NCBI GenBank assembly: GCA_015521685.1
Contig: WANT01000043.1
Span: 1-32,034, forward strand
Direction: 5' to 3'
Source of the DNA: Aeropyrum sp.
GTDB lineage: Archaea; Thermoproteota; Thermoprotei_A; Sulfolobales; Acidilobaceae
Length of the DNA stretch: 32,034 bases
Of the stretch, positions 1 through 32,034 are shown piece by piece. Below the pieces are notes generated by a model. It saw only the letters and a program-made list of their open reading frames with translations. It was not told the DNA's origin and did no database searches. A program made the position numbers and the translations under genes. Positions within the stretch are counted from its first letter, which is position 1. Every line of letters begins with the position of its first letter.

Positions 1-92
1 CTGGAGCCGTGGTCGACCCTCACATACCTCATGCTAGAGCCGAGGACCTCGTCTTCCCTCAGCTCCATGTAGGCTGGACACGCGTCCCTCAA
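1..92 (-). CDS. 5' end of an unidentified gene, cut by the window edge
   Basis: An open reading frame runs off the left edge on the minus strand. A TTG at 92-90 overlaps the rpiA stop codon (TGA at 91-89), the usual geometry of translational coupling, and an ATG follows in frame at 68. About 30 codons are visible, reading roughly MELREDEVLGSSMRYVRV from the ATG. That is too little to assign a family. It is probably the second gene of an operon with rpiA. Confidence 0.5.
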   Translation of the reverse strand, partial: MRDACPAYMELREDEVLGSSMRYVRVDHGS

Positions 93-802
93 TCCCTAGC
101 CTCCCTCCTGTACGGCCCTAGGACTAGGTGGCCGCAGCTCCTAAGCCCGACTACCACGTAGTCGGCCAGGCCTAGGAAGAGGCCTGACTCCCTTACTCCA
201 GGGGCTGAGCGGAGGAGGGACTCCAGCCGGCCGGGATCCTCTAGCGGTCCTACGTGGAGGTCCACTATCACGCCGCCCCAGTCGCTAACCACCGGCCCCC
301 TCTTCCCTCCCGAGGTCCTGACTCTGGGGTTGAGGCCGAGAGCCTCGAGGGACTCGAGAGCCATGGCAAGGTAGCCGGGCTCCACCTCTAGGGGGATTGG
401 TGTCCTGCTCCCCAGGGAATCCACCAGCTTCTCCTCGCCGACTATGAATATGTTCAGCTTTGAGGACCTACAGAGCATCTTCTCCCCCAGCAAGGCACCA
501 CCACCCCCCTTCACCATATTACCAGTCTTAGGCTGCACCTCGTCCGCCCCGTCTATATATACGTCAACCCCCCGGTAGACACGGGGGTCTCCTACAACCA
601 ATCCTAGAGAAGCCGCCTCAAGGCCTGTCTCAATGCTGCTAGGCACCACTAGGTCGAAGAGCTCTCTGAGCTCCCCCGAGAACAGCCTTAGAAACTCCAG
701 CAGGGTAGACCCGCTTCCAAGACCTGCCACACCAGAGACGCCGAGCCTCCTCAACAGCTCCATAGCTCCACGCGCAGCCTCGACCTTAGAATCGCAGGGC
801 AA
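89..802 (-). CDS. rpiA: Ribose-5-phosphate isomerase A
   Basis: Interconverts ribose 5-phosphate and ribulose 5-phosphate, the cytosolic step that supplies PRPP and nucleotides. The 237-residue length is normal for RpiA. The sequence shows the phosphate loop GLGSGSTL (residues 27-34), the active-site motif IDGADEV with Asp84 and Asp87, and KGGGGALLGEK with Lys98 and Glu107. Their spacing copies the E. coli catalytic set D81/D84/K94/E103. The start is TTG at 802; an ATG at codon 14 (MELLRRLG) is an alternative. A TATA-like element at 851-858 would give a leader of about 25 bases. The gene is transcribed away from the origin region, and the next minus-strand gene starts inside its stop codon. 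Confidence 0.95.
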   Translation of the reverse strand: MPCDSKVEAARGAMELLRRLGVSGVAGLGSGSTLLEFLRLFSGELRELFDLVVPSSIETGLEAASLGLVVGDPRVYRGVDVYIDGADEVQPKTGNMVKGGGGALLGEKMLCRSSKLNIFIVGEEKLVDSLGSRTPIPLEVEPGYLAMALESLEALGLNPRVRTSGGKRGPVVSDWGGVIVDLHVGPLEDPGRLESLLRSAPGVRESGLFLGLADYVVVGLRSCGHLVLGPYRREARD

Positions 803-850
803 TCAGCCACACCTGTCTACCAATTCCAAGAATAGAGCGTGGCGACTCTA

Positions 851-858
851 GGTATATC
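851..858 (-). promoter_or_regulatory. Candidate TATA box of rpiA
   Basis: On the minus strand the sequence reads TTGATATACC, about 50 bases before the TTG start of rpiA. That fits a transcription start near 828. Assigned by inspection only. Confidence 0.4.
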
Positions 859-885
859 AAAAGAGAGATCTGAAGCCAGAATAGC

Positions 886-907
886 CTCCACAGGAAACCG
901 AGGGGTC
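886..907 (+). repeat. Origin recognition box 1 (direct)
   Basis: Complete ORB: CTCCACAGGAAAC followed by CGAGGGGTC, including the G-string. It is taken as the reference copy for the other three. An AT-rich TTATAAATA lies just downstream (909-917) and could help unwinding or act as a TATA box. Confidence 0.88.
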
Positions 908-956
908 CTTATAAATAACCCTATATGTTGTAGGAGTCTTCGAAAGCTAGCGCTGC

Positions 957-978
957 CACCCCCCAGTTTCCTGTGGAC
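957..978 (-). repeat. Origin recognition box 2 (inverted)
   Basis: Read on the minus strand, this copy matches box 1 at 18 of 22 positions: GTCCACAGGAAACT followed by the G-run. It is the only box in the opposite orientation, and it sits closest to the left side of the AT-rich element. Confidence 0.85.
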
Positions 979-1002
979 TCTCTCTATTCCTTTGGCTTAC
1001 CC

Positions 1003-1080
1003 CGCAATTTAGAAGCTATATGATACAAAAATATGATACAAAAACTTTCTATGGACAAAGAACTCCAATACATCATAAAG
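1003..1080. other. AT-rich duplex unwinding element of the origin
   Basis: A strongly AT-rich stretch in otherwise GC-rich DNA, placed between ORB2 and ORB3. It contains a perfect 13-bp tandem repeat. Its position and composition fit the site where the duplex first melts and MCM loads. The function is inferred from the architecture. Confidence 0.7.
1018..1043. repeat. 13-bp tandem repeat in the unwinding element
   Basis: ATATGATACAAAA occurs twice back to back (1018-1030 and 1031-1043) without mismatch, in the middle of the AT-rich stretch. Confidence 0.85.
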
Positions 1081-1093
1081 AGTGCTACCATAG

Positions 1094-1115
1094 CTCCACG
1101 AGAACATGAGGGGTC
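1094..1115 (+). repeat. Origin recognition box 3 (direct, degenerate)
   Basis: CTCCAC and GAGGGGTC are intact, but the central dyad differs: 17 of 22 positions match box 1. A weaker Orc1 site is likely. Confidence 0.75.
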
Positions 1116-1144
1116 CGCGGGAGCTAGGGCGTATATCTTGGGCT

Positions 1145-1166
1145 TTCCACAGGAAACCGAGGGGTC
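1145..1166 (+). repeat. Origin recognition box 4 (direct)
   Basis: It matches box 1 at 21 of 22 positions; only the first base differs. It ends about 25 bases before the predicted 3' end of the RNase P RNA gene, so origin and RNA gene nearly touch. Confidence 0.88.
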
Positions 1167-1191
1167 TTAACCGGGGGGTTAACAAAGAGGT

Positions 1192-1544
1192 GGATATAGG
1201 CCAGCGGCCCCAGCCATAACCCGCCTTCTGTACTGCGGCGGCATCTGGCTATGCGGATCCACCCCCAGGCATCGCGCGGCGCCTCACAGCCTGGAGGGCC
1301 TTGCTCCGCCGGGGACGGCCGTTTCACCGCATCCCCAGGGTTCCTCTGCCGTTTGCTGCCCACCGGTCGCCCGGGAGGCCTATCGGCTTCATAGACACAC
1401 CCTGGGGCCGTGCCGTTTCTGTGCCGTTGCCGCGGGTGTCACCCGCGCCCCCTTGCGGGGCCCGGCTGCCGCGGGGAGGGCGGAGTTTCCTCAGCCCCTC
1501 TTGCGGGGCCGTGGCCGCCGGCTGGAGCCGCCAGCCCCATATCC
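1192..1544 (-). ncRNA. rnpB: RNase P RNA
   Basis: Catalytic RNA of RNase P, which removes tRNA 5' leaders. On the minus strand the universally conserved blocks occur in order. GAGGAAACTCCGCC (plus 1479-1492) is conserved region I. GGAGCAAGGCC (1297-1307), preceded by GGTGAAAC, is region IV. ACAGAA (1226-1231) is region V. The ends form helix P1: GGCTGGCGGC (1527-1536) pairs with GCCGCTGGCC (1199-1208), extended by GGATAT/ATATCC (1539-1544 with 1192-1197). The length of about 353 nt suits an archaeal A-type RNA. A TATA-like element at 1565-1572 puts the start at about 1544. Open reading frames overlapping this RNA are spurious, and the gene is transcribed toward the origin. Confidence 0.93.
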
Positions 1545-1545
1545 A

Positions 1546-1553
1546 CTATATTC
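1546..1553 (+). promoter_or_regulatory. Candidate TATA box of priL
   Basis: CTATATTC lies about 50 bases before the GTG start, giving a leader of roughly 20 bases. It sits next to the RNase P RNA start site, so the two divergent promoters overlap. Confidence 0.4.
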
Positions 1554-1564
1554 GCTGTTGGGGC

Positions 1565-1572
1565 TTGTATGT
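1565..1572 (-). promoter_or_regulatory. Candidate TATA box of the RNase P RNA gene
   Basis: The minus strand reads ACATACAA centred about 25 bases before the predicted RNA 5' end at 1544. Confidence 0.45.
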
Positions 1573-1596
1573 TGTCTTCGGGGGTTGTGCCTAGGG

Positions 1597-2595
1597 GTGC
1601 TGGCTAAGAAGTACCCGTTCCTACTGCCTCTGGGGAGGATTGCTGGGATTGTTGTGGGGGGTTATGGCGAGGCCTCTCTAGACCTCCTGGCGGGTGACGA
1701 GGACCTAGTTAGGCTCGGGTTTAGGAGGGCTGTTGCAGCCGTAGAGGGATGGCTAGGCTACCCCTTTGGCTCCAGCCTTGAGGAGGAGTTGGCTAGCTTC
1801 GCACTGTCACTATCAATAGCTGCCAGGGCTGGCCCTAGAGCCCTCCGCAAGGTCGTCGAGGGCGAGGCCTCTAGGGCTGTGGTGTTGTTGAAGCGCGAGC
1901 CCCCGGATGTTATCGCTGAGGTCCTCGCGGCAGCCGGGTTCCCGGTTGAGAGGCGCCTCCTAGAGGTTCCGTGGGTGGAGGATAGGGGTAGGATTGTCCG
2001 CCTCTCTCTGGGCTGGAGGATGGGTGTGTCGAGCTTCCTTAAGCTATCTGCATATAGCGGTAGTGCTGAATTGAGGATGCCTAACCAGATGGTTATGGAC
2101 GGCTTCGTATATATGGGTGACTCTAGGCTTAGGGAGGCGGCTGTCGCTGCGGCTAGAATGGCAGTCGAGGCCAGGGCTGGGGAGGCAGCAATCCTAGAGT
2201 CGATGCTCATAGAGGACTACTCTAGCATGCTGGGGGTTATGGTCGAGGGTGGCGCCCCCATAGTGGTGGAGGCTCTACCACCATGCATCTCCAGGATAGT
2301 CTCTAAGGCCTCTAGAGGCGAAGCACTCACGTGGGGAGAGATGTACCTGTTGTTGTCGTTCATGGCTTCCATAAGGGCCCCGCCACAAGCCATAGAGGAG
2401 ATTCTAAGGCCATCCCTAGGAGAGTCAGCTCGGGGTGTAGCGTGGGCCTACTCCAGGCTCGAGCCAACCCGCTACCAGGTCCCCAGCTGCGAGGCCCTGG
2501 GGAGAATGGGGATCTGCGAGTGCCGGGGAAGTCTGGTTAAGGACTATGTCTCGAGGGTGAGGAGGGCTCTAGGCCTTCCGCCGGGAAAGGGATAA
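1597..2595 (+). CDS. priL: DNA primase large subunit PriL
   Basis: Regulatory, iron-sulfur subunit of the archaeal/eukaryotic primase, which makes RNA primers with PriS during replication. The GTG at 1597 is chosen because the protein then opens MLAKKYPFL, as PriL proteins do, and because upstream codons lie inside the RNase P RNA gene. Length is 332 residues. The C-terminal domain shows LPPCI (Cys230), then the CEALGRMGICEC segment (Cys298, Cys307, Cys309), the usual Fe-S ligand region of PriL. The last two cysteines are only two residues apart, more compact than I expect for the family. The gene lies next to the origin. PriS is not in this window. It is followed after 33 bases by tRNA-Leu, which may be co-transcribed. 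Confidence 0.88.
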   Translation: MLAKKYPFLLPLGRIAGIVVGGYGEASLDLLAGDEDLVRLGFRRAVAAVEGWLGYPFGSSLEEELASFALSLSIAARAGPRALRKVVEGEASRAVVLLKREPPDVIAEVLAAAGFPVERRLLEVPWVEDRGRIVRLSLGWRMGVSSFLKLSAYSGSAELRMPNQMVMDGFVYMGDSRLREAAVAAARMAVEARAGEAAILESMLIEDYSSMLGVMVEGGAPIVVEALPPCISRIVSKASRGEALTWGEMYLLLSFMASIRAPPQAIEEILRPSLGESARGVAWAYSRLEPTRYQVPSCEALGRMGICECRGSLVKDYVSRVRRALGLPPGKG

Positions 2596-2628
2596 CCCTC
2601 CCGGCGGGATTCTAATATAGTTGCGGGT

Positions 2629-2716
2629 GCGGGGGTGCCCGAGCCAGGGCGAAGGGGGCGGGCTCAAGACCCGTTGGCGTAGGCCGGCGTGGGTTCAAAT
2701 CCCACCCCCCGCACCA
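2629..2716 (+). tRNA. tRNA-Leu (CAA)
   Basis: A complete class II cloverleaf. The acceptor stem GCGGGGG pairs with CCCCCGC, and discriminator A and CCA are encoded. The anticodon loop CTCAAGA (2663-2669) gives anticodon CAA for UUG codons. A long variable arm follows, and the T arm is GTGGG-TTCAAAT-CCCAC. There is no intron. It lies just downstream of priL. Confidence 0.94.
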
Positions 2717-2751
2717 ACACTACCACGCGGACCCGGGTGGGGGGCTCCAGG

Positions 2752-3420
2752 CTATACTGGCCACTTCTCCATCCTCCACGCCATATCCCAGAACATGTAC
2801 TCGTATCGAGCCGCTCTCCTGAAGATATTCAACACCCTAGAATAGTTGTAGGGTTCCTCGTCCCAGAGCCTGTCAACAGCCCTCCTGTAGTCCTCTACCG
2901 CCTCTCCATAGTCGCCGCTCAGGTATACCGAGGCCCACTCCCTGTATAGTTCCACGTTATTGTACTCCAGCAGCCTAGAGTTCTCTAGGGCGATCTCCCT
3001 GTAGCTCCAGTAGCACGGTAGAAGTGCTACTAGGCACTCGAGGGCGGTGCCTAGGCTGCACGTGGCTATCATGAAGTTCACGTATGCCTCGTTCGTTGGG
3101 GCTGGCTCCTCTCTCACCACCTCCTCGAGGCTGAGACCTAGCTTGGAGAGCATTCTCTCGTAGTTGGCCATCTCTGTGGAGGCCAGGAAGTTTGCATGCT
3201 CAAGCGCGAGCCTGGCTACTTTGAGGCTTCCGGCCTTGGAGGCGGCTATGGCTAGGCTCCTCACCAGGCCTACGAGGTAGTTATAGTCTTGGACTGCATA
3301 GAATTTGAACTTATCTAGCGGTAGATCCCCACTGTACAGGGCTTTGACGAATGGGTGTGAGGGGAGGAGGCGCCAGACATGCATGACGTCGCTCTTTAGC
3401 CTCTCGCTCAACCTCTCCAC
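2752..3420 (-). CDS. tenA: TenA-family thiaminase II / thiamine salvage enzyme
   Basis: Probably hydrolyses thiamine breakdown products (aminopyrimidine) for salvage in the cytosol. The 222 residues follow the all-helical TenA/PqqC fold. The N-terminal region HPFVKALYSGDLPLDKFKFY and the AVQDYNYL motif hold the conserved substrate-binding Asp and Tyr. The segment LLPCYWSYREI carries the Cys equivalent to the TenA nucleophile. The C-terminal EYMFWDMAW matches the family's terminal Glu/aromatic motif. Start is GTG at 3420. The gene is divergent from the MFS transporter gene, and an AT-rich element at about 3454-3462 may serve both directions. The substrate in archaea is less certain than the family. 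Confidence 0.85.
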   Translation of the reverse strand: MERLSERLKSDVMHVWRLLPSHPFVKALYSGDLPLDKFKFYAVQDYNYLVGLVRSLAIAASKAGSLKVARLALEHANFLASTEMANYERMLSKLGLSLEEVVREEPAPTNEAYVNFMIATCSLGTALECLVALLPCYWSYREIALENSRLLEYNNVELYREWASVYLSGDYGEAVEDYRRAVDRLWDEEPYNYSRVLNIFRRAARYEYMFWDMAWRMEKWPV

Positions 3421-3454
3421 AGGAGACCACCATGATGGTGCTGTTCTTGGAGTA

Positions 3455-3462
3455 GATTTAAC
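3455..3462 (+). promoter_or_regulatory. Candidate TATA box of the MFS transporter gene
   Basis: GATTTAAC is centred about 25 bases before the GTG at 3483, so the transcript would be leaderless. Confidence 0.5.
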
Positions 3463-3482
3463 CCGCTGTATAGGCTGGGCTA

Positions 3483-4643
3483 GTGTTGGGGCGGGAGTTG
3501 GCTTCTAGGCTGTTGATGGTCGTCGTGTCGGCGCTGCCGGCCTACGCCTACTTCTACAACGTTGGGTCGATAGGGTTCTGGCTTCCACTCTACGCTAGGG
3601 AGGCTGGGTGGGGCTACACGGAGATAGCCCTGCTGGCTACGATATACTTCCTAGCAGTCATTGTGGCCACGCCCGCGGCTGGCCTCGTGTCGGACGCCAC
3701 CCGGAGGCCCGGCCTTGTTCTCTCTGCTGGTATGGCCGTGGTAGCCGCCACCTCATTCCTGATGCCTAGCTTCAGCGACCCCGCGGTGGTTCTAGCGCTG
3801 CGGGGACTCCAGGGTGCCGGGCTCGCCGTAGGCCTCCCCATAGCCCTCGGGAGCCTATCCCTGCTGGAGGGTGTTAGGCGTGGTGTCGGGATCACAGCCC
3901 TCTTCTCGGGGCTGGGGATGGCGTCGGCCGCAGCCCTCTCAGGGGCTCTAGTGGAGTGGGTGGGATTCCCGCCCCTCTTCTACGCCTCTGGCCTCGTCGC
4001 CCTCGCCTCTACTCTAGCCCCCCTGGTTTGGCCTCCTCCCCCGCCTCCCGAGGGGCTAGGTGTTCTCGAGGCTCTGAGGAGGGTGCCTAGGGAGGTTGCG
4101 GTCGCTATGGCTGGGATAGCTGTTAGGAACTTCTTTGCTAGCGGCGTGTTCAGCGTGATAGCCATCATATTTAACAAGATTGTAGGTGTCTCGTACCTAG
4201 CTACCGGGCTGGCTCTAGCTGTTAACCCCGCCGTCCAGGGTGCTGCTAGCGTTGCTCTCTCGAGGGTGCTTCGGGGCTTCGCTGTAATAGCATACTCCGC
4301 TGGCCTCTCCGGGACGGCAATACCCTTCGCCATCTACCTCATGGCGGACGGCCTCCCCGACCTTGTTGCTGCCCAGGCCCTGCTGGGAGTGTTCTACGCT
4401 TCTACAGTGGTCTCAGGTAACATAATAATAGTGTCTCTATCCCCGCCAGAGATCAGGTACACCGCCTCCAGCTTTTACGGGACGGCGTTCAACCTGGGCT
4501 GGGTCTTCGGCACTCTAGTGGCGGGGCCAGTTATGGATGCTGGAGGTGTTAGGCTATGGCTATCTATAGCAATAGCTGGGGTCGCGGCCTCCGGCTTGCT
4601 ACCTCTAGCCCTCCTAAGGTCGCCGAAAGCAAGGAGAATATAG
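3483..4643 (+). CDS. Major facilitator superfamily transporter
   Basis: A 386-residue integral membrane protein with about twelve hydrophobic segments in two halves, joined by a proline-rich loop (PPPPPPEGLG, about residues 188-197). In the first half, the loop between helices 2 and 3 reads GLVSDATRRPG, the MFS motif A (G-x-x-x-D-x-x-R-R). The second half contains GTAFNLGWVFGTLVAGPVMD, typical of the late MFS helices. This identifies a secondary transporter, but the substrate cannot be read from the sequence. Neighbours (TenA, malate dehydrogenase) do not settle it; a thiamine-related compound is possible but unsupported. Start is GTG. Confidence 0.85.
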   Translation: MLGRELASRLLMVVVSALPAYAYFYNVGSIGFWLPLYAREAGWGYTEIALLATIYFLAVIVATPAAGLVSDATRRPGLVLSAGMAVVAATSFLMPSFSDPAVVLALRGLQGAGLAVGLPIALGSLSLLEGVRRGVGITALFSGLGMASAAALSGALVEWVGFPPLFYASGLVALASTLAPLVWPPPPPPEGLGVLEALRRVPREVAVAMAGIAVRNFFASGVFSVIAIIFNKIVGVSYLATGLALAVNPAVQGAASVALSRVLRGFAVIAYSAGLSGTAIPFAIYLMADGLPDLVAAQALLGVFYASTVVSGNIIIVSLSPPEIRYTASSFYGTAFNLGWVFGTLVAGPVMDAGGVRLWLSIAIAGVAASGLLPLALLRSPKARRI

Positions 4644-4664
4644 GTGGATGGAGTTATCCCGGCT

Positions 4665-5591
4665 TTACGATCTGAGGTCCTCGGGGAGGATGTTAACCAG
4701 CCTTCTAACCGCCTCCACAGCCTCGTCTAGCCTCCTCTTCTCGTCCTCCGTTAGAGGGAGCTCTAGAACCTTCTCGGCGCCACCCTTGCCGATGACTACC
4801 GGGACCTCCGCCACTATGTCCTCATAGCCGTACTCGCCCTGCAGGTAGACGCTGAAGGGGTAGACTCTCTTGGCGTCCCTCCTTATGGCCTCCACCGTTA
4901 TTACGAGGCCTGCGGCGGGGCCGTAGTTGCTGCTGTAGCCCCTAAGCTCAGTAATCCTAGCGCCGGCGTTGACAGTCTCGGCTACCACCTCTTCTATATC
5001 ATCCTTGCTGAGGAGTTTCTCGAGGGGCATGCCGCCGACGCTTGAGAGCCTAGGGACGGGGAACATCTTCTGGCCGTGCATGCCGAGGACTATAGAGTTA
5101 ACGCTTGAGGGGCTGACCCCCAGCTTTTTGGAGATGTAGTATGACATCCTGGCTGAGTCCAGTATCCCGCTGAAACCCAGCACCCTCTCCCTGGGGAACC
5201 CTGTCTTCTTATACATCACATAGGTCATGGCGTCAACGGGGTTGGTGGTTATAACAACTATAGAGTCCTTAGCGTAGGTCCTCACCTTCTCGGCGAGGTC
5301 GGCCATAGTCTTAGCGTTAGCCTCCAGCAGCTGCTCCCTGGTCATGCCCGGCTTCCTGCCCATGCCTGCTGTCACCAGGACTATATCGCTGCCCCTCATG
5401 TCCTCGTAGCTGTTGCTCCCCACTATGTCGACGTCAATCCCCAGCTCGGCCGCAGCATGAGCCAGGTCGAGGGCCTCTCCCTGAGGCTTGCCGGGAGTCC
5501 TGGCTATCAGGAGCAGGTCGTCTATCCCACGCATCATGAGCATGACGGCGGCAGCCATACCCACCTTGCCGGCTCCTAGTATGGTGATCAA
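4665..5591 (-). CDS. mdh: Malate dehydrogenase (LDH-like class), probably NADP-preferring
   Basis: Interconverts malate and oxaloacetate. The 308 residues show the Rossmann loop ILGAGKVG (residues 4-11), GMGRKPGMTR with Arg79 and Arg85 (the first is the malate-specific arginine, E. coli R81), NPVD (Asn117), Arg148 in ILDSARM, and the catalytic His172 in GMHGQKM. The end of the second beta strand reads LLLIARTP, so the usual NAD-selecting Asp is replaced by Ala-Arg, which favours NADP. The HGD motif is HGQ here. The start is TTG at 5591. It is divergent from atpI, and isocitrate dehydrogenase in this window also looks NADP-type. A crystallised A. pernix homologue is known to me. Confidence 0.92.
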   Translation of the reverse strand: MITILGAGKVGMAAAVMLMMRGIDDLLLIARTPGKPQGEALDLAHAAAELGIDVDIVGSNSYEDMRGSDIVLVTAGMGRKPGMTREQLLEANAKTMADLAEKVRTYAKDSIVVITTNPVDAMTYVMYKKTGFPRERVLGFSGILDSARMSYYISKKLGVSPSSVNSIVLGMHGQKMFPVPRLSSVGGMPLEKLLSKDDIEEVVAETVNAGARITELRGYSSNYGPAAGLVITVEAIRRDAKRVYPFSVYLQGEYGYEDIVAEVPVVIGKGGAEKVLELPLTEDEKRRLDEAVEAVRRLVNILPEDLRS

Positions 5592-5628
5592 GTCTATACA
5601 CCATAATCTAACGATGGATAGTGTACAG

Positions 5629-5637
5629 CTAATATAG
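5629..5637 (+). promoter_or_regulatory. TATA-like box between mdh and atpI
   Basis: CTAATATAG could start the atpI transcript near 5660, leaving an untranslated leader of nearly 100 bases. Read on the other strand it could also serve mdh, with a start near 5607. Confidence 0.4.
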
Positions 5638-5723
5638 TCCGGGAGTAGAGGGTAGAGGGCTTCCGGCGCGAGGGATACTTACAGGAGAGGCGGCGCTAAC
5701 GTCTTTAGCCTCCAACGCCACCC

Positions 5724-5746
5724 ACCTCCCGGGGGTTTAGGGAGGT
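5724..5746 (+). promoter_or_regulatory. Hairpin enclosing the atpI Shine-Dalgarno sequence
   Basis: ACCTCCC (5724-5730) pairs perfectly with GGGAGGT (5740-5746) across a 9-base loop. The second arm is the Shine-Dalgarno sequence, placed 9 bases before the GTG at 5756. The stem would hide the ribosome binding site, so it may control translation or be opened by another factor. Confidence 0.5.
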
Positions 5747-5755
5747 AGGCCTATA

Positions 5756-7801
5756 GTGTTGGTGCCGAGACGGCTAGAGGAGGTGGTGCTGGCGGTCCCG
5801 CAGCAGCACTACGACAGGCTTATAGCTAGGCTGGCTATGGAGGGTTTATTCCACGTGGACGAGCCTCCCGAGGGCGTTGGGGGGGCTATAGAGAGGGGGT
5901 ACCGACAGCTCCAGACGCAGGCCGGGGAGAAGGTGTCTAGGGCTCGCCAGTTCTTCTCTCTTGCAGGCGTCGAGCCTGAGAGGGTGTCGGGTGTAGAGAT
6001 AGAGGTTGGGGGTTGGGCTGAGAGCTTCGCTAGGTATGTGGAGGAGTTCAAGGGGGTGGAGGACTACTATTCGGGGCTGGCGGAGGAGTACTCTAGGCTA
6101 GAGTCTAGGCTGAAGGAGCTGCTGGAGGCTGAGGCCAGGCTCCAGCCAGTCTCTTATGTGGGAGTCGACGTGGCCTCCCTATACGGCAGCGACGCCCTAG
6201 ACTTCGCCATCTATTACGGGCTGGCGAGGGAGGGGGTTGCAGAGAGGCTGGCTGAGATAGTCGTTAAGGCGGGGGGTGTTGTCGCTGTTGACGAGCGGGA
6301 GGGTACGCTGGTGGCAGCTGTAGCCCTGCCCCGCGGCAGGCTGGCAGGACTATCCCACAGGATCGTGGCTCTAGGGCTCACGCCCTACACGCCGCCGGAG
6401 GGCCTGCCTGGGAGCCCTAGAGAGGCTCTCGATGCTGTGAGGGAGGAGAAGTCTAGGGTTGTCGCTGAGATGGGTAGGGTGGAGGAGGCGGCTAGGGCTA
6501 GGCTGGAGGACCTGAGGCTGTTCTACACGGTTATGGACGCCTTCTCATCCATATTCAAGTTCCTGGCCAGCACGCTCAGGAGGGGGAGTGTGAGGATCGT
6601 TAGGGGGTTCGTCGACGTAAGGGACGCTAAGAGGCTAAGGAGGATTGCTAGGGAGGCGACGGACGGCTCCGCAATCGTAGCCAGCCTGGGGGTTAGGAGG
6701 GGTGAGGGCGAGGTCCCCAGCAAGGTCGACATCCCATCATTCCTGAAGCCCTTCTCGAGGGTCGTGGAGCTTTACGGCCATCCATCGCCGAGCGAGATAG
6801 TGCCTACAGTGTTCCTGGCTGTTACCCTACCTCTGACCTTCGCCCTGATGTTCCCCGACGCAGGGCAGGGCTTGCTGGTGGTGCTCTTCGCCCTATTCTA
6901 CATGAGCAGGATTAGCAGGGATTGGGCGTATGTGATAGGAGTCATGGGGTTCGCCAGCATAATATCGGGCATACTGGCTGCGGAGGCTTTCGGCCCCCTC
7001 TTCTCAGAGATCATAGGTCTATCGAAGCTATGGTACTCGCTGGGGCTGGAGACCCCGCCCTACGCTCTCCCCACATACGCTATAGAGCACGGCGAGGAGG
7101 AGCTGGTGGCCGTCCTGATGATGAGAGCGGTCAACGTCAGCGTCTTCATAGGCGCTTTCATGCTAACCTTCGGTACGTTCCTAGGCGTGGTTAACGCGAT
7201 AATAAGGAGGGACGTGGTGGACCTCGTAGAGTCAAAGCTGCCGCGCTTCATAATGTTCGCCTCGGTGGGGGCACCCTTCATAGTCTACATGGATGCTGGC
7301 AAGGGGGGCGCTGTGGTTAAGAGCGCCTTCGTAGAGCTGGGTGCGGGAGGCCTATTCCCGAAGCTCGTCCTAGCAGGCCTCCTCCTAGGGGTTGTGTGGA
7401 TGCTGGTAGCCGGGCCCGTGATAGCAGCGTTGGAGGGCCACAACCCCCTATCTGCACTAGGCAACAGCTTCCTAGAGGCATACGAGTCCCTCATAATGCT
7501 GGTGGGGAACCTGCCCAGCTTCCTCAGGATTATGGCTCTAGCGCTAGCCCACTCAAGCCTGAACATGGTGCTGGCTATAATAGCTAAGATGTTGATGGAG
7601 GGGGGGCTTGTCATGGATGTTGCGGCTGCACTCATATACATAGCGGGCAACCTGGCTATAGCAGGGATGGAGGGGCTGCTAGCATTCGCCCACTCGGCCA
7701 GGCTCCACTACTACGAGTGGTTCAGCAAGTTCTACAGCGGGACTGGCGTGCCATACACCCCTATAAGGCTAGAGGGTGTTAGGCTGAGGATAGCCGTGTA
7801 G
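5756..7801 (+). CDS. atpI: A-type ATP synthase subunit I (subunit a)
   Basis: Membrane stator subunit that carries the proton half-channels next to the c ring. The 681 residues divide as expected for the V-type 116-kDa subunit I family. A cytosolic N-terminal half (about 1-345) has coiled-coil stretches such as the region around residues 100-125. A C-terminal half holds about seven membrane segments, starting at VFLAVTLPLTFALMFPDAGQG, the conserved family signature. The late segment NLPSFLRIMALALAHSSLN contains the essential arginine that faces the c ring. Start is GTG with Shine-Dalgarno GGAGGT. The other ATP synthase genes are not adjacent, so this subunit is encoded apart from its complex. 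Confidence 0.93.
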   Translation: MLVPRRLEEVVLAVPQQHYDRLIARLAMEGLFHVDEPPEGVGGAIERGYRQLQTQAGEKVSRARQFFSLAGVEPERVSGVEIEVGGWAESFARYVEEFKGVEDYYSGLAEEYSRLESRLKELLEAEARLQPVSYVGVDVASLYGSDALDFAIYYGLAREGVAERLAEIVVKAGGVVAVDEREGTLVAAVALPRGRLAGLSHRIVALGLTPYTPPEGLPGSPREALDAVREEKSRVVAEMGRVEEAARARLEDLRLFYTVMDAFSSIFKFLASTLRRGSVRIVRGFVDVRDAKRLRRIAREATDGSAIVASLGVRRGEGEVPSKVDIPSFLKPFSRVVELYGHPSPSEIVPTVFLAVTLPLTFALMFPDAGQGLLVVLFALFYMSRISRDWAYVIGVMGFASIISGILAAEAFGPLFSEIIGLSKLWYSLGLETPPYALPTYAIEHGEEELVAVLMMRAVNVSVFIGAFMLTFGTFLGVVNAIIRRDVVDLVESKLPRFIMFASVGAPFIVYMDAGKGGAVVKSAFVELGAGGLFPKLVLAGLLLGVVWMLVAGPVIAALEGHNPLSALGNSFLEAYESLIMLVGNLPSFLRIMALALAHSSLNMVLAIIAKMLMEGGLVMDVAAALIYIAGNLAIAGMEGLLAFAHSARLHYYEWFSKFYSGTGVPYTPIRLEGVRLRIAV

Positions 7802-7825
7802 CCCCCCTACGCCTGGTGCAGGCAG

Positions 7826-7834
7826 GTTATTTAT
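7826..7834 (+). promoter_or_regulatory. Candidate TATA box of the aminotransferase gene
   Basis: GTTATTTAT lies about 40 bases before the GTG at 7870. It argues against the longer reading frame that opens at 7816, which would span this box. Confidence 0.5.
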
Positions 7835-7869
7835 CCCCTGCCCTCCAAACCCCTATTGGTGTCCTCGTA

Positions 7870-9075
7870 GTGCCTCTAGGCTACAACGCTAGGGTAGACC
7901 TCATAACAGGGAGCCCCACGAGGAAGATCGACGCTGTTAGGGAGAGGCTGGCTAGGGAGGGCAGGGACGTAATACTTCTCTCTACAGGCCAGCCAGGATT
8001 CCTACCGCCCCGGGGGCTTAGGGAGAGGCTTGCCAGCCTGCTTCTGGATGATGGTTTGAAGAGGCTCTACTCCTACACGCCCACTCCCGGCTACGGTGAT
8101 GTCAGGGAGGCGGTGGCCGAGGACCTGAGGCTCCTCGGGGGCCCCAGCGTGTCGCCCGATCAGGTCGTCCTCACCGCTGGGGGTCAAGAGGCGATGTTCG
8201 CGGCGCTCTCAGCAATACTCGAGCCCGGCGACGAGGTAGTGTTGATGGACCCCACCTACTTCGGATACAAGCCTATAGTGGAGTATCTGGGGGGCGGTGT
8301 TAGGTGGGTTAGGGCGCCTATGGAGGCGGGTTTCCAGCCCGCTGAGGAGGAGCTCAAGGAGGCAGTGTCTGGGGGTAGGGTTAAGGCGATGGTTGTAGTG
8401 TCGCCAGACAACCCTACTGGGAGGCTGATATCCTGGGGTACAGCCAGGCTCCTTGCGGACCTCGCTGTGGATAGGGGTTTGTGGATAGTTTATGATGAGG
8501 CCTACAAGACGCTGGTCTTCGAGGGCGAGCACGTGTACATGTACAAGCTGGCCCCCGACAACACTATATCGGTTAACACGTTTAGCAAGGACCCCGGGTT
8601 CCCAGGGTGGAGGCTGGGCTACGTTTACGGCCCTGAATGGATTATCGGCAAGGTGAGGATGGTGTCTGAGGAGCTAGTCTACTGCCCTCCCAGCTTCGCT
8701 CAGATAGCGGTGCTAGAGTACCTGAGGGACAGGAGGCTGAGGCTTGAACATCTTGAGAGCTCTAGGCTGTTCCTCAGGACTAGGATGGAGGCCATGGCCT
8801 CAGCACTTGAGGAGCTGTTGCCGGAAGCCAGGTTCGCGAGGCCAGGAGGCTCCATGTTCATAGCAGCAGACCTGGGGCACTACCTAGCTAGGGCTGGGCT
8901 AGACTCCGAGGGGCTAGCGGTGAGGCTGCTGGAGGAGAAGTCGGTAGCCGTAGTCCCTGGAGCCTACTTCGGCCCTAGTGGGGATAGCCTTCTAAGGCTC
9001 AGCTTCGCTACTGAGACTCCAGAAAGGATTAGAGAGGGTGTTAGGAGGATAGCCGAGGCCCTTCAGGCAGGCTAG
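7870..9075 (+). CDS. Class I/II pyridoxal-phosphate aminotransferase (AspC-like)
   Basis: Transfers amino groups between amino and 2-oxo acids. Fold-type I motifs are all present: GGQEAMFAALSAI (cofactor phosphate region), SPDNPTGRLIS (Asn), YDEAYKTLVF (Asp and Tyr), and NTFSKDPGFPGWRLGY, whose Ser-Lys holds the Schiff-base lysine and whose arginine binds cofactor phosphate. The C-terminal LRLSFAT carries the carboxylate-binding Arg. With GTG at 7870 the protein has 401 residues; an upstream frame to 7816 is open but crosses a TATA-like box. Its end overlaps the convergent MetRS-beta gene by four bases. The preferred substrate (Asp, aromatic or branched) cannot be told from the sequence. Confidence 0.9.
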   Translation: MPLGYNARVDLITGSPTRKIDAVRERLAREGRDVILLSTGQPGFLPPRGLRERLASLLLDDGLKRLYSYTPTPGYGDVREAVAEDLRLLGGPSVSPDQVVLTAGGQEAMFAALSAILEPGDEVVLMDPTYFGYKPIVEYLGGGVRWVRAPMEAGFQPAEEELKEAVSGGRVKAMVVVSPDNPTGRLISWGTARLLADLAVDRGLWIVYDEAYKTLVFEGEHVYMYKLAPDNTISVNTFSKDPGFPGWRLGYVYGPEWIIGKVRMVSEELVYCPPSFAQIAVLEYLRDRRLRLEHLESSRLFLRTRMEAMASALEELLPEARFARPGGSMFIAADLGHYLARAGLDSEGLAVRLLEEKSVAVVPGAYFGPSGDSLLRLSFATETPERIREGVRRIAEALQAG

Positions 9076-9413
9076 CACACTTTAGAGCCAGGCGGCACTG
9101 GCTCCTCTACCGTCAGGAGGACCGGCTTCTCCCCGTCGCCGCAGGGTGCCGCCAGGACCATGCCCTGGCTCACTTCACCCGCCATCCTCTTAGGCTTTAG
9201 ATTCGCCACTACAACTACCAGCTTCCCTACGAGGTCCTCGGGCTCGTACCACTTGGCGATACCTGCGAGGACCTGCCTCTCCTCCCCCCCGAGATCTACC
9301 ACAAGCTTCAGCAGCTTCTTGCTGTGTGGGAGCCTCTCAGCCTTGACAACCCTTCCAACCCTCAGGTCTAGCTTGGCGAAGTCCTCGAACTCTACTATCC
9401 CGGCGTCGCCCAC
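9072..9413 (-). CDS. Methionyl-tRNA synthetase beta-like tRNA-binding protein
   Basis: A stand-alone 113-residue OB-fold of the EMAP-II/Arc1p/CsaA group. In many archaea this is split from the MetRS catalytic chain and increases its tRNA affinity. Signatures are FAKLDLRVGRVVKAERLPHS at the N-terminus, KLLKLVVDLGG, RQVLAGIAKWYEPEDLVGK, and VANLKPKRMAGEVSQGMVLA, all diagnostic of this domain. The MetRS catalytic gene is not in the window. A general tRNA chaperone role (CsaA-type) is the alternative. Start is GTG at 9413. The gene overlaps the end of the opposing aminotransferase gene. Confidence 0.9.
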   Translation of the reverse strand: MGDAGIVEFEDFAKLDLRVGRVVKAERLPHSKKLLKLVVDLGGEERQVLAGIAKWYEPEDLVGKLVVVVANLKPKRMAGEVSQGMVLAAPCGDGEKPVLLTVEEPVPPGSKVC

Positions 9414-9567
9414 CGCGTGACACCAGGTCCAGCGTTTTAGCCAGGCAGGCTCTAAAATATCATAGCCCCGATAGAGCTGTACTCTTTATACGGCGGGGGT
9501 GACGAGCCCAGGCGACACTAAGCCCTCCACCCGGGGGCTGTGGGGACTTCAGCCTTGACGGACCCGC

Positions 9568-10383
9568 CTACAGCTGGATCCTCTCCTTAGACCTTACTAC
9601 GTGCTCCTCGGAGGGGAAGGCCCCCTCCCTCACCTCCCTAGCATACGCCTCGATGGCCCCCCTCATGAGGCTCCACGCATCTGCGTACCTCTTAGCGAAG
9701 GGCGGGGGCCTGCTGGTCAGACCCACGACGTCGTGGAACACTAGTATCTGGCCGTCGCACCTCCTCCCGCTCCCTATGCATATAGTGGGTACTGGAGTCC
9801 TCCGCGTAACAAGATCTGCGGCCTCCTCAGAGACGAACTCGAGCACTATACTGAACACTCCAGCCTCGGCTAGGGCTTCGGCGTCTAGCAGGAGGCTCCT
9901 GGCCTCAGCAGCCCTCCTAGCCTGCGGCTTGTAACCGCCCAGCCTGTGGACCCTCTGCGGAGTTAAGCCTAGGTGCCCCATGACTGGTATGCCGGCATCG
10001 ACTATAGCCCTAACCCTGTCCGAGTACTCGCTGCCTCCCTCCAGCTTCACCGCCTCGCCCCCAGCCTTGGCCAGGGCTATCGCGCTAGAAACGGCCTGGC
10101 TTAGGCTAGACTCGTAGGAGCCGAACGGCATGTCAGCAACTATTAGTGCTCTGGGCTTTGCCCTAGCAACAGCTGCAGTATGCCTAACCATGTCCTCGAG
10201 GCTCACGGGTAGGGTTGTGTCGAGGCCTAGAACCACCATGCCTAGGCTGTCGCCGACTAGGATGGCGTCGACGCCAGCCTCGTCCGCGATCTTGGCTGTG
10301 GGATAATCGTAGGCTGTAACAGCTACTATACGGTTGGACCCCTTCATTCTAGACAGCTTGACTGCGGTAATCTTATCACTCAA
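9568..10383 (-). CDS. panB: 3-Methyl-2-oxobutanoate hydroxymethyltransferase
   Basis: Ketopantoate hydroxymethyltransferase: adds a one-carbon unit from methylene-tetrahydrofolate or tetrahydropterin to 2-oxoisovalerate, the first committed step to pantothenate and CoA. The 271-residue length is normal. Seen motifs are VAVTAYDYPTAKIADEAGVD, LVGDSLGMVVLGLDTTLPV (the metal-binding Asp), ADMPFGSYE, GGEAVKLEGG (Lys, Glu), MGHLGLTPQRVHRLGGYK, FSIVLEFVSEEAA (Glu) and CIGSGRRCDGQILVFHDVVG. It starts seven bases after the end of panE, so the two genes form an operon for consecutive steps. Confidence 0.96.
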   Translation of the reverse strand: MSDKITAVKLSRMKGSNRIVAVTAYDYPTAKIADEAGVDAILVGDSLGMVVLGLDTTLPVSLEDMVRHTAAVARAKPRALIVADMPFGSYESSLSQAVSSAIALAKAGGEAVKLEGGSEYSDRVRAIVDAGIPVMGHLGLTPQRVHRLGGYKPQARRAAEARSLLLDAEALAEAGVFSIVLEFVSEEAADLVTRRTPVPTICIGSGRRCDGQILVFHDVVGLTSRPPPFAKRYADAWSLMRGAIEAYAREVREGAFPSEEHVVRSKERIQL

Positions 10384-10390
10384 AACTGGC

Positions 10391-11329
10391 TCACCCTAGC
10401 CTAGAATGCTGGAGGCCCGCGGATTTAATGCGGCTCCTAGAAGCCCTACAGCGGGCCCTCCACGCCGACTTGAGTAGCCGGTAGAGGGCCTCTACAGTCG
10501 CCGGCCTGACTCCAGCCCTCGCCCCAGACTCAACCACGTAGCCTAGGATCTCCTCTGCCTCAACTCTCCTGCACGCCTCTAGGTCCTGGAGCGTTGATGA
10601 TAGGTTGTCGTATGTTGCCAGGGCGACGCTGCGAAGATACGATACAGCTCCCAGGGGTAGCTCGACGCCTAAGGCCTTGGCCACCTCCTCAACCTCCAAG
10701 GCAGCCCTCGACGCGAGCCTCCAGGCGTCGCTATCCTCTAGTATGAACCCGTTGCGCACTCCTAGCAACGCTGTCACTGGGTTGATGCCGGCGTTTGCAG
10801 AGGCCTTAAGCCACCTCCACCCCTCTATATCCCATGCTAGTATAGATCTAGCCCCGCCCCTAGACAGCACTAGGTGAGCCTCCACGGCGGCATTCGAGGG
10901 CCGGCCTCTAGAGCCTACTACGAAGCCGCCCCGGCCAGTCACCCTCACAAGCCTAGGCGCGAGTCGGGCTGCTCCGTAATCCGTCACTATAGCTGCTGCA
11001 TTAAGACCCAATTCAACCGCCCGTTCGTAGCCCCCCCACCCATTGCCAGCCACTGCAACCATCTCGGACCAGCTTGAAGCCTTTTCTACTGCTGAGGGAG
11101 CGTCGTAGGCCTTCGTAGCCACTATGGTGAGCCTGCAAGTGTTTGGAGGCCTGCCTCTATATGGCTGTATAGGGTATGAGGCGGTTATGACGCCCTCCAG
11201 GAACACTCTGGCAGGATAGAGACTGCCACTCCTGATTACGGCTATCGGGGGCTGGCCCGTGGCTCTGAATACATGTAGGCCTATGATGCTGCCAACGGCC
11301 CCAAGGCCTAGTATGCAGTAGCTGTTCAT
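10391..11329 (-). CDS. panE: 2-Dehydropantoate 2-reductase
   Basis: Ketopantoate reductase, which reduces the PanB product to pantoate with a nicotinamide cofactor. The N-terminus YCILGLGAVGSIIG is a Rossmann glycine loop. LKASANAGINPVTALLGVRNG in the middle is the PanE signature with the catalytic lysine and substrate-binding Asn. I chose the ATG at 11329 (312 residues): the open frame continues upstream only through the tRNA-Ala gene and is not coding there. The tRNA ends 33 bases upstream, leaving little room for a separate promoter, so panE-panB may be transcribed from the tRNA promoter and released by tRNA 3' processing. Confidence 0.9.
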   Translation of the reverse strand: MNSYCILGLGAVGSIIGLHVFRATGQPPIAVIRSGSLYPARVFLEGVITASYPIQPYRGRPPNTCRLTIVATKAYDAPSAVEKASSWSEMVAVAGNGWGGYERAVELGLNAAAIVTDYGAARLAPRLVRVTGRGGFVVGSRGRPSNAAVEAHLVLSRGGARSILAWDIEGWRWLKASANAGINPVTALLGVRNGFILEDSDAWRLASRAALEVEEVAKALGVELPLGAVSYLRSVALATYDNLSSTLQDLEACRRVEAEEILGYVVESGARAGVRPATVEALYRLLKSAWRARCRASRSRIKSAGLQHSRLG

Positions 11330-11362
11330 GACGTCTACCCTGAGGATTATGGGGGTTGGAGT

Positions 11363-11439
11363 TGGTGGACCGGCCGGGATTTGAACCCGGGGCCTCCCGG
11401 ATGCCAACCGGGCGCTCTTCCAGGCTGAGCTACCGGCCC
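11363..11439 (-). tRNA. tRNA-Ala (GGC)
   Basis: Complete cloverleaf with encoded CCA. The acceptor 5' GGGCCGG pairs with CCGGTCC, and pair 3-70 is G-U, the alanine identity element. The anticodon loop TTGGCAT gives anticodon GGC (plus-strand 11403-11405). The T loop is TTCAAAT. There is no intron. It is followed at once by panE on the same strand. Confidence 0.95.
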
Positions 11440-11471
11440 ACCCGGATACACCTATAGATCGTGTCTAGGGC

Positions 11472-11479
11472 TTTTAACG
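11472..11479 (-). promoter_or_regulatory. Candidate TATA box of tRNA-Ala (and panE-panB)
   Basis: The minus strand reads CGTTAAAAG about 35 bases before the tRNA 5' end, giving a short leader of about ten bases. Confidence 0.45.
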
Positions 11480-11491
11480 TATACGCGTTCG

Positions 11492-11507
11492 CGGCATGCG
11501 AATGCCG
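11492..11507. repeat. Perfect inverted repeat between tRNA-Ala and the thioesterase gene
   Basis: CGGCAT (11492-11497) and ATGCCG (11502-11507) flank GCGA. The overlapping TTCGC-GGCAT-GCGAA (11488-11502) is a second inverted repeat. It lies between two divergent promoters, so it could be an operator or an RNA hairpin. The role is unknown. Confidence 0.5.
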
Positions 11508-11616
11508 GGGAGCTGATGTATTGCTTGAGGGCTTCCCTTGATTGGTTTGTGTTGCAGGTGATTGTAGATCTACATGGATCCTCTAAGGTTAATGGCTCGA
11601 GTAGCCTCCTCAAGCC

Positions 11617-12060
11617 TTGGGGTGCCGGGGTGTGGCTGCGATACACTCGTTTAGGGGTACGGTGTTCTGGAGCGAGACTGACGCTGCCCGGATAGCCCAC
11701 TTTAGCACGTTTTTCAAATTGTGCGAGTGGGCTGAGGAGGACTTCTATAGGAGGGTGGCTGGTGGCGAGGCTTTCCACGATGTGCTTAAGCGGGGGGTGA
11801 TGTTCCCTAGGGTTAGGGCTGAGTGCACCTACCGGTATCCCCTTCACGTCCATGACGATTTTAGGGTTGACATTGTGGATGTCGTGGTTGGGGGGAAGAG
11901 TATAACCTATAGGTTTGAGGTTTGGAACGAGACGCACGGAGAGCTGTCGGCCGAGTGCACTATAGTTACTGTTGCAGTTGATGTGGAGAGATTTGAGGCT
12001 GTAGAGGTTCCGGGGGAGTTTAGGGAGGCCCTTGTTAGGGCTGGGGCCAGGATGAGGTGA
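11617..12060 (+). CDS. Hotdog-fold acyl-CoA thioesterase (4-hydroxybenzoyl-CoA thioesterase family)
   Basis: A 147-residue single hotdog domain of the YbgC/4HBT type, which hydrolyses acyl-CoA thioesters. The N-terminal strand and helix VFWSETDAARIAHFSTFF keep the catalytic aspartate in the TDA motif. The rest follows the family: ECTYRYPLHVHDDFRVDI, then SITYRFEVWNE and CTIVTVAVD. A TATA-like AGGTTAAT at 11586-11593 would start the RNA at about 11616, right at TTG 11617; GTG at 11632 (protein opening MAAIHSF) is a reasonable alternative start. The physiological acyl-CoA is unknown. DUF211 follows after 83 bases with its own promoter. Confidence 0.8.
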   Translation: MGCRGVAAIHSFRGTVFWSETDAARIAHFSTFFKLCEWAEEDFYRRVAGGEAFHDVLKRGVMFPRVRAECTYRYPLHVHDDFRVDIVDVVVGGKSITYRFEVWNETHGELSAECTIVTVAVDVERFEAVEVPGEFREALVRAGARMR

Positions 12061-12084
12061 AGATGATTATGGGGGTTTGGCAAT

Positions 12085-12093
12085 GGTATATAG
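12085..12093 (+). promoter_or_regulatory. Candidate TATA box of the DUF211 gene
   Basis: GGTATATAG lies about 55 bases before the TTG at 12144. A Shine-Dalgarno GGAGGT (12127-12132) lies between, so this mRNA has a leader. Confidence 0.45.
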
Positions 12094-12143
12094 CCAACGG
12101 TTCCCCTAGATGGTATTAGGATTAGTGGAGGTCGCGATAGGGG

Positions 12144-12440
12144 TTGCCAGCGCCTCTCAGGAAGGTAGTCCTAGACGTCCTCAAACCCATACGTGGCCCC
12201 TCGATAATCGATGTGAGCAGGGAGGTGGCGTCCCTGCCTGGGATAGAGGGGGTTAACATAACTGTTAAGGAGATAGACGTAGAGACAGTAACCCTGACTA
12301 TGACAATAGAGGGGAGTGACATAGACTATAGTGTTGTCGAGCGGAAGCTAGAGGAGCTTGGATGCATAGTGCATAGCATAGACCAGGCTGTTGCGGGGAG
12401 GAAGATTGTAGAGGAAGAGGAGGTGAAGCAAGGGGAGTAG
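12144..12440 (+). CDS. DUF211 family protein
   Basis: A 98-residue protein of the archaeal DUF211 family, compact ferredoxin-like proteins of unknown biochemical role. Recognised by the opening PLRKVVLDVLKPIRGPSIID, the GIEGVNITVKEIDVET segment, and the central MTIEGSDIDYSVVERKLEE. The acidic tail (EEEEVKQGE) is typical. The start is TTG at 12144, supported by Shine-Dalgarno GGAGGT eleven bases upstream. It is convergent with the JAMM protease gene 14 bases further on. A regulatory or metal-binding role has been discussed for the family, but nothing here decides it. Confidence 0.85.
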   Translation: MPAPLRKVVLDVLKPIRGPSIIDVSREVASLPGIEGVNITVKEIDVETVTLTMTIEGSDIDYSVVERKLEELGCIVHSIDQAVAGRKIVEEEEVKQGE

Positions 12441-12454
12441 TAGGCTGGGGCAGC

Positions 12455-12841
12455 CTAGCCTATAGGCAGCTCTCTGACGCCTCCATCCTCGAGTGGCTCC
12501 CAAGCCCTAACCTCTCCAGGGCAGGATATGACCCACAGGTATGGCCAGCGCGCCATCCCCTCCAAGTCTTTCCTACTAGGCTCTGCTGGGCATGAGGTGT
12601 GGGTGTGGAAGATGCCTACTACCTCAACGCCCAGGTTCTCGGATGCCCTGTGGGCCTGGACAACCTGCCAGGGGTCCGACTCGAACTCTACAGGGCTGTT
12701 CTTGATGTTGTCGGTTATGTAGACTGCGTAGACTTCTGTGAGGCCTCCCCGCTTGGCGCCTAGCAGTATCCCTGCGGCTTCGCTGCTCCCCAGGGCCAGT
12801 ATTCTCATGACCTTGTTGAGGGGCCCTAGGCTAACCCTCAA
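12455..12841 (-). CDS. JAMM/MPN+ metalloprotease domain protein
   Basis: A 128-residue, single-domain zinc isopeptidase of the JAMM type. The motif is complete: Glu21 in SSEAAGILLG, His79 and His81 in FHTHTSCPAEPSRKD, Ser89 and Asp92. Archaeal homologues remove ubiquitin-like SAMP or SAMP-like proteins from targets, or act in sulfur transfer; which applies here is not visible. The TTG start at 12841 lies inside the end of the upstream phosphoesterase gene (11-base overlap), so the two are translationally coupled. No ubiquitin-like protein gene is nearby. Confidence 0.88.
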   Translation of the reverse strand: MRVSLGPLNKVMRILALGSSEAAGILLGAKRGGLTEVYAVYITDNIKNSPVEFESDPWQVVQAHRASENLGVEVVGIFHTHTSCPAEPSRKDLEGMARWPYLWVISCPGEVRAWEPLEDGGVRELPIG

Positions 12842-13373
12842 GGCTCACCAGCCTCGCCCTAAGGGACTCGAGGTCTAGCAGCGCTGCTGTGGGCTTGTTG
12901 AGAACGCCCCCACCGTCCCCGGGGTTGAGTATGAGCCTCCCCTTGATGTAGTCCACTCTAGCTTCGTGGGTGTGCCCGTAGAGTACTGCATCCCACCTGC
13001 CGCCGGATGCTAGGGCGTCGACTATCTCCACAGTCTCCTCAGGCCCTCCGAACCCGTGTAGTAGTAGCAGCCTCCTGCCAGCCAGGCTGAGCTGTGCTGG
13101 GGGTTCTAGCGCCTCGCCGCCGCCAGCGGCCATAACCGCCGCTAGCCCTCTCCTCTCGCCGTCGTTGTTGCCGAACACCAGGTAGGTCTTGATGCCTGGG
13201 ATCTCGCTGATTAGTGCTGAGAGGGTGAATGGGGCTATAACGTCGCCTAGATGGATTACAACGTCGACCCCCGCATCCCTGAATAGGCTGGCCGCCCTCC
13301 TTGCGAGGGCCATGTTGTCGTGTGTGTCGCTTATGACTCCCGCGAGCAAGCCCTCCACCAACCCACATATCAT
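12831..13373 (-). CDS. YfcE/MJ0936-type metallophosphoesterase
   Basis: A 180-residue calcineurin-like phosphodiesterase that acts with two metal ions. The motifs appear in order: GVISDTHDN (Asp, His), VIHLGDV (Asp), VFGNNDGE (Asn), LLLHGF (His), and LYGHTHEARVD (His-x-His). The C-terminal LILNPGD is also typical. I start at ATG 13373 (MICGLVEGLL); the open frame extends 49 codons further, but that part crosses the divergent promoter region and the start of the DUF2283 gene. The natural substrate is unknown for this family (phosphodiester model substrates only). It is the first gene of an operon with the JAMM protease. Confidence 0.88.
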   Translation of the reverse strand: MICGLVEGLLAGVISDTHDNMALARRAASLFRDAGVDVVIHLGDVIAPFTLSALISEIPGIKTYLVFGNNDGERRGLAAVMAAGGGEALEPPAQLSLAGRRLLLLHGFGGPEETVEIVDALASGGRWDAVLYGHTHEARVDYIKGRLILNPGDGGGVLNKPTAALLDLESLRARLVSLEG

Positions 13374-13390
13374 GAATTGTTGTTTTGAGG

Positions 13391-13402
13391 CGATATCTAT
13401 AG
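13391..13402. promoter_or_regulatory. Shared AT-rich promoter element between divergent operons
   Basis: GATATCTATAGG lies 20 to 30 bases before the phosphoesterase start (minus strand) and about 40 before the DUF2283 start (plus strand). It could be a TATA box for either or both. Confidence 0.35.
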
Positions 13403-13440
13403 GCGGCGGCCTCCAGTCATAGGCCTTTGGGTGTGTATGT

Positions 13441-13656
13441 TTGGAGGGGCGAGACGCTCCCGGCGAGCTAGTGGTCGACGTTTCGTCGATGTGGGTCGAG
13501 TATGATAGGAACACGGACACGCTCTATATAAACTTTGAGGACGGGGAGCCGGAGGAGAGCGTTTTGATATCGGACAACATAATAGTGAACTCCAAGGGGG
13601 GGAGGCTGCTCAGCATAGTGGTCACCGAGTTCTCCAGGCATGCTGGCCTGGGCTAG
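13441..13656 (+). CDS. DUF2283 family small protein
   Basis: A 71-residue protein with the DUF2283 signature: WVEYDRNTDTLYINF, then ESVLISDNIIVNSKG and LLSIVVTEFSR. Family members are 50-70 residues long and have no assigned function. The TTG at 13441 gives 71 residues; the internal ATG that starts MWVEYD (55 residues) would cover the whole domain and is equally possible. The HAD gene begins three bases after its stop codon, so it leads the HAD-endonuclease operon. Confidence 0.75.
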   Translation: MEGRDAPGELVVDVSSMWVEYDRNTDTLYINFEDGEPEESVLISDNIIVNSKGGRLLSIVVTEFSRHAGLG

Positions 13657-13658
13657 CC

Positions 13659-14327
13659 GTGAAGGGTGCGAATCCTTTGCCTGCCATTAGGCTCGTGGTG
13701 TTCGATGTCGACGGCGTGCTGGTGCCTATCAAGAGCAGCTGGGGGTATATCCACAGGCGGCTCGGTGTGGAGAGGGAGGCTAGGGAGGTTATGAGGCTGT
13801 TCGAGGAGGGCAGGATAGACTATCTAGAGTGGATGAGGCTAGACACTATGCTGTGGGTGAGGGCCTCGGGAGGGAGGCTACATAGGGATGAGCTAAGGAG
13901 GCTACTGGATGAGGTGCCTGTTAGGCCTGAGGCGTATGAGGCTGTTAGAAGGCTTAGGCGTATGAGGCTGCGTGTGGCTCTGGTTAGCAGCGGTATAGAC
14001 CTCCTGGTTAGGAGGGTTGCTTACGAGCTCGGGGCTGATGCCTGGGCTTCCAACAGGCTCCTCTTTGATAAGAACGGCTACCTGGTGCCCGGCGGCTCTC
14101 CGTTGGTGGGCGTCGATAAGGCCCCGGTTGTTGCTAGGATAGCGGGGGAGCTGGGGGTGGGGCTCGAGGAGGTCGCTTACGTCGGTGATAGCAGGTGGGA
14201 TGCTAGCGCTATGAAGGCTGTAGCCCTCCCCATAGCATTCAATGATGGGGGGGAGCTTGATGGTGTGGCCAAGGTTAGGGTCTCTAGCCTCCTGGACGTG
14301 CCGGAGGTTGTAAGATCCCATGGCTAG
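13659..14327 (+). CDS. HAD-superfamily phosphatase
   Basis: A 222-residue phosphohydrolase close to the phosphoserine phosphatase/phosphoglycolate phosphatase branch. Motif I is VVFDVDGVLV (nucleophile Asp16, acid Asp18). Motif II is ALVSSGID. Motif III is a lysine in GVDKAPVV. Motif IV is VGDSRWDASAM (Asp-Asp). The helical cap between motifs I and II (about residues 30-95) makes it a C1-type cap. The substrate is not evident; phosphoserine is possible because cysteine synthesis from phosphoserine is known in Aeropyrum, but this is speculation. GTG start. The end overlaps the next gene by eight bases. Confidence 0.85.
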   Translation: MKGANPLPAIRLVVFDVDGVLVPIKSSWGYIHRRLGVEREAREVMRLFEEGRIDYLEWMRLDTMLWVRASGGRLHRDELRRLLDEVPVRPEAYEAVRRLRRMRLRVALVSSGIDLLVRRVAYELGADAWASNRLLFDKNGYLVPGGSPLVGVDKAPVVARIAGELGVGLEEVAYVGDSRWDASAMKAVALPIAFNDGGELDGVAKVRVSSLLDVPEVVRSHG

Positions 14328-14832
14328 GGATGATGCCGGCGGCAGGGGGTGTAGGGCTGAGGCTAGGGTCGAGAGCGGCAGGGTCCTCTTGTCTAGCTGT
14401 GTTGATAGGGGTTTCTGCGGCCAGCTAGAGGGCTACGGCTATTTAAGGGGAGGCGAGCTGGACCCTCTTGAGGCGGCCTTCCAGGCTTCCAGGGGCCTTA
14501 TATGCGTTGCTGGGTCGCATGGCTGGGCTGCGGCTCTCGAGGTCCTGTCGGCCTCGGGAACCCATCTAGACTTGGCCCTGGTATACTTCGATCTTAGGCG
14601 TAAGGGTAGGAAGCCCAAACCTGGGGTGAGGAGGGGGACTCTGGTGTACGTGCATGGGGGGAGGGTCTATGAGGTGCTGGTGCTGAGCGAGGGCTATCCA
14701 GCCAGCTTGGGGGAGCTGGTTGAGTGGAGTAGGGGGGCTATAGCGGATAGCCACACGCCTATAGTGGCTGTTGTTGATAGGACTGGGCTTGTGACCTACT
14801 ACGAGGCTAGAGCCGTCACAAGCCTTTCGTGA
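14320..14832 (+). CDS. endA: tRNA-splicing endonuclease, structural beta subunit
   Basis: Non-catalytic partner in the crenarchaeal alpha2-beta2 endonuclease, which cuts introns out of pre-tRNA, pre-rRNA and some mRNAs. The 170-residue protein shows the family core LALVYFDLRRKGRKPKPGVR followed by a strand ending in TLVYV, equivalent to the YxVYxDLRxRGyxVKxG motif of EndA. The catalytic Tyr/His/Lys triad is not retained: the strand after the motif has no catalytic histidine. The last part, DSHTPIVAVVDRTGLVTYYEA, is the dimerisation tail of the fold. Start is ATG, inside the end of the HAD gene. The catalytic subunit is not in this window. Confidence 0.83.
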   Translation: MARDDAGGRGCRAEARVESGRVLLSSCVDRGFCGQLEGYGYLRGGELDPLEAAFQASRGLICVAGSHGWAAALEVLSASGTHLDLALVYFDLRRKGRKPKPGVRRGTLVYVHGGRVYEVLVLSEGYPASLGELVEWSRGAIADSHTPIVAVVDRTGLVTYYEARAVTSLS

Positions 14833-14860
14833 CTAGCATATCATTCCCGACCAACATAGT

Positions 14861-14869
14861 GAAATATAG
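14861..14869 (+). promoter_or_regulatory. Candidate TATA box of mtnA
   Basis: GAAATATAG is centred about 33 bases before the GTG at 14898, giving a nearly leaderless mRNA. Confidence 0.5.
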
Positions 14870-14897
14870 TGTGGTCTATGTTGGAGTGTAGCGGGCG

Positions 14898-16025
14898 GTG
14901 TCTGGGTTGGGAGTGGTAGGAGGCGGTGTCCTTCGGGAGATCGAGGCCCTGGAGCCTTATCTTAGGGTTAAGCCCCTGTACTTCGACTTCGACAGCATGG
15001 AGTTCGTCTGGCTGGATACTAGGCTCATACCGTTCAGGGAGGAGTACCGGAGGTCGAGCGACTACAGGAGGATAGCTAGGGCAATTGTCGACATGGAGAT
15101 AAGGGGTGCCCCGGCCATAGGTGTGTCGGCCGGCTACGCCCTGGCTCTGGCGGCGCTGGAGGCCTCAGGAGCTGGAGGAGAATTTATGGATAGGGTCTCT
15201 GAGGCCAGGAGGGTGCTCGAGTCAACAAGACCCACAGCCTACAACCTCTTCTGGGCTCTGGCCAGGGTCTACAGGGCTGTAGAGGAGGGTTTCGAGGCTG
15301 GCGGCGTGGATAGGGCTGTGAGGGCGGGGTTCGAGGAGGCCGCCAGGATTTATGTCGAGGACGTCAGGGGTAATGTGGAGATAGGGAGGATAGGGTCTAG
15401 CCTCATAGAGGATGGCGACACTATTCTAACACACTGCAACACAGGAGCCCTGGCGACAGCAGGTTTCGGGACAGCGCTGGGGGTGATAAGGTATGCCTGG
15501 ATGGAGGGTAAGAGTGTGAGTGTAGTTACTACGGAGACCAGGCCGGTTCTTCAGGGTGCTAGGCTCAACGTGTGGGAGCTACGCAAGGAGGGAATCCCCT
15601 TCAAGCTTATTGTGGACAGCGCTGCAGGGCTGGTGCTAGCTAGGGGTATCGCGAGGAAGGTTATAGTGGGTGCCGACAGGATAGTTGGCACGGGGCACAC
15701 GGCGAACAAGATAGGAACCCTTCAGGTGGCCCTGGCGGCTAAGAACGCTGGCAAGCCATTCTATGTGGCCGCCCCGATAAGCACCTTCCAGCCTGCCGCG
15801 GGGCCGGGTGACATAGTTATTGAGGAGAGGGGTGGGGACGAGGTTAGGACTGTATTCAGCGAGTCTGGAGTGGTCAGGATAACTCTGGAGGGGGTAGACG
15901 TCTACAACCCAAGCTTCGACGTGACCCCCCCAGACCTCATCTCCTCATTCATAACGGAGAGGGGGATTATAGAGCCGCCGTATATGGAGAACATCAGAAG
16001 GGTAGTCGGGGGGGCGCCGGGCTAG
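14898..16025 (+). CDS. mtnA: S-methyl-5-thioribose-1-phosphate isomerase
   Basis: Converts methylthioribose-1-phosphate to methylthioribulose-1-phosphate in methionine salvage. It belongs to the eIF2B-alpha/MtnA/ribose-1,5-bisphosphate isomerase superfamily. MtnA-specific residues are clear: EIRGAPAIGVSAGYALALA (residues 67-85), THCNTGALATAGFGTA with catalytic Cys180, TETRPVLQGARL, and VGADRIVGTGHTANKIGT with catalytic Asp260. The spacing of 80 residues equals that of B. subtilis MtnA C160/D240. The 375-residue length includes a usual N-terminal extension. GTG start. Translation initiation factor 2B alpha is excluded by the Cys and Asp pair. Confidence 0.93.
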   Translation: MSGLGVVGGGVLREIEALEPYLRVKPLYFDFDSMEFVWLDTRLIPFREEYRRSSDYRRIARAIVDMEIRGAPAIGVSAGYALALAALEASGAGGEFMDRVSEARRVLESTRPTAYNLFWALARVYRAVEEGFEAGGVDRAVRAGFEEAARIYVEDVRGNVEIGRIGSSLIEDGDTILTHCNTGALATAGFGTALGVIRYAWMEGKSVSVVTTETRPVLQGARLNVWELRKEGIPFKLIVDSAAGLVLARGIARKVIVGADRIVGTGHTANKIGTLQVALAAKNAGKPFYVAAPISTFQPAAGPGDIVIEERGGDEVRTVFSESGVVRITLEGVDVYNPSFDVTPPDLISSFITERGIIEPPYMENIRRVVGGAPG

Positions 16026-16073
16026 CGATAATAGCGCCGCCACGACCCCAATACCACTTCATGGTGTGATGCT

Positions 16074-17357
16074 GTGGCTAGCCCTCCTTGTAGCGTTGAG
16101 GACCTGAAGCCTCCTGCAGGCGGGAGCCTAGCAGTCCTCGAGGGAGGCTCCCTCAGCATACCAGACAACCCTGTGGTGGCGTTCATCAGGGGCGATGGTG
16201 TGGGTCCTGAGGTTGTTGAGAGCGCTATCAGGGTTGTCGACGCAGCCGTCAAGAAGGCGTATGGCGGGTCTAGGAGGATAGTGTGGTGGGAGCTCCTAGC
16301 GGGCCGCGAGGCTCTCGATAAGTGTGGTGAGCTGCTGCCTAAGGCCACCCTCGAGGGGATAGCTAGGGCTAGGCTGGCGCTTAAGGGGCCGCTGGAGACG
16401 CCGGTGGGCACGGGGTATAGGAGCCTTAACGTCGCTATAAGGCAGGCTCTAGACCTCTATGCCAACATTAGGCCTGTGAGGTACTACGGCCAGCCAGCGC
16501 CCCACAAGTACGCCGATAGGGTTGACATGGTGATATTTAGGGAGAACACTGAGGACGTCTACTCTGGTATAGAGTGGCCTCACGACAGCCCGGAGGCGGC
16601 GAAAGTCAGGGAGTTCCTGCTGAAGGAGTTCGGTATTAGGATACGCAGCGACTCGGGGATAGGGGTGAAGCCGATAAGCGAGTTCGCGACTAAGAGGCTT
16701 ATGGCCCGAGCCCTAGAGTGGGCTATAAGGAACGGGAATACTGTGGTCACTATAATGCATAAGGGCAACATAATGAAGTATACTGAGGGCGCGTTCATGA
16801 GGTGGGCGTACGAGCTAGCTCTAGAGAGGTTCAGGGACTATGTCGTGACTGAGAGGGAGGTTGCCGAGGAGTACGGCGGCTCGAGGCCTGAGGGCAAGAT
16901 ACTGGTGAACGATAGGATAGCAGACAACATGCTACAGCAAATCATAACCAGGCCATGGGACTACCAGGTTATAGTAGCCCCCAACCTCAACGGCGACTAC
17001 ATCAGCGACGCCGCCAGCGCCCTAGTCGGCGGTATAGGGATGGCCGCGGGCATGAACATGGGGGACGGTATAGCGGTAGCCGAGCCAGTACACGGAACCG
17101 CCCCGAAGTACGCTGGCAAGGACCTGATAAACCCCACAGCAGAGATACTGAGCGCGTCTCTCCTGGTCGGGGAATTCATGGGGTGGCGGGAGGTCAAGAC
17201 TCTGATTGAGTCTGCTGTGAGGAGGGCTGTCGAGGAGAGGAAGGTGACTCAGGACCTCGCCAGGCACCTGCCAGGAGTGGAGCCCCTCAGGACCAGCGAG
17301 TACACCGAGGTCCTTATAGGATTTATAGAGGAGTCTGAGCCCGACAGCTCTATGTGA
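16074..17357 (+). CDS. icd: Isocitrate dehydrogenase, NADP-type
   Basis: Oxidative decarboxylation of isocitrate to 2-oxoglutarate, in the citric acid cycle or reductive variants. The 427 residues match the E. coli-like type I IDH. Motifs: RGDGVGPEVV, the substrate-binding serine loop TGYRSLNVAIRQ, NIRPVRYY, FRENTEDVYSGIEW, HKGNIMKYTEGAFM (catalytic Lys), NLNGDYISDAASALVGGIG, and EPVHGTAPKYAGKDLINP. Lys-Tyr in the last motif is the NADP-selecting pair of E. coli IDH (K344/Y345). GTG start at 16074. A thermostable A. pernix IDH has been well studied. It is convergent with the pilus platform gene 23 bases downstream. Confidence 0.96.
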   Translation: MASPPCSVEDLKPPAGGSLAVLEGGSLSIPDNPVVAFIRGDGVGPEVVESAIRVVDAAVKKAYGGSRRIVWWELLAGREALDKCGELLPKATLEGIARARLALKGPLETPVGTGYRSLNVAIRQALDLYANIRPVRYYGQPAPHKYADRVDMVIFRENTEDVYSGIEWPHDSPEAAKVREFLLKEFGIRIRSDSGIGVKPISEFATKRLMARALEWAIRNGNTVVTIMHKGNIMKYTEGAFMRWAYELALERFRDYVVTEREVAEEYGGSRPEGKILVNDRIADNMLQQIITRPWDYQVIVAPNLNGDYISDAASALVGGIGMAAGMNMGDGIAVAEPVHGTAPKYAGKDLINPTAEILSASLLVGEFMGWREVKTLIESAVRRAVEERKVTQDLARHLPGVEPLRTSEYTEVLIGFIEESEPDSSM

Positions 17358-17380
17358 CGTGGCAGCCAGCCTACTCCCTC

Positions 17381-18847
17381 CTAAGCTATCAAGACTCCCG
17401 CCAGCACGCCTGCAGCTGCCACGCCAGCTAGGGCTACTAGGGAGTAAGCTATGCTAGGCCGCCAAGGCCTGTGGAGTGCTGCCGCGGGTAGTGTAACTAG
17501 CGGCGCTACAGCCACTATAGCCGCCTCTAGGCCTTGATAGCCTGGGGGCTGCCAGAAGGGCGGGGAGCCAGCCCACGATGACTGGGCTGACTCCACTACT
17601 CTTAGGAGTAGTATCGAGACGGCTGGCGCTAGGGAGGTGGCGGCTCCGAGCAGGAGGGCTGCAGGCCTCGTTGCCGAAGCGAGGCTCCGGGCCTCTACTA
17701 TGGTTGAGTGTATCGCGTCTAAAGCTCTAGAGACTCCAGTCCTCCCCGCCATCCTGGCAGCGTCTAGTATAGCCTCGACTATAGGCCCCGCAGCGTCTGA
17801 AGACCGCTTGAGGCTCTCCTCGAACTCTAGGCCAACCCTGGCTCTCGCGGCGGCCTCTCTTAGGCTGGCCAGGGCCGCAGCCTCCCTCCTCGAGGCGGCG
17901 GCGCTTGCGGCCTCGAGCACAACCATAAGTACAGCTCCGAGTGCGAGGGAGGCCTCTACTCCCAGTAGGAATGCTGTTGCGGACAGCGCAGGAGGGGCTG
18001 CGTAGGAGGCTAGGAATAGGGGGGTGCTCTGCCTCCCGTCGCCTAGCGGCGGCCTCAGCATAATTATCACTGCTGAGAATGCTAGGGAGGACACTGCCGC
18101 AGCCGCAACGAGGGCCTGGGCTGCGGGGGGCGAGGTCATCGCGGCTAGGGGTGCGAGTATTAGGGATGCAGCTGTGACAGTTAGAGCTATCTCGCCCAGA
18201 GCCTGAGAGGTCTTCATATATCCAGCCCACTGGGATTTTACAGCTGATATCGTGGACTCGACTATAGACATCGACAGCCTGCTCTTGGGCGTGCCCAGCC
18301 TCTGGGCGGCAATATAGTCGGCCAGCAGGCCCCTGAGGGTTCTGGAGGGCGTTGTCTCGGCCAGAACTGCGGCAGCCCTCTCAGGGTCGAGACCAAAGTC
18401 TAGGAGCATTTTAAGCCGCATGGCCTCCTCCTTAACCCACCTCAAGCTCCTAGACCTCAGTGTCGAAAGCATGAGGTCGACTACTGTGGGGGCCACTGGC
18501 GAGTAGGGTAGTATGTATGCTAGAACCAGGGGGGCCTCCCTCTCAAGGAGGGAGGAGTAGACGGCCCTCCACAGGGAGGGGAGTAGGGCTGCTGCCAGGC
18601 TGGCTAGAGCCAGCGCTATGGAGACCCAGGCTCCAGCCATGCCTGAGGCCCAGGCAGCCGCGGCCGCTAGCGAGGAGGCGGCCAGTAACAGAGACAAGAG
18701 TATGGCAGACCTCTTAACCATCGCAAGCCTAGGGCCAGACACTAGAGGATCAGCAGCGCTGTTGAGAGCTATGTGCAAACGCCTAGCCAAAACACGGACG
18801 GCTCCACGACGCAAACCCCTAACCACCCCCTCCCTAGACTCTTCCAT
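17381..18847 (-). CDS. Type IV pilus assembly platform protein (TadC/ArlJ-like)
   Basis: A 488-residue polytopic membrane protein with the type II secretion F-domain arrangement: a hydrophobic pair near the N-terminus (about 50-90), a cytosolic helical stretch, a second hydrophobic cluster (about 210-275), a long cytosolic domain (about 320-390), and several C-terminal membrane segments. It is Ala/Leu rich. It is the platform on which the adjacent ATPase acts to extrude the pilin filament. ATG 18847 (MEESREGVV) is preferred: it overlaps the ATPase end by 14 bases, and the longer frame would lie wholly within the ATPase gene. The family is inferred from topology and operon context more than from a sharp motif. 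Confidence 0.75.
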   Translation of the reverse strand: MEESREGVVRGLRRGAVRVLARRLHIALNSAADPLVSGPRLAMVKRSAILLSLLLAASSLAAAAAWASGMAGAWVSIALALASLAAALLPSLWRAVYSSLLEREAPLVLAYILPYSPVAPTVVDLMLSTLRSRSLRWVKEEAMRLKMLLDFGLDPERAAAVLAETTPSRTLRGLLADYIAAQRLGTPKSRLSMSIVESTISAVKSQWAGYMKTSQALGEIALTVTAASLILAPLAAMTSPPAAQALVAAAAVSSLAFSAVIIMLRPPLGDGRQSTPLFLASYAAPPALSATAFLLGVEASLALGAVLMVVLEAASAAASRREAAALASLREAAARARVGLEFEESLKRSSDAAGPIVEAILDAARMAGRTGVSRALDAIHSTIVEARSLASATRPAALLLGAATSLAPAVSILLLRVVESAQSSWAGSPPFWQPPGYQGLEAAIVAVAPLVTLPAAALHRPWRPSIAYSLVALAGVAAAGVLAGVLIA

Positions 18848-20258
18848 ACTTCTCGAGGTAGAACCTCGATATGGCGTTGTGGAACGTTGCCGGCGGGCTC
18901 CCAGCCAGCTTCTCCAGGAGTAGGCTCCTCTCCTCAAGCTCCTTCTCCGGGTCTAGCACCAGGTCGGGGAGCCTGGAGACGGCCTCCCTGACTCTAAGGC
19001 TAGCAGAGACTATGCTCGACGGGTTGTCTGGCCGTACCCTATCACCCGTGGGCTCCCAGGTGAATATATCGCTCACTCCACCCTCAACCACCTCGGATAT
19101 GGACACGACCCTTCTCCTCACGGAGCCTCCGAGGCCTGGGAGCCTCCTGAGGAGCACTACAGCGCCTACCAGCCTGAGGAATATGGGCGGCAGGTTTATA
19201 GGCTCGAGCTGGAGCCTTAGGAGGACGCCTTCCGGCGTGTCGCCGTGCATGGTAGTCATAGATCCGTGCCCGCTGGCCGCCGCCTGGGCTAGAAGCCTCG
19301 CCTCCCTACCCCTAACCTCCCCGACTATGATATACTCGGCCCTCCTTCTCAGGGCGAACTTCAGCAGAGTCTCGAGATCCACCTCGACAGAGCTCTCTCC
19401 TGGAGAGGGGGGCCTCGTGACGAGAGAGTCCCACCTCGGATTGGGAAGCCTCAGCTCTGGTGTGTCCTCGATGGTTATCACTCTGTAGAAGGGGGGTATT
19501 AGGCCTGAGAGAGCCTGGAGTAGAGTCGTCTTCCCGCTCCCCATGGGCCCAGCTATGATGAGGAACTGCTGTGACTCCACCAGGAGCCATAGGTATGCGG
19601 CCTGCAGCGGGCTAAGCACCCTCGAGGCCAGCAGGTCGGCTAGAGTCACTGGCTTCTCGGGATACTTCCTTATCACCATACTGCTGCCGAAGCGCGAGAC
19701 CTCCCTAGAGAAGGTTATAGACACCCTATGGCCCTCTGGCGTCAGGCCCTCAGCCATAGGCTGGGCTAGGCTGACGCTCCTCCCAGCCTTCCGGGCTAGC
19801 TGGAGGGCCAGGCCCGAGGCATCCTCCTCGCCTAGGACTAGGTCCACCTCCACCCACCTGCCGGGCACCAGCTTGTGGATGACCGCAACGCCACGGCCGG
19901 GCCCCTCAACGGCGATCTCCTCGATATGGTCGTCAACCACCAGCGGGTAGAGGGGGCCGTAGCCGCTCCTAGACTTCTCCACATGGTATCTCTCGGCCTC
20001 GCCCTCCGGCATTATCGTGCCAGCTATTATCTCCCTTAGAACCCTCTCGTCGGGCCTAGGAGGCTCTCGGAACCTGAGCCTGACTCCGCCGCCATCGTCC
20101 CTATAAAGCTCGTATTTGACGGGGCCTGCGGAGTACGATGCGACGAGCCTCCATTCCTCGAGGGCCTGCTGGACTGGGGGCTGGGGCCTTGCGGCTGGTC
20201 TACTTGATTTAGGAGGCTGTCGGGTAAAAAACCTGCCTAGGACCAATGTGGGGGGCAC
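18834..20258 (-). CDS. Type II/IV secretion system ATPase (pilus assembly ATPase, TadA/ArlI-like)
   Basis: A 474-residue hexameric motor ATPase that powers pilin polymerisation. Walker A GPMGSGKT is at residues 237-244. The Asp box IEDTPELRLP follows at about 263. The Walker B region YIIVGEVRGREA lies at about 309-320. The His box ASGHGSMTTMHGDT lies at about 328-341. The N-terminal domain shows IEEIAVEGPG, as in archaeal FlaI/PilT-like ATPases. GTG start seven bases after the pilin stop codon; its end overlaps the platform gene. No archaellum-specific genes (arlB, arlF-H) lie beside it, so this is an archaeal pilus/adhesin system, not the archaellum. Confidence 0.93.
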   Translation of the reverse strand: MPPTLVLGRFFTRQPPKSSRPAARPQPPVQQALEEWRLVASYSAGPVKYELYRDDGGGVRLRFREPPRPDERVLREIIAGTIMPEGEAERYHVEKSRSGYGPLYPLVVDDHIEEIAVEGPGRGVAVIHKLVPGRWVEVDLVLGEEDASGLALQLARKAGRSVSLAQPMAEGLTPEGHRVSITFSREVSRFGSSMVIRKYPEKPVTLADLLASRVLSPLQAAYLWLLVESQQFLIIAGPMGSGKTTLLQALSGLIPPFYRVITIEDTPELRLPNPRWDSLVTRPPSPGESSVEVDLETLLKFALRRRAEYIIVGEVRGREARLLAQAAASGHGSMTTMHGDTPEGVLLRLQLEPINLPPIFLRLVGAVVLLRRLPGLGGSVRRRVVSISEVVEGGVSDIFTWEPTGDRVRPDNPSSIVSASLRVREAVSRLPDLVLDPEKELEERSLLLEKLAGSPPATFHNAISRFYLEKYGRV

Positions 20259-20265
20259 CCTCGGC

Positions 20266-20679
20266 TTATGAGAGGGATGCTGGGGGTGCTGTTAGCGTCT
20301 CTCCGGTTGACGTAGTGTACTCTATGGTGACTGCGGTGGCTGAAGCTGGTATGACCTCGTTGATTGAGAACTTCTCGCCTGGGCTCACGTCGAGCGGGCT
20401 TGGTAGGGGTATGGTGTTCGTGGTTCCCGTTGGGTCGTAGTATATTATGGACGAGATTGTTATGGGCGAGTTGTGGCCGTTCACACCGCTTATATGGATA
20501 AGCATAGATGTGTTGCTGAGCCTGACCGAGTTGACGCTCATAATTATACTCTCCCCAGCCGCCATCATGGTGCCGCTGCTGGACAGGAAGTACTCGTAGA
20601 CTATGAACCCTCCTATCACTGTGAACGCTATCAGTATTACGGAGGCCACAAGGGGTGAGAGGCCCTTCCTCCTCCTCAA
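20266..20679 (-). CDS. Type IV pilin with class III signal peptide
   Basis: A 137-residue prepilin. The N-terminus is MRRRKG followed by LSPLVASVILIAFTVIGGFI: a basic leader, the Lys-Gly cleavage site of the prepilin peptidase (after Gly6), and a hydrophobic helix of about 25 residues that forms the filament core. The rest is Ser/Thr rich and beta-strand-like (NSVRLSNTSMLIHISGVNG), with several Asn-x-Ser/Thr sequons that could be N-glycosylated. TTG start at 20679. It heads an operon with the ATPase and platform, and a TATA-like box at 20709-20717 fits a nearly leaderless transcript. The subunit is either the major pilin or a minor one; a second pilin gene is not seen. Confidence 0.9.
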   Translation of the reverse strand: MRRRKGLSPLVASVILIAFTVIGGFIVYEYFLSSSGTMMAAGESIIMSVNSVRLSNTSMLIHISGVNGHNSPITISSIIYYDPTGTTNTIPLPSPLDVSPGEKFSINEVIPASATAVTIEYTTSTGETLTAPPASLS

Positions 20680-20708
20680 ATCTCTCGACCATCCTAGATG
20701 TGTGGCGT

Positions 20709-20717
20709 GGTTATACT
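20709..20717 (-). promoter_or_regulatory. Candidate TATA box of the pilus operon
   Basis: The minus strand reads AGTATAACC about 34 bases before the pilin TTG start, giving a start near 20687. Confidence 0.45.
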
Positions 20718-20742
20718 CGAAGTCGATTTAAACATCTAAACC

Positions 20743-20750
20743 CATTTAAC
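20743..20750 (+). promoter_or_regulatory. Candidate TATA box of the deoxyhypusine synthase gene
   Basis: CATTTAAC is centred 25 bases before the GTG at 20772, the geometry of a leaderless transcript. It supports that start over the longer frame from 20655. A second AT-rich element (20725-20733) lies just upstream. Confidence 0.5.
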
Positions 20751-20771
20751 CCCCACCCGGGGCTGTGGGCG

Positions 20772-21707
20772 GTGGAAGAGGAGGTCCTCGACTGTAGGCT
20801 GGAGCCAGGTATGGGTATCGACCGCCTCCTAGACTGCTACGACAGGATACACGGCTTCATGGCGGGCCATCTAGCGGCGGCGGCAAGCCTCCTTGAGGAG
20901 GCCTTGGCTGATAGCGAGGTGAGGATCATAACCTTTACCGGGAACCTCGTGGCGACGGGCCTCAGGGGGATCCTGGCCCAGCTCCTCGAGGAGGGTCTGT
21001 TCAACGTTGTGTTCACCACGGCAGGTGCTATAGACCATGATATAGCGAGGCACGAGGGGGGCAGGTACCTCAAGGGGTTCTTCGAGGCGGACGACTCTGG
21101 CCTCCTGGAGAGTGGGATTCACAGGCTTGGCAACGTATTCATCCCAGTAGACTCGTACGGGCCCAGGGTCGAAGGGTTCGTCAGAAGGCTGGCATCCGAG
21201 GCCTCCAAGAGGAAGGGTGTGTGGGGGGTGTTCGAGCTGCTCGAGCTGGCGGGGAGGATGATGGAGGGGGACGGTAACTCCATACTGGCAGCTGCGGCCA
21301 AGAGTGGGGCCAGAATCTTCGTTCCAGGCTGGGCTGACGGGGCGTTCGGGACTGCTCTGTTCATGGAGAGGCAGAGGGGGGTTGGGATAACGGTGGACTA
21401 CTTCCGAGATATGAAGGAGCTGTCTGACATATTCTTCTCTGAGAGGGGGAAGGCAGCGGCGCTCATAGTAGGGGGAGGTATCAGCAAGCACCACGCGATA
21501 TGGTGGAGCCAGTTCCGCGGAGGTCTAGACTACGTTGTTTACGTGACGACCGCCGTCGAGTACGACGGCAGCCTGAGCGGGGCCCACCCCAGGGAGGCGG
21601 TTAGCTGGGGGAAGGTAAAGGCCGGCTCTAGGAGGACCGTGGTTTATGGAGACGCGACTATAGTGCTACCAGTACTGTCCTACAAGCTGCTCTACGGCAG
21701 GATGTAG
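20772..21707 (+). CDS. dys: Deoxyhypusine synthase
   Basis: Transfers an aminobutyl group from spermidine to a lysine of translation factor aIF5A, the first step of hypusine formation. The 311-residue protein shows FTGNLVATGLRGIL, the NAD-binding VFTTAGAIDHDIAR and FVPGWADGAFGTAL regions, LIVGGGISKHHAIW, TTAVEYDGSLSGAHPREAVS, and SWGKVKAG with the catalytic lysine (Lys281) that forms the enzyme-imine intermediate. The GTG at 20772 is chosen from the promoter spacing. Its stop codon abuts the 3' end of convergent tRNA-Gly. The target gene for aIF5A is not in this window. Confidence 0.95.
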   Translation: MEEEVLDCRLEPGMGIDRLLDCYDRIHGFMAGHLAAAASLLEEALADSEVRIITFTGNLVATGLRGILAQLLEEGLFNVVFTTAGAIDHDIARHEGGRYLKGFFEADDSGLLESGIHRLGNVFIPVDSYGPRVEGFVRRLASEASKRKGVWGVFELLELAGRMMEGDGNSILAAAAKSGARIFVPGWADGAFGTALFMERQRGVGITVDYFRDMKELSDIFFSERGKAAALIVGGGISKHHAIWWSQFRGGLDYVVYVTTAVEYDGSLSGAHPREAVSWGKVKAGSRRTVVYGDATIVLPVLSYKLLYGRM

Positions 21708-21787
21708 TGGTGCGGCGGCCGGGATTTGAACCCGGGACCTCCGGCTTGGCAGGCCGGCGTCCTAGTCCAGGCTAGACGACCGCCGCG
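21708..21787 (-). tRNA. tRNA-Gly (GCC)
   Basis: Complete cloverleaf on the minus strand. The acceptor 5' GCGGCGG pairs with CCGCCGC, and discriminator A and CCA are encoded. The anticodon loop CTGCCAA gives anticodon GCC (plus-strand 21748-21750). The T loop is TTCAAAT. There is no intron. A TATA-like GGTTAAAGC stands about 35 bases upstream (21817-21825 on the plus strand). The CCA end directly touches the dys stop codon. Confidence 0.95.
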
Positions 21788-21849
21788 CCCATAAGGTGTT
21801 GATGAAGTGGTGGAGGGTTAAAGCTTTAGCTGGGGCTGTATTGACGGGT

Positions 21850-21858
21850 AGATTTAAA
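21850..21858 (+). promoter_or_regulatory. Candidate TATA box of the SerK-like gene
   Basis: AGATTTAAA lies about 57 bases before the ATG at 21911; a leader of roughly 30 bases is expected. Confidence 0.4.
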
Positions 21859-21910
21859 GTCGTCCGAGCATTTATGGAGTGTAGCGGGTCTGGGAGTTGG
21901 ACTGGCTGGA

Positions 21911-22342
21911 ATGTATAATGCTGAGGTAGAGAAGATCCTTCAGCTGGGGAGGCACGGAGTCCTGGCTCTCGTGCCCATAGATAAGCTGAAACGCCACGAG
22001 GAGGTCCTGGAGCATAAGGTGGCGTCTCTAGAGGACGATATACGTAGTAGGGGCGTGCTCATAAGGCCCATCCTAGTGGATGCTAAGACCCTGGTCATAC
22101 TAGACGGCCACCACAGGGTGGAGGCTCTGAGGAGGCTTGGGGCTAGGCGCGTGCCCGCCGTCCTAGTGGACTACGATTCTGATTGTGTGAACGTCGATAG
22201 CTGGAGGGAGGGGGTTACGGTTAGCAAGGACGAGGTAAGGCGGAGGGGGCTCTCGGGGGATCCTTATCCTCCCAAGACTAGCAGGCACAGGCTGTGCTTC
22301 AACATACCAGAGGTAAACTATAGCCTGTCCAACCTGGTGTAA
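21911..22342 (+). CDS. serK: ParB/Srx-fold protein, probable free-serine kinase (SerK-like)
   Basis: A 143-residue ParB-like domain protein. DKLKRHEE with Glu30 and VILDGHHRVEALRRLGARRV with Asp65, His67, His68 and Arg69 match the nucleotide-binding core. The C-terminus PPKTSRHRLCFNIPE resembles the end of the ADP-dependent serine kinase SerK of Thermococcus kodakarensis (PKTTRHVLPFIP), whose catalytic glutamate is also Glu30 by my recollection. SerK makes O-phosphoserine for cysteine synthesis, a route established in Aeropyrum by its O-phosphoserine sulfhydrylase. This copy lacks the long insert of the Thermococcus enzyme and is about 100 residues shorter. A DNA-binding ParB role is the alternative but less likely. 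Confidence 0.7.
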   Translation: MYNAEVEKILQLGRHGVLALVPIDKLKRHEEVLEHKVASLEDDIRSRGVLIRPILVDAKTLVILDGHHRVEALRRLGARRVPAVLVDYDSDCVNVDSWREGVTVSKDEVRRRGLSGDPYPPKTSRHRLCFNIPEVNYSLSNLV

Positions 22343-22358
22343 ACCTCTCTAGCGGGAT

Positions 22359-23117
22359 TTACTGTCTGAGCCTCTTCTCCAGGAACGCCCTCATAGCCTC
22401 CTTGGCCTCAGGCTTGAGGACCTCCTTAGACAGCCCTAGAACCAAGTCCTTCATAGCAGACACCGCCTCCGGCCCCCCTAGGGATAGTATCCTGGACCAT
22501 GGTAGCATGTGGCCTGTGTTCTCCCATATCCTCCTCACAGAGATGAGAGCCCTCTTGAGGGCTGCCTCAGGCTTGGGCGCTAGCTCGTCCACAAGCCCTA
22601 TAGACGCCGCTGTGGGGGCGTCTATAGGGTCTCCCGTGAGGGCTAGCTTGTATGCCTTGGCCCCTAGCCTCCTAACACCAACCGAGAGCAGTATGGGGGG
22701 GTAGAGCTTCAGCCTGGCCTCGGGGAACATTATAATCGTGTTCTCCACCGCCACAACCCAGTCGGCCAGCAGCAGCATCTCGGCCCCACCCCCAGCCGCG
22801 ACCCCGTTTACAGAGGCGGCTATCGGGATCTCACAGTATATGATCGAGTCTAGGGCGCTGGCCAGGGTTGAGAAGAACTCCTCGGCCTCCCTATCGCTGG
22901 AGAGACTGTACATGGCGCCGATATCGTCTCCAGTGCTGAACGCCCTGCCAGAGCCAGTCACCACTATACCCTTAACGCTGGACCTACACGCTTCCCCTAC
23001 AATTCCAGAGAGGGACCTCCACATGGCTAGGTCTAGAGCGTTGAGCTTCTCAGGCCTGTCGAGCGTGACAACCGCGACATCATTAACTATCTCTAGCCTA
23101 ACCCTCCCAGCATTCAT
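22359..23117 (-). CDS. Enoyl-CoA hydratase/isomerase family protein
   Basis: A 252-residue crotonase-fold enzyme. The N-terminal segment VAVVTLDRPEKLNALDLAMW is the family opening. GSGRAFSTGDDIGAM and VNGVAAGGGAEMLLLADWV give the two oxyanion-hole strands and the first catalytic Glu. FPEARLKLYPP supplies the second Glu. It probably hydrates an enoyl-CoA in fatty acid or amino acid oxidation. The ATG start at 23117 is set 20 bases from a TATA-like box (23131-23140), so the transcript is leaderless. It lies downstream of top6A on the same strand but with its own promoter. Other beta-oxidation genes are not seen here. Confidence 0.92.
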   Translation of the reverse strand: MNAGRVRLEIVNDVAVVTLDRPEKLNALDLAMWRSLSGIVGEACRSSVKGIVVTGSGRAFSTGDDIGAMYSLSSDREAEEFFSTLASALDSIIYCEIPIAASVNGVAAGGGAEMLLLADWVVAVENTIIMFPEARLKLYPPILLSVGVRRLGAKAYKLALTGDPIDAPTAASIGLVDELAPKPEAALKRALISVRRIWENTGHMLPWSRILSLGGPEAVSAMKDLVLGLSKEVLKPEAKEAMRAFLEKRLRQ

Positions 23118-23130
23118 GGCACCACCACTA

Positions 23131-23140
23131 CCTAAATAAT
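23131..23140 (-). promoter_or_regulatory. Candidate TATA box of the enoyl-CoA hydratase gene
   Basis: The minus strand reads ATTATTTAGG centred about 20 bases before the ATG at 23117, the spacing of a leaderless mRNA. Confidence 0.5.
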
Positions 23141-23204
23141 GGTTCTGAACCCAACTAACGTTTCCTGACTTGCGGATCTATGCGCCAAGAGCTATACACT
23201 CCTA

Positions 23205-23226
23205 GACCCAGCTGTGACCCAGCTGT
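23205..23226. repeat. Two perfect tandem copies of an 11-bp palindrome-containing motif
   Basis: GACCCAGCTGT is repeated twice in tandem (23205-23215 and 23216-23226); the unit contains the palindrome CAGCTG. It lies between the enoyl-CoA hydratase promoter and the 3' end of top6A. It may be a regulator site; one turn of helix per repeat would place both sites on the same face. Confidence 0.5.
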
Positions 23227-23269
23227 AAGGGGCTGGAGGAAGGGGGGTTTAGCTATCCTCCTTGACAGC

Positions 23270-24439
23270 TTATTCTATCCAGTCTCCCGTCTCTATCTTC
23301 TCGGGTATGTAGTGGAAGGCGAAGAACTTGAGGCCCTTACTAGCTATAGCCTCTATCTCTAGCTTAACCAGGTGCTTGAGGAACAGCCTTATCTCCGACT
23401 TCCACCTAGAGTTCTTGCCTATCCAGGAGTAGTTCAGGAGCTCCTTTGCCCTCTTGATGTCCCTGTCTGTAGCCCTTATCATGAACTTCCTCCTCTCGCC
23501 CTCGCTCAAGTAGGGCTTCTTCGACCTGTAGCCGAAGATGTCTGACATTTGGACGCCGAGGAACTTGGCTTTAGGCGTTGCTAGCCTCTCGCTCTCGTAG
23601 CTCAGGGTTATGCTCCCCACCTTGTAGACGCTGTAAATGTACCACCCGTAGGGGTCGCTGTCGGTTATCACATATACTGGCAGCTTCAGCTCCTCGTGCA
23701 GCCTCCTCACGAACCTCCGCGTAGCCCTGTCGGGCTGGCCGGACCCGGTTACCAGGAGGGCCTTATACCTCTTCCAGAACCCGGCTCTGTGGAGCTGCTG
23801 GAACACTGCGTCCTTCTCTACAACTAGCACGAACTCGGCGTCAACATCCAGGAACTCTATGAGGTCTGGAGTAGGCTCTATGGCGTAAGCCCCGTGGCCC
23901 AGCTTGGATAGGTCTATGACGTCGCCGCCGCTCCTTATCCTCATATTACCCACTACCTTGCCCTTCTCCTTAGATAGTATCAGCATGTCCTCCCTGAAGA
24001 GGCCCGTGAAGACCTCTATGTCCTGTATGACGCTATCGCTCTCCTTCTGCTCGTCCCAAGTGTTCTCCTCCCTCTTCCTGCCGCGGTGATCGCTATAGGT
24101 TATGGTGTGCTTGCCCTTGTAGTAGAGGTCCCTTATAGTCGGGTACTCGTTCTCTATCAGGGACTGGTATATGATTGAGGCCATCAGGACGGTCTGCATG
24201 AACCTCCTCGACTCGCCGACATTGAGGAACTCCCTCTCAAGCTTCTCCTCCCCTATGACAAGTATCCCCCTCTCGGGGTCGAAGATGGTGTTTGATAGAG
24301 TCCTCTTAGGGATCTCCAGCTTCGGCGGCTTGCCCCTGATGACGTCCTTCACTATCTTGTTAAACTTCTCATACATGACCCTCGCGGCCCTAGCTCTAGC
24401 CTTAAGGTCCACCTCGTCTCCGAAGAACTCGCCCGACAC
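23270..24439 (-). CDS. top6A: DNA topoisomerase VI subunit A
   Basis: Cleaving subunit of the type IIB topoisomerase, homologous to Spo11. It makes double-strand breaks to pass DNA duplexes and relax supercoils. The 389-residue protein shows the CAP-domain motif IRDLYYKGKH (residues 102-111), whose second tyrosine (Tyr107) is the likely cleavage residue, and a Toprim domain with FVLVVEKDAVFQQL (Glu) and VITDSDPYGWYI (Asp-x-Asp). GTG start at 24439. It follows top6B by 18 bases on the same strand, forming the subunit operon usual in archaea. It probably supports replication and decatenation of the chromosome. Confidence 0.97.
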   Translation of the reverse strand: MSGEFFGDEVDLKARARAARVMYEKFNKIVKDVIRGKPPKLEIPKRTLSNTIFDPERGILVIGEEKLEREFLNVGESRRFMQTVLMASIIYQSLIENEYPTIRDLYYKGKHTITYSDHRGRKREENTWDEQKESDSVIQDIEVFTGLFREDMLILSKEKGKVVGNMRIRSGGDVIDLSKLGHGAYAIEPTPDLIEFLDVDAEFVLVVEKDAVFQQLHRAGFWKRYKALLVTGSGQPDRATRRFVRRLHEELKLPVYVITDSDPYGWYIYSVYKVGSITLSYESERLATPKAKFLGVQMSDIFGYRSKKPYLSEGERRKFMIRATDRDIKRAKELLNYSWIGKNSRWKSEIRLFLKHLVKLEIEAIASKGLKFFAFHYIPEKIETGDWIE

Positions 24440-24457
24440 TCTAGGCTACACCCCCGC

Positions 24458-26161
24458 TCAGTCTAGCTGGACGCTCTCCACAATCTTCCTCACTATCTCC
24501 TCTGGATCCTGGCTCTCTCCGTCTATCGGCGGTAGGTCTATGTTCCTGGCGACGAGGCGGATGAGAGACTCCTTAATCTTCCTGACCTCCTCCTCTCTGG
24601 GCGGCTGCCACTTCTCGGGGGGCCGTATGAAGTAGGCGAGGCTGAGGGCCACCTCTGGTATGTACTTCGCTAGGGTTATGCTCCTCTTTATAGCCTCCTG
24701 CTCCCTGGCCTTCCTGGATAGGTATATTCTCAGCTTTCTAGCGATCTCCTGTACGGCGTTCCTAATCTCGGACTCTATCTCGGGGACGTCGCTGACGCTC
24801 TCCTTGCCGACGCCCTTGTATGGGACTTTGGTGCTCGCTATGTGCACTAGAACGACGAGGGGTGCTGGGAAGTCTATGTTGTATTGCTTCCAGTTTATGC
24901 TGCTGACTACCTTGTAGCTCACGTCCTCCCTCTCCTCGTATAGTAGGGGTATCTTGTTGGCGTACCTCAGGAGGAGAGGCTCATCCCTGCTCTCTATGGA
25001 GCCCCCGTACGCTATCCCAACCTCGACTATGAAGGGGTGACCCCTATGGGCCTTCGGGCTCCTTGTGACCGCCCCGACCCACTCGGGGGCGAACATCCTC
25101 CTCAACCCTATCTCGATGATGTCGCTGCCTATGGGGCTGAGGTAGTCGCTCTTGGGAGACCTGAAGGGGTACTCCATGAGCGCGTCCACAAGCCTCCTGA
25201 GAAGCCTCTCCCTACCCTTCCTCAGTAGCTCCCTCGGCTTGAGCTTGGGGTCTATGCCGTACCGCTCGAGGAAGTCTACCGCCGTCTTCTCCCCTATGCT
25301 CTGGAACTCTGTAACCAGCAGGTCCTTCAGAGTCTTAGCCCGGGTAGACCTTATTATCGACTTGAGCTGCTCTATGTCGACGCCGTGTGGATGGGGTTTG
25401 GCCTCCTTGGGCGGCTTGGGCATCCTCCTAGTGGTCCTCGGGAAGTAGAGTATCTCGCCGTCGGGCGTCTCAAGGACTATCTCGGCGTAGGGCGCTATGA
25501 CGGCCGTCCTCTTCACGTACTCCAGTATCTTGCTCCTAGCCCTGCTCCAGTCCCCCTCGAGGGTTAGAGTGACCTTTGTCCCGTGCCACGACCCCCTCTT
25601 GTTCCACTCGCCTTTCTCCAGGATCCTGGGCTCGTTCCTCTGCACGTCGATCATCAGCCGCATCATGTGCACGTATTGGGACCCCTTGGTGGCGCTGAAG
25701 ACCTCAACAGGGGTGCCAGCAGTCATCTGGCCGTAGAGGACGGCGGCCTTCACCCCCAAGCCATACATCCCCCTGGTCTGCCTGATCACGTACTTGCTGC
25801 TGAAGAGGACCTTGCCGAACGCCATGGCCATGCTAGTTACGGGGACTCCAACGCCGTTGTCCTCCACACTTATAACGTAGCGGGGGCGCGAGCCGTCCCC
25901 CTGGGAGGGCTCTGGAACGGGGGCTATGGATATGTGTATCCAGGGGAGTATACCCTTGGCGTCTGTGGCGTCGAGGCTGTTCTCCACAAGCTCCCTCACA
26001 GCCTGGTATAGGGCCCTGGTGGGGTTAGAGAAGCCTGCTAGCTCCTTGTTCTTGGCGAAGAACTCCGCTACACTCATCTCCCTATACTTCTCCCCAGTAC
26101 CGCCGCCCCTCTGGTCGGCAGTCCTGGCTCTCCCCCTACTCCTCTGCACCGAGGCGCTCAA
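24458..26161 (-). CDS. top6B: DNA topoisomerase VI subunit B
   Basis: ATPase subunit, a GHKL-fold enzyme that dimerises on ATP to drive strand passage. The 567-residue protein holds [13 protein letters not shown] (Bergerat N box with catalytic Glu and Asn), [10 protein letters not shown] (G1), and [18 protein letters not shown] (G2), then the helix-two-turn-helix insert (about residues 230-310) and the transducer domain. The TTG at 26161 gives a basic N-terminal tail (about 28 residues) before [17 protein letters not shown]-like box at 26181-26190 (minus strand) would make the mRNA leaderless. It is the first gene of the top6B-top6A operon and divergent from the small twin-CX3C gene. Confidence 0.97.
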
Positions 26162-26181
26162 GCCTAGCTAGACACCCCCAG

Positions 26182-26190
26182 CTATACCCT
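26182..26190 (-). promoter_or_regulatory. Candidate TATA box of the top6B-top6A operon
   Basis: The minus strand reads GGGTATAGC about 25 bases before the TTG at 26161. A second AT-rich candidate (CTTAACAATA) lies near 26202-26211. Confidence 0.4.
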
Positions 26191-26306
26191 TGGCTCTAGG
26201 CTATTGTTAAGCGGGCAGGCTCAGGCCCACGAAACTATTAAGGAGGGCTGAGGCTATATGCTGAACAATCCGCGCAGAGTACTCTATCAGGCTCCGGTCG
26301 ACATCC

Positions 26307-26316
26307 AAATATATAG
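26307..26316 (+). promoter_or_regulatory. Candidate TATA box of the twin-CX3C gene
   Basis: AAATATATAG is centred 22 bases before the TTG at 26333, which matches a leaderless transcript and supports this small reading frame. Confidence 0.5.
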
Positions 26317-26332
26317 TAGGGTCTAGCCGGGA

Positions 26333-26494
26333 TTGGCGCAGGCCTGCAGAGATGGGATTCCCAGGGACTTGGTGCTGGAGAGGTGTCTAGAGCTCTGTAG
26401 GAGGAGGCTCGAGCCCCTCATGAGCGGTTCCGAGGCTAGGTGTGTGGAGGAGTGTCTTAGGCATGCTGACAGGCTCCTCTGCTCGAAGCGTTAA
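26333..26494 (+). CDS. Unannotated 53-residue twin-CX3C miniprotein
   Basis: A reading frame from TTG 26333 to TAA 26492-26494. The protein is helical in character, rich in Arg, Glu and Leu, and has six cysteines: Cys5, Cys18, Cys22, Cys37, Cys41 and Cys50. Two CX3C pairs (CLELC and CVEEC) are separated by 14 residues, with Cys5 and Cys50 outside. That is the spacing of the small Tim and related helix-hairpin proteins that hold disulfides or metal. I know no archaeal family of this kind, and any similarity may be convergent. A TATA box stands in leaderless position, while top6B is divergent. Function unknown: a disulfide-stabilised hairpin or a metal site is inferred from the cysteine pattern. 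Confidence 0.6.
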   Translation: MAQACRDGIPRDLVLERCLELCRRRLEPLMSGSEARCVEECLRHADRLLCSKR

Positions 26495-26501
26495 TTGCTG
26501 T

Positions 26502-26537
26502 GTCTCCACACCATATTTCTCCTAGCGTCTCCACACC
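26502..26537. repeat. Paired direct repeats around a TATA-like element upstream of the CoxL-type gene
   Basis: GTCTCCACACC occurs at 26502-26512 and 26527-26537, 25 bases apart (about two and a half helical turns). A TATA-like CATATTT (26512-26518) lies between them. The arrangement suggests a regulator-controlled promoter for the molybdenum hydroxylase gene. Confidence 0.5.
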
Positions 26538-26559
26538 TAATTGCGGGGGCTAGAGGGTC

Positions 26560-28836
26560 TTGTATAGTAGGTGGATTGGCTGGAGGTATTCTGGCCGCGG
26601 CGTGGCTAGGCTTGAGGACCTGAGGCTCCTCCGCGGCGCTGGGAGGTATCTCGATGATATTAGGCTTGACGGCATGCTTTACGCCAGCTTCGTGAGGTCC
26701 GAGTACCCGCATGCCAGGATCAAGAGGGTCGACGTTTCTGACGCTCTCAAGGCTAGCGGGGTCGTGGCGGCTCTAACCTACTCTGACATAGAGGGGCGGA
26801 TAAAGCCTTGGAGCTTCAAGAGCCCCTCGAGCCCCATGTACCCTCTCGCGGGGGATAGGGTAAGGTATGTTGGGGAGCCGGTTGCTGTTGTGGTCGCTGA
26901 AGACCCCTACAAGGCTGAGGACGCGGCTGAGCTGGTGCAGGTCGACTACGAGCCCCTCGAGCCCGTGGTAGACCCCATCAAGGCCATGGAGCCTGGGGCT
27001 CCGAGGGTGCACGAGGAGGCCGAGCGCAACATAGCTTTCAGGAAGAAGCTGTCGTGCGGGGATGTGGCTAGGGAGCTTGCTCGGGCTGAGGTCGTGGTCG
27101 CCGACAGGCTATGGATAGGCAGGAAGTATGCCGCCAGCCTCGAGCCTAGGGGTGTTGTGGCCAGCTACTCGGGCGGGGAGCTCACCGTGTGGGTCTCGAC
27201 TCAGACTCCCCACGACCATAGGGACGAGCTTTTGGAGAGGCTGGCGAAGCCTCCGCGCTCTGTCAGGGTCATACAGCCCGACGTTGGAGGGGCTTTCGGG
27301 GCCAAGATAGAGGTGTATCCGGAGGAGGTTGTGGTGCCCTACCTAGCTATGCTGCTCGGCAGGCCTGTCAAGTGGGTGCCCAGCAGGAGGGAGGACGCAG
27401 TATCCACCACCCACGGGAGGGATGTCGGCGCCGAGCTAGAGGTTGCGGCAACTAGGGGTGGGGAGATAAGGGCGGTTAGGGGTAGGATTATAGCGGATGT
27501 GGGCGCCTACCCCCTAGGCGTGTGGCTGCCCCTGACAGCCGCCAAAATACTGCCTGGAGCCTACAAGATTAGTAGCGCTGAGGTCGAGGTCCTCGCTGTC
27601 TACACCAACAAGACCCCGCTGGCAGCATACAGGGGTGCCGGGAGGCCTGAGGGCATATTCTTCATTGAGAGGATGGTAGACCTCCTAGCCGACGAGCTAG
27701 GGCTGGACCCAGCCGAGGTTAGAGCTAGGAACCTTGTGACCCCCGAGATGATGCCGTACGAGAATTGCTTCGGCTGGAAGTACGACTCCGGCGACTACGT
27801 GTCTACCCTGAGGAGGGGCCTGAGCCTCCTTAGGGTTAGAGAGCTCGAGGAGTGGGCCTCAGGGGAGAGGGCTAGGGGCAGGCTTGTGGGGGTGGGGTAC
27901 GCATTCTACGTTGAGATAACTAGTGGGGGGCCGTTCGAGACGGCTCGAGTCACTCTCAAGGAGGATGGGAGTGTCGAGATAGCCGTCGGCTCGACGCCAA
28001 CGGGGCAGGGTGACGCTACTGGCTTCGCACAGCTCGCAGCCGACATGCTTGGAGTGCCTATGGAGAGCGTTAGGGTTGTGTGGGGCGACACCTCCGTTAT
28101 CGAGGAGGGTGTCGGCACCTTTGGCAGTAGGACGCTGACTGTGGGTGGGGGTGCGGTTATAGACGCGGTCTCCCAGGTCCTCGAGAGGCTAAGGTCCAGG
28201 GCTGGCGAGGTCCTCGGGATACCTGAGGGCAGGGTAGCCTACAGGCCTGGAGAGTTCTACGACATGCTAGAGCCTGATAGGGTGATAGGGCTGGCGGACC
28301 TGGTCCGGAGGGTATACCGGGAGATGGGAGAGTCGGCGCTGGAGGTGGTCTCCGCCTACTCGAAGTACGACCCGAAGACGCCTGTATACCCCTACGGCCT
28401 TCACGTGGCTGTAGTTGAGGTTGACCGCGGCACTGGGAGGGTGAGGGTGCTCGAGTATAGGAGTCTGGATGACGTCGGGAGGGTTATAAACCCGGTCCTG
28501 GTTGAGGGGCAAATTGTGGGGGGCGTCCTGCAGGGGATCGGCGACGCACTCTACGAGGAGATGAAGTACGGCGGCGACGGCCACCCCCTCACCCTGAGCC
28601 TCTCGGACTACGGCGTACCCACGGCGATGGAGGCGCCTGAAAAGGTTGAGATCCACATCCAGGAGACGCCTACTCACCACCCTCACGGGACTAGGGGTGT
28701 AGGGGAGATTGGGACTATAGCTGCCCCGCCTGCTATAGCGAGGGCTGTGGAGAACGCTCTGGGAGGAGCGTTGAGGGTTAGGAGGCTACCTATAAGCCCG
28801 GAGGAGATATTGAGGGCTCTAGAGTCGGCTAGGTGA
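26560..28836 (+). CDS. Molybdenum hydroxylase large subunit (CoxL/aldehyde oxidase family)
   Basis: Molybdopterin-cytosine-dinucleotide-binding large subunit of the xanthine dehydrogenase/aldehyde oxidase/CO dehydrogenase family, 758 residues. Family motifs: DLRLLRGAGRYLDDI near the N-terminus, DVGGAFGAKIEVYPEE, the active-site loop AYRGAGRPEG (about residues 355-364; form II, unlike the Cys-containing loop of CO dehydrogenase), GQGDATGFAQLAADML, GTFGSRTLTVGGGAV, and TRGVGEIGTIAAPPA with the catalytic Glu (about 715). It thus more likely oxidises an aldehyde or heterocycle than CO. The FAD and 2Fe-2S subunit genes are not adjacent, which is unusual. TTG start at 26560 is uncertain. Confidence 0.9.
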   Translation: MYSRWIGWRYSGRGVARLEDLRLLRGAGRYLDDIRLDGMLYASFVRSEYPHARIKRVDVSDALKASGVVAALTYSDIEGRIKPWSFKSPSSPMYPLAGDRVRYVGEPVAVVVAEDPYKAEDAAELVQVDYEPLEPVVDPIKAMEPGAPRVHEEAERNIAFRKKLSCGDVARELARAEVVVADRLWIGRKYAASLEPRGVVASYSGGELTVWVSTQTPHDHRDELLERLAKPPRSVRVIQPDVGGAFGAKIEVYPEEVVVPYLAMLLGRPVKWVPSRREDAVSTTHGRDVGAELEVAATRGGEIRAVRGRIIADVGAYPLGVWLPLTAAKILPGAYKISSAEVEVLAVYTNKTPLAAYRGAGRPEGIFFIERMVDLLADELGLDPAEVRARNLVTPEMMPYENCFGWKYDSGDYVSTLRRGLSLLRVRELEEWASGERARGRLVGVGYAFYVEITSGGPFETARVTLKEDGSVEIAVGSTPTGQGDATGFAQLAADMLGVPMESVRVVWGDTSVIEEGVGTFGSRTLTVGGGAVIDAVSQVLERLRSRAGEVLGIPEGRVAYRPGEFYDMLEPDRVIGLADLVRRVYREMGESALEVVSAYSKYDPKTPVYPYGLHVAVVEVDRGTGRVRVLEYRSLDDVGRVINPVLVEGQIVGGVLQGIGDALYEEMKYGGDGHPLTLSLSDYGVPTAMEAPEKVEIHIQETPTHHPHGTRGVGEIGTIAAPPAIARAVENALGGALRVRRLPISPEEILRALESAR

Positions 28837-28857
28837 GGGTGGCTGGAGATAGGTGTC

Positions 28858-29049
28858 ATGGGGTCTAGGAGGCGGTTGAAGGCTCTACTAGTGGCTGCAG
28901 CCGTAGCCGTGGTCTCGTACAAGCTGGCGCTCTCCTTCGCAGCCTCTGTAATAAAGGGTGCGATGAGCCTAGTCGTAATGATATCAGTACTCTCCGCGCT
29001 CATGGCCATAGTATTAATCTGGCTTGTCGCCAGCAGGAGGGGTGGTTAG
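28858..29049 (+). CDS. Small two-helix membrane protein
   Basis: A 63-residue protein with a basic start (MGSRRRLK), two hydrophobic helices (about residues 8-30 and 37-57) and a basic end (SRRGG). This positive-inside pattern suggests both ends lie in the cytosol. It begins 21 bases after the CoxL-type gene and overlaps the AGOG gene start by eight bases, so it belongs to the same transcript. No family was recognised. Coding character is plausible from the hydrophobicity and context, but it could be a chance frame. Confidence 0.5.
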   Translation: MGSRRRLKALLVAAAVAVVSYKLALSFAASVIKGAMSLVVMISVLSALMAIVLIWLVASRRGG

Positions 29050-29932
29050 CTTCTGGCTCCTGGTGTCCGGGTTGCAGCTCGTAGACAACGCTAGGGTCGA
29101 GAGTGTGGCTAGAGCTCTCTCAACAATATCTGTCGACGAGGTCCTGGCGTTCGAGGAGGCCTCTGACCCGCAGTACACGCTAGTATCCTCTCTCTCCCGA
29201 GAGGTGGGTGCTGGGAGGGCTGCGGTAGCAGCCATGCTTGTGGGCTTAGCGAGCTATAGGCTAGCCATGAGGGGTGAGGAGTGGTGGGAGTGCTTTTACA
29301 GGGAGATGAGGGCTAGGCTAGGGCGTGTTGAGGACCTCGCAGGCATTGCGGGAGAGGTCCTGGGGTTTCTAGACTCGTGCCAGGGTAGCGTAGTCGGGAG
29401 GGAGGGTAAGAAGAAGAGGGTCTCTAGGGCGGTTTCCGGGGCTAGGGCGGTGCTCCAGGCGCTTCTGGGGGATCCTGGCATCCTTGTTGAGAGGCCTAGA
29501 GAGGTCCTCGAGCAGCTCAGGGCAGCTCTTGGCGAGAGGGAGTATAGGAAGACTGTGGTGTTCTCACTTAAGATAGCCTACTACGCCGTTAGACCCCTGG
29601 TGGGTAGGAAGCTCCTCAAAGTCGACATACCTATACCTGTGGACGCGAGAGTCGCGTGCGCCAGTATCTCGTCGGAGATAGTGAGGGCTAGGTCTTACGG
29701 CGATGTGGTGAGAGAGCCTAAGCACGCCCAGAGGGCGTGGGGGGCGGTTTCAAAGCTCTCGGGAATCCCTGTTCTACACCTAGACTCTATACTGTGGGTT
29801 ACAGGCTGGGCGCCTAGAGACCTAGAGCTGGAGGAAGCTAGAATAGCTGTAGAGAGGAGCTTGTCGAGCGTCTTCGGCTGGAGCAGGGCGCGCCTCATAA
29901 CTAGGGAGCTAGTCAGGAGGAGGTGTGCCTGA
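29042..29932 (+). CDS. Archaeal 8-oxoguanine DNA glycosylase (AGOG)
   Basis: Removes 8-oxoguanine from DNA by a bifunctional glycosylase/beta-lyase mechanism in base excision repair. I start at GTG 29042, with Shine-Dalgarno AGGAGGG six bases earlier, giving 296 residues. The C-terminal half matches AGOG: RKTVVFSLKIAYYAVRP with Lys170, DIPIPVDARVA with Asp201, and IPVLHLDSILWVTGWAP. The Lys and Asp correspond to the catalytic pair of the Pyrobaculum enzyme (K140/D172 by recollection), with almost the same spacing. The N-terminal part is longer than in that enzyme. The unusual basic linker GREGKKKRVSR (about residues 119-129) is not expected for the family. Confidence 0.85.
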   Translation: MVSFWLLVSGLQLVDNARVESVARALSTISVDEVLAFEEASDPQYTLVSSLSREVGAGRAAVAAMLVGLASYRLAMRGEEWWECFYREMRARLGRVEDLAGIAGEVLGFLDSCQGSVVGREGKKKRVSRAVSGARAVLQALLGDPGILVERPREVLEQLRAALGEREYRKTVVFSLKIAYYAVRPLVGRKLLKVDIPIPVDARVACASISSEIVRARSYGDVVREPKHAQRAWGAVSKLSGIPVLHLDSILWVTGWAPRDLELEEARIAVERSLSSVFGWSRARLITRELVRRRCA

Positions 29933-30011
29933 GGAGAGGGGAGAGCTCCGAGTATCGGATCGCTGCATGCCACCATATCCTAGGGCAGGCTGGGCTGCAC
30001 CCTAAAGTCGC

Positions 30012-30033
30012 TATTAAACTTAATTAAATTTAG
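30012..30033. promoter_or_regulatory. AT-rich element between convergent genes
   Basis: The stretch around ATTAAACTTAATTAAATTTA is strikingly AT-rich for this genome. It lies between the ends of AGOG (plus) and the OSBS-like gene (minus), where no coding gene needs a promoter. It may start a short RNA across 30040-30124 or end transcription; I see no clear box C/D or H/ACA features. Confidence 0.3.
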
Positions 30034-30124
30034 GGGACCCTACTTGGAGGGATTTCGAGTCTTGCTGGAGCTGATACCTCGCTGAAGGCCTGGACCGGGT
30101 GAGGGGCTGGCGGTATTCTGCTCC

Positions 30125-31243
30125 TTACTTTATGGTGATCTTCCTGCTCTTCTTCACGTACTTGCGTAGCTTGGCCTCGTCGACCTCGACGCCGATACCG
30201 GGGTCTCTTCTCGCTTCTATGGTGCTGTCAGGGCCTAGCTCCCAGGGCTTGTCTACTATATCCTCGCTGTAGTACCTGCTGCTCGCGCTTATGTCTGAGG
30301 GGTATGCTACCCCGGGGAGCGTGGCGAGGGCCACGAGGTGGCCCCTCCCGACTCCTGTCTCCAGCATGCCTCCGATCCACACGGGCTTGTGTGCCTTCAT
30401 GCTCCAGAAGTCGTGTATACTCAGAGCCTCGCCTATGCCGCCTACCCTGCCCGGCTTTATGTTTATGATGTCGGCTGAGCCGAGCCTGAGCGCTGCTACC
30501 GCGTCTCCGAGGCTCTTTATGCTCTCGTCTAGGCAGATGGGTGTCCTGGCCATCCTTCTGAAGTCCGCGTGCTCCACTAGGTCATCGTGGCTGAAGGGCT
30601 GTTCTATCATGAGCAGGCTATACTTGTCTAGCTCGGCCAGGCGTGGGGCGTCTAGAAGTGTGTAGGCCGCGTTTGCGTCAACCTGGAGCGGTATATCGGG
30701 GAACTCCCTCCTCAAGGACTTGACTGGCTCTACATCCCAGCCTGGCTCTATCTTTATCTTGATCCTACGGTAGCCTTCCTCGAGGTATCTGGACACGACT
30801 CTGAGCAGGCTCTCGACGCTGCCCTGGATCCCCACGCTGACACCAACACTAACGCGGCTCCTCACACCGCCTATCATCTCCCAGAGAGGCCTTCCCGAGG
30901 ACCTCGCCTCGAGGTCCCACAGCGCCATCTCAACCCCAGCCTTGGCCATGTTATGCCCCCTTATCCTAGCAGTCCTCTCCCGGAAGTCGCTGGGCCCCTC
31001 GACACTCCCTAGCATGGGTGCTATGAAGTCTACTATGACGTGCCAGGCTGTCCACACGGTCTCGTAAGAGTACCAGGGCCCCTCGCCGGCAACCACCTCA
31101 CCCCAGCCGTGCTCGCCTCCCTCACCCTCGACCCTAACTAGTATCGCGGGCCTCAGCCTCGTGGAGCCAAAACTGGTCCTGAACTCGGACTTTAGGGGCA
31201 TCCAGACCTCATAGAGCTCCAGCGACCTCACCCTAGGCAACAC
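30125..31243 (-). CDS. Enolase-superfamily enzyme, o-succinylbenzoate synthase/N-acylamino acid racemase-like
   Basis: A 372-residue protein of the muconate-lactonising-enzyme subgroup with an N-terminal capping domain and a beta-barrel domain. Seen catalytic residues: RRIKIKIEPGWD with the KxK pair (about 166-172), VDANAAYT (metal Asp), MIEQPF (metal Glu), CLDESIKS (metal Asp), and NIKPGRVGG with the second acid/base Lys. IGGMLETGVGRGH is typical of the OSBS/NSAR group. OSBS serves menaquinone synthesis, while NSAR racemises N-succinyl amino acids; no other menaquinone genes are here, so the choice is open. TTG start at 31243. Confidence 0.85.
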   Translation of the reverse strand: MLPRVRSLELYEVWMPLKSEFRTSFGSTRLRPAILVRVEGEGGEHGWGEVVAGEGPWYSYETVWTAWHVIVDFIAPMLGSVEGPSDFRERTARIRGHNMAKAGVEMALWDLEARSSGRPLWEMIGGVRSRVSVGVSVGIQGSVESLLRVVSRYLEEGYRRIKIKIEPGWDVEPVKSLRREFPDIPLQVDANAAYTLLDAPRLAELDKYSLLMIEQPFSHDDLVEHADFRRMARTPICLDESIKSLGDAVAALRLGSADIINIKPGRVGGIGEALSIHDFWSMKAHKPVWIGGMLETGVGRGHLVALATLPGVAYPSDISASSRYYSEDIVDKPWELGPDSTIEARRDPGIGVEVDEAKLRKYVKKSRKITIK

Positions 31244-31600
31244 AACCCACCATCCACACAGCTAGGTTTGGGCAAAACACCTCTATAGGCTATTCTTGGG
31301 TGCGAGACCCCAGGGACTCGATGTAGGGTGGAGTCTGGCTGTAGAGTCTGCCCCGACATCCGTCTTTGGGGGAGCCTGGGGTTGTAAGGCCTAATAGCTA
31401 TGGTGGTCACCATTCTGGTGGAGGGTGAGGAGATGCACCTCCCCTGACGCCCTAGGGTGGGGGTTGTGATGACTAAGGCTTGGCTCCGACCGTGCTGGGA
31501 GGCGGGGGTGTGGTCTTTGGCTGCTATTGCATGTGGTCTGGGGTTTATTGGTGGCTTGTCTGGCTCTGCCTCGGGTGTTTGAGGGTCGTTTGTGGGGGGA
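31244..31600. other. Gene-free stretch before the TrkH-like gene
   Basis: No convincing gene or RNA is visible in this interval of about 350 bases. It contains the promoter regions of the OSBS-like gene (minus; TATA-like CCTATAG near 31285-31295) and probably of the TrkH-like gene. A GT-rich stretch just before the TrkH start resembles a Shine-Dalgarno region. A short frame from ATG 31469 was considered and not accepted. Confidence 0.5.
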
Positions 31601-32034
31601 GTGTGTGTCTTGGCTGGCCGTCTCCCTAGCGTTATCCCCCCCGCCGCCCAGTACTTGGGGCTTGTGTTGATGGCTAGCAGCCTCCCCTTCCTGGCGTCGG
31701 GGACTGCTGGCTTCCTTTTGTGGGGGTCTGACCCTAGGGAGGCGTCTAGCTCTCTCGAGCTCCTAGCCTCTGGGCTCTTGCTGGGGGTTTCTGGTTTTCT
31801 CTTGTCTAGGGTTCAGGGCGGGGTTATTAGGAAGGGTGATGCTGTGGTTATTACTGTGACTACGTGGATCCTCGTCCCCCTGGTCTCGGCTGTCCCCCTC
31901 TCTATGATCCTCGGCATTCCCTATCTCGACGCTCTGCTGGAGACTGTGGCGGGGTGGACTACTACGGGGCTGACTATTCTTGCGGGGAGTGAGAGCAGCC
32001 TGGGGGGTTATGTGCCTAGCATCGACGAGATCCC
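31601..32034 (+). CDS. TrkH-family potassium transporter, N-terminal part (cut by window edge)
   Basis: About 144 codons are visible. After an N-terminal membrane segment (QYLGLVLMASSLPFLASG) come two more hydrophobic stretches. Then follows a segment that includes LLETVAGWTTTGLTIL, the first pore loop of TrkH/TrkG/KtrB-type transporters (TTTG being the selectivity filter). The protein would be the membrane subunit that imports potassium, normally with a TrkA-type cytosolic regulator, which is outside this window. An in-frame stop at 31580-31582 limits the start to GTG 31592, GTG 31601 or TTG 31610. Confidence 0.8.
   Translation, partial: MCVLAGRLPSVIPPAAQYLGLVLMASSLPFLASGTAGFLLWGSDPREASSSLELLASGLLLGVSGFLLSRVQGGVIRKGDAVVITVTTWILVPLVSAVPLSMILGIPYLDALLETVAGWTTTGLTILAGSESSLGGYVPSIDEI

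Follow-up and report, generated by a model that had tools for sequence, protein, structure and literature searches.

The described proteins closest in arrangement to the open reading frame reported here are the small Tims (Tim8, Tim9, Tim10, Tim12 and Tim13), the bacterial copper storage proteins (Csp1 and Csp3) and the N-terminal helical hairpin of RNase P protein 4 (Rpp21/Rpr2). The frame has the twin CX3C motif of the small Tims and may share their helix-loop-helix, in which one outer and one inner disulphide would be expected. However, the frame does not match their family model, has two further cysteines, belongs to a prokaryotic host without an intermembrane space or Mia40 and has no relatives with which to form a hetero-hexamer. 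In addition, its predicted model has no fold neighbor at E≤0.001 in the PDB or in BFVD. The zf-Tim10_DDP family (PF02953) gave no match at E≤10 by hmmscan or in a six-frame search of the frame's own genome, although a very faint match could have been lost to the filters of HMMER. The Csp proteins likewise hold several cysteines on helices, as is predicted here, but each Csp monomer forms a four-helix bundle and carries far more cysteines than the frame, which has no Pfam or NCBIfam match. Lastly, the hairpin of RNase P protein 4 resembles the frame without gaps in a single sequence (L113). The frame, however, lacks a zinc ribbon, does not match the PF04032 (Rpr2/Rpp21) profile, which includes that ribbon, and its likeness is not significant once L113 is excluded. 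The frame is thus outside every known family tested. It is a plausible orphan miniprotein, at about even odds against an open frame that arose by chance.

The frame, its start codon and its neighbors

The window, meaning the whole stretch of 32,034 nucleotides that was analyzed, is contig C43 of a 1.44-Mb Aeropyrum genome in 68 contigs. The frame is a 53-codon orphan ORF at 26333-26494 on the plus strand, with a TTG start and a TAA stop (MAQACRDGIPRDLVLERCLELCRRRLEPLMSGSEARCVEECLRHADRLLCSKR). Translation of the window places six cysteines in it: C5, C18, C22, C37, C41 and C50. Four of these form the motif CX3C-X14-CX3C (CLELC-X14-CVEEC), with one extra cysteine beyond each end. The first CX3C (C18-LEL-C22) is encoded at 26384-26398 and the second (C37-VEE-C41) at 26441-26455; the codons of C5 (26345-26347) and C50 (26480-26482) lie outside the twin motif, and all are on the plus strand. 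The coordinates, strand, length of 53 residues and cysteine spacing given by the sequence-only reading were all correct when the sequence was read again.

A TTG start is common in the host genome (200 of 575 long ORFs), and TTG is the commonest start in Aeropyrum pernix, at 52% (PMC5911459). A G at position -3, which is enriched ahead of A. pernix starts (PMC5911459), is also present before the TTG of the frame, and no clear Shine-Dalgarno sequence was found there. A second in-frame TTG (26369-26371, plus strand) lies at residue 13. Should transcription start a few bases past 26333, translation from this second TTG would still yield 41 residues, with five of the six cysteines retained.

The frame sits in a 398-nt gap between two divergent genes, whose identities, proposed from the sequence alone, are borne out by Pfam matches. 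On one side is the gene for DNA topoisomerase VI subunit B (top6B; 24458-26161, minus strand; PF09239, E 6.3e-65). On the other is the gene for the large subunit of a molybdenum hydroxylase of the xanthine dehydrogenase/aldehyde oxidoreductase family (26560-28836, plus strand), with the MoCoBD_1/2 and Ald_Xan_dh_C domains (PF02738, PF20256 and PF01315) and an AYRGAGR motif. Two side observations concern this neighborhood. First, a 63-aa hydrophobic miniprotein is encoded at 28858-29049 (plus strand) between the molybdenum hydroxylase and AGOG glycosylase genes; it has a 47% identical counterpart (L044) in the same place in G005, one of the two nearest genomes, and is thus conserved, unlike the twin-CX3C frame. 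Secondly, in G003, the other nearest genome, the orthologue of the hydroxylase large subunit (L055/L048, G003:C1:481215-483487) is split between two reading frames, with one piece at 481215-482129 that includes a TGA and an overlapping one at 482105-483487, which indicates that it is frameshifted or mis-sequenced there.

A TATA-like element (CCAAATATATAG) lies at 26305-26316 on the plus strand, with TATATA at 26310-26315. Counted from the TTG, AATATA begins at -25 and TATATA at -23. The TATA-like sites that precede gene starts in the host genome have a main cluster at about -48 to -42 and a minor one at -29 to -25, and the AATATA of the frame falls in the minor cluster. The leaderless TATA box proposed earlier is therefore present as an element at a possible leaderless distance, but such a site occurs in about 6% of random 11-nt slots, so the promoter evidence for the frame is weak.

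Coding character, conservation and the chance explanation

The chance explanation, to which we give a little less than even probability, holds that the frame is open by accident, in intergenic DNA that changes fast, and that its cysteine pattern is a coincidence noticed after the fact. An open frame of this size is indeed easily obtained: some ORF of 40-70 aa was present in 68% of shuffles of the 398-nt gap, and there is nothing unusual about a run of 55 codons without a stop. The cysteine pattern was compared with chance over the host genome. The scan covered 1,436,899 bases, with three small contigs (C10, C42 and C68) masked as N. Among 631 intergenic ORFs of 40-70 aa, one twin-CX3C frame with a spacer of 8-20 residues was seen, and 0.25 were expected per dinucleotide-shuffled genome. 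At the DNA level, the twin pattern at the spacing of the frame (a spacer of 42 nt) was no commoner in the family than the reversed pattern used as its control.

The coding character of the frame argues against chance. A codon model was trained on the host genome's own long ORFs and applied to intergenic frames. Of the intergenic ORFs of 40-70 aa, 37 scored at least 0.18 bits/codon, compared with 4.8 expected in shuffles; thus, frames with such a score are mostly non-random. The frame itself scores 0.18-0.21 bits/codon, the higher value coming from a model trained on the window, and under that model the other five reading frames of 26333-26494 have negative scores and contain stops. The codon criterion alone was reached in 2.7% of local shuffles, with the model trained at 53% G+C and the contig at 59%. 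The twin motif and the codon score occurred jointly once in the genome but never in 40 shuffled genomes or in 20,000 shuffled versions of the local gap; because the pattern was picked after being seen, the shuffle figures for it are not clean probabilities. In addition, among 1,373 intergenic ORFs of 30-90 aa this frame alone combined at least six cysteines with such a codon score. A further point against chance is an unusually confident fold predicted from the single sequence, described below. The view that this is an undescribed frame with a patterned set of cysteines is thus supported, and its coding character is better than chance.

Conservation points the other way. Searches that covered the five other genomes of the genus (two of which are finished, at 1,669,696 and 1,595,994 bases), 197 genomes in the order and 398 in the phylum, as well as 40 near relatives, GTDB contigs, IMG/VR and plasmids, gave no relative of the frame, and no paralogue was found in its own genome. 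G003 and G005, the nearest genomes, both keep the two neighbor genes, but the central part of the gap fails to align with either, and no comparable frame is present in their syntenic gaps. The weak matches that did appear, at E 5e-4 to 9e-4, were rejected. In G003, a phmmer match at 1305848 (E 5e-4) contains a stop and is read in a different frame from the 241-aa ORF that surrounds it. Of the matches in the order search, that in G123 contains four stops and that in G143 proved to be Rpr2, the RNase P subunit. Small ORFs with comparable scores were conserved in three of four cases when 400 kb of G005 was compared (four ORFs only), and the missing conservation of the frame therefore counts against a gene. 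The sequence-only reading had named relatives with a broken frame or lost cysteines as evidence against the frame. What was found is a failure of conservation, which goes part of the way towards that outcome. Furthermore, the frame is absent where the neighborhood is conserved, so its position beside topoisomerase VI is functionally uninformative and gives no hint of a partner.

The predicted hairpin and the state of its cysteines

The reading that we place first, although we hold it to be slightly short of an even chance and the chance frame nearly equal to it, is that of an orphan small gene at the species level encoding a disulphide-locked helical hairpin in the cytosol, possibly a heat-stable binding or scaffold miniprotein. 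Its expression, disulphide pairing and function are the parts that we infer. AlphaFold2, given the single sequence, predicted an antiparallel pair of helices at residues 11-26 and 32-50, which contain the first and second CX3C, respectively (mean pLDDT 79, pTM 0.59). For a 53-aa non-coding frame antisense to the AGOG gene, which as one control only is a thin comparison, no secondary structure was predicted (pLDDT 55.8, pTM 0.12). The twin motif has its midpoint at residue 29.5 (18+41 = 22+37 = 59), within the predicted turn; therefore, an antiparallel hairpin would pair C18 with C41 and C22 with C37. The cysteines of helix 1 deviate from its hydrophobic face by no more than about 20 degrees. 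Those of helix 2, however, point 50-90 degrees off the hydrophobic face, with C50 opposite that face, and this weakens the disulphide-hairpin picture. Of the earlier proposal that the frame has the arrangement of small Tims and other disulphide hairpins, the helical hairpin is retained, as an AlphaFold2 prediction of moderate confidence, and kinship with small Tims is not, since PF02953 was silent.

In the orphan-gene reading, the product would be a two-helix hairpin with helix 1 at about residues 11-26, a turn near P28-S33 and helix 2 at about residues 32-50. The facing CX3C motifs would be joined by two disulphides, C18-C41 on the outside and C22-C37 on the inside, and C5-C50 may form a third. 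These bonds would be made by the protein disulphide oxidoreductase (PDO) of the cell, and the locked hairpin could then serve some partner as a heat-stable binding or scaffold miniprotein. Cytosolic disulphides are widespread in crenarchaea, with PDO as the presumed catalyst (PMC3177088), and the host genome encodes a PDO gene that scored above its cut-off. Together these make the disulphide-locked hairpin the likeliest working model, and they uphold the earlier statement that hyperthermophilic crenarchaea are rich in disulphides. A more specific proposal, which we consider unlikely, is that a newly arisen, species-specific gene evolved its twin-CX3C disulphide hairpin independently of the mitochondrial small Tims in the oxidizing cytosol of a hyperthermophile. 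If expressed, the frame would provide a clear example of convergence on a mitochondrial chaperone hairpin, by an orphan miniprotein of an archaeal cytosol rich in disulphides, as well as a test case for the origin of new small genes. If it is not a gene, it illustrates that a striking cysteine pattern can arise once per genome without meaning.

Improbable alternatives: metal binding, RNA and RNase P protein 4

The product could also be a real orphan protein without disulphides, in which the reduced cysteines bind metal, either Zn, held by the four thiolates of the CX3C motifs, or Cu(I), held in a Csp-like dimeric four-helix bundle. This is improbable, but it is kept in play because Tim9 and Tim10, when reduced, each take up Zn at 1:1 with the four cysteines of the same twin motif as ligands (PMC3759932). 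In addition, Csp proteins hold Cu(I) by many cysteines that face into the cores of four-helix bundles (PMC5171941). However, the frame matches no metal-protein family, no metal transporter or regulator adjoins it and the host lineage favors disulphides.

A non-coding RNA gene or a 5' leader of the hydroxylase gene, with the frame incidental, would agree with the unassigned TATA-like element upstream but is very improbable given no Rfam match at E≤1 on either strand of 26000-26800, folding energies that equal those of shuffles (z 0.02 to 0.86 over the two strands) and a gap sequence that is not conserved.

It is just as doubtful that RNase P protein 4 gave rise to the frame through a stray duplication of its N-terminal helical domain. 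The G143 match (L113) is a bona fide Rpr2 (PF04032), with a gapless alignment of IPRDLVLERC to VPRDIALERC. However, the host genome has its own complete Rpr2 gene (C30:32539-32748), and no zinc-ribbon remnant follows the stop of the frame. A profile built from 29 RNase P protein 4 N-domains without L113 gave the frame an E-value of 8.9 and a rank of about 31 among 14,862 genome frames. Shuffles of the frame's own sequence matched its score against the N-domain profile in 0.3% of cases, and a common periodicity of helices is the probable reason. This identity was dropped on the basis of the L113-free profile and the genome's own Rpr2 gene. As a separate observation, the RNase P protein 4 of the genus (G000:C30:32452-32850 on the minus strand, L155, L157 and L161) has a divergent N-terminus; in four of the six genus genomes it matches the Pfam Rpr2 profile only from position 13 onwards.
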